A DNA stretch of 62,144 nucleotides from NCBI GenBank assembly GCA_003104905.1, contig PQAS01000009.1, positions 1 through 62,144 of the forward strand. Direction: 5' to 3'. Each line of letters starts with the position of its first letter. Position 1 is the first letter of the stretch. Below, piece after piece: positions 1-62,144 of this stretch. The position numbers and the translations under genes were made by a program. The notes beneath the pieces are model-generated. The model saw only the letters and a program-made list of their open reading frames with translations. It did no database searches and had not been told where the DNA came from. This DNA is from Candidatus Methanoperedentaceae archaeon (GTDB lineage Archaea > Halobacteriota > Methanosarcinia > Methanosarcinales > Methanoperedenaceae).

Positions 1-155
1 GATTTGTTATCAGTGGTTTTCTTTTCCGTGGATAGAATCGGCGAATCACTGGATTTTAGGATTGTGCCTCGGCGCCTGGAACTTTAATATATTTGGTGCT
101 ATTATTTTAGGGGATAGCCAACTTGCATATAGTTTTTCAAAAGCTGTAGCATTAA

Positions 156-183
156 ATCTGCGTTTATTTGCGTTCATCTGCGG
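156..183 (+). repeat. Dispersed repeat, copy 1
   Basis: A 28-bp element, beginning atctgcgttta and ending cgttcatctgcgg, recurs in the same orientation upstream of mtd (59879-59906) with two to three mismatches. Both copies are followed by a T-rich stretch and a 'tcaaaa' tract. The first 317 bases contain no gene I can support; this element is the only recognisable structure there. Similar 'CTGCG..TCATCTGCGG' sequences are known as intergenic repeats in many environmental prokaryotes; function unknown. Confidence 0.6.
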
Positions 184-317
184 CTAATTTTTTCAAAAAC
201 CAACATAGTAATTCCTGGATTATTATTTTTCTTCATAATTCTCCCACGCTTTCAATCATCAATTAAACCCTGTCTTCATTTAAACCTTTTGGATGAGAAA
301 AATAAATATTTGATACT

Positions 318-1028
318 TTATACTGTCTTCAGAGTAATCACAGGTTTGCTTGCACCGATTTTGCATGAATCAGAGCATTTCATACATGACATGCAGTCAG
401 CAGATTCTATAGTTTTGCTTTTTCCGGTATATTCCCTGCAAAGGTCAAGATGGCATGAAGCATGGCATTTTGTGCAATTTCTGCAATCTTCTATTGATAT
501 ATTGAGTATCTTATTCCTTGAAAGGAGTGATTGTGCATATCCAACTGGGCAGAAACCGCACCATGCCCTTGGCATGTAAATTATCCCCAGTGGAATTGAA
601 ATCAATATCGTAGTCGCAACGCACATGAACACGATAAAACCCCCCATAGAAGCAAGTTCATCCTGTGAAGTTAGCAACGGATTCATATCCAGAAGAACCA
701 TGACGAACATGGCTGCCATTATCGAAGCCATGAACAATTTGAATGGCTTTGACCGCAGTATATGAGGGATCTTTTTCTTTTTCGATACTTTTGGAAGGGC
801 ATATTCAAGGAACGTACCTCTCGGACACATCCATCCGCACCAGAATCTTCCAAGTATAGGAGAAAGCATAATACCCCCCACAATTATGAATCCGATAAGA
901 AGGAGCCCTATTTCAAAGTATAGATCATTGTGGGTCGCTATACCGTACAATGCAATTATGAAGATAATTGAACTGATAGCCAGCGATGCGAATTGAGTTG
1001 TTTTTCTCATTTTTGAAAATTTATCCAT
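318..1028 (-). CDS. NapH/CcoG-like membrane 4Fe-4S protein
   Basis: Integral membrane iron-sulfur protein of the NapH/MauN/CcoG type, about 236 residues. It has about four hydrophobic segments, two CxxxCP-like loops (CGWMCPRG and CGFCPVG) and, near the C-terminus, two cysteine clusters (CRNCTKCHASC and CMSCMKCSDSC) typical of two [4Fe-4S] clusters. Such proteins pass electrons between the quinone pool and extracytoplasmic or cytoplasmic redox partners. The ATG at 1028 is preferred over an upstream in-frame ATG because a GGAG box lies about 9 nt upstream and family homology begins there. It follows a broken DUF4386 gene on the same strand after about 140 nt. The specific electron partner cannot be told from the sequence. 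Confidence 0.75.
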   Translation of the reverse strand: MDKFSKMRKTTQFASLAISSIIFIIALYGIATHNDLYFEIGLLLIGFIIVGGIMLSPILGRFWCGWMCPRGTFLEYALPKVSKKKKIPHILRSKPFKLFMASIMAAMFVMVLLDMNPLLTSQDELASMGGFIVFMCVATTILISIPLGIIYMPRAWCGFCPVGYAQSLLSRNKILNISIEDCRNCTKCHASCHLDLCREYTGKSKTIESADCMSCMKCSDSCKIGASKPVITLKTV

Positions 1029-1166
1029 ATAATTACTCCGTTTGGGCAATGACAAGAATCTCCAATTATCTGTTGCTATATTTAAAGGTTTTGTCAAAAT
1101 CATGCACAACTTAAAAAACGATCTTCTCATATGAAAAAAATGAACAATCAAACCAACATCATTGCA

Positions 1167-1840
1167 TTAATGCTTGCTGTCATCGCCACGCCAGATCAGA
1201 ACACCCAGGGCCACCAGCCAGATGCTCCAGAGAATGTAGCCAATAAAGTTAGCGCCATCAGCTCCGGGGATGCCGAGCGGAATAAGCAGACCGAGCATAA
1301 TGAGAATTGCCGAGATAAGCCCCAGCCATGAAAACCACGTCCTTCCAATATTTTTACCCGGGGACTGAATGATAAGAATAGTCCATATTCCAGTAAAAGA
1401 AATAACCGAAATGTCTCACCGACAATGGTTCCAAGGATCGTATTAAGTAACTGAAATGTTGCCACATCACCCTTTTGCGCAAGACCTGGCACGATCAATA
1501 TCCATCGCGATAAGCCAATGACCTGCACAACTGCCGCCAATACACCAGTCCACACCGCTATGCAAGTGCTCCCCAGGTGGCCAAGGATGACAGCAATGGG
1601 AGCCAACAAACCGGCGCCAATGGCCAGAATGCTGAACCAGAATATTATCGCGTTCTGGTTTGTCATAAATTGCCGAAGGATCTCTTTTGCCGGCTCCTGC
1701 AGGATGTCGGGATAATTAAAAACCGAGCCTAATCCAATAAACGCTATGTTTGCGAGGACTGCGCCAAGTATAAGCAATACTGCCACCAGTTTCCGGTAAG
1801 ACTGCTCTGAAATTGCGGCCATAGAGGATTTGAAACTCAT
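1167..1840 (-). pseudogene. DUF4386 membrane protein, frameshifted
   Basis: A DUF4386-family polytopic membrane protein split by one frameshift. The first frame runs from the ATG at 1840 through several hydrophobic helices. At about 1390-1400, in an A4 run (T4 on the coding strand), the reading must move by one base to continue through two more hydrophobic helices and end at a TAA at 1167. The start overlaps the upstream regulator stop as ATGA, so the pair was translationally coupled. Three other DUF4386 genes occur in this window. The lesion could be a homopolymer sequencing error or a real mutation; two other frameshifts lie in the same part of the window. Confidence 0.75.
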
Positions 1841-2571
1841 AATATCCCAACTGAATCCCAATAGTAAAGGAAGAGCTTTTCGCACCACTTCCTGAATCTT
1901 TCATCATAGCCGAATATGGCCGTATTTTGATCGATCTTTCCATCCGGTCCGGGCAGCTTGAGCATGGAAAACCGATTTGCAGTCATAACTGATAATTTGA
2001 TCTCATCCCGTGCCCTGAACTGAATTTTTTCCATGTTTCTTTCACTAAGTTTCAAAGTGGAAAACAGGTCTTTTGGAAATATTACTCTGATTTCCATTCC
2101 CTGTTCCAACACCTTTTCGACATTGGGCAAATGGTGCCTTGGAAAATCATCTGACATGTACCAGAAATGTCCTGAAATATCTTCGCTCAATTTTTCCTGT
2201 GTGCTTAGAATATTATATACCCCGGTTGCGATCTCTCCTGTAGAGAGGGCGTCTATTTGTCTTAGAAGCTCAAGCGGGATCGGTGAAGTATCATGTTCGA
2301 TAAAATATTCCGAATTCTCCGAAATGAAGTTCATGCCAGGTATGCTTGATATAACCAGGTTCCCGAAAAGTGTGTTATAATATCTTCCATCCCCTTTTTT
2401 CTCGATCAACCGGGTTTCTGTCAATCTGGATAGTTGTCTTGATGCTTCCGTTGAATTCATATCGACTTCTTTGATCAGACTTGTGAATGTCATCGGTTTT
2501 TCATAAAGGGTCTTGAGTATATCAAGCCTGTTTTCTGAAGAAAGTTCCGTAAATAGCTCATAGACTTTCAT
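1837..2571 (-). CDS. Winged-helix regulator with DUF1724-like C-terminal domain
   Basis: Probable transcriptional regulator of 244 residues. Residues 1-75 form an ArsR-like winged helix (recognition region near STEASRQLSRL and a wing around GDGRYYNT). The remainder resembles the DUF1724 methanogenesis-regulatory domain found in many Methanosarcinales regulators. It is divergent from the MacB-like exporter starting at 2703 and overlaps the DUF4386 gene by ATGA, so it probably controls the exporter, the DUF4386 gene, or both. Ligand unknown. Confidence 0.75.
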   Translation of the reverse strand: MKVYELFTELSSENRLDILKTLYEKPMTFTSLIKEVDMNSTEASRQLSRLTETRLIEKKGDGRYYNTLFGNLVISSIPGMNFISENSEYFIEHDTSPIPLELLRQIDALSTGEIATGVYNILSTQEKLSEDISGHFWYMSDDFPRHHLPNVEKVLEQGMEIRVIFPKDLFSTLKLSERNMEKIQFRARDEIKLSVMTANRFSMLKLPGPDGKIDQNTAIFGYDERFRKWCEKLFLYYWDSVGIL

Positions 2572-2702
2572 AGTACTTCTTTCTTACATTTATGTAACCC
2601 TTGTTATATGCCTGTTGCCAGACTCAACATTTGTGCCAGATTTTTATTAAGCATCTCTGAATCAATTTTTCATCAGGTAAGAAAAAAAGAGGAGATCAAA
2701 TA

Positions 2703-3446
2703 ATGCACAATTTTGAACATCCAAACAGAAACGAAAAAAAGCTATCGAAAAATGATGATAATCTGATCAGGTTGACCGGGGTCACGAAAATCCATGAAAT
2801 TGCAGGAAGTACATTTCATGCCCTTCGTGAAATTAATTTACAGGTGAAACAGGGCGAGTTTGTTGCCATCATCGGCAAATCAGGCAGCGGGAAATCGACC
2901 ATGCTCAATATGTTAAGCGGTATTGACAGACCCTCATCCGGAGAAATATGGATCGGCAATACTCCTGTCCATACTCTTGACCAGGACCAGCTTGCAAAAT
3001 GGCGCGGGCGCAATGTGGGTGTGGTGTTCCAGTTCTTCCAGCTCCTGCCCACGCTGACCATTCTTGAGAATGTGATGTTGCCAATGGACTTTTGCAATAC
3101 TATTCCTGCACGAGAACGCAAGGGGCGGGCGCTGAACCTGCTGGAACAGGTTGGTATCAGTGAGCAGGCAGATAAACTTCCCGCATTGCTTTCAGGCGGA
3201 CAGCAGCAGCGTGCAGCCATCGCACGCGCGCTTGCAAATGATCCTGCTTTGCTCATGGCTGATGAACCGACCGGAAATCTTGATTCACATACCTCAGAGG
3301 CCATTTTACAGCTTTTCAAGGAACTTGCAGCATCGGGCAAAACCATCGTAATGGTGACGCATGAACGCGACATCATGCAATGGGTATCAAGTGTGGTGAA
3401 GCTTGCGGACGGGCAGGTTGTCAATGGAAGTGGTCTATATGATTAA
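2703..3446 (+). CDS. ABC transporter ATPase, LolD/MacB type
   Basis: Nucleotide-binding subunit of a MacB/LolD-type ABC exporter, 247 residues. Walker [10 protein letters not shown] lies at 58-66, the signature LSGGQQQR at 163-170 and Walker B LLMADE at 183-188, followed by an H-loop. A purine-rich ribosome-binding site (gaggag) precedes the ATG. The stop overlaps the start of the FtsX-type permease by 8 nt, showing that the two make one transporter. Such exporters move lipoproteins, peptides or lipophilic compounds by mechanotransmission; substrate unknown. Confidence 0.92.
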
Positions 3447-5841
3447 TGTACGCTGGCGAAAAGTGCTGGGTGATCTGTGGCTGAACAAAGCACGAACATT
3501 GCTGGCAGTTGTGGCTATCGCTATAGGAATTTTCGGAGTTGGCGCGGTACTGTCCGGATATTCCATTCTAACCCACGAAATAAATATAAATTTTCTTGGA
3601 ACAAATCCGGCATCTGCGATCCTGTACACGGACAATGCTGATGATAAGCTGGCTGAAATTGTGGAAAGTATTCCCGGTGTCGCAAATGCTGAACCACGAC
3701 GTGTTGTCACGGCTCGCATCCAGGTCGGACCTGATGAGTGGCGCAGGCTCTTGTTATTTGTGATCGATGACTTCAACAATTTGCGCGTATCAACATTTAA
3801 ACTCGAGCGGGGTAATTGGCCGCCCGCCGACCGTGAAATACTCATCGAGCGTTCGGCACTGCCCATAGTCAAAAAGCAGATCAGTGATACGGTATTGATC
3901 CAGACTCCAAATAATGGGCAGGTTCACGAACTAAAAGTGGTCGGGATCGTCCATGATCCGGGCCAATCGCCGGGCGATGTGGATAATATCGCCTACGGCT
4001 ACATCACCCTCAATACTCTTGAATGGCTTGGCGAGATACGCACATTAAATGAGTTGCGTATCGTTGTGGCTGAAAAGGGGGATATTCCTCATGTCACCAA
4101 CCTTGCTTTTCAGGTTAAGGATATTATGGAGGAAAGCGGACACAATGTTTCACATATGGAAATTCCTAATGCAGGCAAACATCCGCATTCCGATCAAATG
4201 GACTCTCTATTGTTCTTATTGGAAGCGTTCGGCATCCTCGCCCTGATCCTTAGCAGCATACTTGTCGCAAGCACCGTATCTGCTTTGCTTGCAGGACAGA
4301 TCAGGCAAATAGGAGTGATGAAGGTCATTGGGGCAAGGACTTACCAGATAGCTGGACTCTATTTAGGATATGTTATGCTTCTTGGTATTGGAGGGCTTGT
4401 TATCGGTATTCCTGCTGGCATGTGGGCCGGACGGGCATTTGCGGCATTCACGGCGAAAATATTGAACTTCAACATCATAAGCGACTTCATCCCGCACTGG
4501 GTATATGCAGTCCAGATTCTCATAGGCCTTTCTGTGCCGCTGCTTGCTGCCGCTTTTCCTGTTTACAGGGGCAGCAGGATAACCATCCAGCAGGCTATTA
4601 GCGATTTCGGTATTAATAAAAACCAATTTGGTACAAGCCGCATTGATGCACTTGTTTCCAGCATGTGCGGCCTGAGCCGTCCGCTTATGCTCTCGCTGCG
4701 TAATACTTTTCGGCAAAGGTCACGCCTGCTGTTTACAATCGGTATCCTGGCAGTAGGAGGCGCAACTTTCATGAGTGCTATTAACGTCGGAGCTTCCTGG
4801 TCAAACACTATCGATGTGGCAATGAACGCCCGCCATTATGACATTGAGGTGAAGTTCAGCCAACCCTACCCCGTGGAATTTGTAGATAAAACAGTTCTTG
4901 CTGTTCCTGGCATATCGGAAGTTGAGAACTGGGTGCAGATTCAAGCGGCACGTAAAAATCCCGATGGGACCGACGGCATTAGTTTCACCCTCACCGGAGT
5001 ACCGCCTGCCACGGAAATGATCAATTTCCCGATTATTGAAGGACGCTGGTTGCAGCCGAATGATACGAATGCGCTGGTCATCAACCATGAACTGCTGGAG
5101 GCAGCCGGCGCCAGAGTTGGAGACCGGATAGTGCTTAAAACCGGCACACAGGAAAATGAATGGAAAGTGGTTGGCGCGGTGCGTGAAATTGGCGCCCGCA
5201 GGCGGGGGCAAAATATTGCGGCTTCTGCGTATGTCAACCGTGACTATCTGGCTGATATTACAGGTATAAAAGGCAATACAGCAGACATTCGCATCAAGAC
5301 ATACCAGCATAGTGACACCGCATTAAAGTCAGCGGCTGGGAAACTCGAGCAGCAGTTTGATGGCGCCGGATTGCATCGTTTTTCTGTTAATCCGAGTAAT
5401 GAAAGGATGCAGGAATTAAAAGACCATCTTGTGGTCATTCAGATGTTCTTGCTGTTAATGGCGGCATTAGTCGCTGCCGTTGGCGGATTGGCGCTGGGTT
5501 CCACAATGAGCATAAATGTTTTAGAACGAACGCGCGAATTCGGTATTATACGAGCGGTCGGCGCTTCAACAGATGATGTGTTGCAGATTGTGGTTGTCGA
5601 GGGAATCGTGATAAGCATCCTGAGCTGGCTGGCCGCCACTGTAATTGCCCGACCGCTTGGCATGGTAATTGGTGATTTTGCGGGTCAAATCTTTATCCGC
5701 ACACGGCTTGAGCATGTCTTTTCTCCATTTGCGATGGCAGGATGGTTTGTACTGGTAGTCCTTATTGGCATTATCGCCAGTGCATACCCGGCATGGAGAG
5801 AAGCGCGATTGCCAGTGCAGCAGGTTCTGGTTTATGAATAA
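3439..5841 (+). CDS. ABC transporter permease, two FtsX-domain type
   Basis: Membrane subunit of the exporter encoded with the preceding ATPase, 800 residues. The layout is an N-terminal helix, a large extracytoplasmic MacB-like periplasmic-core domain, three transmembrane helices (FtsX domain, about 260-395), a second helix and extracytoplasmic domain, then a second FtsX domain at the C-terminus (about 665-800). This is the duplicated 8-12 helix form common in archaea. The ATG at 3439 is preferred over in-frame upstream ATGs inside the ATPase gene because it begins directly before the conserved first helix. A small membrane protein gene follows 16 nt downstream. Confidence 0.9.
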
Positions 5842-5857
5842 AAGGAGGTGACTAAAT

Positions 5858-5983
5858 ATGAAATATATAAGCATGAAATGGATTATTATCCTTGCCGTGA
5901 TATTGGCTATTATTCTGGTGTTTGGAGGTTTAGCCTTTTTAATCCATGGGGGACTTCCACCCCATCTGCAAAAATTATTGTAG
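5858..5983 (+). CDS. 41-residue single-pass membrane protein
   Basis: A short gene starting 16 nt after the exporter permease, preceded by one of the strongest ribosome-binding sites in the window (aaaggaggtg). The product begins MKYISMKW, has one hydrophobic helix of about 20 residues rich in Ile/Val/Leu/Ala, and a short tail ending HLQKLL. Its spacing and strong RBS indicate co-translation with the exporter; a small accessory or stabilising subunit is a reasonable inference. I recognise no family. Confidence 0.65.
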   Translation: MKYISMKWIIILAVILAIILVFGGLAFLIHGGLPPHLQKLL

Positions 5984-5995
5984 TAAGAAAAACCA

Positions 5996-7406
5996 TTAAT
6001 GTTTATCTTTTGCAAGGGGAAAGTAATCGATATTTTTTGCATCGAGAATATATCTTTTATCACATATTCCATCAACGTTTTTGCAGGTCTGGCTGAATCC
6101 TGTTCCTTCCGGATTTGCCCAATAGTTACCGCCAAGGAAGGAGCCTCCGATGATATTAGTGCCTGATTGCATGGTGGTGTTCCAGGTGTTAATCTTTGAG
6201 CTGGAAAAATAAAAGTTGTTAGTGTTGTTGAAAATGTTGTTGTATATCTTGTTTTTTCTTGAAGACTCTATTTCGATGCCGTAGCCATGACTGTTATTCA
6301 CTGCAATATTGCTTATCAATGTGTTTTTATTGCTATTATCCCGAATAATGATGCCAGAGGCGAAGGTTCCGTGGTTGTTCGATGCATTATTGCCGATCAG
6401 CCTGTTGTTACTGGAAGACCTCAGAATATAGAAACCTAAATTGTTGTTGTTCGATGCATTGTTTCTACTAAGAGTGTTGCTGCTGGAAGAGGATAGATAG
6501 ATTCCGAAGTAGTTTTTCGATGCATCCACATTTTGTATTTTTGAACGAGTAGTATTCCAGAAAAATATTCCATAATCATTGTTTTTCAAGTCAAGGTTTT
6601 TTAAAGTTACGTTCACACAGCCTATGCAGTAGAAAGTTCCTGCATTTGTATCAGAATCATAAACTTTGTCTGCCACACCTTGTATGTAATACAGGGTTTT
6701 TCCATCCACCATATTGGTTGTATCAATCTGATTGTCAAAATCTGAATCATACATGCCCACCAATCCAAAATTGTATTTATTCCCTTTCATTATATTATTA
6801 ATGAGCACAACTTTGCCAGAAGAGGACAGACTGATGCCTGTGTAGCCGCTTCGATGCATTGTTGCCGAATAGCATATTGTTCCTGGAATCCATCAAAAAT
6901 ATGCCTCTCTGGTTTTTCGATGCATTGTTGCCACTCAGTATGTTGCTGCTGGAATCGTACAGAGATATGCCAATGCCTTCATAATAATTGTTTGAGCTTG
7001 CATTGTTGCCAATCAGCGTGTTGTTGCTGGAAGTGATCTTGATCCCAGCCTCCGGAAAATTGGGATAAAAATTACCATAACCCCCAGTTGCTGTAAACCC
7101 TTCAAGTGTAATTCCATTTGCAGAAAGCGTGATCGCACTTCCGCTTCCCCCGGTATCCACAACAGGATTGCCTATTCCACGAAGGGTAAGCTTCTTGTTT
7201 ACCTTCACGTTTTCGAAATAAGTACCGCTGTGCACCAAAATAGTATCCCCATTGCTTGAAGCGTTTATCGCTTTCTGTATGGTTGAGTATTCGCATCCGT
7301 CTGGGCAAACCGTAAGGTTCGCTGCACTTGCGCTGACTGCAAGCAGTAAAGCTAACATTGTTATTCCCGCTATTCTGGGAGCACTACAACATATTTTCAT
7401 GACCAT
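5996..7406 (-). pseudogene. NosD-like parallel beta-helix surface protein, frameshifted
   Basis: A secreted right-handed beta-helix protein related to the intact gene immediately upstream on the same strand. The first frame (from 7406) has a signal peptide ending near ASA, then the CPxGCxYSTIQKAI opening typical of archaeal NosD/PbH1 surface proteins, followed by NNASxN-type repeats. A one-base shift at about 6850 moves to a second frame that carries further repeats and the NYWANPEGTGFSQTCKNVDGICDKRYIL C-terminal region, here given in parts. Together they would make about 465 residues. It may be a pseudogene or a sequencing error. It is not evidence for nitrous oxide reductase maturation. Confidence 0.75.
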
Positions 7407-7415
7407 GTTTCCACT

Positions 7416-7440
7416 GGAGATGCCATCATGTATATAAAAT
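7416..7440 (-). promoter_or_regulatory. Promoter of broken NosD-like gene (duplicated leader)
   Basis: A 25-bp block immediately upstream of the broken NosD-like gene is repeated with one mismatch upstream of the intact paralogue (8738-8762). On the coding strand it contains an archaeal TATA-like element, TTTATATA. Its position, about 25 nt before the start codon, suggests a very short or absent 5' leader. Confidence 0.55.
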
Positions 7441-7460
7441 ATCAGATGTTTCCTGACTCT

Positions 7461-8720
7461 TCATTTCGCCGTCCATGCTGAACGGTTCGTCCATGTTTTG
7501 TTGATGTTTCCGTTCCAGTCCACCGTCCATGTGGATATTATATGTTTTGTATTTGCCGGGAAATTTGTGGCATTATAATACCTCTTACCCTTCGAAACAT
7601 TTCCTGTGAACTTGCCATCAATAAACACCATGACTTTCCTGAAATCAATATTCTTCGGGTCTTTCCATGTCCAGTTGATATAAGATGAAGCATAACTTAC
7701 ATTCTTCAGGTTGCTTACACTTTTTGGAGGTATCTTATCTTTCGCTAGGGGGAGGTAATCATTATTATTTCCATCAAGAATATAACTTTTATCACATATT
7801 CCATCACCATTCATATCCTTACATGTCTGGCTGAATCCTGTTCCCTTCGGATTTGCCCAGAAGTTGCCGCCAAGGTATGAGCCTGCGATGATGTTAGCGC
7901 CTGTTTGTATGGTGGTGTTCCATGTGTTATTATTTGATTCAAAAAAATGAAAGTTGTTAGTATTATTTAAAATGTTGTTGTATATCTTATTGTTGCTGGA
8001 AGAATACAGAAGAAATATGCCAGCGTCATTGTTATTCGATGCATTGTTATCGATCATCGTGTTGTTGCTGGAATCATATATTGATATACCATTACCGCTG
8101 TTTGAACTTGCTTTGTTGCCTTTCATCGTGTTGTTGCTGGAAGAGTCCAGATAAATGCCAATATCGTTGTTTGATGCATTGTTATTGCTCAGTTTGTTGT
8201 TGTTTGAAGATTCCAGATATATGCCAATGTCGTTGTTTAATGCATTGTTGTTCATCAATGTGTTGTTTACGGAAAAGCAAAAACGAATGCCGTTATAGTT
8301 GTTTGAAGCGTTGTTTTTAACAATTATATTATTGTTTGAAGTGACCCTGATCCCTGCCGATGTGGAACTATAATAGTCTCCATCCCAACCCCAGATAACT
8401 GTAAATCCTTCAATGGTAATTCCATCCACAGCTAGCGTTATTGCGCTTCCGTTCCCGCCTGCGTCCACAACAGGCATCCCGATACCACGAAGTATTATTT
8501 TCTTTGTTACATTCACGTTTTCAAAATAAGTGCCGCTTTGCACTGAAATAGTATCCCCATTGCTTGAGGCGTTTATCGCTTTCTGTATGCTTGAATATGT
8601 GCATCCACCGGGACAAACCATCAGGTTTTTTGCGGCATTTACGCTGCCTGCTAGAAATAATCCTAATACCAGCATTCCTGCCGCTATTCTGAAGGTACTT
8701 CTACATTTTTTCATGAGCAT
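7461..8720 (-). CDS. NosD-like parallel beta-helix surface protein
   Basis: Exported protein of 419 residues. An N-terminal signal peptide (about 1-30) is followed by the YSSIQKAINASSNGDTI motif that starts archaeal NosD/PbH1 beta-helix domains, then many NNxSNN-type coils of about 23 residues (about 100-280). A conserved GGNFWANPKGTGFSQTC segment follows, and a C-terminal fibronectin-III-like module (about 335-419) that fits cell-surface display or adhesion. The high Asn/Ser content is expected for the beta-helix ladder. It is the intact copy of a tandem duplication with the downstream broken gene. Any role in carbohydrate binding or adhesion is inference. Confidence 0.8.
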   Translation of the reverse strand: MLMKKCRSTFRIAAGMLVLGLFLAGSVNAAKNLMVCPGGCTYSSIQKAINASSNGDTISVQSGTYFENVNVTKKIILRGIGMPVVDAGGNGSAITLAVDGITIEGFTVIWGWDGDYYSSTSAGIRVTSNNNIIVKNNASNNYNGIRFCFSVNNTLMNNNALNNDIGIYLESSNNNKLSNNNASNNDIGIYLDSSSNNTMKGNKASSNSGNGISIYDSSNNTMIDNNASNNNDAGIFLLYSSSNNKIYNNILNNTNNFHFFESNNNTWNTTIQTGANIIAGSYLGGNFWANPKGTGFSQTCKDMNGDGICDKSYILDGNNNDYLPLAKDKIPPKSVSNLKNVSYASSYINWTWKDPKNIDFRKVMVFIDGKFTGNVSKGKRYYNATNFPANTKHIISTWTVDWNGNINKTWTNRSAWTAK

Positions 8721-8737
8721 TTTTCCACCTGTATATT

Positions 8738-8762
8738 GGAGATGGCATCATGTATATAAAAT
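8738..8762 (-). promoter_or_regulatory. Promoter of intact NosD-like gene
   Basis: Second copy of the 25-bp leader block found at 7416-7440 (one mismatch). On the coding strand it gives a TTTATATA box about 25-30 nt before the ATG at 8720, consistent with an archaeal TATA box and a leader of only a few bases. Confidence 0.55.
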
Positions 8763-8844
8763 GAGCAGGTCTGGCCATCGATTCAATAAAATTTCCGGGT
8801 CTTGAACAGTGACACCTGAAGGTCGTTCACCTGCCTCCAAAATA

Positions 8845-9696
8845 TTAAATAGTAATTACTACATTTCCCTTTTTATGTCCTTTTTCAACATACCTGAAAG
8901 CTTCGGCCATTTGCTCCAACGGATAGCATCTATCTATGAGCTCTGGTAGTTCAATTATATTCACAAGATAGACTCCCTTTTTCTTTAACAAGCTTTTACA
9001 ACGTGAAAATGACGTCTTGCCTACGACATCAAAAATAACATCATAAATTTCGCCGTTTTTCGTAAAATCCTCTTTCGTGTAATCAATGACCTTGTCGGCT
9101 CCCAGAGATTTCACCATTTCTAAATTTGCGTAACTGCATACCCCTGTAACTTCCGCACCATAGTATTTGGAAAGCTGTGCGGCAAAAGTACCTATACCTC
9201 CAGAGGCGCCATTGATGAGGACTTTTTGTCCGGCATGGATCTTTCCTTGATCCCTGATGAAATATAACGCTGTATTCCCCGCCAGGGGAACAGAGGCGGC
9301 TTCCTCCCAGGTCATGTTGGACGGTTTTTTCGCCAGCGACCCGTTTTCAGGTATACATATGTATTCGGCGTGGGCGCCAAAAGCGGGTTCAGGTGATCCA
9401 AAAACCTGGTCTCCTTTTTTAAATCGTTTTACATCTTTGCCGACTGCTTCGATTTCTCCGGCCAGATCAATCCCCAATATATTTATTCTTGGTACGGAGA
9501 CACCAAACATCAGTCGTGCGGGGAGCAGGAACAATTTAGGCACAAATGTGAAATTACGAACATTACAATCCGTGGTTGTTACTGTTGTCGCATGTATTCT
9601 TATCTGTACTTCATTGTCTTTGGGAACAGGTTTTTTTACCTCTTTAAGCCCAAGTTCATCCGGTGGTCCATATTTTGTGTGTACAATTGCTTTCAT
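8845..9696 (-). CDS. Zinc-independent MDR quinone oxidoreductase-like dehydrogenase (paralogue 1)
   Basis: Medium-chain dehydrogenase/reductase of the quinone oxidoreductase class, 283 residues. It has an N-terminal GroES-like domain and a Rossmann NAD(P)H site at about 155-180 ([20 protein letters not shown]). The Cys/Glu ligands of zinc alcohol dehydrogenases are absent. Compared with the paralogue at 15153-16145 it lacks about 40 residues between the last Rossmann strands and the C-terminal ELIDRCYPLEQ segment. This looks like an internal deletion, so activity is uncertain. The ATG directly follows the TAA of the DUF4386 gene (TAAATG) with a GGAG box inside the upstream gene. Confidence 0.82.
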   Translation of the reverse strand: MKAIVHTKYGPPDELGLKEVKKPVPKDNEVQIRIHATTVTTTDCNVRNFTFVPKLFLLPARLMFGVSVPRINILGIDLAGEIEAVGKDVKRFKKGDQVFGSPEPAFGAHAEYICIPENGSLAKKPSNMTWEEAASVPLAGNTALYFIRDQGKIHAGQKVLINGASGGIGTFAAQLSKYYGAEVTGVCSYANLEMVKSLGADKVIDYTKEDFTKNGEIYDVIFDVVGKTSFSRCKSLLKKKGVYLVNIIELPELIDRCYPLEQMAEAFRYVEKGHKKGNVVITI

Positions 9697-10395
9697 TTAA
9701 ATCTCCTTTCTTTTTTGGCCGGAAGCGATTACAGATGGATTGAATCCTTTTACTATCAGCCATACTGCCAGAACCATTTCCTGCAAAGCTATTGGAAAAT
9801 TCAATAAGAGCGCTATCGTTGAAAAAGGATTTTCTCCGAAAATAACTAATAAACTCTGTGATAACGATAATGCGGCTGCAATAAAACCCCAGCCTGATAG
9901 CCATTGGGGAATGAGCCTTGATTGATAAAATATAAAATAATACATCAGGGCACCCATGCTAAAAGCCATAAACCCCAAATTGCCTGCTGAATCACGTAAT
10001 GCCAGCAATAAAGTACCCAGGATTTGAAAATAGGGAGCATCCGGAGCTCCTGCTTTTGCATATTCCCGGCTTAATGTCAATATTGACAGCAGGCAGATTG
10101 TACCAACAAAAAAGAGTACGGCCTCTATAATCCTGAAACCAGCAGCTCCAAGAGCCAGGCCTTCATTATATTTTTTTAAAATCGGATATAGCGAAATTCC
10201 AATACCCGCACATGCAGCAGCCATAATCAGCTGAAAAAGCGCTCCTGTTATTATCCGGTTTTCATTTCCGGAAATTTTAATAAGATAATCCGGATTATCT
10301 AGTATAGGTCCTGTAAGAACAACAGTTATTACGCCTGCAAATCCAATAATAAATAATACTCCTGCAATTATTGAGATTTTTCTTTCTGGATTCAT
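9697..10395 (-). CDS. DUF4386 polytopic membrane protein
   Basis: Intact DUF4386-family membrane protein, 232 residues, with about six hydrophobic helices and the characteristic C-terminal QEMVLAVWLIVKGFNP segment. The ATG at 10395 is preceded by aggaggaataaa, better than an in-frame start 7 codons upstream. A TATA-like element (on the coding strand AATATATAAAA) lies about 40 nt upstream near 10430-10440. It is coupled directly to dehydrogenase paralogue 1. The biochemical function of DUF4386 is unknown; its repeated pairing with these dehydrogenases is discussed as a finding. Confidence 0.8.
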   Translation of the reverse strand: MNPERKISIIAGVLFIIGFAGVITVVLTGPILDNPDYLIKISGNENRIITGALFQLIMAAACAGIGISLYPILKKYNEGLALGAAGFRIIEAVLFFVGTICLLSILTLSREYAKAGAPDAPYFQILGTLLLALRDSAGNLGFMAFSMGALMYYFIFYQSRLIPQWLSGWGFIAAALSLSQSLLVIFGENPFSTIALLLNFPIALQEMVLAVWLIVKGFNPSVIASGQKRKEI

Positions 10396-10620
10396 TTTAT
10401 TCCTCCTATTTTGCATTATCCGACCTCGATTTTATATATTTCCTTTTGCCCAGATTCCCTTAATCACACGTTACCCAAAGGTCTGCTTATAACCTACTCG
10501 CATATGAATAAAAGTTCCTAAATATGGTAGCTGGATATGTGGTGAATATATGCTAATAGAGTTGGAATAAGACTGGTTTAAGAATTAACCATGAAACATT
10601 AGCATGAAGAGGTGAATAAA

Positions 10621-11172
10621 ATGTATTTTGAGAAAGCCGGTAAACAGAATACCCAAAAAACTTTGCAGATTGCCAAAGAAGAGGCATTGAAGCGTGGAAT
10701 AAATCATATAGTTGTTGCATCGACATTTGGAGATACAGCGCTTGCTGCTACCGAGATTTTGAAGGGCACAGGTATAAATCTTGTAGTGGTTACGCATAAT
10801 ACAGGGATTAGAGAGCCGAATCTTCAGACTTTTGACCTGGAAACAAGAAAGAAAATCGAGAATATGGGTGGAAAGGTTCACACTGGAACAATGGTTTTAA
10901 GAAGTCTTGGTACTGCGCTTAAGGAAAGGGGAAATCAATCTTATGAACAAATAGTAGCTGATACCTTGAGAATATTTGGCCAGGGAACAAAAGTCTTGGT
11001 TGAGATTGTGGCTATGAGTGCAGATGCCGGATTGATTCCATTCTCAGATGTTATTGCAGTAGCTGGAACAGGCAGGGGAGCAGATACCGCTGCGGTCATT
11101 AAGGCAAATTCCTCAAATAGGTTTTTTGACATTAAAATAAGGGAATATCTGGTTAAGCCTTATGATTTTTAA
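10621..11172 (+). CDS. Pyruvate kinase C-terminal-domain-like protein
   Basis: A stand-alone alpha/beta protein of 183 residues resembling the C-terminal domain of pyruvate kinase. It has a THNTGIREPN-like loop and a GTGRGADTAAVI segment near the C-terminus that could bind a phosphate or nucleotide. It has none of the pyruvate kinase catalytic domain. Proteins of this kind are common conserved hypotheticals in methanogenic archaea. The ATG at 10621 is supported by aagaggtg 7-8 nt upstream, which makes an in-frame GTG at 10612 unlikely. It faces the DUF4386-dehydrogenase pair across a 200-nt divergent region. Confidence 0.65.
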   Translation: MYFEKAGKQNTQKTLQIAKEEALKRGINHIVVASTFGDTALAATEILKGTGINLVVVTHNTGIREPNLQTFDLETRKKIENMGGKVHTGTMVLRSLGTALKERGNQSYEQIVADTLRIFGQGTKVLVEIVAMSADAGLIPFSDVIAVAGTGRGADTAAVIKANSSNRFFDIKIREYLVKPYDF

Positions 11173-11208
11173 GACATAAGGGCAGGGGTTCGGAAGATGA
11201 GATAAAAA

Positions 11209-11466
11209 ATGCAAAAAGATATTGAGGAAATAAATCAATTCGTATTATATAAACAACATCTTGCTCTGCATTCAAAGAACAAGTGTTTAATTGATGTTGT
11301 AAAAGATATCTGCGGCCTTCATGCACAGGTTGCATCGACCCCTTATCTTTCATTATGGAATTGAATAAATAATTTTCAGAAGGAGGATTTGAGCAAAGAA
11401 CTGTACGAAAGGAAAACGTTGATCAAGATATGGGGGGTGCGGGCAACACTTCATATAATCCCGGCG
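11209..11466 (+). pseudogene. Remnant of AlkZ/YcaQ-like winged-helix protein (N-terminal fragment)
   Basis: A reading frame starting at ATG 11209 encodes the start of an HTH_42 (YcaQ/AlkZ-like) protein: the conserved ICGLHAQVASTPYLSLW region, an in-frame TGA at 11362-11364 where Arg would be expected (CGA to TGA), then [21 protein letters not shown]. Similarity stops at about 11466. The rest of the gene, normally about 350 residues, is missing. Its truncated end overlaps the convergent 3' end of the flavoprotein gene. AlkZ-type proteins are DNA glycosylases that unhook interstrand crosslinks; this copy cannot be functional. Confidence 0.7.
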
Positions 11467-12976
11467 CCACAACCGAAAAATCCTTCCCCTCCCTATGGCA
11501 CAGTATCTGCACCACATGCCGCCCGGAGTACAGACTTGACACGACTCCCCCGCCCGGAGTTGTCCACTGGCTGGCCATATAAAAATTTCTGAGGCCTGGA
11601 AGGGTCTTTTTGATCTGAGCATTAATTATTTCCGAAGACATCAGCCATCCCATATATGCTCCTCTAAAATTACGGGTATAGCGCCACCATGTGCAAGGAG
11701 TGGCAACATCGATCATCTCCACCTGCGAAGAGATTCCGGGATAGCGCGCCTCAAGATGCTCCAGCACTTGTTTTGCAATTCGTTCTTTTTCGGCCTCGTA
11801 GACAGGCCGATCCTTTTGCAACTCGTTCCACCAGTCCCACTCGGTCTCGAACATTACCTGGACAACAGTCTTGCCCTGCGGAGCAAACCTGTCTGTGTAG
11901 TTGAAAATTCGTACCGAAATTCCATTAATAGCTTTGCTGCCTGTTGTGAAAGGATGCTCCAGTTTTATAGTATTCATATCCGGTTCACCTTTGAAATCAC
12001 GGGCAATCCCGAAGCTTATCATGACGATAGGACGGGTCAGCCTCCAATTCTTATAACGCTTTTCGATCTCCCCATCCACATAGCGTCCATCCAGCATCTT
12101 GAAAATAGTGCTGTATCCATCGGCTGCAGAGACCATGATATCTGCGCGGTGCTCGCTGCCATCGGAAAGGCGCACCCCCACGGCCCGATCTTTTTCCACA
12201 AGTATCTTCTCTACAGTAGCCCCGTAAGTCACCTGCCCGCCCAGGTTCTTGTAATGCTTCTCGATAGGAAGGACAAAGTTTAGTGAACCCCCCTCAAGCG
12301 ATGCCAGCTGCCCATCCGCGAGCAGTCCAAGGAGCATCAGGTTGAACCAGACAGGCACCTCAGGCAGGAACATGTTCTCGATGATATAGCGCAGCCAGGG
12401 ATCATGTATAGCTTTTCCGTAATCCGCAGCAGACCTGGCATATTTGCCAGTGAAATACTTGAAAGTTCGGCGCATCTTCCACATCTGCCTGAGCCTGTCC
12501 AGTAAGCCCATAAGCTCCGGGGGCTGACTCATACCCATTTCCCCCATATCAGTTCCCTGCATGCCCCTGGCGCCTGCGATCAGGTCATCGATGATGCGTG
12601 AATCAGCAGGTGAGATAGCTTTTAACTCCTTTGCCAGGAGGTCCAGATCCTTTGTGATTTGTATGCTGCGCCCGCTGGCCTCATCAATAAAACGACAGTA
12701 GGAGGTCATGTCGAGGAAACGATTGGATTGAGCTGTGCCCAGTTCACGATATAATTCATAGATCGATTGGCCTGGCTTGTGACACATCAGGAAATGAATG
12801 CCGCCATCGATTATGTAGCCTTTGCGTTTCCAGCATGTGGCCACTCCGCCCGGCGCAGCATGATGCTCAAATATTTGGGTTTGATACCCATTCATTTGTG
12901 CGTAACATCCTGTGGAAAGACCCGCAAGGCCTGCCCCGATGATGATAATGGATTTCTCAGTCTTTATGTCCCACAA
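11423..12976 (-). CDS. Phytoene desaturase-like FAD oxidoreductase
   Basis: FAD-dependent oxidoreductase of the CrtI/retinol-saturase class, 517 residues. The N-terminal dinucleotide-binding motif is [17 protein letters not shown] (about 10-26), followed by the [11 protein letters not shown] glycine loop, and a C-terminal GG-containing FAD segment occurs near [16 protein letters not shown]. These enzymes desaturate, isomerise or saturate isoprenoid and polyene chains. Its start overlaps the upstream dehydrogenase by 20 nt. The last dozen residues ([12 protein letters not shown]) derive from the antisense of the adjacent AlkZ remnant, so the native C-terminus was probably altered when that gene was lost. 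Substrate unknown. Confidence 0.82.
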
Positions 12977-13883
12977 TTATTACTACATTTCCCTTTTTGT
13001 GGCCTTTGTCCACATACCGGTGAGCTTCGACTATCTGTTCCAGCGGATATGTTCTATCAATAACCGGTTTTAGTTTTCCCGACTCAACTAGCTCGTTGAT
13101 GAATAAATACTCTTCAATTTTTTCACCATCATGGTCAGATGAATCAAGAACATTAAGATAGATTCCATTCTTTTCAAGCGATTTTTTAACTTGCCGATAG
13201 GTTGTTTTACTTACTGCATCAAAGATAACATCATAGGTTTCACCATTTTTGGTAAAATCCTTTTTAGTATAATCAATTACTTTATCCGCTCCTAACGATT
13301 TTACTAATTCAATATTCGCAGAACTGCATACGCCGGTTGTTTCTGCACCAAGGTATTTTGCGATCTGCACGGCACTTGTGCCTACTGCGCCAGAAGCTCC
13401 ATAAATAAGCACTTTCTGTCCTTTTTGGATATTGCCTTTTCTAAGAAATCTCAATGCCATATTACTACCTCCTGGAATTGCAGCGGCTTCTTCAAAGGAC
13501 ACATTAGAGGGTTTTATAAATACCATTCCATTTTCTGGCATGCATTTATATTCGGCATATCCACCGAAATTCTCACCGAATGTAGATGCAAAAATGAGAT
13601 CCCCTTTCTTGAATTTTGTTACGTTTTTTCCTATGGATTCTATTTCCCCGGCAAGCGACATTCCTAGGATAGCTCTTTTGGGTTTTCTGATACCAAGATA
13701 TATTCTGGCCGGGAGCCACATTAAAATCGGAACTGTGAAGCTTCGCATTCTGGAATCTCCCCTGGTTACCGTTGTTGTATATACTTTTATCAGTACTTCA
13801 TTGTCCCTGGGAGTTGGTTTTTCAACCTCTCGGAATTCAAGAACTTCCGGCGGTCCGTATTTTGTGCACACAACTGCTTTCAT
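12957..13883 (-). CDS. Zinc-independent MDR quinone oxidoreductase-like dehydrogenase (paralogue 2)
   Basis: 308-residue MDR protein with a GroES-like N-terminal half and an NAD(P)H-binding motif [19 protein letters not shown] at about 155-175. Zinc ligands are absent, and the C-terminal [12 protein letters not shown] sequence is shared by all four paralogues here. The linker before [11 protein letters not shown] is shorter than in paralogues 3 and 4 but keeps the helix that paralogue 1 has lost. It lies between a methyltransferase (41-nt gap) and the flavoprotein (20-nt overlap) in a single-strand gene train. Confidence 0.85.
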
Positions 13884-13924
13884 AAATATTCCCCCAATTT
13901 TATATGGTTTTGTTATTATATTCT

Positions 13925-14542
13925 CTATTTTTTCGTTGCTACAACGAAATATAGTTGTCCACTTTTATGCAAACATTCAGTTTCAACAATCTCAAAATTT
14001 CCATCAGTCAGTAAATCTTCTAATTCGGAGATTTTAAATAATGTTATCGGAGGAATTAATCCTATTTTGCTCACAGGCCATAACAGGACTCCTAAAAATG
14101 TCCCTCTAATACAAGGTGTTGCAGAAATAATCATTCCACCCGGTTTCAATAATTCGTTTATCCTTTGCATAACCTTTGGCGTATCTTCCACTAAATGGAG
14201 CAGGTGGAAACATAAGACCACATCAAATGATCCTGTTTTTAATTTTTCATCAAATATTGATGTTTGCGCGAAATCTATGTTCTTAACATTACGTTCTACA
14301 GTTTTTCTTTTCGCAGCTTCAATCATTTTGGATGAGATATCAATACCATTGACTGTTGTCACACTGCCCGCAATTTCAATGGCTGCTGTTCCTGTTCCAC
14401 ACCCATAATCTAAAACATTATCACTGATTTTAAGTCGGTTTCTGGTTTTTTCAATAATCTTAATATTAGTCGCTTCATCTTGTCTTTCCACTCGATCTAA
14501 ATACTTCGCCATCCTATCCCAGAACTTTTCCGATTTATTCAT
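13925..14542 (-). CDS. Class I SAM-dependent methyltransferase
   Basis: 205-residue methyltransferase of the UbiE/Methyltransf_11 kind. Motif I is [17 protein letters not shown] (about 40-56), the acidic end of strand 2 is NGID, and motif IV is [13 protein letters not shown]. The C-terminal cap region is hydrophobic, suggesting a small lipophilic acceptor. The start codon overlaps the end of the broken DUF4386 gene (ATGAATAA), evidence for translational coupling in the ancestral operon. Acceptor unknown. Confidence 0.85.
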
Positions 14543-15133
14543 TTATTGTATCCCTCTGCTCTACGTTTATGCCTTTAATCAGAAGCCATAAACCAATCAT
14601 GAGTTCGAAAAGAACGCTCGGTGCCCAGCAAAATATTTGAATTACCATTATCGCTGCATAATTCGGCAAAAGAATACCATGGGAATAGCAGATATCGAAA
14701 TACGCCCATTGAAAAATAATCCAACGAGGGCTTGTACCTGTCCTGGTTCAAATAAAGTCAAAGACTGGCCTTTTAAAATCAGCAAAGCAATAAAACTGCA
14801 AAGAGCAATAACTGCTCCCAGGATGGCCTCTGTCAATTTCAAGAAAAGCGCAAGCAAAGCAAGATTTTTGTTTACCGGTTTGAGTATGGTATAAAGAGCA
14901 AGGGCCAATATTACCCCGCTGATAGAGAAGATCAGCTGATTAGTAATACCTATACGGAAAAGCAACTCATTGGCCATTATGTTATTGGCTGTAGCTGTGG
15001 CATTTCCTGCAACAATAAGTTTGGAGTCTACAATAGTCCAGTTAAGTGTCCAGCCTATTACTATAAACAGGAACATCAAGCCTGCGACTTTTGCAGCTTT
15101 ACCTTGTGATTCTTCTTCGGTATGACCTGGCAT
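14535..15133 (-). pseudogene. DUF4386 membrane protein, frameshifted and shortened
   Basis: The first frame, from ATG 15133 with an aggagg box, encodes the N-terminal four hydrophobic helices and terminates early. A one-base shift near 14695-14705 opens a frame that ends ELMIGLWLLIKGIN, the normal DUF4386 C-terminus, and stops at 14535 overlapping the methyltransferase ATG. Between the shift and the C-terminal helix about 25 residues are missing relative to the intact paralogue at 9697-10395. A frameshift plus a deletion is more consistent with a genuine pseudogene than with a sequencing error. Confidence 0.75.
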
Positions 15134-15152
15134 TTCAATTCCTCCTGATCTG

Positions 15153-16145
15153 TCAGGTTTTTTTATTATGCGTCATAGTTATTACCACCGTTCCCTTTTT
15201 GTGTCCTTTTTCGACATAATTGAAAGCTTCGGCCGTCTGTTCCAACGGATAGCTTCTGTCTATAACCGGTCTTAACTTTCCCGATTCAATAAGTTCTAAT
15301 AAGAAATTTAGGTTTTCAATACTTTCATTTGATTTACCACCCTTAATTTTCTTGCCGCCGATAATTGATGTCAAAATTATTTTTGGAATATCCTGCAACT
15401 GGAGCAGATTTTCAAGATAAATTCCTTTTTGTTTTAATGAGCCTTTACATTGTGAGAACGTAATTTTGCCTACCACATCAAAAATAACATCATAAGTCTC
15501 ATCACTTCTAGTAAAATCCTCTTTGGTATAATCAATTACCTTATCCGCGCCTAAAGATTTTACCATTTCTGCATTCGTGGCACTGCAGACCCCGGTAACT
15601 TCTGCTCCATAGTACCTGGCAAGTTGAACTGCATAAGTGCCAATAGCTCCGGAAGCGCCATGGATCAGTATTTTTTGTCCCGCCTGGACTTTCCCCAGGT
15701 CTCTTATAAAGAACAGTGCAGTATTCCCTGCTAAAGGAATGGCTGCGGCTGCCTCATAGGTCAAATTGTCCGGTTTTATTGCTAAAACACCGTCTTCAGG
15801 TATACATTTGTACTCGGCATGGCCACCAAAATCAGTACCGGATGAGCCAAAAACACGATCACCTTTTTTAAATAGTTTTACATCTTTGCCGACTGCTTCA
15901 ATTTCTCCTGCTAAATCAATCCCCAGTATATTTATTTTTGGTTTTCTGAAACCAAATATCATCCTTGCCGGAAATCTAAACGATCCAGGTACAAATGTAA
16001 AATTACGGACGTTGCAGTCCGTAGTTGTTACTGTTGTTGCATATATTCTTACCAGAACTTCATTGTCCTCAGGGATAGGTTTTTCCACCTCTTTGAGCTG
16101 TAGTTCATCCGGTGGTCCGTATTTTGTGTGTAAAATCGCTTTCAT
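15153..16145 (-). CDS. Zinc-independent MDR quinone oxidoreductase-like dehydrogenase (paralogue 3)
   Basis: 330-residue MDR dehydrogenase closest in sequence to paralogue 1 (both carry TTTDCNVRNFTFVP near residue 40) but with the full-length linker (IGGKKIKGG region) before RPVIDRSYPLEQ. The nucleotide-binding motif IHGASGAIGTYAVQLARYYG lies at about 155-175. Together with the DUF4386 gene just upstream (30-nt gap) it repeats the DUF4386-dehydrogenase order seen at 9697-10395 / 8845-9696, which suggests that the two-gene unit was duplicated. Confidence 0.87.
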   Translation of the reverse strand: MKAILHTKYGPPDELQLKEVEKPIPEDNEVLVRIYATTVTTTDCNVRNFTFVPGSFRFPARMIFGFRKPKINILGIDLAGEIEAVGKDVKLFKKGDRVFGSSGTDFGGHAEYKCIPEDGVLAIKPDNLTYEAAAAIPLAGNTALFFIRDLGKVQAGQKILIHGASGAIGTYAVQLARYYGAEVTGVCSATNAEMVKSLGADKVIDYTKEDFTRSDETYDVIFDVVGKITFSQCKGSLKQKGIYLENLLQLQDIPKIILTSIIGGKKIKGGKSNESIENLNFLLELIESGKLRPVIDRSYPLEQTAEAFNYVEKGHKKGTVVITMTHNKKT

Positions 16146-16174
16146 GATTATTCCTCCAATTTACTTTGATTTTG

Positions 16175-16909
16175 TCATTTTACCTCGTTTGTATCAGTTT
16201 CTGGCGACCATGATGCGATTGCCGATGGATCGAATCCTTTGACGATCAACCATACCGCCAGAACCATTTCCTGCACAAGAATCGGGAGAACCAACAACAC
16301 CTGCATGCCTGAAGGTCCTGAAATTCTTTCGCCGAATGCGATCAATAGAGTCATCAAGAGCAACAATGCGAGCGCGACCAGACCCCATACTGATAGCCAT
16401 TGAGGGATAAGTCTCGATTGATACATAACGTAGTAATACATAGCTGCACCCAGGCAGAAGGCAATCACTCCAAGCACAAAGCCCGCCCAAACATTTACTG
16501 CGAGAATCAAGGAGCCCAGGACTTGAAAGGTTGGAACTGCCTGAGGCCCTGCGCCTGCATATTCCTGGCTTAATGACAGCAGGGAAAGCAAGCCGAGTGC
16601 ACCCACAATATAGAACACTCCCTCAATAAGCCTGAAACCAACTGACCCGATAGCTAGACCTTCGTTGTATTTGTGCAAGACTGGGTACAGCGAAATCGCA
16701 ATGCCGGCACTTCCGGCTGCCGCGACAAACTTAAGAATCGCACCTAACACAACAAGGTTCTTGTTTGCAGCGATTTGAACAAGGTAGTCCGGAGCACCAA
16801 CGATGGATCCCGTAAGACCACTGCCCAGTAGGGCTGCAACCGTCGCAATAATAAACAATATTCCTGTAATCCTTGTGATTTTTTTGTTTGAATTCATTTC
16901 GTTTCTCAT
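16175..16909 (-). CDS. DUF4386 polytopic membrane protein
   Basis: Intact 244-residue DUF4386 membrane protein with about six helices, clearly paralogous to the gene at 9697-10395: both carry the SRLIPQWLS loop and the EMVLAVWLIVKGF end. The first ATG has an aaggga box; an alternative ATG lies four codons downstream. It sits between two dehydrogenase genes with gaps of 20-30 nt. Confidence 0.8.
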   Translation of the reverse strand: MRNEMNSNKKITRITGILFIIATVAALLGSGLTGSIVGAPDYLVQIAANKNLVVLGAILKFVAAAGSAGIAISLYPVLHKYNEGLAIGSVGFRLIEGVFYIVGALGLLSLLSLSQEYAGAGPQAVPTFQVLGSLILAVNVWAGFVLGVIAFCLGAAMYYYVMYQSRLIPQWLSVWGLVALALLLLMTLLIAFGERISGPSGMQVLLVLPILVQEMVLAVWLIVKGFDPSAIASWSPETDTNEVK

Positions 16910-16928
16910 TTTAATTTCCCTTAATTTA

Positions 16929-17939
16929 TTAAATTTTATTGTTGTGTCCCACGGTTATCACTACATTTCCCTTTTTGTGCCCTGAGTCCACATATCTATG
17001 AGCTTCGGCAGTCTGTTCTAAAGGATAGCGTCTATCAATGACTGATTTTATCTTTCCCGCCTCAATAAGCTCTTTGATGAAAATCAGATCTTCTTGTTTA
17101 TCGATCGCCAACGCACATATTACTCTCTTGCTGCCTGCCATTTTCGTCCATAGCATTTGAAAAATCTGTTTCATCTTAAAGCTGGCTAAAAGATAGCGTC
17201 CGTTTTGTTTCAGTGAGCTTTTACAGCTTGAAAATGAACTCTTGCCTAATATGTCAAAAATAAGATCATAGGTCTCACCGCTGTGGGTAAAATCCTCTTT
17301 TGTGTAATCAATGACCTTATCTGCTCCCAGAGATTTCACAAATTCCAATCTCGGTGTACTGCATACCCCGGTAACTTCTGCACCAAAATATTTTGCAGTC
17401 TGTACTGCTGCTGAACCTATCCCGCCGCTTGCTCCATTGACCAGGACCCTTTGTCCTGGCTGGATATTCATTTTTCTAAGCAACTTCAATGCCATTATTG
17501 CCCCATAAGGAACGATGGCGGCTTCCTCATATGTCATATTGGCGGGTTTTATAGCCACACACCCGTCTTCAGGCATACATAGATACTCGGCATAAGCACC
17601 CATGTTTTGACCGCGATATCCAAAAACCTGGTCGCCTTTCTTAAATGATCTTACATCTTTGCCTGTAGATTCGATTTCCCCCGCAAACTCACTGCCCAGT
17701 ATTGTTATCTTTGGTTTTGTAAAACCAAAATACATTTTCGCGAAAAACCAGAAGAGCAAAGGCATACTGAATTTTCCCGGAGAGATCTCTTTAAAATTTC
17801 GAGCCAAAAGATCCCCGAAGTTTACAGATGTCGCATGTATTCTTATCAGCACTTCATTATCCTTCGGCGCAGGTTTTTCAACTTCTTCGAGATGAAGAAC
17901 TTCCGGCGGTCCGTATTTTGTGTATACAACTGCTTTCAT
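16929..17939 (-). CDS. Zinc-independent MDR quinone oxidoreductase-like dehydrogenase (paralogue 4)
   Basis: 336-residue MDR dehydrogenase, the most divergent of the four and with the most canonical quinone-oxidoreductase signature (ATSVNFGD near residue 40; [20 protein letters not shown] at about 160). The ATG at 17939 has a ggagg box 8 nt upstream and is 16 nt from the ABC ATPase stop; the in-frame ATG further upstream lies inside the ATPase gene. As the first enzyme gene after the exporter it links transporter and oxidoreductases in one transcript. Confidence 0.87.
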
Positions 17940-17955
17940 AAGTATTCCTCCATTT

Positions 17956-18705
17956 TCAACTACCTCCCGTATCACCTGAGATCGTGCCATCCCGCATGGT
18001 TATAATCCGGTCGGTCTGACGCGCAACATCCATATCATGTGTTACAACGATGATGGTCTGGCCTTTTTCACTGAGCCCTTTCAAAAGATTAACTATCACT
18101 TCGCGTGTTTTCGTATCAACTGCTCCTGTAGGTTCGTCCGCAAGCAAAATCGCAGGTTCATTTGCAAGCGCCCTCGCAATAGCAACGCGCTGCTGCTGCC
18201 CTCCTGACAGTTCAGATGGTTTATGCTTTATCCTGTCCCCAAGCCCAACCATCGTGAGAAGCTCTAAAGCCCTTTCTTTGCGCTTGTTTTTCGGTGTTCC
18301 GGTAAAACGCATCGCAATATCCACATTCTCCATTGCCGTGAACGTGGATAAGAGATTGAAATGCTGGAAAACAAACCCGATTTTTTCCCGCCTTATACGG
18401 GGAGCTTCGCTTTCTTTTGCTTTTGTGATTTCAACATCATCAATAAAAACACTGCCCTCCGTTGGTCTATCAAGCAGTCCAATCATTGACAGGAGCGTGG
18501 ATTTTCCGCTCCCTGAAGGTCCAACTATGCTCAGAAATTCACCTTTATTTACATCGAAACTGACACCATCAAGAGCAGGGACAGGGATCTTGCCCTGCAT
18601 ATAGATCTTCCTGAGATCCCTGATGCGAAGGACAGGCTCACTGCCTGCATCATGGTTTTCATTATTTCCATAATTTCCACTTTTATTTCCAGGATTATTA
18701 TTCAT
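17956..18705 (-). CDS. ABC transporter ATPase, LolD/MacB type
   Basis: 249-residue ABC ATPase with Walker [10 protein letters not shown] at 62-70, signature LSGGQQQR at 166-173 and Walker [12 protein letters not shown]. An Asn/Gly-rich N-terminal extension of about 22 residues is unusual. It overlaps the upstream permease by 8 nt. It forms a second MacB-like exporter in the window, with a single-FtsX permease rather than the double form at 3439. Confidence 0.92.
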
Positions 18706-19843
18706 ATCGCAGCGCCTCCATTGGACTCATTTTAGTTGCCCGGTACGCAGGATATGTACCGCAGATTATTCCAAGTGATATGGCGAACAAGAATCCGATC
18801 ACAACAAGTCTCGGAGTTATCGCAAAAAGCGCTGAACCCTGCGCTTCGAATGACTTATTCAGGAAATGCACAAGTACACTTCCGGCAGCTATGCCGGTAA
18901 TACCTCCGATTACTCCCATGAGTGCAGCTTCCCCCATAGTCATGAAAAGAATATTTTTTCGCTCTGCTCCCAGCGCTTTTAGAAGCCCGAATTCTTTTGT
19001 TCTCTCAGAGACTGACATAAGCATCGTGTTCATAACGCTCAAACCGCCGATTATCGCTGCAAGCACAGCCGCACTTATTGTTATCAGACCGAAAATCATT
19101 AGATTTGATTCGATCTCTTTTCTTAGCTGTTCCGGGGATTTGCTTTTTACTTTTTCTACACTCAAGTCTATCCTTCTGGCAATTTCAGAAGGATCAGAAT
19201 CAGGAGCATATTCGGCATAAATGAATGAAACTGTGTTTTCCATCTTATAGAATTTCTGTGCCCTGTCAAGAGGGATCTGAACCGAATTATCAAAAAAAGA
19301 ACCAGTATATTCCATTATTCCTACAACGCTAATATTTCTTGTATTTGTTATGGATGATGTGCGCTGCAATCTCTTGCTTTTCATCTCAAGTTCATCTCCC
19401 ACCTTGAGATTGAATTTTCGGGCAATGCTGCTCCCGACAACTGCCTTATAACCATCTCCGGGAACAAGATATCGACCCGAGGTAAGCGAGGCATCTTTCA
19501 ACTGCCTTTCCGGAAGAACTCCAAAAACCATATCACCACCTCCAAGTCCTCCTCCCCCTTCCGGATCAAGCGCAGTTACTAATACTCCATAGGCATCTGA
19601 AACTCCCGGCACTCTTTTAACCTGTCTGATCTTTGAATCATCAAGCGTGCCGCCAAATGTTCCATCTGGTTCTATCTGGATATTATTCGCTAACAACTTT
19701 AATGACTTATCAACAACCAGGTTCATATGTTCAGACATGCCGCCCATTACAACAACCGCAAAGATCCCCAGTGCAATTCCGAATATGGTAAGCCCGGTTC
19801 TCATTTTTCTCTGGGTAAGACTCCGGATGATCAGATCAAACAT
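18698..19843 (-). CDS. ABC transporter permease, MacB/FtsX type
   Basis: 381-residue membrane subunit: one N-terminal helix (about 17-39), an extracytoplasmic MacB-PCD-like domain (about 40-230) and three C-terminal helices forming the FtsX domain (about 250-375), ending in the typical PMEALRYE motif. It works as a homodimer with the downstream ATPase. The ATG is 3 nt after the stop of the upstream surface-protein gene, so all three are co-transcribed. Confidence 0.92.
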   Translation of the reverse strand: MFDLIIRSLTQRKMRTGLTIFGIALGIFAVVVMGGMSEHMNLVVDKSLKLLANNIQIEPDGTFGGTLDDSKIRQVKRVPGVSDAYGVLVTALDPEGGGGLGGGDMVFGVLPERQLKDASLTSGRYLVPGDGYKAVVGSSIARKFNLKVGDELEMKSKRLQRTSSITNTRNISVVGIMEYTGSFFDNSVQIPLDRAQKFYKMENTVSFIYAEYAPDSDPSEIARRIDLSVEKVKSKSPEQLRKEIESNLMIFGLITISAAVLAAIIGGLSVMNTMLMSVSERTKEFGLLKALGAERKNILFMTMGEAALMGVIGGITGIAAGSVLVHFLNKSFEAQGSALFAITPRLVVIGFLFAISLGIICGTYPAYRATKMSPMEALRYE

Positions 19844-19844
19844 G

Positions 19845-20954
19845 CTAACCGCCTCTTTTTCTCCTCGCTATAGCAAATATTACGATCACAATAACAATTA
19901 CTGCGAATCCTGTCGAGCCTGTTAATCCCGCCAATGCAGGAGTGTTCGATACCGCAGATGTTTCAGATTCGGCATCCAGTTCGGGAATGCGAAGAACCGT
20001 ATCGTATTTGTCAAGCTCAATATTGTCTTTATTTACAGCCCTGATACTGACATCATATGTTCCGGATTTAAGGTCTTTCCATACTACTCCTGCTGTGTCT
20101 TCTTTTCCAGAGGTAAGTATTTCTTCTACCTGCTGCCTGAAAGTTTTTTTCTCGTTTGTCGCCCTGTTGGTCGTTGATATATCGATGAACCCATCGAACG
20201 GTACCTGGGAATTTCCCCGCAGTGTTACACTTGCGCCGTATTCGTCCACTTCAACATCATCAGGCAGTATCTCAACATCGTTGCCTGCTGTAAAAGCTGC
20301 AACGTATGTATTAATAAGGGGTTCTGCAGGAAACCTGTGTGTAAGTATTTTTGTACGAACGGTATATTTCTCGTTATCATTTAATAGAAAAGGCCAGTCT
20401 ATATTCAGCTCTGTATTTGATGTAAGTGAGACATCTTCTTTTGTCTTTGAATATATAATGTCATTGTTATCCAGAAGTTCTATTTTGATATCAACTGCGC
20501 TGGGATTGAAAGGCCGCAGAAGCAATTGCACGCCTTTATTGGAAGGTGAGAAATCAACAACATGGAAACTCGGCATGGCAACAGTGCCGTATGATACTTG
20601 ATAGGTTTTTTTATCGTGAAGCTGTGTGTCATTATATATACTGACTTTTGCGGTGTAATAATCCTTCTGCAGCTTATTCTGCCATAATATTACTTTGGAA
20701 ACCTCTTCTTTGGCACTGACTTTAAATGGAACATCCTGTGATTCTACCACATTTGTCCCATCAAGAAGTTGAAATACGGCTTTTCCCTGATGATCCTGAC
20801 CGGCTCTTATCGTGACCTCGCTGGTAGTGTAATCTGAAAAGAAGTCAGTGATCTCAAGAGCGGCGCTTGCCGTACCGGAAATCATTAATGTGCATACTGA
20901 TATCAATATTATTCTTGCCAATAATTTTTTAAATACTTTACAAACATTCTTCAT
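19845..20954 (-). CDS. Membrane-anchored surface protein linked to the ABC exporter
   Basis: About 369 residues: an N-terminal signal peptide ending near SGTASA, several beta-rich Ig-like repeats (conserved TYDVSIRAVNKD pattern), and a C-terminal hydrophobic helix followed by ARRKRGG, a stop-transfer anchor. It is the first gene of the long single-strand operon and lies directly before the MacB-like permease. An extracytoplasmic adaptor that guides the exported substrate is a plausible role (inference). An in-frame ATG three codons upstream is an alternative start. Confidence 0.7.
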   Translation of the reverse strand: MKNVCKVFKKLLARIILISVCTLMISGTASAALEITDFFSDYTTSEVTIRAGQDHQGKAVFQLLDGTNVVESQDVPFKVSAKEEVSKVILWQNKLQKDYYTAKVSIYNDTQLHDKKTYQVSYGTVAMPSFHVVDFSPSNKGVQLLLRPFNPSAVDIKIELLDNNDIIYSKTKEDVSLTSNTELNIDWPFLLNDNEKYTVRTKILTHRFPAEPLINTYVAAFTAGNDVEILPDDVEVDEYGASVTLRGNSQVPFDGFIDISTTNRATNEKKTFRQQVEEILTSGKEDTAGVVWKDLKSGTYDVSIRAVNKDNIELDKYDTVLRIPELDAESETSAVSNTPALAGLTGSTGFAVIVIVIVIFAIARRKRGG

Positions 20955-20963
20955 TATTATCAT

Positions 20964-21296
20964 CCCAGATTCGACAATCCTCGGATGCTTGAAACAAGCA
21001 TTCTAACTCCAATATAACCCAAATCTTCATTCATAATGATTCTACTGATTTTGTCAGGGTCTTTCGATCAAGATTGACCTCAATAATTAATACAACCTCT
21101 AAATACTTAAACATGTCTATAAATAGTCAAGTACGTGTTTATAATAACTGAGTATATTGTTATAAAACAAGTACTTATAATATATTTTCACTAAGCTTAA
21201 TGATTATAAAAGCATAACTATATCTATACATAATCAGATATTTCTAAAAAATGAGCTAAAAAAATTGTCACAAGATAGGCAAAATGAGGACAAAAT
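20964..21296. promoter_or_regulatory. AT-rich divergent regulatory region
   Basis: No gene is seen in these 333 bases between the exporter/dehydrogenase operon and the two-component operon. The sequence is strongly AT-rich. It has two CAAGTAC boxes (21128-21134 and 21168-21174), each followed by a TTATAATA stretch and spaced 40 bp apart (about four helical turns). They are candidate sites for the HTH-receiver regulator encoded beside it; several TATA-like tracts occur on both strands. Confidence 0.45.
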
Positions 21297-21626
21297 ATGA
21301 GCCCGCTTGAAAAGTTGTTTGGGAAAACAGCACAATTAACTGTGCTGGAATATCTCATGAAAAATAAAGGAGAGATCAATTATCTTTCCGGAATAGCACA
21401 GGGCACTGGATTGTATCATTCCAGCGTGGCAAGAGTACTTGAACCACTTCTACAAAATAAGATAGTTATTGAGAAAAAGATCGGGAAACAGATACGATCG
21501 TTCTATCTCAATGAAGAACTTGAAGCCACAAAACTTCTGGTAAAATTTTATGAGAAATTGAGGTTATTATTGGACGAACAATTGCCTTCAAATGATCTGG
21601 AAATACCGGTGATTAATCATGATTAA
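21297..21626 (+). CDS. Small winged-helix transcriptional regulator
   Basis: 109-residue protein with a winged-helix fold: helix-turn-helix around INYLSGIAQGTGLYHSSVARVLEPL and a basic wing, GKQIRSFYLN. It is the first gene of the operon with the HTH-receiver protein and kinase, and its end overlaps the next gene by 8 nt. It may be the DNA-binding partner of the two-component system. An atgagga box lies about 9 nt upstream of the ATG. Confidence 0.7.
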   Translation: MSPLEKLFGKTAQLTVLEYLMKNKGEINYLSGIAQGTGLYHSSVARVLEPLLQNKIVIEKKIGKQIRSFYLNEELEATKLLVKFYEKLRLLLDEQLPSNDLEIPVINHD

Positions 21627-22131
21627 GAATATTGATGATAAGATCGTTGAGTTGATAGGAAAGAATGAAAACATCTCAACCAATGAGATTTCCCGGATAA
21701 TTGGGATCCCGGAAAAAGAAGTTGAAAGACGGATCAAGGCTATTTCTGATGTAAGACAAAAGATAATGATCGTTGATGATGAGATAGCCACACTTCTACC
21801 GCTAAAAAGATCACTTGAAGCCGAAGGTTATTCAGTTATTGAAGCTGTTAATGGTTACGAGGCTATCGAAAAAGCAAAGACAGAATGCCCTGAATTGATA
21901 ATCCTTGATCTCATGCTGCCAGGAATTGATGGTTTTGAAGTGTGCGTTCAACTAAAGAAGGATGAACGTACAGAAAGAATCCCTATTATCATGTTGACAG
22001 CTAAAGATGAAATGCGTGATAAAGTAGAGGGGCTTGAGATGGGCGCAGACGACTATGTAACAAAACCATTCAATCTGAATGAACTAAAAGCACGCATCAA
22101 AAATGTGTTGAAAAGGTCACAAGAAATTTGA
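21619..22131 (+). CDS. Response regulator with N-terminal HTH and receiver domain
   Basis: 170 residues in an order opposite to usual DNA-binding response regulators: an AsnC-like helix-turn-helix (about 1-43) comes first, then a complete receiver domain (48-168). Acidic pocket residues D53 and D54, phospho-acceptor D97 in LIILDLMLPG, and a conserved Lys in DDYVTKPF are all present, so phosphotransfer should work. The start overlaps the preceding regulator and the kinase follows after 18 nt. Confidence 0.85.
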   Translation: MIKNIDDKIVELIGKNENISTNEISRIIGIPEKEVERRIKAISDVRQKIMIVDDEIATLLPLKRSLEAEGYSVIEAVNGYEAIEKAKTECPELIILDLMLPGIDGFEVCVQLKKDERTERIPIIMLTAKDEMRDKVEGLEMGADDYVTKPFNLNELKARIKNVLKRSQEI

Positions 22132-22149
22132 TCAAATGGGGGCAAATAG

Positions 22150-23946
22150 GTGAGAATTCGGTCAGAACAGATCATCTTCTTCCTGATCATATCCATATTA
22201 CCGCTATCTGCTGTTGTCTATGTATCATATGAGCACAGTCAGGAGGTCATCCGCAATTCAGTCAATACAAACCTTCTGGTGGCAACTGAGAATACCGGCA
22301 AGGCAATAGATAACTGGATGGATGCAAGAAAAGACGATATACGCATAATTTCTTCTATTGCTGAAAATTCAGAAAAAGAAAAATTCCGTGAATATCTGAG
22401 TTCATTTCAAAATGAACACGAAGGAGTGTACCAGGAGTTCTTTATTATTGACCCTGATGGAAATATCATATTTTCAACCAATCCGGCAAATGCTGTACCT
22501 TTTCTTAAGGACGCTCTTGAAGGGAGATTGTTTATTTCAGATGTATCCTTATCAAGCACCACAAATCTGCCTGAAGTAATAATCACAAATCCAATAAGAA
22601 AGAATGGTACAATTACAGGAATAATGGGTGCAAGGGTGAGTATTGAGAACCTGTATATGATTATCGAAGGGATCGATATTGGAAAATCAGGAGAGATATT
22701 CCTGGTCAATAATAAGGGGGAACTGATCTTTAATAAGGATCGATTCAGGATACTTCATGAAAATATAAATAATAATTTTGCCGTGAAAGAAGTTATTTAT
22801 GAAAAAAGAGGAGTGGGGGACTATATAAATTATAAAGGCGAGAATGTGCTGGGATCGTATTACTGGCTTCCGCTTTATCGCTGGGGGCTGGTAGTAGAAC
22901 AGAATAGGGATGAAGCATATGCGGATATGCTGACATTAGAGAAGGAAACTGCTGTTATTTCTATTTTTGCAGTTTTCTGTGTAGTCCTTGTTGCTATCGT
23001 GATATCAAAAAGAATGACTGAACCTATTGAATCACTGAAAAATGGCGCTTCGAGTCTTGTGAAGGGACATTTTAAGACAATATCAGTTACATCAAAAAAT
23101 GAGATCGGTGAACTGACAGAAATATTCAATCAAACCGCAGAAGAATTGTTGGAAATAAGGAAAAAGCTTGAGACAAAGATTGAACTGGCAAATAAAGATC
23201 TGGGGGAAAAGAACACGAAGCTTATTCTGGCCAATGAAGAGTTAAAAAAACTGGACAATCTAAAATCAGATTTTCTCTCTATGGTCTCACATGAGCTAAA
23301 AACACCCCTCTCGGCAATAAGGACATCAGCTGAATTCCTTGGCTCAGAAGGGACGATAGAACCTGATATCAGGAAAGAAATGCTTGATAATGTTATCAGT
23401 AACGTTGACAGGCTTACAAGGCTGATCAATGATATCCTTGATCTTTCAAAGATTGAAGCCGGAAAAATGGAATTTCATTATGAAAAAGTAAATGTGGAAG
23501 AAATAGCAAAAGCGGCTATTGAAAATATCAGGTATCTTGCACTGAAGAATAATATTGCAGTCTCGATGGAGCTCCCGGAAAATCTCTCCCCGGTACTTGC
23601 CGACAGGGATAAGATTATTATAGTATTGAATAATCTTCTCAGTAACGCATTGAAATTCATGTATAAGGGTGGTCGAGTGCTTCTATCAGCTAAAGAAGAA
23701 GGAAATGATGTCCGGATCAGAGTTGAAGATAATGGCATCGGGATTGATGATGATAAAGTAACGAAAATATTTGACAAATTCTATCAGGCAGATAGCACCT
23801 CCCGGCGAAAAACAGGCGGAAGCGGGCTTGGACTTACAATATCAAGCGGAATTATCAAGGCGCATGGCAGTGAGATATACGTGGAAAGTGAACCGGAAAA
23901 AGGAAGTGTTTTCTATTTCAAATTGAAAAAGTACGAGACGAAATGA
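22150..23946 (+). CDS. Sensor histidine kinase (Cache-HAMP-HisKA-HATPase)
   Basis: 598-residue membrane kinase with a GTG start (box tggggg about 7 nt upstream). An N-terminal helix is followed by an extracytoplasmic dCache-like sensor (about 30-265), a second helix (about 272-292), HAMP, a coiled-coil linker and HisKA with phospho-acceptor H381 in SHELKTPL. The HATPase domain has the N box NNLLSNALKF, G1 DNGIGI and G2 GSGLGLTI. The stop overlaps the next ATG (ATGA), tying the kinase to the rearranged substrate-binding protein. The ligand is unknown. Confidence 0.92.
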   Translation: MRIRSEQIIFFLIISILPLSAVVYVSYEHSQEVIRNSVNTNLLVATENTGKAIDNWMDARKDDIRIISSIAENSEKEKFREYLSSFQNEHEGVYQEFFIIDPDGNIIFSTNPANAVPFLKDALEGRLFISDVSLSSTTNLPEVIITNPIRKNGTITGIMGARVSIENLYMIIEGIDIGKSGEIFLVNNKGELIFNKDRFRILHENINNNFAVKEVIYEKRGVGDYINYKGENVLGSYYWLPLYRWGLVVEQNRDEAYADMLTLEKETAVISIFAVFCVVLVAIVISKRMTEPIESLKNGASSLVKGHFKTISVTSKNEIGELTEIFNQTAEELLEIRKKLETKIELANKDLGEKNTKLILANEELKKLDNLKSDFLSMVSHELKTPLSAIRTSAEFLGSEGTIEPDIRKEMLDNVISNVDRLTRLINDILDLSKIEAGKMEFHYEKVNVEEIAKAAIENIRYLALKNNIAVSMELPENLSPVLADRDKIIIVLNNLLSNALKFMYKGGRVLLSAKEEGNDVRIRVEDNGIGIDDDKVTKIFDKFYQADSTSRRKTGGSGLGLTISSGIIKAHGSEIYVESEPEKGSVFYFKLKKYETK

Positions 23947-24983
23947 AGAAATATGTTTATATAATATCTATTATAACTATATTATTATTATTATTATTAT
24001 ATGCGGGGACCATCCAGTATGAAAAATCCCATGCTCAGAAGACCATTATTGTCGTTTCAATGACTGCCGATGAGATGAGTTCAGCCCTTAAGAATGGAAC
24101 AATATCAGGGTATGTTTCATGGGAACCACATCCTGCAAAGGCTGTGATTGAAGGTTATGGCAGGTATCTTGTCAATTCAAAGGACATCTGGCATGATCAT
24201 CCCGGCTGCGTTCTTGTAAAATCCGAATTCATTACCGATGAAGATATGATAAGAGCCCTGGTCTGGGCACAGTTAAAAGGGACAAGGTTCATCAACGATC
24301 CTGCAAACCGGGAAAAAGTGATAGAATACGCATCTGTTTTCACAGAAATTAACGCTGAGGCTGCAAAGCTTGCGCTAAATGATACGATATATAATGAATT
24401 CCCTGATAAAAACGAAATCAAAGCAGGATTTGATATACTGGATAAAGCAGGCGGATTTAAAAATCGTCCGGAGGATATTGATGGATTTTTATCAAACATA
24501 ATCCAGAATAAATATTATGACGATATCAGGCAAAAGCTTGATGCTGATCCGGATTGGACTCCACCTCCCGTTAACGGCAGCATCAGGTTCGGATTTTTAG
24601 AACGTAATATCCATTACCTTGCAGTTTATGTCGCACAGGAAGAGGGTTATTTTGAAAAAGTCGGCCTCATCTCTGGCAAAAATATTATGTTTATGAAATT
24701 CAGGAATGGCCTGGCAATAACGAATGCTTTTGCCCAGAGGGAAGTGGATATTGCAACATTTGGTGTGACCCCGATATTGCGGTACTGGTTAAATGATAAT
24801 GGAAGGATATATATTATAAACGGAGTGAATTCAGGAGGCACCGCGCTGGTGGTAAAAGCGGATTCAGATATTCGGTCGATTGATGACCTGGACGGAAAGA
24901 CCATAGCTACATCAGGTTTTGGGTCGATCCAGGACCTGGTTATGAGAAAAATCTTTGAAGGATTTGAGATAAAGACAGTGTAA
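23943..24983 (+). CDS. Rearranged NitT/TauT-type substrate-binding protein
   Basis: 346-residue exported protein coupled to the histidine kinase by ATGA. After a hydrophobic N-terminal segment, residues about 34-195 match the C-terminal half of SsuA/NitT/TauT-family binding proteins (GTISGYVSWEPHPAKAVIEGYG; WHDHPGCVLV). Residues about 210-346 match the N-terminal half of another (RFGFLERNIHYLAVYVAQEEGYF; FGVTPILRYWL; DLDGKTIATSGFGSIQD) and then stop. The two halves are therefore in permuted order. This could be a true circular permutation or the product of deletion between two tandem genes. With the kinase partner, a ligand-sensing rather than transport role is possible. No ABC permease or ATPase is adjacent. 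Confidence 0.75.
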   Translation: MKKYVYIISIITILLLLLLYAGTIQYEKSHAQKTIIVVSMTADEMSSALKNGTISGYVSWEPHPAKAVIEGYGRYLVNSKDIWHDHPGCVLVKSEFITDEDMIRALVWAQLKGTRFINDPANREKVIEYASVFTEINAEAAKLALNDTIYNEFPDKNEIKAGFDILDKAGGFKNRPEDIDGFLSNIIQNKYYDDIRQKLDADPDWTPPPVNGSIRFGFLERNIHYLAVYVAQEEGYFEKVGLISGKNIMFMKFRNGLAITNAFAQREVDIATFGVTPILRYWLNDNGRIYIINGVNSGGTALVVKADSDIRSIDDLDGKTIATSGFGSIQDLVMRKIFEGFEIKTV

Positions 24984-24992
24984 ATATTGTTA

Positions 24993-26354
24993 TTAATAAT
25001 CCTTATATGCATTTTTCATCTGCCCGGCAACTTTCATCCTGAGAGATATCAAACCCGGTATCTCTTTCAATGGATATTTCCTCATGAATGAAATACTCTT
25101 TCCCAGAGGTATTGTATCAAAATACAAAGAATTGAGATTATTGAAGAATTCTTTCAAAGGGAGTTTTGTGGGAAGCTGGGTATGAATAAAATCAAAGAGA
25201 TCATAATCAGTTGTAATGAGATTGCCTTTAACTTCTTCATATAGATCTGTCCCCGGCAAGGGAGTAAGAACAGCAAAGCTTGCAAAACTGAGTTCCATTC
25301 CCCTGCAATATTCTTTAAATTCTTTAAAATCTTCTTCATTAAAATCCGGCCTTACAATAAACGAAGCATAGATATCTATGCCGTTTGCGTTCAATATTTT
25401 AATTGCCTCTTTATTATTTTCGACAGTTGAGCCTTTATTTATATATTTCAGGTCTTCATCCCTGAAAAATTCAAGCCCCACAAAAACCCTGTCAAGTCCG
25501 ATTTCTTTCCATATTTTAATAAGGTCGGGATTTTTCACGATCGTATCGCTTCTTCCATACAGGAAATAACGTTTTTTTATTCCGGCTTCCTTTATCAATT
25601 CAGCAAGGATCTTCATCCTTTTAGCATCAACCATAGATTCATCATCGGCAAAAAAAACATATTTTTCCTTGATCCCGGATAGCTCCCTGACTATGTTTTC
25701 CGGCTTTCTCTTCAGGTACTTTCCACCCGTAAGCTTCCAGAGAGCACAGAAATTACACCTGTTCGGACATCCCTTTGATGTTCGTATTGATGCAAGCGGT
25801 TTCATCCATTCACTGTAGTAGTATTTTCTGTATTCTTCCGTAAGTTCTCTTGCTGGAAAAGGAAAGACATCAAGATCAGTTATGGGTTCAGGCGGATTCA
25901 TTACCCGATCTCCAGCGCTCAAATAGGATATTCCGGCAATTCCATCAAATGGTTTCTTGGAAACCAGTGTTGAAATAATTTCCCTGAATATCAAAACCCC
26001 CTCTCCCATTACTACAACGTCAATATAGGGAGTAAAGAAATCCTCAGGGGCAACCGTTGCATGATGGCCTCCAACAACGGTAAAGATATCAGGATTAATT
26101 TTCTTGATCTTATTGAAAAGGTTTTTGACCGTATTCACATGAACAGTATATGCAGTGATCCCGACAACATCTGGTCTGAATTTTTCCATTTGCGAATCAA
26201 GGTCTTTGTCAATCCGCATATCAAGTATTTTTACTTCATGATCGCTTTTTACACCCGAAGCCAGATATTCAAGCGCAAGCGGCTCATAAATAAAAACATC
26301 CTCTCCACCGATCGTTTTTTGGGCTTTCGCCGGCTGTATAAGTAAAATTTTCAT
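24993..26354 (-). CDS. B12-binding-domain radical SAM protein
   Basis: 453 residues: an N-terminal cobalamin-binding-like Rossmann domain (about 1-135; GGHHATVAPEDFF) and a radical SAM TIM barrel with the cluster motif CPNRCNFC (C196, C200, C203). The DxHxxG His of base-off cobalamin binding is not visible (Arg at its place in LDMRID), as in several B12-radical SAM families. Members methylate or rearrange unactivated carbons, for example in lipids or natural products. It is the last gene of a TetR-controlled operon, overlapping the upstream phosphotransferase gene by ATGA. Confidence 0.88.
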   Translation of the reverse strand: MKILLIQPAKAQKTIGGEDVFIYEPLALEYLASGVKSDHEVKILDMRIDKDLDSQMEKFRPDVVGITAYTVHVNTVKNLFNKIKKINPDIFTVVGGHHATVAPEDFFTPYIDVVVMGEGVLIFREIISTLVSKKPFDGIAGISYLSAGDRVMNPPEPITDLDVFPFPARELTEEYRKYYYSEWMKPLASIRTSKGCPNRCNFCALWKLTGGKYLKRKPENIVRELSGIKEKYVFFADDESMVDAKRMKILAELIKEAGIKKRYFLYGRSDTIVKNPDLIKIWKEIGLDRVFVGLEFFRDEDLKYINKGSTVENNKEAIKILNANGIDIYASFIVRPDFNEEDFKEFKEYCRGMELSFASFAVLTPLPGTDLYEEVKGNLITTDYDLFDFIHTQLPTKLPLKEFFNNLNSLYFDTIPLGKSISFMRKYPLKEIPGLISLRMKVAGQMKNAYKDY

Positions 26355-29035
26355 TTTTCCTCCTGTTTGGTACGATATACCTTTCCTTCATCACCATCAA
26401 CTGTTAGTTGTTCTCCATCTTTCAAAGCCTTCATTACTCCCGGCACATTGACGACAGCCGGTATGCCGTATTCCCTTGCGACAATAGCTCCATGCGAAAG
26501 ACTGCCGCCCACTTCCATAACCAGAGCGTTTGCCCTTAAGAACAGAGGTGTCCAGCCAGGATCTGTGGAGGGAGCTACGAGAACATCTCCTGCCTGCAGC
26601 CGTGTATTTTCCCCGGGATGGCGGATCAGCCGCGCCCTGCCGGAAGCCCTTCCTGCTGCCACGCCTATGCCTGCAAGTACCTGCCCGTGTGCTTCAGGCG
26701 CCCCGGCTTTTGGCTGGGGCGCATCATCTATTATAACATCAGGAGGCTCCAGAAGGGATAATTCCTCCCGCATCTTTTTTCTTTCTTCCACCAGTATCTT
26801 CAACCCGCTGCCATCAGAGTATCCTGCCAGGATCGCCGAAAGTTCGTGCCAGGCGCAGTGATAAACATCAGCCTGGTCATCCAGTATTCCCCGTTCCACA
26901 AGACGCCGCCCCACTTCCTGAAAAAACATGCGTGAAACTTCAAATGGTTTTACAAGCACGGATTTTCCCATTTCCCTGGTGCCTGCGTTATTCCTTGCCT
27001 GCTTGATGAGCCTGCTGACCGTGAGCCGCCGCAAACGCCATTTGAGTTTGCCTGCGATCTCCTTTTCTGCCGCTTTGCGTTTTGTTTCCTGGACCGCCCT
27101 GTGATCAATATTTGCGGGCGACAGCACCTGTGCCCTTATGATTTCAAGCAAATATCGCGGATCTTCGCCCCAGCGCGGATTCAACAGGTCTATTTCATAA
27201 ACCCCGCGGTGACCGTAGTCCTTCAAGAATTCTTCGAACTTTCTCAGGAACTGTGAACCTTCGGGAATTTCATCCTTCCATGCCGATGGTCTGAAAGGTT
27301 GCGCAGTAAAGTACTTCAGAGCAACTTTATCCATCTGAACTGTCTTTCCCAGTTCCATAAGCCTGTAGCCGTGTTGGGCGCTTGTTATTTCCGAAGCTCC
27401 GGCGAGCAAACCGTTTGCCAGGGCAGCACCGCGACCCGGAAAATCCTTCTCCAGTGCCTGTACAAGAAAATACAAAGAAACACCTGTTGAGAGGCCCAGA
27501 ACCATATAGGTGGAACAATACTCAAGAATTTTCGGATTGGTTTCAGAGAAATGAGAGATCAGTTCTTGATCGTTCATTGCATGGAAATCCCGCTTCTTCC
27601 ATAGCTCTACTGTTTCCCACATTTCCTTAAATGTCTTTTTTGCAGAATACTGTGTCCTGAGAACATTGATGATAAGATGCATCCGCCTCCAGACCCTTTT
27701 AATTCCCGCAAGTCCTCCAAGAGGATTGCCAGGGGGTACTCTTATCTCGGGCTGGTGACCGCCCAGGCTGGCGTTCATCTCTGCTGGCAGATAACCGAGA
27801 CCATCGTAATAGCCCCACTGGAAGGCAGACAGGTTGAAATATCCCCTGCCTTTGTAAAGCCGCACCCAGTTCGTTCCTTCAGGCATCCTGTAGCCTGCTG
27901 CCAGCAGGCTGGCATTCATCATCATATCGAGAGAGCCGCGGAAAAAACTCCAGGAAAGTGCAGTAAGTACCATTGGTGCAGCGTCTTTGATGTTAGCATT
28001 CGACCAGATAACAGGCTGACCTGCCAGTTCAAGGGGTGTGGGTTCTCTGAGATTTGTCACAGGTCTTGCTTGCAGTACATGAAATTTCTTTCCATCGTAT
28101 GCCCATTCCATATCCTGGTTGACCACACCTTTGCCCAGAGCTTCGAGTACCCGCAGCGTCAGCGAGCCCAGTTCTATGATCTGGTTATCATTGAGAACAG
28201 GTCGCTTATCGCCGTTTTCTTCACTGCCTGCGCGTATAAGTTCCGTGCCGCCGCTTTGCACAAGTCTTGTATATTTCTTCTTGCTGCCGATCTTATTCTC
28301 AACGATTTCAGGCAGCGCCGCCATTGGATGCAGCAGGTACTCATCCGGCTCGACCGCACCGCTTACTACCGATTCTCCCAGACCGAAATTGGCGCTGATT
28401 GCGATCCTGTCGCGCCTGCATGTGCGCGGATCGCAGCTAAAAGCCACCCCGGATGCCATCGCAGGCACAAGTTCCATAATAACCACAGCCACTGCCACCT
28501 CATCGTCGCTCAATCCCATTTTGCGCCTGTAAGCCACTGCATGCGGTGTCCACAGGGAAGCATAGCAGCCTTTTATTGCTCTGATGATATTCGTAAGACC
28601 ATTGATATTCAGAAATGATTCATGTATCCCGGCAAATGATGCCGTTGTAGAATCTTCAGCTGTTGCTGATGACCGGACTGCTACTGGTCTATCAACCAGT
28701 TTTAAGGACATAAGCTGTTTTGAGAGTTCCTGTATGCTTACTTCGGATATCTGCCCATTACTGATCTTTTCCTTTATTTCAGTTAATGTTTTTTCAATAG
28801 CCGGATCCAGCACAGATTCTGCCTTGATTGAAGCAATAGCATTAATGTGATCCAATAACCCATTCGATTCCAGAAAATCCCGATAAACCCTTGAAATTAA
28901 GACTCCGCCTGCTGGAACCTGAAAACCATACCTGTGCAGCCTGGCCAGATTGTGTCCCTTGCCGCCCACCTGTGCTGCTGTTGAATTGAAAGCCTCATCC
29001 CATGTCAGGAAATATTTTTCACCCGCTTTATTCAT
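26351..29035 (-). CDS. PEP synthase/rifampin phosphotransferase-like enzyme
   Basis: 894 residues: an N-terminal ATP-grasp PPDK-type domain (about 1-330; GGKGHNLARL, AVRSSATAEDST, ASFAGIHES), a long helical middle domain, and a C-terminal swivelling phospho-histidine domain (GGSLSHGAIVAREYGIP, His about 848). The PEP/pyruvate TIM barrel of true PEP synthase is absent. This is the architecture and length of rifampin phosphotransferase (about 870 residues), where the middle domain binds the acceptor. The acceptor here is unknown. Operon position after a TetR repressor fits inducible modification of a small molecule. It overlaps both neighbours by ATGA. Confidence 0.85.
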   Translation of the reverse strand: MNKAGEKYFLTWDEAFNSTAAQVGGKGHNLARLHRYGFQVPAGGVLISRVYRDFLESNGLLDHINAIASIKAESVLDPAIEKTLTEIKEKISNGQISEVSIQELSKQLMSLKLVDRPVAVRSSATAEDSTTASFAGIHESFLNINGLTNIIRAIKGCYASLWTPHAVAYRRKMGLSDDEVAVAVVIMELVPAMASGVAFSCDPRTCRRDRIAISANFGLGESVVSGAVEPDEYLLHPMAALPEIVENKIGSKKKYTRLVQSGGTELIRAGSEENGDKRPVLNDNQIIELGSLTLRVLEALGKGVVNQDMEWAYDGKKFHVLQARPVTNLREPTPLELAGQPVIWSNANIKDAAPMVLTALSWSFFRGSLDMMMNASLLAAGYRMPEGTNWVRLYKGRGYFNLSAFQWGYYDGLGYLPAEMNASLGGHQPEIRVPPGNPLGGLAGIKRVWRRMHLIINVLRTQYSAKKTFKEMWETVELWKKRDFHAMNDQELISHFSETNPKILEYCSTYMVLGLSTGVSLYFLVQALEKDFPGRGAALANGLLAGASEITSAQHGYRLMELGKTVQMDKVALKYFTAQPFRPSAWKDEIPEGSQFLRKFEEFLKDYGHRGVYEIDLLNPRWGEDPRYLLEIIRAQVLSPANIDHRAVQETKRKAAEKEIAGKLKWRLRRLTVSRLIKQARNNAGTREMGKSVLVKPFEVSRMFFQEVGRRLVERGILDDQADVYHCAWHELSAILAGYSDGSGLKILVEERKKMREELSLLEPPDVIIDDAPQPKAGAPEAHGQVLAGIGVAAGRASGRARLIRHPGENTRLQAGDVLVAPSTDPGWTPLFLRANALVMEVGGSLSHGAIVAREYGIPAVVNVPGVMKALKDGEQLTVDGDEGKVYRTKQEEK

Positions 29036-29649
29036 GTTCTCCCTCCTGCGATACCGTCAAAGACCATGCCGATTTTTCCTGATATATCATCTGAAAAAGA
29101 ATAATCAATCTTCGACCATAGCCATTCCATCAGCGAATGAAAATAAATTGCTGAAATAATTTCGGCTGCTTTCTTTGCATCTATAGTGCTTTTCACATAT
29201 TCTTTTCTTACACCATCTTCAATTAAACTGTAAAGGATGTTGCTGAGACTGCGACTTTTTCTTTCATCCTCGCTGGATCCGTAATGTCTCATATATTCAA
29301 ATACAAACATTTTTGTTAGTTCTTTGTCTTTTTCATTTGTCTTTGCGACAAAAACAAGTGTATTTATTATCTTTTCCCTTGTGGAAACACTTTTTAATGC
29401 TTCATTTTTTATCTGGTTATAGGTCAATTCTTCCTTCTGTTGTGCGAAGTAAAGGAGAAGTGCAGTTTTACTTGGAAAATAATTAAAAAATGTGCCCTTG
29501 CCTATTCCTGCTTCCTTCACGATCTCATCAACAGTTGTATTTTCGATGCCCTTTTCTTTAAATAATCTGGCTGATACATCGAATATCTTATTTCTCGTCT
29601 CTATTTTCTTTTTCTCACGCAGGGACAGGTCGTTTTCTCCTTGATACAT
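29032..29649 (-). CDS. TetR-family transcriptional repressor
   Basis: About 205 residues with an N-terminal TetR HTH (about 10-60; TVDEIVKEAGIGKGTFFNYFPSKTALL) and a helical ligand domain. In-frame ATGs at 29664 and 29658 lie within the palindromic operator, so the ATG at 29649 is preferred. The gene would then start just after the operators. It is the first gene of the operon with the phosphotransferase and B12-radical SAM genes and is probably autoregulated. Confidence 0.85.
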   Translation of the reverse strand: MYQGENDLSLREKKKIETRNKIFDVSARLFKEKGIENTTVDEIVKEAGIGKGTFFNYFPSKTALLLYFAQQKEELTYNQIKNEALKSVSTREKIINTLVFVAKTNEKDKELTKMFVFEYMRHYGSSEDERKSRSLSNILYSLIEDGVRKEYVKSTIDAKKAAEIISAIYFHSLMEWLWSKIDYSFSDDISGKIGMVFDGIAGGRT

Positions 29650-29650
29650 A

Positions 29651-29680
29651 ATGACCATAGTCATTTATGACCGTAGTCAT
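29651..29680. promoter_or_regulatory. Tandem TetR operators
   Basis: Two 14-bp near-palindromes, ATGAC-N4-GTCAT (29651-29664 and 29667-29680), are 16 bp apart centre to centre and lie immediately upstream of the TetR gene. They differ by one base in the central tetrad. Site position and symmetry are typical of TetR autorepression, with two dimers on one face. Repression of the entire TetR-phosphotransferase-radical SAM operon is inferred. Confidence 0.7.
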
Positions 29681-29774
29681 ATTTAAGATTTTTGGTGAAT
29701 TCTCATGTATTTCCGATCCTGGGATAACTTTGAATGTCGGTCCTGTAAATTCTGTCTGAAATACAGGACATAGA

Positions 29775-29815
29775 ACACGGATAGCGCGGATGACCTATGA
29801 ATCTGTTCGATTCAT
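29775..29815. repeat. Dispersed-repeat-like sequence and small inverted repeat
   Basis: The intergenic region between the TetR operon and the RecA-like gene contains acacggatagcgcggatga (29775-29793), resembling common 'CACGGAT..GCGGAT' intergenic repeats. An inverted repeat with 7-bp arms (29797-29803 / 29809-29815, atgaatc / gattcat) follows. No ORF is visible here. Confidence 0.35.
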
Positions 29816-29887
29816 GATTAGTTTCACCCCGCTCTTTGCTCGTTCTATTATACCTTCAAAACAGACTTCTATTCTCAGGTGAAAATC

Positions 29888-30565
29888 ATGCAAGCTTCAT
29901 TCAGACAATCAAACCCATTGATATACGGCTGTATCGACCCTTCGGGCTTTCAGCCTTCAAGTCTTACCGTCATTGAGGGAACATCAAAGCTTGTCCCTGA
30001 TACCATATTTAAGCTGTGCACCCGGGCCGCATGCAGTGAACAGGATGTAATACTTGTTGACGGGGCGAACAGCTTTAATCCGTATGCTGTTTCAAGAGCC
30101 GTGAAATTGTTGGGTTTTGAACCGGGAAGTGCGCTCTCGCGTATCCATGTCGCCCGCGCATTCACCGAGTACCAGATGGATGCGATCATAAATGACTTAC
30201 GTGAAGCAGTTGCCCGATGGGAGCCGCAGCTTGTGACAATTTTATACCTGTCTAATCTTTTTTCCACGCAGGACGGTAAAAAGTTATTTGGCCCCATTCT
30301 CAAAAACCTGAAAGAAACAACACAGTCATTAAATCTTGTTACCGTAGTGACAAGTTTCGGAGGAATATGGTGGGGAGACCGAATGGTCGCGGGAAATGCT
30401 GACCGGGTTATCAGGATCGATGAGAAAAATACTATTATAAGAGTGCAGGACGGCGATAATTTGTTCGAGCATGTAAGTGTCCCGCCAGGACAGACAAGGT
30501 TTATTGATTTTATGGGAGGTGAGATGAATGGGCAGAACTGTGCCCAGCTTCAGGGTGCTGCTTGA
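29888..30565 (+). CDS. RecA/RadA-like protein lacking Walker A (PolB2 operon)
   Basis: 225 residues resembling the ATPase core of archaeal RadA paralogues. The P-loop position (LTVIEGTSKLVPDT) has no GxxxxGK[S/T], so ATP binding in the usual way is not expected. Beta-strand patterns such as DVILVDGANSFNPYAVSRAV and LVTILYLSNLFS remain. The ATG at 29888 has an aggtga box 6 nt upstream, better than the GTG at 29879. It overlaps the 101-residue gene and is in the same operon as PolB2. Rad51/RadA-like proteins without intact P-loops near PolB2 have been noted in archaea; a role similar to ImuA of bacterial mutasomes is inference. Confidence 0.7.
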   Translation: MQASFRQSNPLIYGCIDPSGFQPSSLTVIEGTSKLVPDTIFKLCTRAACSEQDVILVDGANSFNPYAVSRAVKLLGFEPGSALSRIHVARAFTEYQMDAIINDLREAVARWEPQLVTILYLSNLFSTQDGKKLFGPILKNLKETTQSLNLVTVVTSFGGIWWGDRMVAGNADRVIRIDEKNTIIRVQDGDNLFEHVSVPPGQTRFIDFMGGEMNGQNCAQLQGAA

Positions 30566-30833
30566 GAGTATCGTCCTTGATCTTGCCACCTTTCGAAGGG
30601 CGCTTCGAGGAGAGGACAGGAGCGCATTTGATATAATAATGAACATGGCAAGAAAACACGCATCATCATCGACCGTTGCCCCGATGCTTGACCCTATGGA
30701 TTCTATGTTCCTGTCAATACTGATCGAGCAGCAAAAAGAGATTAAAAACATGCAGGAGGCATTAAATGCATCTATTGGATGTACAGTACGACCAGCAGGA
30801 CAGCAAAATAACATGCTGGATAAAAAAGAATGA
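30528..30833 (+). CDS. Small conserved-looking protein of PolB2 operon
   Basis: 101 residues, mostly helical, with a basic N-terminal half (VLLESIVLDLATFRRALRGEDR) and a Met-rich, coiled-coil-like C-terminal half (LSILIEQQKEIKNMQEAL). It overlaps the RecA-like gene by 38 nt and PolB2 by 68 nt. Its RBS, ggaggtgag, lies 9 nt before the ATG. I recognise no named family. Its position between a RecA-like protein and a polymerase suggests a bridging subunit. Confidence 0.75.
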   Translation: MGRTVPSFRVLLESIVLDLATFRRALRGEDRSAFDIIMNMARKHASSSTVAPMLDPMDSMFLSILIEQQKEIKNMQEALNASIGCTVRPAGQQNNMLDKKE

Positions 30834-32979
30834 AACATGCATTCCTGTAACTGAGATTTATTATCCTGAATTTTATATTGCAGGAAATCCTGAACTGAAA
30901 TCACTTTTATCTACACTTCCCGGAGTCGTTGCGACTGCATTTGATAGTAAAAAAACGCATATTTCAGGGACACAAGAGCCGGTTATTGCAGTGAAAGCCA
31001 AGAACATGCAGACGATTTATGAAATAGCCGGGATGCTTGAGGAACGAGGATGCATGCTTTACAACATAGACCTTGATCCTGCAAGACAGTACATGTTGTC
31101 GAAAAATCTGTTCCCAATGGCAAATCTCGATGCGGATGACCGTTATTCCATGGACTACGTAGTACCGCATCTTAAGGTCATGGAATTATCCGTAAAACCA
31201 GAAAGAAAACATAGTATCCTCACTATGGATGAACCCATAGGCAGCATTACAACAGGACAGACTGTACTTGACGGTGATGAGAACGAGATGCTTGCCAGGA
31301 TATCGCAGGTGGTAGGAAGAGACGATCCGGACATAATAATAACAAACGGCGGCGACAACTTTGACTTTCCCTATCTTTATAAAAGAGCAGAGAAACATGG
31401 GATTACATTGCAGCTTGGGCGTGCGAAAGACAAAGACCCGAAAAAAAGCAGGTCATATTTCAGCTATGGCAGGATATTCTACAAGCCGCAGGGACATATC
31501 CTTTCAGGAAGGCTGCACCTTGACCGCGCTTCGTTCATGTTCAGAGAAGGTGGACTTTCAGGACTTATTGACCTTGCACGTATCACAAGTATCCCGATGC
31601 AGGAACTCTCCCGCTTAAGCCCGGGAAGCGCTGTCAACTCGATACAGGTAAACCAGGCGCAGCGTGATGGCGTGCTTGTGCCCTGGAAGCGCAACCTTGC
31701 AGAGAACTGGAAAACAGCGCTTGAACTGCTGATAGCGGACAGGGGCGGGCTTGTAATAGAGCCGCGCGTGGGGCTTCATGAGAATGCCGCAGAACTTGAT
31801 TTTGCATCGCTTTTCCCGAATATCATGGTGAACCACAACATATCGCCGGAGACAGTGCTTTGCGGATGCTGCCAGGATTCAACGCACCGGGTGCCTTTCA
31901 CCGGATATAACATATGCCAGAAGCGGGTAGGGCTAATACCGCGGGTGCTAAAACCAATTATAGAAAGGCGAATGGCCTGCAAGAAAAAAATAACGCAATG
32001 TCCAGATCGGGCAGAAGAATATGAAAAGAAACAGAACATGCTCAAGTGGCTGCTTGTAACAAGCTTCGGCTATATGGGATATAACAAGGCCAGATTCGGA
32101 AGAATTGAATGCCATGAATCGATAACCGCATACAGCAGGGAGATAATGCTTCAAACGATAGATCTTGCAGAAGAAATGGGATTTGAGATCCTGCACGGGA
32201 TAGTGGACAGCCTCTGGGTGAAAGGCAAAAACCCTGATGAGCTTTGCAGACGCGCAAGTGAACGAATAGGAATAGCGCTTGAGCATAAGGGCATGTTCAA
32301 ATGGATAGTGTTCCTGCCTAACAGATCAAACGGCTCCGGCGCACTTAACCGCTATTATGGGACGATGACGAACGGAAAGCTCAAAGTGCGGGGAATAGAG
32401 ATGAGAAGAAGTGACACACCGGCGCTCATAATACGGATGCAAAAGGAAATGCTTACATGTCTTTCCCATGCTGATGATGCCGGAAGTTTTTATTGTATGA
32501 TACCTGGTGCTCTTGACATACTATGTGAATATTCAAGGCAGGTGCTGGCGGGTGAATGCAGGATAGAAGATATGGTACTGACTTCCCGCATATCCCGCAG
32601 CATCGAGGAATATAGGCAGTCCAACAGCAATACGGCAGCTATACGCCAGTTCCGGAAGGAAGGCATAACTATCCAGCCAGGACAGAGTATCAGATACGTG
32701 CTCACAGATCATACCTCTAAAAGCTATATGCGGCGCGTTAAAATAGCAGAGCTTGTTGATGAGAGCACAAAGTATGACCGGGACAAGTATTATGAGTTCC
32801 TGCTTCGCGCTGCAGAGAGCATACTTTTGCCTTTTGGATATACGAAAGATGTGCTAAATAAGATATGTAAACACCGCACAGAGATTAATTTTCGTGATCA
32901 AACCTATTTTTCCTACCAGCAGGGCCCGTTTCTCGAATCAGGACATATCGTGGATGTAGAAGTTCTCGCAAATCCATGA
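30766..32979 (+). CDS. polB2: Family B DNA polymerase, PolB2 type with altered motif C
   Basis: 737 residues. Motif A is intact (D345 in DFASLFPNIM) and motif B is recognisable (K427 to TSFGY at 432-436). Motif C reads HGIVDS (477-482) instead of YGDTDS, so the first catalytic aspartate is Ile and only D481 remains. The exonuclease I DxE is replaced (VMELSV near 138-143), although an Exo II-like NFDFPYL remains at 198-204. These are hallmarks of the archaeal PolB2 clade once called inactivated. Crenarchaeal members (Dpo2) have been linked to damage-induced error-prone synthesis. The ATG at 30766 has an aggagg box. Not the replicative polymerase. Confidence 0.85.
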   Translation: MHLLDVQYDQQDSKITCWIKKNETCIPVTEIYYPEFYIAGNPELKSLLSTLPGVVATAFDSKKTHISGTQEPVIAVKAKNMQTIYEIAGMLEERGCMLYNIDLDPARQYMLSKNLFPMANLDADDRYSMDYVVPHLKVMELSVKPERKHSILTMDEPIGSITTGQTVLDGDENEMLARISQVVGRDDPDIIITNGGDNFDFPYLYKRAEKHGITLQLGRAKDKDPKKSRSYFSYGRIFYKPQGHILSGRLHLDRASFMFREGGLSGLIDLARITSIPMQELSRLSPGSAVNSIQVNQAQRDGVLVPWKRNLAENWKTALELLIADRGGLVIEPRVGLHENAAELDFASLFPNIMVNHNISPETVLCGCCQDSTHRVPFTGYNICQKRVGLIPRVLKPIIERRMACKKKITQCPDRAEEYEKKQNMLKWLLVTSFGYMGYNKARFGRIECHESITAYSREIMLQTIDLAEEMGFEILHGIVDSLWVKGKNPDELCRRASERIGIALEHKGMFKWIVFLPNRSNGSGALNRYYGTMTNGKLKVRGIEMRRSDTPALIIRMQKEMLTCLSHADDAGSFYCMIPGALDILCEYSRQVLAGECRIEDMVLTSRISRSIEEYRQSNSNTAAIRQFRKEGITIQPGQSIRYVLTDHTSKSYMRRVKIAELVDESTKYDRDKYYEFLLRAAESILLPFGYTKDVLNKICKHRTEINFRDQTYFSYQQGPFLESGHIVDVEVLANP

Positions 32980-33584
32980 TTTATACCCTCCATCCGGGCG
33001 CCTGTCATGTTGGCGCCTTCAAGATTTACGAAATTTATATTGGCACCATCCAAAACCGCATTGCTCAGGTCTGCATATTTCAGATTTGCAAAATTAAGAT
33101 TTGCTCCTTTTAAACCTGCATTATTAAATTTTGCATATTTCAGGTCTGCAAAATTCATATTTGCACCGTTAAGAATTGAATTACTAAAATTTGCATTTTG
33201 CATGGATGCAAAATTCATATCAGCGCCATTCAAAATAGAATCACTGAAGTCTGCATTATCAAGATCAGCAAAATTATAATCATTCGCCTTGTCAGGGATA
33301 GCCTTTCTCATGTCCATTCCCGCTGATCGGGGATATCCGTTCCATGCCAAAAAAACAGCCCCGATAATCAATAAAACGCTGAGAAATACCGCCCCAAAAT
33401 ACATCAGACCGGATCTTGAATGTCTGGCAAATATCTGAATACCGAACAATATTAGTATTACAGGCCAGTATCGAAATAAGCGGCCCCATATCTCCCAGGG
33501 AAATAATCCCAGGTTATTGAACAATAATGTAAAACCTATCGCCAGAAGGAGAAGCGGCCCTACATAACCGGGTCTTCGTTCCAT
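32913..33584 (-). CDS. Membrane protein with pentapeptide repeats
   Basis: 223 residues: three hydrophobic helices (about 8-90; LiaF/DUF5668-like N-terminus), then a pentapeptide-repeat domain (about 100-200) with A(D/N)(L/F)xx units grouped in 20-residue near-repeats (NFADLKYAxF, NGANMNFA). Such domains fold into right-handed quadrilateral beta-helices. The last 22 codons overlap the 3' end of PolB2 on the opposite strand. It is paired with the PspC gene 4 nt upstream, suggesting a membrane-stress unit. Confidence 0.8.
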   Translation of the reverse strand: MERRPGYVGPLLLLAIGFTLLFNNLGLFPWEIWGRLFRYWPVILILFGIQIFARHSRSGLMYFGAVFLSVLLIIGAVFLAWNGYPRSAGMDMRKAIPDKANDYNFADLDNADFSDSILNGADMNFASMQNANFSNSILNGANMNFADLKYAKFNNAGLKGANLNFANLKYADLSNAVLDGANINFVNLEGANMTGARMEGINHGFARTSTSTICPDSRNGPCW

Positions 33585-33588
33585 ATTA

Positions 33589-34050
33589 TCATCTCCAGCG
33601 CTTTATCAGCAACCACGCCCCAACGAGAATAATAATAATTGGCCAGAGAAGATCTTTATCGATCCAGCTTAACAAATGAAGATTATCAAGAAGTAAAAAA
33701 ATTCCCAGCAAAATAAGGATAGTACCCAGCCATCCTGCACGATTTGAATGCCTTTCTTCGGTTTTCCTTGAAAAAGCCTGTCCCAATCCTTCGCCAGCTT
33801 CCTTTACCCGCTCACTTATCTCCTGCACATTCTCCTCAATTGTTTCTTTTGGCGGCTTGTCGACCTGTCCGGGTCCCGGCATTATTATAACCAGAATTAT
33901 ATATAGTATCAAACCCAGGCCATTAAGAAACACCAGCGCAATGAAGACCAGCCTGACAAGGACTGAATCAACCCCGAAATACTCTGCAATGCCGCCGCAT
34001 ACCCCATCAATGACCTTATCGGTTTTACTTTTTGTAATGCGTGTACTCAT
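33589..34050 (-). CDS. PspC-domain membrane protein
   Basis: 153 residues: an N-terminal PspC domain (about 5-65; KVIDGVCGGIAEYFGVDSVLVRL), an amphipathic linker, and two C-terminal helices typical of DUF5668. PspC proteins sense or respond to membrane stress. The ATG at 34050 is preferred because the upstream in-frame codon is GTG within the gaggtg box. It is followed 4 nt later by the pentapeptide membrane protein. Confidence 0.85.
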   Translation of the reverse strand: MSTRITKSKTDKVIDGVCGGIAEYFGVDSVLVRLVFIALVFLNGLGLILYIILVIIMPGPGQVDKPPKETIEENVQEISERVKEAGEGLGQAFSRKTEERHSNRAGWLGTILILLGIFLLLDNLHLLSWIDKDLLWPIIIILVGAWLLIKRWR

Positions 34051-34188
34051 ATTTCCCGACACCTCTTTTAATTCATGCTTAATTTCATCGATGGCTTTCT
34101 AAAATAAAAATCTTCCTGTCATCAGCCTAACAAATTCGAAACAAATATTTACTTTTAGAATATTGTGTTACAACTTGAAGGTGATGAC

Positions 34189-34761
34189 ATGAAAGTAGTA
34201 GCATTCAATGGGAGCGCCCGAAAACAAGGAAACACCGCTATCCTGATTAAGCATGTGTTTGGCGAATTGGAAAAAGAAGGTATAGAAACAGAACTGGTAG
34301 AGCTTGCAGAAGAAAATATCCGGGGATGTACTGCCTGCTTTAAATGTCTTGAAAAAAAAGATGGACATTGCGCTGTCAAGAACGATATCCTGAACGATTG
34401 CATTGATAAAATGATGGATGCTGATGGTATCATCCTTGGTTCACCAACATATTTCGCCGATATTACCTCTGGAATGAAAGCCCTCATGGAACGGTCGGGT
34501 ATGACGGCATTAGCGAACAATGCCATGTTCAAGCACAAGGTTGGGGCGGCAGTGATAGCTGTAAGAAGAGGAGGGGCAATTCATGCATTTGATTCTATCA
34601 ACCATTTCCTGCATATCAACCAGATGATAGTCCCGGGTTCAAGTTATTGGAACGTAGGTCTGGGAAGACAGATCGGGGATGTGGAAACCGATGAAGAAGG
34701 CATCAGGAACATGAAGAACCTTGGCGAAAATATGGCATGGCTGCTGAAAAAGATCAGGTAA
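34189..34761 (+). CDS. NADPH-dependent FMN reductase / iron-sulfur flavoprotein family
   Basis: 190-residue flavodoxin-like protein: the FMN phosphate loop NGSARKQGNTA lies near the N-terminus, CTACFKC and a further Cys (HCAVKND) at about 49-64 could hold an iron-sulfur cluster, and SPTYFADITSGMKALMER forms the second flavin loop. This matches the archaeal iron-sulfur flavoprotein family used in electron transfer or oxidative stress defence. A ggtga box precedes the ATG. Confidence 0.85.
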   Translation: MKVVAFNGSARKQGNTAILIKHVFGELEKEGIETELVELAEENIRGCTACFKCLEKKDGHCAVKNDILNDCIDKMMDADGIILGSPTYFADITSGMKALMERSGMTALANNAMFKHKVGAAVIAVRRGGAIHAFDSINHFLHINQMIVPGSSYWNVGLGRQIGDVETDEEGIRNMKNLGENMAWLLKKIR

Positions 34762-34908
34762 AAGGTTGATCATCATCTCTATTTCAGCGGCATCGAAAAC
34801 CTATAAATATTATGATAATAATAATGAATGCGGGCAGGCAAAATTTTTATAACATTCCACCACAAGCTATCCAATGCCTGCTCTATACAAATTATCTTTG
34901 TAGAAATA

Positions 34909-34956
34909 TTAAGGAGTAGACGTTTATCTCTCCAGAGTAACCAACCTACTCCTTAA
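34909..34956. terminator. Perfect inverted repeat between convergent genes
   Basis: Eleven-base arms (34909-34919 ttaaggagtag and 34946-34956 ctactccttaa) enclose a 26-base loop that itself contains a small ctct/agag stem. It lies between the flavoprotein gene and the 34-residue gene, which point at one another. It could be a bidirectional terminator or part of a small structured RNA; no long T run is present. Confidence 0.45.
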
Positions 34957-34972
34957 AATCCTGACCGGATAT

Positions 34973-35077
34973 CTATTTAGCTTTTGGCACTGGTGCTTTG
35001 CGTTGTCTTAATTGTTCGTTGAACTTTTTCAATCTCTCATTTTCCGCTTCGTCAACTTTAGGTTTCTTCGCAACCAT
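34973..35077 (-). CDS. 34-residue basic protein
   Basis: Small gene with a very strong ribosome-binding site (ggaggtg, 6 nt before ATG) and a TATA-like element further upstream. The product starts MVAKKPKVDEAE and ends RKAPVPKAK; it is highly charged (about 10 Lys/Arg), predicted helical in the centre and soluble. No family recognised. The RBS and amino-acid composition argue for a real gene despite the length. Confidence 0.6.
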   Translation of the reverse strand: MVAKKPKVDEAENERLKKFNEQLRQRKAPVPKAK

Positions 35078-35133
35078 TTTTAACACCTCCCAACATATTT
35101 ATTATTTAATATATGTTAAGTCTTTCTGTGTCC

Positions 35134-35559
35134 CTACCTGATAAGATATGCAAGAACTACCCCAATTATAAAGCTCCCGATCGTCCCATTGACAAACTCA
35201 ATAACGAGTAAATTATCCGGATATGTTGATTGAGTCCACATATCCACAAATCTTGGAAATATTTTTACAGCTACGAGTAAAAGTCCAAAACTTATTCCTT
35301 TTAGTATTATTCCTCCAGGAAGAACGGATTTTATGAATGCAAAAACAAAAGCCCATAACAAACATTGAGCCAGTATCCCGTAAAACTGGAAACTAAGATA
35401 TTTTGGAACATTTGCCCATTTTTTTAATCCGGGTGATTTTTGGGCATCCCTGTATATTTTCGCCACAAATGGGTTCATATACAAAACACCACCTGCCATA
35501 AACCACACCAACGAGGCTGTAATACCCCCTACTATTGATTGAAGTATATCAATTGACAT
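35134..35559 (-). CDS. DUF1761-like integral membrane protein
   Basis: 141 residues with four hydrophobic helices and a conserved-looking N-terminal GGVLYMNPFVAKIY loop, similar in size and pattern to DUF1761 proteins. No catalytic residues are obvious. It precedes the 34-residue gene by about 55 nt on the same strand. Function unknown. Confidence 0.6.
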   Translation of the reverse strand: MSIDILQSIVGGITASLVWFMAGGVLYMNPFVAKIYRDAQKSPGLKKWANVPKYLSFQFYGILAQCLLWAFVFAFIKSVLPGGIILKGISFGLLLVAVKIFPRFVDMWTQSTYPDNLLVIEFVNGTIGSFIIGVVLAYLIR

Positions 35560-35686
35560 ATTTATCCTGTATAAGTATTAATGAATTAATATTTATAACG
35601 TGGGGTTCTTTAGCGCCAATAAACCTGTGGATATGGTCAGTATATGACAATATTATTTAATAATCCTAACAACAATTTCACATGAA

Positions 35687-36262
35687 ATGGTAAAAATCAT
35701 CGTAATCAACAACTATGGCCAGACCTGTCACCTGATACATCGTGCCGTACGCGATCTGGACCAGGAAGTGGAGCTTATGAAAAATACTTCTTCCACAGAT
35801 GAGATACTCGAAACAGATCCCGATGGAATGATACTTAGCGGCGGCCCCACACTTGAGCGCGCGGGAAATTGCAGTGCGTATGTACAGGAACTTGACCTTC
35901 CGATACTTGGCATTTGCCTCGGCCATCAGGTCATGGCGAAAACCTACGGCGGTACGGTAAAAACCGGCGCTGCGGGCGGATATGCTTCAATTGAAATAGA
36001 GATCATTGAGGAAAATGACATTCTAAAAGGACTTGGAAAAAAGACAAACGTATGGGCATCCCATGCGGATGAAGTGTCCATGCTTCCACCTGATTTCATA
36101 AGGCTTGCCCGTTCGCAAATATGTGAAGTAGAGGCAATGAAACACAGGACGAAGCCCCTGTATGGGGTACAGTGGCATCCAGAAGTCTCTCATACTGAAA
36201 AAGGAAATGACCTTCTTATTAACTTTTTTGGGGTATGTGAGGCCTATCGGCCAATATCATAA
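35687..36262 (+). CDS. guaAA: GMP synthase, glutaminase subunit
   Basis: 191-residue class I glutamine amidotransferase, the separate subunit A of archaeal GMP synthase. It hydrolyses glutamine and passes ammonia to the ATP-pyrophosphatase subunit, which is not in this window. The catalytic triad is C77 (GICLGHQ), H164 and E166 (WHPEVSH), and the oxyanion SGGP lies at 51-54. Length is normal for the family. The 3' end overlaps the convergent MFS gene by 44 nt. Confidence 0.93.
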
Positions 36263-37301
36263 CTACATAACCAATTAATGCAGAAAATGCACCCGCTGCC
36301 AGAACAGCCCTGAAACCATAATATTCAAAGATAATACCGCCTGAGAATGAACCTATGATTGAGGCCAGCGCTATTGAAGAATTAAGCAATCCGGCAGCAG
36401 CTCCTTTTTCTTCGTTTTTCTTTATGAGTTCATTAATTGAGCCCACATACAGGAATGAATATGAAAAAGCGATAAGTACAAGTCCCGGAATCGCCTGGTA
36501 AAAAATCGTTAATGGTATCAATGCTATGAAAGCGGCGACCGAAAGAATATCTCCGGTATGGATAAGAAAACTGTTTTCATATTTGTCAAGCCTCCTCATT
36601 ATAATAAATTGAAGGGCAGGATTTAACATATATATTATCCCGATCCATAATTTGTTGGCATCAAGACTTGCAAGATATAACGGGAATATTAACCATACGC
36701 CATTTGCTCCTATCTGGCGCAAAAAAAATGGAAAATAAATATTTATATTTTTTTTCAGGAGTTCGAATGAGAAAAAGTCCGTTTTCTTTTTTGTGACAGC
36801 TTCTGTAGAAGGAAGTTTTAATGTTAAATAGAAAGATACTGCAAATAAAAAAGAAGCAACCGCAAATATCTGATAATATACGGCGATAATACCTGCCGTC
36901 AGGTTTCCTATTGCCCAGCCAAGCGGCATGAAGGAACTGAATTTCCCGATGCTCTGTTTTAGATTGTAAACATACAGGATCAGCACTGCAGGATAAATAC
37001 CCACACTAAATCCTGCAAGAGCCCGGATTATCGCAAGACTGATCGGATCGCGCGCGAAAATCTGGATAAAAAATGTTATTGATGAACTTAAGAAACCTGC
37101 TAATAAAAGTGTCTTTGGGGGATAACTATCAGCCGCCCTGCTGAATATATACGTTGAAACGAAAAGCGCCCCTCCATAACAGGCCCCTATTATCCCTATT
37201 TGTGTCCCTGTTGCATGCAGCTCACTGGCAAAAATAGGAATGAATAGATTGGACATCATTATAGAAGAATTAATAAGAAGCTGGATGACGTTAAGTCTCA
37301 T
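36219..37301 (-). CDS. Major facilitator superfamily transporter
   Basis: About 360 residues with 10-12 hydrophobic helices and the MFS loop 2-3 motif in altered form ([17 protein letters not shown]). The N-terminus begins [11 protein letters not shown]. The ATG at 37301 is chosen over a TTG three codons upstream. Substrate unknown; it shares a 150-nt divergent promoter region with rfcL. Confidence 0.85.
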
Positions 37302-37454
37302 TCTTATCAAGTGAAATGTATTTTAACCAATATAAATTGAACTAAATATTAACCTTGACCCCCTGCTAAACGCCACAGGCGAGTGAAACCACCCGGATTC
37401 AGGATAGCGTTGCAGTAGATAGATATATGGATATCAAGGACATACTATTTATGA

Positions 37455-38915
37455 ATGAATTATCAACATCTGGAAACCAGCACGGCAAGGTCTATTCAAT
37501 CCGAACTTCAATGGACAGAAAAATACCGTCCGCAGACATTATCCGCTGTAGTAGGCCATAATAAGGCGCTAGAGGAACTCAAAATCTGGGCGAAGTCCTG
37601 GACGCATGGAATACCCCAGAACAGGGCGGTTGTATTATATGGAAGGGCAGGAACAGGAAAGACTACAACAGCTCACGCTCTTGCCAGGGATATGGGATGG
37701 GAGGTCATAGAACTTAATGCAAGCGACCAGCGCACGGCAGATATCATAGACAAAGTCGCAGGCTCAGCTTCCCGGATGAGCACGCTTGAAGGAAGCGGGA
37801 TAAAACGGCTTATCATAATGGACGAGGCTGATAATATCCACGGCACAGCCGACCGTGGAGGCGAACGGGCAATTGCAGAAATCATAAAAAATACAGGCCA
37901 GCCCATCATTCTTATAGCAAATGAGCTCTATGATATGTCAACAGGACTTAGAACTGCCTGTAAACCAATCCAATTTAATTCCGTGATGTCGCGCTCAATG
38001 ATCCCGGCGCTAAAGAAAATTGTTGAATCCGAAGGAATAAAATGTGACCCCGGCGTTATTGAAAAAATTGCCGGGAATGCTAATGGGGATATTCGAAGCG
38101 CGATAAATGACCTCCAGGCTATATCACAGGGTAAGACCTCAATCCAGATTCATGATATAATTACCGGTGAAAGGGATAGCAAGGAAAATATTTTCAAGTT
38201 CCTCACAAAGATATTCAAAAGCACAAATATTCGTGAGGCTCATGATGCATCTTTAAATCTTGATGAGAATCCTGATGATCTTATACAGTGGATGGATGAA
38301 AATCTCTCCCTGGAATATACAGCCCCAATTGATCTTGCAAATGGATATCATTATCTCGGAAGAGCATCTATTTTTCTCGGAAGGGTAAAAAGAAGGCAGA
38401 ATTACAATATGTGGAGATATGCCGGGGTATTGATGACGGCAGGTATCATAGTCGCAAGATCCCATCGCAGCAGCGGTTTTGTAAAATACCAGCCGCCATC
38501 GTTATGGAGAAAGCTCGGGCAGACAAAAGGGATGAGGCAGGTGAGAGATTCCACCGCAAAAAAGATAGGAACGCATTGCCATGTTTCGATGAACTATACC
38601 CGTTCCCGGCTGTTTGTGTTCTTCAGGAGCCTGGTGAAAGATGATGATATTGCTCCGAAAGTCGTTGCTTTATTGGGACTTCAACCTGAAGAAATTGCCT
38701 TCCTTATGGAATCAAAATCAGTAACAAAAAAGGTCCAGAAGATATTTGAAACGGCCAGGTCTTTTATAGAAGAAGAAACTGAGCACGAAGTCGAGCTGTT
38801 CGGAGGTTTTGTGACCGGGGACCAGAAAATCCAAAATCCTGAACCTGAGAAGATAGAACCGGAGATTTCTATCAAGAAAGACAGCAAAGCACAGAGTTCA
38901 TTATTTGATTTTTGA
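37455..38915 (+). CDS. rfcL: Replication factor C large subunit
   Basis: 486-residue clamp-loader AAA+ ATPase that loads PCNA with RFC small subunits. Motifs are RFC box II WTEKYRP (20-26), Walker A GRAGTGKT (63-70), Walker B IIMDEAD, and sensor regions through about 230. The C-terminal tail ends in a perfect PIP box, QSSLFDF, the PCNA anchor. The N-terminus is about 18 residues longer than usual but no later ATG exists before the WTEKYRP motif. Its 3' end overlaps the convergent DNPH1-like gene by 15 nt. Confidence 0.95.
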   Translation: MNYQHLETSTARSIQSELQWTEKYRPQTLSAVVGHNKALEELKIWAKSWTHGIPQNRAVVLYGRAGTGKTTTAHALARDMGWEVIELNASDQRTADIIDKVAGSASRMSTLEGSGIKRLIIMDEADNIHGTADRGGERAIAEIIKNTGQPIILIANELYDMSTGLRTACKPIQFNSVMSRSMIPALKKIVESEGIKCDPGVIEKIAGNANGDIRSAINDLQAISQGKTSIQIHDIITGERDSKENIFKFLTKIFKSTNIREAHDASLNLDENPDDLIQWMDENLSLEYTAPIDLANGYHYLGRASIFLGRVKRRQNYNMWRYAGVLMTAGIIVARSHRSSGFVKYQPPSLWRKLGQTKGMRQVRDSTAKKIGTHCHVSMNYTRSRLFVFFRSLVKDDDIAPKVVALLGLQPEEIAFLMESKSVTKKVQKIFETARSFIEEETEHEVELFGGFVTGDQKIQNPEPEKIEPEISIKKDSKAQSSLFDF

Positions 38916-39317
38916 TTGCAAATGCAAGGCCAGCATCTTTTCCAATTCTTCCATGTTCTTGTATGAGACAGATATTACCAGTTTATTTCCTCTCACCATG
39001 GCTGAAACTTTCGCATCCTCCCTGTAAACACATAATACATGCTTACTTCTGGATACGGCATAACCCACCTCATAACCAACACCTATCGAAGGTATTGTTA
39101 CGTCAGCCACAAGACATTCACATTCGTCAATAAAACCTACATCATTATTGAATATTTCTTCATCAGTGATCCTGGCTTCGATCTTTTCAAGCCCGGCAGA
39201 TGCCACATGCTCACTCACAACTTCATGCCCCTGTTTCTTGAGCATTTCCACTATGTGTATGTAAACAGGCAGCATACTCCGGCCTCCCCTGATTGAACCC
39301 GCAAAGAAAATTCTCAT
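38901..39317 (-). CDS. Nucleoside 2-deoxyribosyltransferase/DNPH1-like hydrolase
   Basis: 138 residues with the phosphate-binding GSIRGGR start (7-13) and the SIGVGYEVGYA motif containing the probable nucleophile E83; SAMVRGN near 105-111 closes the site. Length and motifs match DNPH1/Rcl, which hydrolyses (modified) deoxynucleoside 5'-monophosphates and can sanitise the nucleotide pool, rather than the longer transferases. It lies next to rfcL. Confidence 0.8.
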   Translation of the reverse strand: MRIFFAGSIRGGRSMLPVYIHIVEMLKKQGHEVVSEHVASAGLEKIEARITDEEIFNNDVGFIDECECLVADVTIPSIGVGYEVGYAVSRSKHVLCVYREDAKVSAMVRGNKLVISVSYKNMEELEKMLALHLQSKIK

Positions 39318-39323
39318 TTGTAT

Positions 39324-40460
39324 CTACGGTTCATTGATTTCTTTAACAAGTCTTATGAGATTCTCTTTGCCTTTTCTTATCTTTATGATCATCCCATCAT
39401 CCTTCATTTTAGAGAGAACCATGCTGATCTTGGATTTAGAAAGTCCGCTGTGCTCGACAATATCTGTTTGATATGCCTGGCCCCCGGACTTTAGAATGAA
39501 TTGCTTTATCATTTCTTCATCCTCCATGTCTTCGTGTGATAATTCAGAAAGCGGTATACCATTAAGCCCAATATTTTTCAATCTTTGTTCTCTTGCAGCC
39601 TTCTCTAATTCTTCGATTGATTCCTCTCCGAATTCCCGTTGAACTGACTGCACAATTTTTGTCCATGCCCCCGGGATTTCAGAAATTTCATGAAGCATCT
39701 CTCTTGGCACCTGCGTTACCATGTCTGTTGTGGATACATCTCCTGAACGCTTCTTTTTCCATAATCTAACAAAGGCCACGACCACCATAATGGAAATGAA
39801 GATCAGTGCTATTTCAAGGATGGGCCATTTTGCAATCCGGGAAGCATATGAATTCCCCTGAGTTGCTATATTCGTCCTATTTATTGGAGTGAGTTCAACA
39901 AAAGGTTCTCCATTGCTAAAATTACTATAAAGAGTCCCATCCCATATCAAAAGGTTCCCGTTCTTTTTATCAAAAACAGGTGTCACATTTGTAACATTAT
40001 ATCCTTCAGGTATCCTGATTATTAGCTGATTATCGGTTGAAAGGAATAGTACCCCGCCGGGGAAAGCATCCCCTACATATATCTTTCCTGAATTATTATA
40101 TGTAAAATTCTTCCATACAAAAGAATATCTGATAATTCCAAGTCTTTCTGAAATTGTTTTTTTCGTATCGTATGAAATAGTGAAGTTTTCAACTTCCATT
40201 GAGCGGTTGGAGAAATTTACGCTGGAATTTTGAAATGATTGGATTATTTCCTCATATTCAGGGATATTTCGATATCTTGAAAAGTTCTGATCCATCTTTA
40301 TCCATTCGCTAAAATCGGATTCCTTTGTAAAGTGGATATATTTTTCCATCGTCCAGAGAGCATCTGTGCTTTCATTAACATTAACAGTAATTATCGACTC
40401 GGCAGTCGCTAAATTTGCTCCCAAAATTAAGAATAAACAGAAAAAGACGAATCTCATCAT
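39324..40460 (-). CDS. Membrane-anchored winged-helix regulator
   Basis: 378 residues: signal peptide (about 1-20), an extracytoplasmic beta-rich domain (about 21-220, DUF7345-like), one transmembrane helix (about 225-247) and a cytoplasmic tail ending in a winged HTH (about 305-375; TDIVEHSGLSKSKISMVLSKMKDDGMI). This is a one-component membrane-bound regulator architecture frequent in Methanosarcinales. A similar design occurs at 54102-54836. Signal and targets unknown. It lies 6 nt upstream of the DNPH1-like gene and may be co-transcribed. Confidence 0.8.
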   Translation of the reverse strand: MMRFVFFCLFLILGANLATAESIITVNVNESTDALWTMEKYIHFTKESDFSEWIKMDQNFSRYRNIPEYEEIIQSFQNSSVNFSNRSMEVENFTISYDTKKTISERLGIIRYSFVWKNFTYNNSGKIYVGDAFPGGVLFLSTDNQLIIRIPEGYNVTNVTPVFDKKNGNLLIWDGTLYSNFSNGEPFVELTPINRTNIATQGNSYASRIAKWPILEIALIFISIMVVVAFVRLWKKKRSGDVSTTDMVTQVPREMLHEISEIPGAWTKIVQSVQREFGEESIEELEKAAREQRLKNIGLNGIPLSELSHEDMEDEEMIKQFILKSGGQAYQTDIVEHSGLSKSKISMVLSKMKDDGMIIKIRKGKENLIRLVKEINEP

Positions 40461-40523
40461 CTACATCAAACAATTACATTGGTATTAAGATTTACTATTC
40501 TGTTATTTCAATTTGCTGTTCAC

Positions 40524-41267
40524 TCAATATCTGGCTATTGTAATATAACCGGTATGGCCTACCCTGGTGGTTGCAGGACGTGTACCCCGGTCTGTGAATG
40601 AAATCTCACGTTCCATGGTCTCAATTGTCCTCACCTCGATAAAATCCGTTTTTCCAATTGCTTCCCTGATCTCCTTTGCCTGCTCAAGAAAAGGCGAATA
40701 TGTGGCAAGAAAACCGCCAGGAAAAATAACATCAGGAACATATGGAATTACCCGGGCTGCTGAAATAGTGTCAAGGGTTATAACATCAAATTTCTCATCC
40801 AATTTACTGATCTCTTCTACTATATCCCCATGCCTGCATTCAATACTTGAAATGCCTGTGAGGGCAATATTATTACGGGCTATTTCCACGAATTCCTCCC
40901 TCACCTCATATGTTACAACCTTTTTGGCGATTTCCCCCAGGTAGATAGCAAGTATCCCCGAACCTGTTCCAGCATCCAGTACATTATCCGAAGAACAAAG
41001 GCCCGTGTTTGAAATAATCACTCCAATATCCTTTGGCATCATGGGAGCTCCGCTGCGTTTTGCATGAATAAAAAAATCAGGCGCCCGTGGTTTCTGGATA
41101 ACAAATTCAGCTCCCAGGTGGGAACTTATTTTATCTCCAAAGTTTTTCGATTTGAGTTCATCAAGCTTTATTATCCCGAGGTCTGTGTGCATTTCACCCT
41201 CGGGCTTAACAAAATACTCTTTCATTTTTCCTTTATGGAATATTTTTAAGATTACCGGTGTGTCCAT
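40524..41267 (-). CDS. trmI: tRNA (adenine-N1)-methyltransferase TrmI
   Basis: 247 residues. A small beta-barrel N-terminal domain is followed by the KRSGAPMMPKDIGVII segment typical of TrmI and a Rossmann SAM site, VLDAGTGSGILAIYLG (about 95-110). FDVITLDTISAARVIPYV gives motif IV. The archaeal enzyme makes m1A57/58 in tRNA. Length matches family. Confidence 0.92.
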   Translation of the reverse strand: MDTPVILKIFHKGKMKEYFVKPEGEMHTDLGIIKLDELKSKNFGDKISSHLGAEFVIQKPRAPDFFIHAKRSGAPMMPKDIGVIISNTGLCSSDNVLDAGTGSGILAIYLGEIAKKVVTYEVREEFVEIARNNIALTGISSIECRHGDIVEEISKLDEKFDVITLDTISAARVIPYVPDVIFPGGFLATYSPFLEQAKEIREAIGKTDFIEVRTIETMEREISFTDRGTRPATTRVGHTGYITIARY

Positions 41268-41311
41268 TTTTCTCCGCTGGGGTAATATAGGACTTAATAG
41301 ATATAGAATAC

Positions 41312-41680
41312 ATGGTTATTATGGATGTAATCTTTTTTAAGGATAAGAAATACTCTTTGAAGACATTAGGATTGCTTACAGGACAAAAAGATCTGGATAT
41401 AGAAAAGATCCATAATAATATTCTGATCATTGCCGAAGTGGTTGATGAGCCAGATAAACTACCATATTTTCTTGAAGATATAAAATCCCTTGAAATAGAA
41501 GATCCGGAAAAATTCAGGTTCGTACTGCTAAGAGTCCAGATCGATTCCCAGTTGCACCTCAATGAAGACATTGAGAAATACCATAAACGTCTTTTTGTTT
41601 CCCAGGTAATTGAAAAATTAATATATGGAGAACTTCTGCTTGAAGCGGGAAAAGACGAGGAAGAGGATGAAGAGGATTGA
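41312..41680 (+). CDS. Acidic conserved-looking hypothetical protein
   Basis: 122 residues, soluble, ending in a very acidic tail (KDEEEDEED). The N-terminal half alternates strands and helices (VIFFKDKKYSLKTLGLLTG). I recognise no family. It is divergent from trmI and probably nearly leaderless, because no clear RBS precedes the ATG; a second ATG three codons in is an alternative. Confidence 0.65.
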   Translation: MVIMDVIFFKDKKYSLKTLGLLTGQKDLDIEKIHNNILIIAEVVDEPDKLPYFLEDIKSLEIEDPEKFRFVLLRVQIDSQLHLNEDIEKYHKRLFVSQVIEKLIYGELLLEAGKDEEEDEED

Positions 41681-41690
41681 GATTATCCTC

Positions 41691-42908
41691 TTAATGTTCT
41701 TTTTTTCTCAAAACCACTGATATCACAAGGCCAAGAAGGATCGGGATCATGGATACAAGGAATATATCCGTAATCGACGCCCACCTGGTGCCTGGAGCAA
41801 CAGCGTCTGGATTCAATACTCTCACATCTTTCTGTGTTTCGACAACAGAACCCGATGGTATGACGGTCCCATCCGGGACTTTAACGCCAACAACTATGGC
41901 ATCGTCACCGATTTGCACATTATTTCCGATCGTGGACTTAAAGACCACGGCCCTGCTCCCTATGTTTGCCTTCTCGCCAAGAACGAGCGGCCCATGCAAT
42001 ACTGAATCACTTCCCAGCTTGAGATCATTACCAATACTGATCTCTTGATCATTCAGGGAATGGAATGTATTGTTCATAGCTATTTGCGCATTTCTTCCTA
42101 TTTTTATCGGGATTCCCTCATCCGCCCTTATTGACGTTCCATTCTCTACTATGCTATTCTCACCCAGGAAAACATCCCCTATTATTCGGGTTGATCCAAT
42201 TGCAGAAGATGCTCCAATAACAGGATTATTACTTCCGTTTCGTGAGAGAATATCCTTACCTTCTATTAATATATCCCCATCTCCGTTAGGACCGATACTG
42301 CCAAAATCGGATGCCCCATTTTTTTCAAACAACCGGGTGTATCCTATTGCAAGGGCTCTATTGACACCTATGACCTCTTCTACGAACTCTTTCTGCTCTT
42401 CTGTAACCGATCCAAACTTTTCAATGTCATCTATGCTATCGATCACTGATGCCTGCGGCACTGATTTGCCAGGGGGTATGTCAACGCCAGTGATCTTGCT
42501 TCCAATTCCTATATAGGCACCATCACCGATTTTTGCATCCTTGATAATTGAATTAAATCCGATGAATGCGAAACTTCCGATCTCCACATCTCCTTCAAGA
42601 TGGGCTCCATGGGCGACCACAGCATCATCTTTTATTGTTATCTTTCCGGAATTACTGACGCCATCCTGGAGATCGCTGTTACTTCCAATATGGGTATATT
42701 CTCCTGTGAAGGAAGTGAATGGTCCAACATAACTTTCAGAACCAATAGAGAAATCATTCACATTTATGTCAACCGAAGGATCAACGAAACTATTGCCCTG
42801 ATACAAAATTGTATTGTTGGATGCCCCCACAATTAAAATATTTGTGATAAGTGCAAATGTTATCATCGATCCTATCATTAATTTATTCTTAATTCCACCA
42901 TTCTTCAT
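41691..42908 (-). CDS. Exported tandem gamma-carbonic anhydrase-like protein
   Basis: 405 residues: signal or anchor helix (about 10-29), two left-handed beta-helix (hexapeptide) domains each resembling Cam of Methanosarcina thermophila (about 31-200 and 225-365), and a C-terminal helix with RKKEH (about 380-405). Relative to Cam zinc ligands His81/His117/His122, domain 1 has only the His117 equivalent (H100 in VVAHGAH; His122 position is Glu). Domain 2 has His81 and His122 equivalents (H283 in NNTFHSL; H305 in VLHGP), with Ser at the His117 position. Domain 2 also keeps the Cam IRxDEG motif. One complete site could form between the domains. Extracytoplasmic bicarbonate/CO2 conversion is inferred. 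Confidence 0.82.
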   Translation of the reverse strand: MKNGGIKNKLMIGSMITFALITNILIVGASNNTILYQGNSFVDPSVDINVNDFSIGSESYVGPFTSFTGEYTHIGSNSDLQDGVSNSGKITIKDDAVVAHGAHLEGDVEIGSFAFIGFNSIIKDAKIGDGAYIGIGSKITGVDIPPGKSVPQASVIDSIDDIEKFGSVTEEQKEFVEEVIGVNRALAIGYTRLFEKNGASDFGSIGPNGDGDILIEGKDILSRNGSNNPVIGASSAIGSTRIIGDVFLGENSIVENGTSIRADEGIPIKIGRNAQIAMNNTFHSLNDQEISIGNDLKLGSDSVLHGPLVLGEKANIGSRAVVFKSTIGNNVQIGDDAIVVGVKVPDGTVIPSGSVVETQKDVRVLNPDAVAPGTRWASITDIFLVSMIPILLGLVISVVLRKKEH

Positions 42909-43083
42909 GTTTAATCCTCTTTATCCAAAATCGAATAAAATTTTTATTCAAGATGGATTATCCAATAAGGAATAAAAATCCTTCGATTTGCTCTCATATA
43001 AACCATTTCTCCATAATAATTTAAAAAGTCTCAAAAATCAAAACTCATATCTTATATACAATAAAAAACATCAAAACGCACCT

Positions 43084-44241
43084 ATGATAATGTACGCTGA
43101 CAGGATCAATTCATTACCACCTTATTTATTTGCTGCTATCGATAAAGCAAAAGCCCGGATCATTGAGAAGGGCGTTGATGTCATCAACCTGGGAATAGGC
43201 GACCCGGATATGCCTACACCGCCCCATATTGTGGAAGCGATGAAAAAATCCCTGGATAATCCGGACAGGCATAAATATCCATCTTATGAAGGTATGCCGT
43301 CTTTCAGGAAAGCAGCAGCTGACTGGTTCAGGAGAAGCATGAATGTTGACCTGGACCCGCAGAATGAAGTTCTCACCCTCATCGGTTCAAAAGAAGGAAT
43401 CGCCCATATACCACTTGCATTCCTGAATCCGGGGGATGTATCTTTAGTTCCCGATCCGGGGTATCCTGTCTATAATATCGGGTCGATACTTGCAAGCGCC
43501 AGGCCTTTTAAAATGCCTCTCCTTGCACAGAACGAATTCCTTCCCGACCTTGATGCAATACCTGAGGATATTGCCAGGAAGGCAAAGATCATGTTTTTAA
43601 ATTATCCCAATAATCCCACATCTGCAACCGCAACTATTGAATTCTTTGAGGAAGTTGTGGATTATGCCAATGAAAATGAGATCATAGTCATACACGATAA
43701 CGCCTATTCGGAGATGACCTATGACGGCTACAAGGCGCCCAGTTTCCTGAATGCCAGGGGGGCAAAAGATGTGGGCATTGAGATGCATTCCCTCTCAAAA
43801 ACATATAACATGACCGGCTGGAGAATTGGTTTTGCCGCAGGTAACCGTGATATACTGGAAGGTCTTGGAAAAGTAAAAACGAATGTGGATTCAGGCGCAT
43901 TTGAAGCTATCCAGGAAGCGGGAATCGCGGCGCTGTCCGGGCCCCAGGACTGCGTTCGCAATATGAATAAAATATATAAGGAAAGGCGCGATGCTCTTCT
44001 TATAGGGCTTAGAGAACTGGAGCTTGAAGTAAAACCTCCGAAAGCTACTTTCTATGTATGGGTGCATGTGAACGGCCCGGCGTCAGACTTTTCAAAGATG
44101 CTTCTTGAAAAAGCAGGAATAGTAGCCACTCCTGGCATCGGTTTCGGAGAATATGGCGAAGGGTATGTCCGATTCGCTCTTACGCAGTCGGTGGAAAGGA
44201 TCAATGAAGCCGTTGAAAGAATGCGCAAGCTGGATATATGA
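43084..44241 (+). CDS. dapL: LL-diaminopimelate aminotransferase
   Basis: 385-residue class I/II PLP aminotransferase of the DapL type. It has [12 protein letters not shown] at about 35-46, the substrate-loop region [19 protein letters not shown] at 173-179 and the PLP lysine K239 in [16 protein letters not shown]. It converts tetrahydrodipicolinate to LL-2,6-diaminopimelate for lysine synthesis in archaea lacking succinylase steps. A TATA-like tatataca about 30 nt before the ATG suggests a leaderless transcript. An ATG two codons later is possible. Confidence 0.92.
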
Positions 44242-44376
44242 TGAAGAATTATAGTTATAAATCAATAAGATTCACAGAAATAAAAGATAAAATCTATTTA
44301 TGATTAGTATAAATTGTGATTAAATATGCTATTAAATAGGAATATTTTTCAAGTATTCAGGTTATGGGTGTGAATA

Positions 44377-45291
44377 ATGGACATAGAGCAACTTTTGGCA
44401 CAGCGTGCAAGTTTGGTGGATGAAGAAATGCCAAACCTGCTTATGGATATCAAACCTCCGGAACTCGCCGCATCTGTCAGTTATGCCATATTATCAAAAG
44501 GAAAACGCATAAGACCAGCACTTGTGACACTGGCCAGTGAGGCTGTTGGCGGGACAGCCGATAAAGCCTACTTTGCAGCGGCTTCCATTGAATTAATACA
44601 TTCTTCATCGCTCGTACTGGATGATGTAATTGACAAGTCGGAAAAAAGACGCGGCAGATCCACTGTCCATACCCTGTGGGGGAATGATATGGCCCTACTC
44701 ACAGTACAGATCCTCGCGGCCATTTCACTGCGGATTGCAGCCCGTGACCCCAGGCTCATCCATGCCATTGCAGATTCACTGTTCTATATGGGTGAAGGCG
44801 AGGCAATGGAACTTGTAGAATTTGCAAAAGACAAAAAAAGCTATCTTGACCTTGCTTTCAGGAAAACCGGTTCACTTTTCAGTTCGGCTGCCGAAGTAGG
44901 TGCCCTTGTTGGCGGAGGGGATAAGACCCAGATAAAAAACCTTAAGGAATTCGGAAATCACATAGGTCTTGCCTTCCAGATACGCGATGATATACTGGAT
45001 TGCATTTCAAGAGAAGATGACCTGGGTAAGCCCGTAAAGAAGGACCTTTTTATGGGAAGGCCATCCATTGTACTTCTTGATGCCATGAATTCAGGCATCT
45101 CAATCGAAAGAATGATGAAATGCAATAACGGAGAACTCATGCATCTTGTTTCCGATTCCATAGAAAATGCGAAAAATGTGGCCCTTGAAGAGTTCGATCA
45201 TGCAAAAAGCCACCTGGAAAATCTCGATAACAGTTACGCAAAAACAAAGCTTAATGAATTGGGTGAATATATAATAACCCGAAGTAAATAA
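44377..45291 (+). CDS. idsA: Short/medium-chain isoprenyl diphosphate synthase (geranylgeranyl type)
   Basis: 304-residue trans-prenyltransferase. The first Asp-rich motif DDVID is at 82-86, followed by RRGR; the second is DDILD at 204-208. KGKRIRPAL near 41-49 binds diphosphate. Archaeal enzymes of this class make GGPP for ether lipids; small residues before the first motif leave open a longer product. The next gene starts 3 nt after the stop, indicating one transcript. Confidence 0.88.
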   Translation: MDIEQLLAQRASLVDEEMPNLLMDIKPPELAASVSYAILSKGKRIRPALVTLASEAVGGTADKAYFAAASIELIHSSSLVLDDVIDKSEKRRGRSTVHTLWGNDMALLTVQILAAISLRIAARDPRLIHAIADSLFYMGEGEAMELVEFAKDKKSYLDLAFRKTGSLFSSAAEVGALVGGGDKTQIKNLKEFGNHIGLAFQIRDDILDCISREDDLGKPVKKDLFMGRPSIVLLDAMNSGISIERMMKCNNGELMHLVSDSIENAKNVALEEFDHAKSHLENLDNSYAKTKLNELGEYIITRSK

Positions 45292-45294
45292 CAC

Positions 45295-46320
45295 ATGGAA
45301 AAAGATAACAGCGGTTCTTTTTTCAATTTCCTTCCTGAAGGATGCCGCTTGTGTTATAAAGGGGCCAAAATGGTTCTTTTCGTCACAGGTATCTGCGGGA
45401 AGAATTGCTTTTACTGTCCGGTTTCAAACGAAAGGCGTGAGAAGGATATAATATTTGCAAATGAAAGACCTGTTAAGAGAGATGAAGACCTTCTAGAAGA
45501 AGCCATTTCGATGGATGCACTTGGTACAGGAATTACCGGGGGTGAACCGCTTTTGAGACTTGAGCGGGTGATTCGTTATATAAAACTCCTGAAAAATAAA
45601 TTCGGGAAAATGCATCATATTCATTTATATACATCTCTTGCCCCGAACAGGGGGATACTTGAATCCTTAAGGAAGGCGGGTCTTGATGAAATAAGGTTTC
45701 ATCCCCCCCAGAACATGCTGCCAACTATCGGCCGGACATATTACAGTGTCTCGATCAAGGAAGCTAAAAAACTGGGTCTTTGCACAGGGGTTGAGATCCC
45801 GGCAATTTCCAATGATCTTAATGGAGTAATATCATTATTGAAGGAAGTCGATGGATTCCTGAACCTGAATGAACTTGAATTTTCGGAAACAAATTTTGCC
45901 GAACTTAAGAAACGTGGATATGTGCCTGTGGATGACACCTCCTGCGCAGCTTCAGGAAGCAAAGAAGTAGCAGGTTCCCTGGATTACGGGAAGCTGCATT
46001 TTTGTTCTTCAAGATTCAAAGACGCAGTGCAGCTTCGGGAAAGATTAAAACGCACAGCTAAAAAATCCGCCCGGTATTTTGACGAGATCACCGATGACGG
46101 AACCCTTGTCTATGGTGTTATTGAAGGAAACTGCGTGAATCTCCTTAAAGAAGCAGGAGCACAGGAGGAAATGTTTGAATATAAAAATGGTATTGTCAAT
46201 ACAGCCTGGTGGATAGCCCGGGACCTTGCTGCAGAATTGAAAAAAATCGGATGCAAAGTGTCAGTCATAGAAAGATATCCCACGAAAAACGGGATAATAG
46301 TGGAAATGACTCCGTTTTAA
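45295..46320 (+). CDS. Radical SAM protein, COG2108-like
   Basis: 341 residues, with the radical SAM cluster CGKNCFYC (C34, C38, C41), ITGGEPLLRLER as the SAM GGE motif, and an upstream CRLC pair (17-20) that may bind a metal. This resembles an archaeal conserved radical SAM family of unknown reaction found in methanogens. The ATG lies 3 nt after the prenyl synthase stop. Confidence 0.82.
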   Translation: MEKDNSGSFFNFLPEGCRLCYKGAKMVLFVTGICGKNCFYCPVSNERREKDIIFANERPVKRDEDLLEEAISMDALGTGITGGEPLLRLERVIRYIKLLKNKFGKMHHIHLYTSLAPNRGILESLRKAGLDEIRFHPPQNMLPTIGRTYYSVSIKEAKKLGLCTGVEIPAISNDLNGVISLLKEVDGFLNLNELEFSETNFAELKKRGYVPVDDTSCAASGSKEVAGSLDYGKLHFCSSRFKDAVQLRERLKRTAKKSARYFDEITDDGTLVYGVIEGNCVNLLKEAGAQEEMFEYKNGIVNTAWWIARDLAAELKKIGCKVSVIERYPTKNGIIVEMTPF

Positions 46321-46364
46321 CACACAGAAAGGTATAAACTCTAAAAATCGAATATTGGGATTTG

Positions 46365-46679
46365 GTGGTTTCACTGACCGGAAAAGAAAATGATGCATTA
46401 AAAACACGACTCACAAAATACCTTATGAGAGATGAGACCGGTATCAGGAAGTCACTATTAAAATTGTTTCTCGATGAAAGGCCATATACAACACAAAATG
46501 TATTTGATCTGCTGAAAAAACAGGGATTTGATGTGAATTACCGGGGGATTTCGGCCATGGTCGGTCTTATGAATACAAGGCTTGGTATCTTAAGAATAGA
46601 TGTGACAGGCGACCATAATGTCTACTCGCTCAAAGATGAGTATAAAAATAGTGTTAAAGATACCATGGAAAATTATTGA
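46365..46679 (+). CDS. DUF2551-domain protein
   Basis: 104-residue protein matching the small archaeal DUF2551 family: ESYLRRD-like KYLMRDETGIRKSLLKLFL, then FDVNYRGISAMVGLMNTRLGILRI. It is probably a winged-helix DNA-binding protein. The start is GTG (or the TTG one codon earlier), preceded by ttggga; no ATG lies near. About 160 nt without a gene follow. Confidence 0.7.
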   Translation: MVSLTGKENDALKTRLTKYLMRDETGIRKSLLKLFLDERPYTTQNVFDLLKKQGFDVNYRGISAMVGLMNTRLGILRIDVTGDHNVYSLKDEYKNSVKDTMENY

Positions 46680-46841
46680 ATGAGTGGTCATGGAGGAAAA
46701 TTCTTTGGGATGAATCCTTACTTTGGATTGTAATATCTACCCGGATTTCAATTTTATTGAGAATTCCAGCAGTCTTGGATGGGAAAAGTTTATGCTAAAT
46801 GATTTAATGAAAGGTAAATACAGAAAGAATAAAGGGATTTC

Positions 46842-47927
46842 ATGGATACAGTCCTTTTGAAAAACGATTTAACCTCTGAAGAAATAAATAAAATGTTTCA
46901 TCATGAGGAATATCTCAGAATAATAGTTGAGTCGTCACTGGATGGTATAACTGTTGTGGATGAACAGGGTAAATTTGAATTTGCAAACGATTCTTTTATT
47001 AGAATTATTGAATGGCCCAGGGAGGAAATACTAGGTAATGATTTTCTAAAAATAATACCCCAAGAAATGAATGAATTCATCTTCATGCAATGGAATAATG
47101 TTCAAGAAGGGATTCCAGCTGATTTTGAAACTAAAATACTTACCAAAAGTGGCGAAATAAAATATGTAAAAGTGGCCCATACACTTACAAAAATCAATGG
47201 GGAAAAGAAAGTTGTAAGTGTTGTTAAGGATATCACTGAAAATAAAAAACTTGAAGTGGCTCTCAAAGAATCGGAGGCAAAATACCGCGACCTCTTTGAA
47301 AACGCCCAGGATGCTATGTATGTAGTCGATACTGAAGGCAATTTTTTAAAAATGAATAAGGTCGGACTTCAAGGACTCGGCTATATAAGAGAGGAATTTA
47401 CGGGGATTAATATTTCGAAATTGGTCACGCCAGAGAGTCTCAAAATCGTTAAAGAGCGCCAGAAAAAGCGTCTTCTAAAAGAACTTGTGAACCAGACGGA
47501 TGTCATTGAGATGATATGTAAGAATGGTGAACATGTATGGGTTGAGGTAAAGACCAGGGAGATCAAAGATGGTGACAGAATAAAAGAAATTCATGGGATT
47601 GCACGGGATATTACTGAAAATATAAAACTAAAAAAGGAACTAAAGAAATCCAATAATCAGCGGAAATTACTATGCCATTTGATTGAAGGTTCACGAGGAG
47701 GAAAGACCCGTGCGAAAATTCTAAAACGTCTTACCGGTAAATCTTATAATGCCAATCAATTAGCAGAGGCCCTGAATATGGATTATAAAACTATCCGGCA
47801 TCATCTAAAAGTTTTAATAAGAAATGGAATTATCGTAAAAAATAACGATGGATATACTGATGTATATAATATTTCAAAAAATATTGAATCGGATTTGAAT
47901 GACATTGATCAAGAAATCCTTTCATGA
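46842..47927 (+). CDS. PAS-PAS winged-helix regulator
   Basis: 361 residues: PAS domain 1 (about 22-140), PAS domain 2 (about 143-265, with DLFENAQDAMYVVDTEGNF), a short coiled coil and a C-terminal ArsR-like winged helix (about 285-350; NANQLAEALNMDYKTIRHHLKVL). A soluble one-component sensor, perhaps for redox or a small ligand. An aaaggga box precedes the ATG. A 25-bp tandem repeat follows the gene. Confidence 0.85.
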   Translation: MDTVLLKNDLTSEEINKMFHHEEYLRIIVESSLDGITVVDEQGKFEFANDSFIRIIEWPREEILGNDFLKIIPQEMNEFIFMQWNNVQEGIPADFETKILTKSGEIKYVKVAHTLTKINGEKKVVSVVKDITENKKLEVALKESEAKYRDLFENAQDAMYVVDTEGNFLKMNKVGLQGLGYIREEFTGINISKLVTPESLKIVKERQKKRLLKELVNQTDVIEMICKNGEHVWVEVKTREIKDGDRIKEIHGIARDITENIKLKKELKKSNNQRKLLCHLIEGSRGGKTRAKILKRLTGKSYNANQLAEALNMDYKTIRHHLKVLIRNGIIVKNNDGYTDVYNISKNIESDLNDIDQEILS

Positions 47928-47936
47928 TTCATCAAA

Positions 47937-47986
47937 AAGTCTTTATAACATTAACCTAAAGAAGTCTTTATAACATTAATCTAAAG
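47937..47986. repeat. 25-bp tandem direct repeat
   Basis: Two adjacent 25-bp copies (47937-47961 and 47962-47986) with one mismatch; each contains CTTTATAA, TATA-like. They begin 10 nt after the PAS regulator stop. The remaining bases to 48122 show no gene or other structure I can support. Confidence 0.7.
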
Positions 47987-48122
47987 AATAGATTGGCCTT
48001 TGCAGAAAGGGATACCACCCCCCTTCCATACCACATTTTTTTCCTGCAAGGCATTAATTAGGATTCTGGTATTTAAATGACTTTTCCCGAACTTTACCCC
48101 AGTACCTCTATGGCAATTTAGT

Positions 48123-48590
48123 TCAACCGTGGTAAAAAGTGGGTTCTTCTTTTTTCTTCTGCGCCTGCTGGAAATTGATGACAGGAATAGGCATCGAGGG
48201 CGGCAGCCCCAGGGACTTTGAGAGCAATAGCGCAAGAGGTGCAAGATTTGCTACCATTGTGTTTGCAAGCTCATTCTGTATATCACCAGGCGCATTTCCT
48301 GAGTCCCATTTTTCTTTCAGGGACTTCAGATCCTCATCGCTGTAATAATCAGTTACACCTTCAAACCTGATGTGCCCGATGTTAGGACTGAGATAATTGA
48401 TAGCAAAAGTGTACTCAATCCTTAATACTGATTTTTCCCCGAATGGAGTGTGTTGGGCAACCACTGATGGATTCTTAAGATTTACATCATAATTTATATT
48501 GATATTCTTATATTTTCGAATATCCTCAGAAGTTGAATAAACTTTGGATTCCACATTTGTAAGCTGGAAGTTTAAAATCATGTTTCTCAT
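48123..48590 (-). CDS. SecB-like small protein (tentative)
   Basis: 155 residues. The start NFQLTNVESKVY, central FxxNYLSPNIGHIRFEG and a GLPPSMPIP tail recall SecB-like chaperones described in archaea (for example MJ0357-type). The C-terminus is Gln/Lys-rich. The ATG at 48590 is preferred because a start 20 codons upstream would overlap cooC. Family assignment is by pattern only; a distinct domain with a similar fold is possible. Confidence 0.45.
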   Translation of the reverse strand: MRNMILNFQLTNVESKVYSTSEDIRKYKNININYDVNLKNPSVVAQHTPFGEKSVLRIEYTFAINYLSPNIGHIRFEGVTDYYSDEDLKSLKEKWDSGNAPGDIQNELANTMVANLAPLALLLSKSLGLPPSMPIPVINFQQAQKKKEEPTFYHG

Positions 48591-48627
48591 AGTTATTATG
48601 CTTTCATAAGATAATAAATTATTCCTT

Positions 48628-49377
48628 CTAAAACCCCATATTCCGTGCAATCTCTCCTGTTGCTATTAGCGCTCCGGAATCCTCCGGCAATTCAACAAGA
48701 GGTCTTCCCTCAAGGTCAAATCTGGCAAGAACCTCATCAAATGGCACAATACCAGCAAGGTCCATCTTCAATTCACGGGCATATTTCTCTATCTGCACCC
48801 GGTTTTCCAGAGTAACCTTATTCGCAATCACATGCATTTGTTTGACATTAAGGTTGAGTGACTTTGCAAGCTCCCGTATCCTTTCTGCTGTTTGAAGACC
48901 GCGGCGCGAGCCGTCAGTGACTACAAGAAGTTCATCCACATCCCTGATTATCCGCCGCGAGAGGTGTTCAAGCCCTGCCGCAGTATCTATTATCGTGATG
49001 TCATAATTCTTGAAAATCCTGTCCATTATGCCGCGAAGAAGATTATTTGCAAAGCAGTAGCAGCCCGAACCCTCAGGCCGCCCCATCACGAGAAGGTCGA
49101 AACGCGGCATCTCGGTTAGAACTTCATAAACCTTTGATTCAAGCAGGCTCTCCTTATTAGTATCGGGGGGCAGCTTATCCCGTTCCTGCAGCATGAATTC
49201 ACGCATATCCCCTATTGTTTTATCAACTTTTACACCCAGCACATCGGGCAGATTGGAATCCGGGTCTGCATCGATAGCAAGTAGAGTTTTTTTCCCTTTT
49301 GAGATATGCCTTATGAGCATCCCGGCTACGGCGGTTTTACCTGTTCCGCCCTTACCTGTTATTGCGATTATTTTCAC
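48628..49377 (-). CDS. cooC: CooC-type nickel-insertion ATPase
   Basis: 249-residue MinD/SIMIBI ATPase with the deviant Walker A GKGGTGKT (8-15) and switch I DADPDSNLPDVLG. The CooC-specific GRPEGSGCYCFANNLLR holds C106 and C108, which bind Ni/Zn at the dimer interface. CooC inserts nickel into carbon monoxide dehydrogenase. No CODH gene is in this window, so it acts in trans. Confidence 0.9.
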   Translation of the reverse strand: MKIIAITGKGGTGKTAVAGMLIRHISKGKKTLLAIDADPDSNLPDVLGVKVDKTIGDMREFMLQERDKLPPDTNKESLLESKVYEVLTEMPRFDLLVMGRPEGSGCYCFANNLLRGIMDRIFKNYDITIIDTAAGLEHLSRRIIRDVDELLVVTDGSRRGLQTAERIRELAKSLNLNVKQMHVIANKVTLENRVQIEKYARELKMDLAGIVPFDEVLARFDLEGRPLVELPEDSGALIATGEIARNMGF

Positions 49378-49562
49378 GTGTCATCACTTTGATTTTCATA
49401 CGCTTTGTTTGTATTAAATATCACCTGTTTAAGGCGCTCTTGTTTTAAGTTGAGATTCCAAAATTATGGGACTATAAAATATGATATTACCAAAAATTAT
49501 TTATGCTGGTAATACTTTATGGTCATAAATAGAACCCACAGTAATAATATGGTGATAAAACA

Positions 49563-50372
49563 ATGTTAGGCGGATTCAATGAAGAACAAATAAGAAGATA
49601 CTCGCGTCATATCATATTGCCGGAAGTAGGCGGAAAAGGACAAAAAAAACTGCTCTCATCAAAGGTATTATGCATCGGGGCAGGCGGTCTTGGCGCCCCG
49701 ATAATCGAATACCTGGCGGCAGCAGGCATCGGAACTATTGGTATTATCGATGATGACACTGTGGATCTGAGCAATCTCCAGAGACAGGTAATCCACGGAG
49801 GCAATGTGGGAAAACCCAAAGCTGAATCCGCAAAACAATTCGTTAATAACCTGAATCCTGATATTGAAGTAAAAATATACGTGGAACGGCTGAATGCCAA
49901 TAATGTTATCGATATTTTCAAAGAATATGACATCATTGTTGATGGTTCTGATAATTTTGCAACAAGATATCTTGTAAACGATGCATGCGTTATCACAAAT
50001 AAACCTCTGTCTCACGGCAGTATCTACAGGTTCGAGGGGCAGGTAACAACAATCATTCCTCATAAAGGGCCATGCTATCGGTGCTTATTTGAACATGCGC
50101 CTCCTCCGGGAATGGTGCCCAGCTGCCAGGAAGCCGGTGTACTTGGAGTTCTCCCCGGGATAATCGGTGTCATACAGGCTACGGAAGTTGTCAAATATCT
50201 CCTTGGAATCGGTGAACTGCTTGTGGGGCGCCTCATTTATTATGATGCGCTAAACATGACTTTCCAGGAGATCAAGATGAGATGGAACAAGACCTGCCCG
50301 ATTTGCGGCGAAAAACCCAGGATAACCTCGATACAGGAAGAGATATATGGTGATTCATGCAGAATATGGTGA
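49563..50372 (+). CDS. moeB: MoeB/ThiF-family E1-like adenylyltransferase
   Basis: 269 residues: ATP site GAGGLGAP (39-46), SDNFATRYLVND (129-140), Zn cysteines C171/C174 and C245/C248, and candidate thioester Cys C188 in PSCQEAGVLG. It adenylates the C-terminal Gly of a ubiquitin-like sulfur carrier or acts in sulfur transfer. It is the first gene of a tight operon with TusA- and DsrE-family proteins; partner carrier (MoaD/SAMP) not in the window. Confidence 0.9.
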   Translation: MLGGFNEEQIRRYSRHIILPEVGGKGQKKLLSSKVLCIGAGGLGAPIIEYLAAAGIGTIGIIDDDTVDLSNLQRQVIHGGNVGKPKAESAKQFVNNLNPDIEVKIYVERLNANNVIDIFKEYDIIVDGSDNFATRYLVNDACVITNKPLSHGSIYRFEGQVTTIIPHKGPCYRCLFEHAPPPGMVPSCQEAGVLGVLPGIIGVIQATEVVKYLLGIGELLVGRLIYYDALNMTFQEIKMRWNKTCPICGEKPRITSIQEEIYGDSCRIW

Positions 50373-50377
50373 AAAAT

Positions 50378-50602
50378 ATGACTATTGAACTTGACCTGAA
50401 GGGTGAGGTTTGTCCTTACACCTTCGTAAAAACAAAACTAAAACTTGAAGAAGTAGAAAGCGGCGAGGAACTGGTCGTGTATTTTGACCATGCTCCTGCC
50501 GTTGAGAATGTGCCCAGAAGCCTGAAAAATGAAGGACATAAGATAATGGGGATCGAGCAAACAGGCGACCATCTATGGAAAGTAAGGATAAGAAAAACAT
50601 GA
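50378..50602 (+). CDS. tusA: TusA-family sulfur carrier
   Basis: 74 residues with the sulfur-bearing Cys in GEVCPYTFVKTKLKLEEV (C12). The usual CPxP is CPYT here. The ATG at 50378 has a ggtga box and starts 6 nt after the moeB stop; earlier in-frame starts would overlap moeB. It ends in an ATGA overlap with the first DsrE-like gene. Confidence 0.88.
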   Translation: MTIELDLKGEVCPYTFVKTKLKLEEVESGEELVVYFDHAPAVENVPRSLKNEGHKIMGIEQTGDHLWKVRIRKT

Positions 50603-50901
50603 AACTGGGTATCCTCCTGACCACAAGCCCTGAAAATGAAAATACCAATACTGTTATTGAAATAAGCAAAGCAGCAAGGCATGAAGGTCATGATGTTTCT
50701 ATTTTCCTGATGTACGATGGCGTCTATAATGTGAATACAAAAGATTTTGCAGGATTGGCCGAGAAGGGCGTGGAAATAGCAATATGTGCATTTAATGCCG
50801 AACAGAGAAAAGTTGCTAAAGTGGATGGCATATTATTTGGAAGCCAGTATGACCATGCCTGCATTGCGAGTGATGTTGACAGGTTCATATCGTTCGGGTG
50901 A
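50599..50901 (+). CDS. DsrE-family sulfur-transfer protein
   Basis: 100 residues with the DsrE/TusD fold: GILLTTSPENENTNTVIEISKAA and the SIFLMYDGVY motif; a Cys in AICAFNAEQR is a candidate persulfide site. The start overlaps tusA as ATGA. Member of a DsrE/F/H-like set passing sulfane sulfur from TusA. Confidence 0.85.
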   Translation: MKLGILLTTSPENENTNTVIEISKAARHEGHDVSIFLMYDGVYNVNTKDFAGLAEKGVEIAICAFNAEQRKVAKVDGILFGSQYDHACIASDVDRFISFG

Positions 50902-50904
50902 AAT

Positions 50905-51249
50905 ATGAAGAATATCTCAGTAATCATCAGAAACCTGCCTTTCAATACGCACAAAAACGCCGAAGCTCTTCGCATGAGCGTTGGATTGACACTTCGTGAG
51001 GATAAGGTAACAGTTATTTTCATGGATGACGGGGTTTATACTGCAACCCGCACAAAGCCTGAAATTATCAATATTCCTCCCCCTGTCAGGGAATTCGGGG
51101 CGCTCACAATGCTTAAATGCAAAATGATCGCAGATAAATCATCATTGGAAAAAAGGGGGATCAAGGAATTGATCGAGAATATACACATCCTTGAACGAGA
51201 CGAGATAGTTCGAACAATAAGCGAATCAGACATTATTATACCATTCTAA
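50905..51249 (+). CDS. DsrE/DsrF-like protein
   Basis: 114 residues, again with an IFMDDGVY motif and a single Cys in MLKCKMIAD near the middle. It starts 3 nt after the previous stop. Probably the TusC/DsrF-like subunit of the heteromeric sulfur relay. Confidence 0.82.
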   Translation: MKNISVIIRNLPFNTHKNAEALRMSVGLTLREDKVTVIFMDDGVYTATRTKPEIINIPPPVREFGALTMLKCKMIADKSSLEKRGIKELIENIHILERDEIVRTISESDIIIPF

Positions 51250-51268
51250 ATTTTAGGATATTCTAATT

Positions 51269-51526
51269 ATGAAAATACTCCATATTATCCGGAACCCAAA
51301 TGATGCCACACCCATTGAAATTGCAAAAGCCCAGGGCAGGGAACATGAAGTGGCCGTTCTACTGATGCATGACGGGGTATACGCAAATCCCGGATATGAT
51401 GCAAAAATTCAAGTTTATGTCTGTACAGCTGATGCCCTTGCAAGAGGAGTTATGGGGCATGAATGTGTGGATTACAAACAGATAGCAAAGATGCTGTTTG
51501 AATATGACAAAGTCATTTCCTGGTAA
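51269..51526 (+). CDS. DsrH/TusB-like protein
   Basis: 85 residues with the VLLMHDGVYANPG motif and Cys in VYVCTADALARG. Size and order (TusA, E, F, H) match a TusBCD/DsrEFH module. Its stop abuts the convergent manC gene. Confidence 0.82.
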   Translation: MKILHIIRNPNDATPIEIAKAQGREHEVAVLLMHDGVYANPGYDAKIQVYVCTADALARGVMGHECVDYKQIAKMLFEYDKVISW

Positions 51527-52903
51527 TTAGATCCTTCCGAAATCGTCCTCAAATCTCTCAATATCATCCTCTCCCACATAATCTCCAAGCTGAACTTCTA
51601 TGATCTCAAGCGGTATGGTCCCGGGATTTGATAACCTGTGTTTTATTCCCGCTTTTATGAAAGTGCTTTCTCCCTGACGTAAATAAAATTCTTTATCATC
51701 AATCCGGATCCAGGCCATTCCTTTTACTACCACCCAGTGTTCACTACGGTGATTGTGTAATTGAAGACTCAGTTTCTTGCCCGGTGTCACTGTAATATTC
51801 TTGATCTTATGTCTTTCTGAGTCATCCATTATCGTATATGAACCCCATGGCCTGTAAACCGTCAGGTGGAACAATGCTTTTTGATTATTCTGGTTCTTAA
51901 GTGAGGTAACTATCTCCTTAACTTTCTGGCAGCTTTTCCTGGGGCAAACCAGAAGTGCATCAGTTGTATCAACCACAACCATATCATTTATATCAATAAG
52001 TGATACGATCTTGTCTTTCCTGGAATATATGAGATTTCCACTGGAATTCAATGAAACTTCATCGCAATTGTAGGAGGCATTTCCCTGCTCATTCTTACCA
52101 GCTTCCTGGAATATTGAATCAAAGTCGCCAAGATCACTCCATTTATGTTCAAGCCTGACAACAGCTACTTTATCCGATTTTTCCATAATGCCATAGTCAA
52201 TGGAAATGGAAGGGATTTTATCGTAAATCTGTTCGATATTCTTGCCTTTTTGTTTGAAAGCCGCTAGAATATCCGGCGCATGTGTTTTGAGTTCCCTGAA
52301 GAAAACTCCCGTATCGAACATGAACATGCCGCTGTTCCAGAGACATTTTTCCTGTACGAATTTTTTTGCAGCCTCCAATCCGGGTTTTTCCCTGAATTCA
52401 AGAACTTTCGAACCTATTTCCAGATTCTTCCCCGGTTTTATGTAACCATAACCTGTATGAGGAGATACGGGTGTAATCCCAAAAGTTACAAGAAATTGAG
52501 AACACAATTTTTCCGCGTTTTTAATTTGTTCCATGGCCGCCATATCAAGTATATGATCCGAAGGGAAAATACCAACAGAGCATTTGCCATATTTCTTTTT
52601 TATCTCATTCATACCGAAACATATTGCCGGGAGTGTATTTTTCCCCTGGGGTTCGATTAATATGTTTTCCTGGGAAGCATCAATCCCGATTTCTTCCATT
52701 TGTCCTGAGACAAAAAATTTCTGGTTTACATTTGTGACAACAAATATTTCGGAAGGATCTGACAACTTAAGGCATCGCAACACTGTATTCTGGAAAAAGG
52801 AAGTTTTTTCAAGTTTCAGGAACTGCTTGGGATTTTGTTCACGGCTCAAAGGCCACAGGCGGGTGCCTGAACCTCCTGCAAGTATTATAGATTTAATAGT
52901 CAT
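51527..52903 (-). CDS. manC: Mannose-1-phosphate guanylyltransferase / mannose-6-phosphate isomerase
   Basis: 458-residue bifunctional enzyme: an N-terminal nucleotidyltransferase with GGSGTRLWPLSREQNPKQ (11-28), and a C-terminal cupin isomerase domain (about 350-455; PWGSYTIMDDSERHKIK, HNHRSEHW metal ligands). It makes GDP-mannose for surface glycans. It overlaps purP by ATGA. Confidence 0.93.
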   Translation of the reverse strand: MTIKSIILAGGSGTRLWPLSREQNPKQFLKLEKTSFFQNTVLRCLKLSDPSEIFVVTNVNQKFFVSGQMEEIGIDASQENILIEPQGKNTLPAICFGMNEIKKKYGKCSVGIFPSDHILDMAAMEQIKNAEKLCSQFLVTFGITPVSPHTGYGYIKPGKNLEIGSKVLEFREKPGLEAAKKFVQEKCLWNSGMFMFDTGVFFRELKTHAPDILAAFKQKGKNIEQIYDKIPSISIDYGIMEKSDKVAVVRLEHKWSDLGDFDSIFQEAGKNEQGNASYNCDEVSLNSSGNLIYSRKDKIVSLIDINDMVVVDTTDALLVCPRKSCQKVKEIVTSLKNQNNQKALFHLTVYRPWGSYTIMDDSERHKIKNITVTPGKKLSLQLHNHRSEHWVVVKGMAWIRIDDKEFYLRQGESTFIKAGIKHRLSNPGTIPLEIIEVQLGDYVGEDDIERFEDDFGRI

Positions 52904-54054
52904 GTGACGATCTCGTCCAATCTTTCCATCTCGATCGCCCTTCTGATTTCCATTGCCATGCGGCGCCCTGTACTCATGGGTTTGCGCCAGAGGGTGTTAC
53001 CGTAAGGATGCCCCACAGAAACGTGAACATTCGTTCCTCCGCCAACGCGAGGCGCCACGTCATAAACATAGAAATTCAGGTCTTTGTCAACACATGTCTG
53101 GAGGCAAAAAGGCCCGATAATCCCGGGCTTATAATATTTCTGGGTTGCCTTTACATATTTCTCGGTAAGTTCAAATGCATCCTCCAGTAAGGATTCACGC
53201 AGTGTTGCTGAATTGTGGCCGCAAACCGTATATTCGGGAGTAATCTGGCGTTCATTCAGCGATATCTGCTGGGGAGCAGGAAGCCGCACATGTCCGTCAA
53301 GGCTTGTCTCAAAGCGCCAGTCAATACCAAGAAGTTCTATTCTGCTCATCTTTTCCTCAAGGGGCGAATAAAACATATCGAGGTTAAAAACAGGCCCTAT
53401 GATATATCTCTCAATTCTGGCTTCAGAAAGCGATTCTTTTGTGATAACGCCCTGTTTCAGGAAAGCACCTGATTTTTTCTTGTATTCATCATAAGAAGCT
53501 GCAGTGAAGAACCCGCGTTCAAGTTTCTTGACAGCATGAGGTAATTTTACCATGACAAGACTGTCGATATCTTCCGGATTATTGATCTTCTCAGGATACG
53601 GAAGTCCTGCTTTTTCCAGAAGCCAGTAATAATCCCGCTCCTCGCCCCGCTCTTCGCTTCGAAGAAGGTTACGGCTTCCGAACATCGGAACTTTGAAATT
53701 ATTTTCAATTTCATCTATCCCGCAATAGGAAGTAAAAGAGCGGTTGGGAATGAAAATCGTATTTTTATCCCTCATCTTTTTCTGGTTCCCAGGCTTCATT
53801 ATTTCATTAAATTTTGAATAAACATCAGCGTTGTCGACTATCCCCCGGATGAGATTGCCATTTTTCCTCTCTGACTTGAAGTATTGTGTGTAGGTCTTTT
53901 CACGTCCCTTCTCACATACTGCATATGTTTTGAATCCTTCCTCTATTGCCCCGTCACATACGTCGAGCGCCGAATGCGATGCCAGTACCCCAACCGTGGT
54001 TTCACCGATATCATATTCGCATAGCAGATCTGTTATCTCCTTCCTTTCTATCAT
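52900..54054 (-). CDS. purP: FAICAR synthetase PurP
   Basis: 384-residue ATP-grasp enzyme that makes 5-formaminoimidazole-4-carboxamide ribonucleotide from AICAR, formate and ATP in archaeal purine biosynthesis. PurP signatures are visible: GVLASHSALDVCDGA near the N-terminus, MFGSRNLLRSEE and YVYDVAPRVGGGTNVH near the C-terminus. Length is normal. The downstream manC start overlaps the stop. Confidence 0.92.
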   Translation of the reverse strand: MIERKEITDLLCEYDIGETTVGVLASHSALDVCDGAIEEGFKTYAVCEKGREKTYTQYFKSERKNGNLIRGIVDNADVYSKFNEIMKPGNQKKMRDKNTIFIPNRSFTSYCGIDEIENNFKVPMFGSRNLLRSEERGEERDYYWLLEKAGLPYPEKINNPEDIDSLVMVKLPHAVKKLERGFFTAASYDEYKKKSGAFLKQGVITKESLSEARIERYIIGPVFNLDMFYSPLEEKMSRIELLGIDWRFETSLDGHVRLPAPQQISLNERQITPEYTVCGHNSATLRESLLEDAFELTEKYVKATQKYYKPGIIGPFCLQTCVDKDLNFYVYDVAPRVGGGTNVHVSVGHPYGNTLWRKPMSTGRRMAMEIRRAIEMERLDEIVT

Positions 54055-54101
54055 ATTTCACCTGTAAGTTTTAGAAGTCTATGAATGTTACGCTCTCGTA
54101 T

Positions 54102-54836
54102 TTATTTTTTGTTTTCAGCTATAATTATATTTGAACGACCTTTCTTTATCTTCTTGATCAGACCCCTATCTTCAAGGTCAGCTATCATGAGGCTTACCTT
54201 TGCTTCGCCATATAGCACTTCTTTTCTCAGGTCCTTTTGAGTTGTTCTTCCGCCTTTTTTCAATATAATATCATATAATTCTTTTAAGTCATCCGGAAGT
54301 TCACCACCGCTGACGGTTTTTTCTTCCGGGAGTACACCTGTCTCTGGAATAACTTTCTTTTTTTTCTTTAGAATATAGAAAATAATAATCGAAATAATAA
54401 TTAAAGCCGCCAGGATGATGTAATTCGTATAATCCGTTTCATCTGTCTCAATTTCCCCTGTAAGATTTATATCACCGAGATATTCTAATTCAGAATCAAT
54501 AGGCGGAAAAAGAATAAGGTCAAGGTTCCTTGATTCATCGGGTTTGCTTATATTGATCTTCTCTTCGCCTGTAAATTCCAGAATATTAGTTTCATTATAT
54601 AATTTGGCTTTTATGACATACCTTCCGGGAGAAACATTAAAAAAATATGTTCCATCCACAGACACTTTGTATTGCGCCCTGGTGGAATTTTCTTCGACTT
54701 CAACTATTACGTTCTTGAGAGGTTTCTCAAAGTCCGAAAAATCATATATAGAACCATATACCTTTGCGGCTTGTGCGCTAAAAATAAGGCAGGTTATCAG
54801 AAAGATCGATAGAATTAATCCTCTTCTATTGAACAC
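54102..54836 (-). CDS. Membrane-anchored winged-helix regulator with carboxypeptidase-regulatory-like domain
   Basis: 244 residues: signal peptide (1-23), an extracytoplasmic beta domain resembling the carboxypeptidase regulatory/transthyretin fold (YGSIYDFSDFEKPLKNVIVEV), one helix (about 137-158), a KKKKK stop-transfer and a winged HTH (about 185-240). Same plan as 39324-40460. It is divergent from the coiled-coil envelope protein and may regulate it. Confidence 0.78.
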   Translation of the reverse strand: MFNRRGLILSIFLITCLIFSAQAAKVYGSIYDFSDFEKPLKNVIVEVEENSTRAQYKVSVDGTYFFNVSPGRYVIKAKLYNETNILEFTGEEKINISKPDESRNLDLILFPPIDSELEYLGDINLTGEIETDETDYTNYIILAALIIISIIIFYILKKKKKVIPETGVLPEEKTVSGGELPDDLKELYDIILKKGGRTTQKDLRKEVLYGEAKVSLMIADLEDRGLIKKIKKGRSNIIIAENKK

Positions 54837-55028
54837 ATATTCTAATTTTAAAATATAGTATATATAGTTATTTATAAAGCTAAAAAGACGTTTATAATGT
54901 TTTATAAAGAATTATCAAGCATATAAAAACTTAAATTTTTAATCACATAAAAGTATATTTATATGTTCAGACATTATACTATTGGGTATAATCGCGAAAG
55001 CGATTGGAAGAATAGAAGGAGGAAAAAT

Positions 55029-56069
55029 ATGAAACCCACAAAAATATCAGGGATATTTACAGCCTTGATTCTGGCGATGTTCATCCTTAGCTTATTCTCA
55101 GGAAATGTTGCCGCACAGGAAGCAAACCGGGAAAAAGCAGTTAAGGAACAGATTGAAAATGCAAAGGAACAATACAAGATAAACAAGGAAAAGTACGAAA
55201 ATACAAGAGAACAATACCAGACAAACAAGGAAAAGTACGAAAATACAAGAGAACAATTGGATGATGCAAGAAATCTCTTTGAGAAGGCTAAGAGATCAAT
55301 AGACGCGAAAAACAATAAATCCGATGTCAGGTCAAATGAAGAGTTAATGCAAAAAGCCAGGGAGTATATTCTCAAGGCAATCGATCATACCGAAGCGCAG
55401 CTTCAGGTAATGAAGAACAGGCTCGATAATAGTGAAAATCGCGGGATAACGGCCTCAGATGCGGCAAAGATCATCGATGCCCATACGGCCCAGCTTGAAG
55501 ACTTGAAAGTAAAAGTCAACAACGCCACTACTATACAGGAGATAAGGGACACCCATAAAGAACTTGCAGGAATTGTAGCTAAAATAAATCTTGAAACACG
55601 GTATTTCATCGGAACAGTGTTGAACCAGAGGATAGACAATTTCATCAACCGGGCAGATAACGTCTCTGTAAAAGTGGATGATGCTATTGCTAAACTAGAA
55701 GCACAGGGCAAGGATGCAACAGACCTTAAAGCTGAAGCTGTGGATTTCAAGAATAAATTAGAAGAAGCAAAAGATATCCAGGCGAAAACAATTGCTTTGT
55801 TCACGACACATTCCGGATTTGCTGCAGATGGCACTGTAACAAATGAAATGGATGCCAGGAATTTCCTCAAACAGGCAAATGAACTGCAAAGAGAAAACAT
55901 CAAGAAATTGAAAGAAGCGGGAAGACAGTTAATTAATTTCGGCAGGGATTTCAGGAAACTTGTTGGCCCAAATGTGAAAGTCAACGATAAAGGTGACCTG
56001 GAAGTAGATGGCGGAGCCACCACAACTCTCATAGGTGGAGCAACTGCAACGCTTACCCAGGAAGATTAG
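55029..56069 (+). CDS. Secreted coiled-coil protein
   Basis: 346 residues: signal peptide ending near VAA/Q (about 1-29), then a long charged helical region (about 30-320) with strong coiled-coil pattern and few Gly/Pro, and a Gly/Thr-rich end. Residues about 47-74 are a 14-residue (two-heptad) direct repeat (EQYKINKEKYENTR / EQYQTNKEKYENTR). The ATG at 55029 has a gaaggagg box. It lies 11 nt before a lipoprotein gene. Probably a structural envelope protein; no family recognised. Confidence 0.75.
   Translation: MKPTKISGIFTALILAMFILSLFSGNVAAQEANREKAVKEQIENAKEQYKINKEKYENTREQYQTNKEKYENTREQLDDARNLFEKAKRSIDAKNNKSDVRSNEELMQKAREYILKAIDHTEAQLQVMKNRLDNSENRGITASDAAKIIDAHTAQLEDLKVKVNNATTIQEIRDTHKELAGIVAKINLETRYFIGTVLNQRIDNFINRADNVSVKVDDAIAKLEAQGKDATDLKAEAVDFKNKLEEAKDIQAKTIALFTTHSGFAADGTVTNEMDARNFLKQANELQRENIKKLKEAGRQLINFGRDFRKLVGPNVKVNDKGDLEVDGGATTTLIGGATATLTQED
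55167..55250 (+). repeat. 42-bp tandem duplication inside coiled-coil gene
   Basis: Two 42-bp copies, 14 codons each (two heptads), differ at only a few bases near their starts. The in-frame duplication preserves coiled-coil register. Confidence 0.85.
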
Positions 56070-56080
56070 AGGAGGATAAA

Positions 56081-56326
56081 ATGAAATATGTATATATTTT
56101 GATCGTACTGGTTGTAGCGGCCCTGGCTTCAGGTTGCGTGGATAAGAAGCAGACTGAAACATCAACCCAGGTACAGACATCACCCGGTGAGGCAGCCGTA
56201 ACTGCGGCAGTAACTTCTCCTGTGGCGGCGCCTGATGACCTTTTTGGGACAGAAAGCGATCTAAATGCAATGAATTCTACACTTGGCGATATGGATATGC
56301 AAATATCCCTGGTAGATACAATTTAA
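56081..56326 (+). CDS. Small lipoprotein
   Basis: 81 residues with a lipoprotein signal peptide and lipobox LASGC (Cys19), then a Thr/Ala/Pro-rich linker and an acidic C-terminus. A gaggagg box precedes the ATG. It is co-transcribed with the secreted coiled-coil protein. Function unknown. Confidence 0.78.
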   Translation: MKYVYILIVLVVAALASGCVDKKQTETSTQVQTSPGEAAVTAAVTSPVAAPDDLFGTESDLNAMNSTLGDMDMQISLVDTI

Positions 56327-56337
56327 TGTAAAAATGT

Positions 56338-56363
56338 AATGTAAACGCATATGCGTTTACATT
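56338..56363. terminator. 26-bp perfect palindrome with T-rich tail
   Basis: A perfect 26-bp palindrome (13-base arms, no loop; centre gcatatgc) lies 12 nt after the lipoprotein stop, followed by ttctttttt. It lies between convergent genes and is best read as a terminator of the envelope operon; a protein-binding site is the alternative. Confidence 0.6.
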
Positions 56364-56389
56364 TTCTTTTTTGATCCGGGAAAGATTTT

Positions 56390-58573
56390 TCACTGGTATA
56401 TGAAATTCTCTGATATCTTGGTATATTTCTCCAGTTCCTTCTTGGAATGCGGTTTCACTTTAGTCATGGCATCCCTGAAATTATGGTAACCCACTTTCAA
56501 CTGCTTAACAGACTCATCATCAATGGGTTTTCCAGAAACCACATACTCCCTGATCGCAAGTATCGTAGCCTCATTGCATACAGATGCAAGGTCTGCTCCT
56601 GTGAAACCTTCGGTATCATCAGCTAACGTTTCAAGATCAACATCGCCATCAAGGGGGGTCTTTGATGTATGGACTTTGAATATCTCGAATCTTGAGTTCC
56701 TGTCAGGCGGCGTTATGTATATCAAGCGGTCAATCCTTCCGGGACGAAGAAGTGCAGGGTCAATAATATCCGGCCTGTTGGTCGCTGCAATCACTGTGAT
56801 GCTGTGCAGTTCCTCAAGTCCGTCTATCTCGGAAAGCATCTGGCTGATAACTCTCTCGGTCACATGTGAATCCGAACCTGAGCCTCTTATCTGCGCAATT
56901 GAATCTATCTCATCAAAGAAGATGATACACGGAGCTGCCTGCTTTGCTTTTCTGAATGTTTCCCTGATTGCTTTTTCACTTTCTCCGACCCATTTGCTCA
57001 TGAATTCAGGCCCTTTAACGCTTATAAAATTTGCTTCGCTTTCCGTTGCCACTGCTTTTGCAAGCATGGTTTTGCCTGTTCCGGGCGGGCCATACAGAAG
57101 GATACCTTTCGGGGGTTTTGCTCCTGTCTGCCTGAAAAGCATCGGGTATTTCATTGGCCATTCAACAGCTTCTTTTAATTCCTGCTTCGCATCGGGAAGA
57201 CCTCCGATATCGCTCCAATGGATGTTAGGTGATTCAATAAATACCTCACGCAGGGCAGAAGGGGTCATTTCCCGGAGGGCATTTGTAAAGTCCTCTCCTG
57301 TGACTATCAACCTGCCAAGTATCTCCGCAGGAATACTCTGTACTTCAAGATCAAGTTCAGGGAGCACCCTTCTTATGGCATTCATGGCAGCCTCCCGCGT
57401 CAGGGCGGCAAGGTCCGCGCCGACAAAACCATGCGTCAGATCCGCGATCCTATCAAGTTTTACGTCATCAGTCATTGGCATTCCCCGGGTATGTATCTGC
57501 ATTATCTCAAAACGGGCTTTCCTGCCAGGGACTCCGATCTCGATCTCGCGGTCAAATCTGCCGGGGCGCCGAAGCGCCGGGTCAATTGCATTTGGCCTGT
57601 TGGTGGCTCCGATAACTACAACTTTCCCTCGAGCTTTGAGGCCATCCATTACTGCAAGCAATTGGGCTACTACCCGCCGCTCCACTTCACCTGTGACTTC
57701 TTCTCTTTTAGGGGCGATGCTGTCTATCTCATCTATTAATATGATGCTTGGAGCATTCTCCTCAGCCTGCTGGAATATATCCCTCAGTTTCTCTTCTGAT
57801 TCACCATAGAATTTACTCATTATTTCCGGCCCTGAAAGGGTCAGGAAATTCGCATTTGTTTCCGATGAGAGCGCTTTTGCAAGCAGGGTTTTTCCCGTAC
57901 CTGGAGGCCCATGCAGCAGAACACCTTTTGGCGCCTCTACACCGAGACGTTCGAAAAGTTCAGGATGCCGCAGAGGAAGCTCTATCATTTCCCTTACCTT
58001 CCTTACCTCATCCCCGAGTCCTCCTATATCTTCATATGAGACTCTTGGAATGGACGGCATCTCTTTTGCAGGTTTATCGCTTATCTCAATTACTGTTCTT
58101 CCTCCGATAATTACCGAATCGGCAACGGGCTTTATTGATACTACCACAAGGTCAACGCGGCGTCCCATTATATTCAATTCCACTACATCCCCGCGGGTAA
58201 TTACACGTCCTTCAAGGTTATGGGCAAGATATGCTTCTCCGCCCTGTATTTTCAGGGGCTGCGTTGGTGAAAACAATATTTTTTCAGCAGGCGCAGTATG
58301 AATTTTTCTGACCTGTACCTTGTCATCGATACTGACTCCCGCATTTCTTCTTACTGTGCCGTCAATCCGTATCAATCCAGAATTGCTGTCTTCAGGATAA
58401 CCGGGCCATACAAGGGCGGCAGTCCTCCTGGTGCCCTCTATACCTATGACATCCCCTGTCTGCAAACCCATATCATAAGCTACTTCGGGGTCGATCCTGG
58501 CAATACCGCGTCCTGCGTCGTAGGACTTTGCTTCAATTACTTTAAGTGTCAGAGCCTTATCTTTTTTATCCAT
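56390..58573 (-). CDS. cdc48: Cdc48/VAT AAA+ ATPase
   Basis: 727-residue unfoldase: N-terminal double-psi barrel domain (about 1-180), D1 with Walker A GPPGTGKT and Walker [10 protein letters not shown]2 with GPPGTGKT and IIFFDEID, arginine-finger regions RRPGRFDRE and LRPGRIDRL. The chain ends IYQ, a HbYX motif (hydrophobic-Tyr-any) of proteasome-gating ATPases. It unfolds substrates for the 20S proteasome. It is the last gene of the heat-shock operon hsr1-hsp20-cdc48. Confidence 0.96.
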
Positions 58574-58624
58574 ATTTCCCTTTATATAAGCATTTAACCT
58601 TTCTTTGATATACTCTACTTTGAT

Positions 58625-59119
58625 TTACTCTATCTTTATTGGCTTTCCTTCCTGTTTTTTCATATCTTTGAATTTGAAAGTTATTTCAAGCACTCCATTG
58701 TTGTACTTTGCTGAAGCGCTGTCAGAATCAATCGGACCTGGTGTCTTTATGAACTTGTAATATTTCCTTGCATTGCTATCTGCTTTGATTACAATTTCTT
58801 TCTCGGTTGCATTGAGCTCGATATCTTCTTTGTTTATCCCGGGCATTTCCGCCGTAATATTCAATTCATTCTTCTTTTCATCAACTAATGAGCTTGTAAA
58901 TGGTTCTCTCACGTCCATGTCCTTACCCACGGGTGTAAGATTGCCGAAACGCTCCACATGCGGTATGCCGTCAGGTCCCAGCTGCATGCTAAAACCATAA
59001 ACTTGCGGCTCTTTTCCCATGGATTGCATCATGCGGTTAACAAGTTCATTCATCTGTTCTATCTCTTTTTCAAATTCAGCGAAAAATCCTTTTTCAGTTT
59101 TTCTCCAGTCTCTCTCCAT
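58625..59119 (-). CDS. hsp20: Small heat-shock protein Hsp20
   Basis: 164 residues: alpha-crystallin domain (about 65-164) with LNITAEMPGINKEDIELNATEKEI and the strand NGVLEITF. Holdase chaperone. It lies between the regulator and cdc48 with gaps of 39 and 51 nt. The conserved IxI tail appears as PIKIE (IKI) at the end. Confidence 0.92.
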   Translation of the reverse strand: MERDWRKTEKGFFAEFEKEIEQMNELVNRMMQSMGKEPQVYGFSMQLGPDGIPHVERFGNLTPVGKDMDVREPFTSSLVDEKKNELNITAEMPGINKEDIELNATEKEIVIKADSNARKYYKFIKTPGPIDSDSASAKYNNGVLEITFKFKDMKKQEGKPIKIE

Positions 59120-59158
59120 ATTTTTTCCTCTTTCTCTTTTTTGTATATTTTATATTCT

Positions 59159-59791
59159 TTAGCCTATTATATAATTATTTTCGTCTCGCTTAAGAATCTT
59201 TCTCTTTTCCAATTCTGCAATATATCTCTCGATCACATATTCCGGAATTCCAAGCTGCATGGACAGCACACGCGCATTCATCGGACCTTTTATAAGGGCA
59301 TAGAGTATTTCCGCTTCAATATTATCCTGCGCAACATCCCCTATGGCATCCATACAATGTCCCATCGCCTCTGTTATGTTTCCCTGGATTTGCTGGTACT
59401 CCCGCATTACATTATTCCTATTTTCCAGAAGCTTCTGTACCTGGCCATAAAGAGATTTCAAGCCCTTTATTATCTCCTGGGGCGCAGCTTCCTGCTCTTT
59501 CGGTTCCGATAGGGCGACAGTAGTGATTTCAACATCAAATGAATAGGGGGACACAAATACTTCAAGACGGAGGTTATCTGTTATATGGAAGTATTTGCGC
59601 CGCTGTTCATCAACATTAGCTTCGACCATACCAGCCCGCTCAAGAAGCTCAAGATGCCCGAGGATCGCCTTTGCGCCGACGTCTAGCCTTTCTGCTATTT
59701 CGCTCATATAGCATGGGCGGCTTGCCAGAAGATGCAGGATCTTCCTGCGGTTCTCATTTCCAAGTATGTCTAACAGTTGTGCTGATTCCAT
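59159..59791 (-). CDS. hsr1: Heat-shock regulator HSR1-like
   Basis: 210 residues with an ArsR-like winged helix (about 5-80; LLDILGNENRRKILHLLASRPCYMSEIAERLDV), a long helical region and a second winged helix near the C-terminus (about 170-205). Gene order regulator-hsp20-cdc48 is that of Archaeoglobus HSR1 (AF1298-AF1296). The operator upstream matches the published HSR1 site, so identification as HSR1 is supported twice. Represses its own operon until heat stress (family knowledge). Confidence 0.88.
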   Translation of the reverse strand: MESAQLLDILGNENRRKILHLLASRPCYMSEIAERLDVGAKAILGHLELLERAGMVEANVDEQRRKYFHITDNLRLEVFVSPYSFDVEITTVALSEPKEQEAAPQEIIKGLKSLYGQVQKLLENRNNVMREYQQIQGNITEAMGHCMDAIGDVAQDNIEAEILYALIKGPMNARVLSMQLGIPEYVIERYIAELEKRKILKRDENNYIIG

Positions 59792-59827
59792 GTTTATGCT
59801 TCACCCCGAGTTAGTGACTTGAGGTTA

Positions 59828-59842
59828 CTAACCTTAAGTTAG
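59828..59842. promoter_or_regulatory. HSR1 operator CTAAC-N5-GTTAG
   Basis: The 15-bp palindrome CTAAC-CTTAA-GTTAG lies 37 nt upstream of the hsr1 ATG and about 10 nt downstream of a TATATA element (about 59851-59860). It matches exactly the motif reported for HSR1 of Archaeoglobus fulgidus. Its position between the TATA box and the start site fits repression of initiation. Confidence 0.85.
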
Positions 59843-59878
59843 TGTGAATGGTATATATAGTTTTCTACATACAATCAT

Positions 59879-59906
59879 ATCTGCGTTTATCGGCGTTCAT
59901 CTGCGG
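59879..59906 (+). repeat. Dispersed repeat, copy 2
   Basis: Second copy of the 28-bp element seen at 156-183, same orientation, in the region between hsr1 and mtd. Confidence 0.6.
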
Positions 59907-60051
59907 TTTAGATTTCTCAAAAGCCATAACAGCCTGATTTGGATTAAAAATTAAATGCTTCGTTTCAAGAAAACAATGACAAAACTCAAAATACCAGAAC
60001 AATTTCAAAAACCTTATAAACGAACCAAGCGAAATTCCGGTGTGATCAAAT

Positions 60052-60879
60052 ATGGTCGTTAAAGTAGGCTTTATTAAACTTGGAAATCTTGGAACCTCAC
60101 AGGTAATAGATTTATTACTTGATGAGATAGCAGCGAGAGAGGGAATAGCAGTCCGTGTATTCGGAACAGGGGCAAAGATGGGTAAGGATGAGGCGGCAGA
60201 AACAGCATCCTTCAAGAATTGGGGGCCGGACTTTGTTGTTATGATAAGCCCTAATTCCAGCGCACCAGGCCCGACAGCGGCACGCGACGTCTGGAAAGGA
60301 ACTCCAACTATAGTAGTATCCGACGGCCCCACAAAGAAAGAGGACCGGGAAAAACTGGAACAGGCTGGTTTTGGTTATATGATCCTTCCTGTTGACCCGT
60401 TGATAGGTGCAAAAAGGGAATTCCTTGACTGCGTTGAAATGGCAACCTTCAATACGGATGCATTAAAGGTATTGTCCATATGCGGAGCGATAAGACTTGT
60501 CCAGACTGAAATAGATAAGGTTATTGACCAGATAGCAGCAGGTACAAAACCACCTGTCCTTCCAAAGATACTTGCAAAACCTGAGAAGTGCGTGGAGAGC
60601 GCAGGATTCGCTAATCCTTATGCAAAGGCAAAAGCCCTTGCAGCCCTGCACATAGCCACCAAGGTCGCTGAGATCGACTTCCCGGCATGCTTTGTATTAA
60701 AAGAGGCTGACCAGGTCGCAACAACAGCAGCAGCAGGTCATGAAGCTATGCGCGCTGCAGCAAGACTTGCCGATGAAGCTCGCGAAATGGAGAAAGCAAA
60801 TGACTCCGTCCTCAGGAAGCCACATGCAAAGGACGGAAGAATATTGAATAAGACTAAACTCCTGGAAAAACCACAATAA
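60052..60879 (+). CDS. mtd: F420-dependent methylene-tetrahydromethanopterin dehydrogenase
   Basis: 275-residue Mtd, reversible reduction of methenyl- to methylene-H4MPT with F420H2. It is a central C1 step in methanogenesis and reverse methanogenesis. Signatures: VKVGFIKLGNLGTSQVIDL, GTGAKMG, MISPNSSAPGPTAARD and TKKEDREKLEQAGFGYMI; the C-terminal helix is Ala-rich. Length is typical (about 275-280). Strongest evidence that the host is a methane-cycling archaeon. Confidence 0.97.
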   Translation: MVVKVGFIKLGNLGTSQVIDLLLDEIAAREGIAVRVFGTGAKMGKDEAAETASFKNWGPDFVVMISPNSSAPGPTAARDVWKGTPTIVVSDGPTKKEDREKLEQAGFGYMILPVDPLIGAKREFLDCVEMATFNTDALKVLSICGAIRLVQTEIDKVIDQIAAGTKPPVLPKILAKPEKCVESAGFANPYAKAKALAALHIATKVAEIDFPACFVLKEADQVATTAAAGHEAMRAAARLADEAREMEKANDSVLRKPHAKDGRILNKTKLLEKPQ

Positions 60880-60892
60880 AGTTATAATTCAG

Positions 60893-60940
60893 GGAGGTCG
60901 CAGGACATCCAGGCGATAACTTCCTGTTTTTCTTTTTTAG
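60893..60940 (+). terminator. Putative mtd terminator
   Basis: An imperfect stem (ggaggtcgc pairing with gcgataacttcc, loop around aggacatccag) is followed by tttttcttttt, about 13 nt after the mtd stop. T-run terminators are usual in archaea. Confidence 0.45.
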
Positions 60941-60963
60941 ACCACTAAATCCCGGAGTCAGGA

Positions 60964-61257
60964 TTAATTCCTATCCTCATTGGCGCTTTTCAAATAAAAG
61001 TATACGGCTTTTGAAATCGCTTCCCTTACATGCGCTTCTCTTGTTTTTACTTTCAATGCAACAATATCATCCTGCGGAAAAATAGATTGGACATGAACCA
61101 GGTTTCTCTGCTCTTTTTGTTCCTCTTTTAGATTACCGCCTGAATTTTCTTTATTGGCATTTTTTAAGAAAAGTCCATTTTTTCGCATTTCTTTTTCTGT
61201 CTTTCGCTTTCTCTTCTCACGTTCTTCAATCATCTTTATTGCTGTTATGAGCTTCAT
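60964..61257 (-). CDS. DUF5371-like protein
   Basis: 97 residues: a lysine/glutamate-rich N-terminal extension (about 1-50) precedes a C-terminal region (HVQSIFPQDDIVALKVKTR, EAISKAVYFYL) resembling the small DUF5371 proteins of methanogens, perhaps ribbon-helix-helix-like. The ATG at 61257 is preferred over a TTG three codons upstream. It is convergent with mtd. Confidence 0.55.
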   Translation of the reverse strand: MKLITAIKMIEEREKRKRKTEKEMRKNGLFLKNANKENSGGNLKEEQKEQRNLVHVQSIFPQDDIVALKVKTREAHVREAISKAVYFYLKSANEDRN

Positions 61258-61414
61258 ATTTTTCAACCCAGATAGTTAATATCATTATGATTAGTATTAT
61301 AATGTACTAACGTAAAAAGATTTCCCTCGATTCTAAGGCCAAATTATACTAAAAAGCTGGAATTACAATTTAAAATAAGAGAGATGCATTTAAACCCACC
61401 CCACAATGAACATT

Positions 61415-61723
61415 TTATATCTTGATTTGTTCAGGTAAAAATCCTTTCTTAATAAGAACTTCCTTCATTCTGCTTTTATGATTTCCCTGAAGTTCTATAA
61501 CATTATCCTTAATAGTACCACCGCATGCGAATTTTGATTTTAGATAAGATGTTAATTCCTGCAAATTTATCTCGTTTGGATTAAGACCATCGATAACTGT
61601 TACTTCTTTCTTATATTTGCGCGTATCTATCTTTACTACTATTCTCTGTTGTTCTTTTGCTACTTCTTCACATATGCAAAGCTCTTTTGGCAAACCGCAT
61701 ACAGCACACATTTCTGAACTCAT
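61415..61723 (-). CDS. Translation initiation factor aIF1 (SUI1)
   Basis: 102 residues: an N-terminal CxxC...CxC zinc site (C6, C9, C16, C18) and the SUI1 domain (about 25-102; [42 protein letters not shown]). aIF1 controls start-codon choice on the 30S subunit. ATG 61723 follows a short leader shared with the divergent DUF192 gene. Confidence 0.93.
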
Positions 61724-61779
61724 TTATTAGGTTAATACCTCCATTCTTATATTACACAAGATTGTTATATAGCTACTTG

Positions 61780-62139
61780 ATGCTTCCCGTATTAAAATAT
61801 AATGGTGTAGTGATAGCGAAAAATATTGAGTTTGCGCGAACATTATTGGCACAGTCACTGGGTCTAATGTTCAGGAAAAATATGCCCCATAGTTATTCGA
61901 TGATATTTACTTTGAATAAACCGTCCCGGGTAAATGTTCACATGCTTTTTGTATTTTTTCGGATCGATGTAATATTCTTGAATGAAAAGAAAGAAATAAT
62001 GGGCCTTTCCCAATTAAAACCCTGGGTTGGATATAAAGGGATGGAGAACATCAAGTACATCCTTGAAATGAAAGCAGGAACGATCGATATGTTCGACCTT
62101 AAGATCGGTGGGCAAATGGAATTTAACTCGCGGGGTTAA
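61780..62139 (+). CDS. DUF192 protein
   Basis: 119 residues matching DUF192: LLAQSLGLMFRKNMP (the RxxGLM segment), MIFTLNKPSRVNVHMLFVFFRIDVIFL, then a small beta-barrel end. The ATG at 61780 is preferred because the homology starts there; a gttatata TATA-like element 10-17 nt upstream suggests a leaderless message. Function unknown. Confidence 0.82.
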   Translation: MLPVLKYNGVVIAKNIEFARTLLAQSLGLMFRKNMPHSYSMIFTLNKPSRVNVHMLFVFFRIDVIFLNEKKEIMGLSQLKPWVGYKGMENIKYILEMKAGTIDMFDLKIGGQMEFNSRG

Positions 62140-62144
62140 GGTGC

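Follow-up and report, generated by a model that had tools for sequence, protein, structure and literature searches.

The window, i.e., the whole stretch of 62,144 nucleotides that was analyzed, encodes a tandem γ-carbonic-anhydrase-like protein that we take, with a probability of roughly two in three (0.68), to be a single-chain, extracytoplasmic, membrane-anchored γ-carbonic anhydrase (γ-CA) derivative with one composite site formed between its two domains, termed D1 and D2. γ-CAs are textbook obligate trimers, and their active site exists between subunits only. If the two domains have decayed into exact complements, the protein would show a route from a homomeric enzyme to a one-site pseudo-heteromer, and it constitutes a small natural test of the trimer requirement for catalysis. 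The features of the gene and its product are compiled in Table 1.

Table 1. Coordinates of the tandem gene and of features of the encoded protein in the window; faces A and B are explained in the text.
Feature	Position	Strand	Basis
Tandem γ-carbonic-anhydrase-like protein, 405 aa	41691..42908	(-)	ORF and translation; Hexapep, CcmM, Cam and GlmU-type left-handed beta-helix profiles
N-terminal hydrophobic segment, residues 9-30, signal peptide or anchor	42819..42884	(-)	Hydropathy; model helix 5-29
Domain 1 (D1) beta-helix, residues 36-165, Cam-like on face B only	42414..42803	(-)	Alignment and face scores
Q81-D82, corresponding to Cam Gln75-Asp76	42663..42668	(-)	Invariant among D1 sequences, absent from D2
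H100, equivalent of zinc ligand His117 (D1)	42609..42611	(-)	Alignment, orthologue conservation
D1 C-terminal helix, residues 168-197, conserved V179, N183, Y190	42318..42407	(-)	Alignment; helix 170-197 in both models
Inter-domain linker, residues 198-221	42246..42317	(-)	Alignment
Domain 2 (D2) beta-helix, residues 222-368, Cam-like on face A only, without C-terminal helix	41805..42245	(-)	Alignment and face scores
R261, D263, E264, corresponding to Cam Arg59, Asp61, Glu62	42117..42128	(-)	Invariant among D2 sequences, absent from D1
H283, equivalent of zinc ligand His81 (D2)	42060..42062	(-)	Alignment, orthologue conservation
S300 at the His117 position (D2)	42009..42011	(-)	Invariant in 7/7 D2 sequences
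H305, equivalent of zinc ligand His122 (D2)	41994..41996	(-)	Alignment, orthologue conservation
C-terminal membrane helix, residues 376-403, then basic tail	41700..41783	(-)	Hydropathy; model helix 379-404

With regard to family membership, the protein matches Pfam Hexapep (2.5e-21) as well as the Cam, CcmM and PaaY profiles, which marks it as a left-handed beta-helix of hexapeptide repeats. CcmM and Cam are the closest PDB structures by sequence, and Cam/CcmM also ranked top by fold in a Foldseek search for which a low-confidence predicted model served as the query. The scores against NF040597, the NCBIfam carbonic anhydrase equivalog (122 bits vs. a cut-off of 380), and against the NCBIfam profile for CcmM, which matched the chain in two stretches (147 bits vs. 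a cut-off of 550), both lie far below the cut-offs. The two hydrophobic segments at the ends of the chain, with hydropathy peaks of 2.11 (residues 9-30) and 2.89 (residues 376-403), are found in six out of six full-length sequences and support a protein that is exported and membrane-anchored, as had been predicted from the window's sequence. Because lysines precede the first segment and a basic tail follows the second, both Cam-type domains should lie outside the cell. The linker between the domains carries a GPNGDGDIL-like motif, GPNGDGDILIEGKDIL, that is well conserved in most orthologues.

Of the ligands of the Cam zinc site, His81 and His122 stem from one monomer and His117 from its neighbor (PMC4519908), which bears out the arrangement assumed in the sequence-only reading. 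Ligand columns were read from an alignment to 44 Cam-type domains. The tandem protein contains six histidines altogether, H73, H100, H103, H283, H305 and H405. In D1, H100 falls on the His117 column, which is universally conserved in Cam-type domains, while E105 occupies the His122 column and the His81 column holds a gap or a serine. In D2, H283 and H305 take the His81 and His122 columns, respectively, and S300 is located at the His117 position. The ligand set of D1 consequently consists of the His117 equivalent only and that of D2 of the His81 and His122 equivalents only, such that neither domain is complete, and the alignment confirms the split between the domains that had been read from the sequence. 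The glutamate at the His122 position of D1 is present in the window's protein as noted earlier but is not conserved: among six full-length sequences, residue 105 is Glu in three, Val in two and Ile in one. E105 as a substitute ligand was rejected on account of the Val or Ile in half of the sequences. Because neither domain holds the ligand set by itself and the scores fall below the equivalog cut-offs, the protein is best called a γ-CA derivative, the site residues of which are γ-CA-like.

The complementarity of the ligands, correctly recognized before, extends to residues that had been overlooked, namely Gln75/Asp76 in D1 and Arg59/Asp61/Glu62 in D2. Among the Cam residues with a presence of at least 98%, Arg59, Asp61, Glu62, His81, His122 and the Leu two positions after His81 are kept in D2 only, and Gln75, Asp76, His117 and the Phe of the FIGF motif in D1 only, while several fold glycines of Cam are common to both domains. 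D1 retains the C-terminal helix together with the Val, Asn and Tyr that are near-universal there, and D2 has lost it; N183 of D1 aligns with the near-universal Asn of this helix, which we take to be Cam Asn202. In five of the six sequences, D1 has Asp in place of Asn73, and the tandem protein lacks the acidic loop of Cam that carries the proton shuttle. S300 and D301 occur without exception in the seven D2 sequences.

The full-length tandem protein is encoded in six of 31 Methanoperedens genomes, the window's own included, and the five orthologues share 89, 78, 78, 77 and 55% identity with the window's protein. Another genus of the family contributes a D2-only fragment situated at a contig end, and all orthologue comparisons rest on these six full-length sequences and one fragment. 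Among 393 sampled genomes of the phylum, no full-length tandem case was found besides that in the window's own genome, the remaining matches being single-domain Cam-type proteins or the double-Cam chain from genome G042, and no relative of the tandem protein was found among viral contigs (IMG/VR). H100, H283 and H305 are kept in six out of six full-length sequences, and H283 and H305 also in the D2-only fragment. Random loss of ligands, named beforehand as the observation that would speak against a shared site, was not seen in the alignment of homologues. For orthologue pairs with measurable (unsaturated) dS, dN/dS amounts to about 0.1 in D1 as well as in D2, which points to purifying selection on both domains. 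In the phylogenetic tree, D1 and D2 sequences each form one clade, each on a long branch within the Cam-type group and apart from CamH-type proteins.

The strands of left-handed beta-helices repeat in three faces. These were assigned from hexapeptide register and strand pattern rather than from coordinates: since Gln75 precedes His81 by six and His117 precedes His122 by five residues, Gln75 and His117 share one face (face B) and His81 and His122 the next (face A). This assignment agrees with the strands seen in the predicted models, which are of low confidence. Scored against the Cam profile, D1 reaches 0.47 on face A and 2.33 on face B, D2 reaches 2.79 and 0.14, respectively, and scores for the third face are nearer neutral. 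All five A strands favor D2 and all four B strands favor D1, which is the most extreme of 126 block assignments, and the difference between faces A and B, compared with 33 non-redundant Cam references, is 7.8-11 SD low for D1 and 11-13 SD high for D2; as sites within a face evolve non-independently, these statistics describe the pattern and are not probabilities of function. The asymmetry is present in every orthologue and absent from the 33 reference domains, which stem from other proteins, and CamH-type proteins exhibit A-B differences near zero. All three histidine ligands are thus present once per chain on what are, at the sequence level, complementary faces, and as far as the pattern goes only the pairing D2(A):D1(B) offers all of them. 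The split covers entire faces of the beta-helix, beyond the three ligands. Given that the ligands are kept in all orthologues, that dN/dS is about 0.1 and that the split spans whole faces, the complementary pattern is, judged from these comparisons, more than chance.

A corresponding division was apparent for the outward positions. On the retained faces, 13/16 are invariant on face B of D1 and 16/20 on face A of D2 (together 29/36); on the degenerate faces, this applies to 6/17 on face A of D1 and 5/16 on face B of D2 (together 11/33). Charged residues make up 11-19% of the retained faces, compared with 7-16% for Cam interfaces, and about 30% of the degenerate faces, approaching the third face of Cam (42%), although the outer face of D1 is only moderately hydrophilic (KD -0.88). 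The degenerate faces are variable and hydrophilic and look solvent-exposed. With the retained faces conserved and low in charge and the other two variable and charged, the pattern is as expected if one D1:D2 interface is maintained. The character of the outer faces speaks against each domain forming a homotrimer of its own and makes a third protomer less likely.

We propose that the His117 face of D1 would pack in a Cam-like manner on the His81/His122 face of D2, where H283 and H305 from D2 and H100 from D1 would hold one zinc (or iron/cobalt) ion and Q81, E264 and probably N183 would complete the composite site. The other interface half of each domain would have decayed and become exposed to solvent, leaving one catalytic site per D1:D2 pair, and the two members of this pair may belong to a single chain or to two. 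The protein would probably interconvert CO2 and HCO3-, or act in sensing/binding, on the membrane's outer face. The proposal of one composite D1-D2 site made in the sequence-only reading gains support from the complementary losses, which are shared by all orthologues and fall on the proper halves of the interface. On the other hand, it counts against the composite site that, once each domain has kept one half, complementarity by itself is to be expected a priori in about half of the cases. We infer that selection maintains a single Cam-like interface between D1 and D2, at which each domain pair would have one zinc site, possibly without a third protomer. AlphaFold modeling of the full chain with seven orthologues resulted in a mean pLDDT of 48 and a pTM of 0.36, and with 39 rows, for which MAFFT had aligned every Cam row to D2 only, in values of 52.5 and 0.45; beta-helix topology is visible in both models, the confidence being too low for domain packing. 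Cam itself has been reported to be active as a trimer only (PMC5746736). A complete escape from the trimer, in which a single chain would make do with one metal site at one Cam-like interface, its other two faces having become ordinary surface, and would work as a pseudo-dimeric enzyme or sensor outside the cell, is a tentative extension of the composite-site proposal, to which we assign somewhat less than even odds.

The analysis does not support, in the form stated, the trimer originally envisaged with one complete site and one degenerate interface: a Cam trimer has three interfaces, such that a two-domain chain needs a third protomer, and the two degenerate faces, being charged and variable, resemble solvent-exposed surface more than interfaces. 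A mixed trimer would consist of D1 and D2 packed as proposed plus a third protomer and would feature one zinc site and two degenerate interfaces; the third protomer would be a D1 or D2 domain contributed by another chain or else a separate γ-CA. Known γ-CAs are trimers, the plant CA1/CA2/CAL2 module is exactly such an assembly (PMC7447434), a heterotrimer is also known for CcmM/CcmN (PMC13249358), and the merely moderate hydrophilicity of the outer face of D1 would be compatible with a partner. We nevertheless regard a mixed trimer as rather unlikely, as the outer faces carry more charge than the retained ones and show much lower conservation, an exported intact Cam that could serve as partner has no match in five of the six species having the tandem protein, and D1s and D2s supplied by two-domain chains leave an odd domain.

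For two trimeric domains fused to each other, the simplest symmetry would be that of two stacked homotrimers, (D1)3 and (D2)3, with a structural role for D1 and an altered metal site in D2 made up of H283, H305 and Asp301/Ser300 of the neighbor, and the invariance of the latter two residues in all D2 sequences is in line with this. Such stacking appears improbable, because neither homotypic interface looks maintained, face B of D2 and face A of D1 being charged and variable, and because it leaves the invariant H100, Q81 and D82 and the Cam-like face B of D1 unexplained. A catalytically dead relic or a structural or binding protein, the histidines of which are conserved for folding or ligand binding and not for zinc, would agree with the missing Asn73 and proton-shuttle loop, with the intact exported Cam of the same genome and with the plant complex I γ-CAs, for which activity has not been demonstrated (PMC7447434). 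What makes this unlikely is that precisely the three ligands together with Gln75, Glu62 and Arg59 are kept, one copy each, across the whole orthologue set at a dN/dS of about 0.1.

Genes for an aminotransferase, a prenyl synthase and a radical SAM protein are located on one side of the tandem gene and those for a 122-aa protein and a methyltransferase on the other. This neighborhood is common to the close orthologues examined and says nothing about function. The 55%-identical orthologue (L014/L070:12010-13236, G017 C30) begins 18 bp after fpoO, directly behind the fpoN-fpoO genes in which a complete, complex I-like fpo operon ends. In the other genomes examined no γ-CA was found after fpoO within the flank (up to 1.5 kb), and the position next to complex I-like genes is regarded as a single case, that of G017. 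The window's own genome also encodes an intact non-exported γ-CA (L007) and an intact exported Cam (L068:3569-4453, G000 C2:65568-66452) that has an acidic loop and is anchored at its C terminus; the gene for the latter sits between chemoreceptor and CheW-like genes. Exported intact Cams occur in seven Methanoperedens species and the tandem protein in six, with one species in common vs. 1.35 expected by chance. This co-occurrence indicates neither association nor exclusion, and a conserved partner Cam was discarded. Bicarbonate handling near methane oxidation, as suggested earlier, fits the host, Candidatus Methanoperedens, and the predicted location of the protein, but no gene neighbor supports it. 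The tandem protein would be a candidate surface CO2/bicarbonate enzyme in anaerobic methanotrophs.

Like Cam of Methanosarcina thermophila (1QRG, 1THJ) and its single-domain relatives, the tandem protein is a left-handed beta-helix, and it has every ligand and most second-shell residues once as well as, in D1, the helix with the conserved Asn. It differs from Cam in that it consists of two unequal fused domains with presumably one functional interface half each, in its predicted membrane anchor and in the lack of the proton-shuttle loop. Within the same order, a sister family contains exported tandem Cam domains with similar junctions of helix, linker and next domain (L016 and L027), all of which, in contrast to D1 and D2, retain all ligands. 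One of these chains (L027:319-2505, G050 C151) is an exported protein of 729 aa in which three Cam domains, all complete and intact, are combined with an RR-type leader and a PGF-like C-terminal anchor, and possibly represents a natural single-chain γ-CA trimer; the other (L016:3-1313, G042 C192), cut by the contig end, features at least two intact Cam domains and a lipoprotein-like leader. As double- and triple-Cam chains exist in the same order, fusion of neighboring protomers is an available route. With CcmM/CcmN of beta-carboxysomes, a hetero-oligomer of one CcmM and two CcmN (PMC13249358), the tandem protein shares γ-CA-like beta-helices, while CcmM and CcmN are separate chains with a scaffold role in carboxysomes. 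We found no report of tandem γ-CAs with split ligands in the openly accessible literature. The closest parallel is the γ-CA module of plant complex I (CA1/CA2/CAL2), of which, in Vigna radiata, a single zinc site survives between CA1 and CA2 after losses in CA1 and CAL2 (PMC7447434). In both cases losses are spread such that exactly one interface can hold zinc, in the tandem protein at the level of the pattern, and the latter would thus provide an archaeal single-gene counterpart to the unexplained one-zinc module of plants. The plant module is built from three separate CamH-type proteins on the matrix side of complex I, whereas the tandem protein comprises fused Cam-type domains, is predicted to be exported, has whole faces split and possibly does without a third subunit. 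The one-zinc-site logic of plants, realized in one chain with Cam-type domains and on the other side of the membrane, is a new variation.
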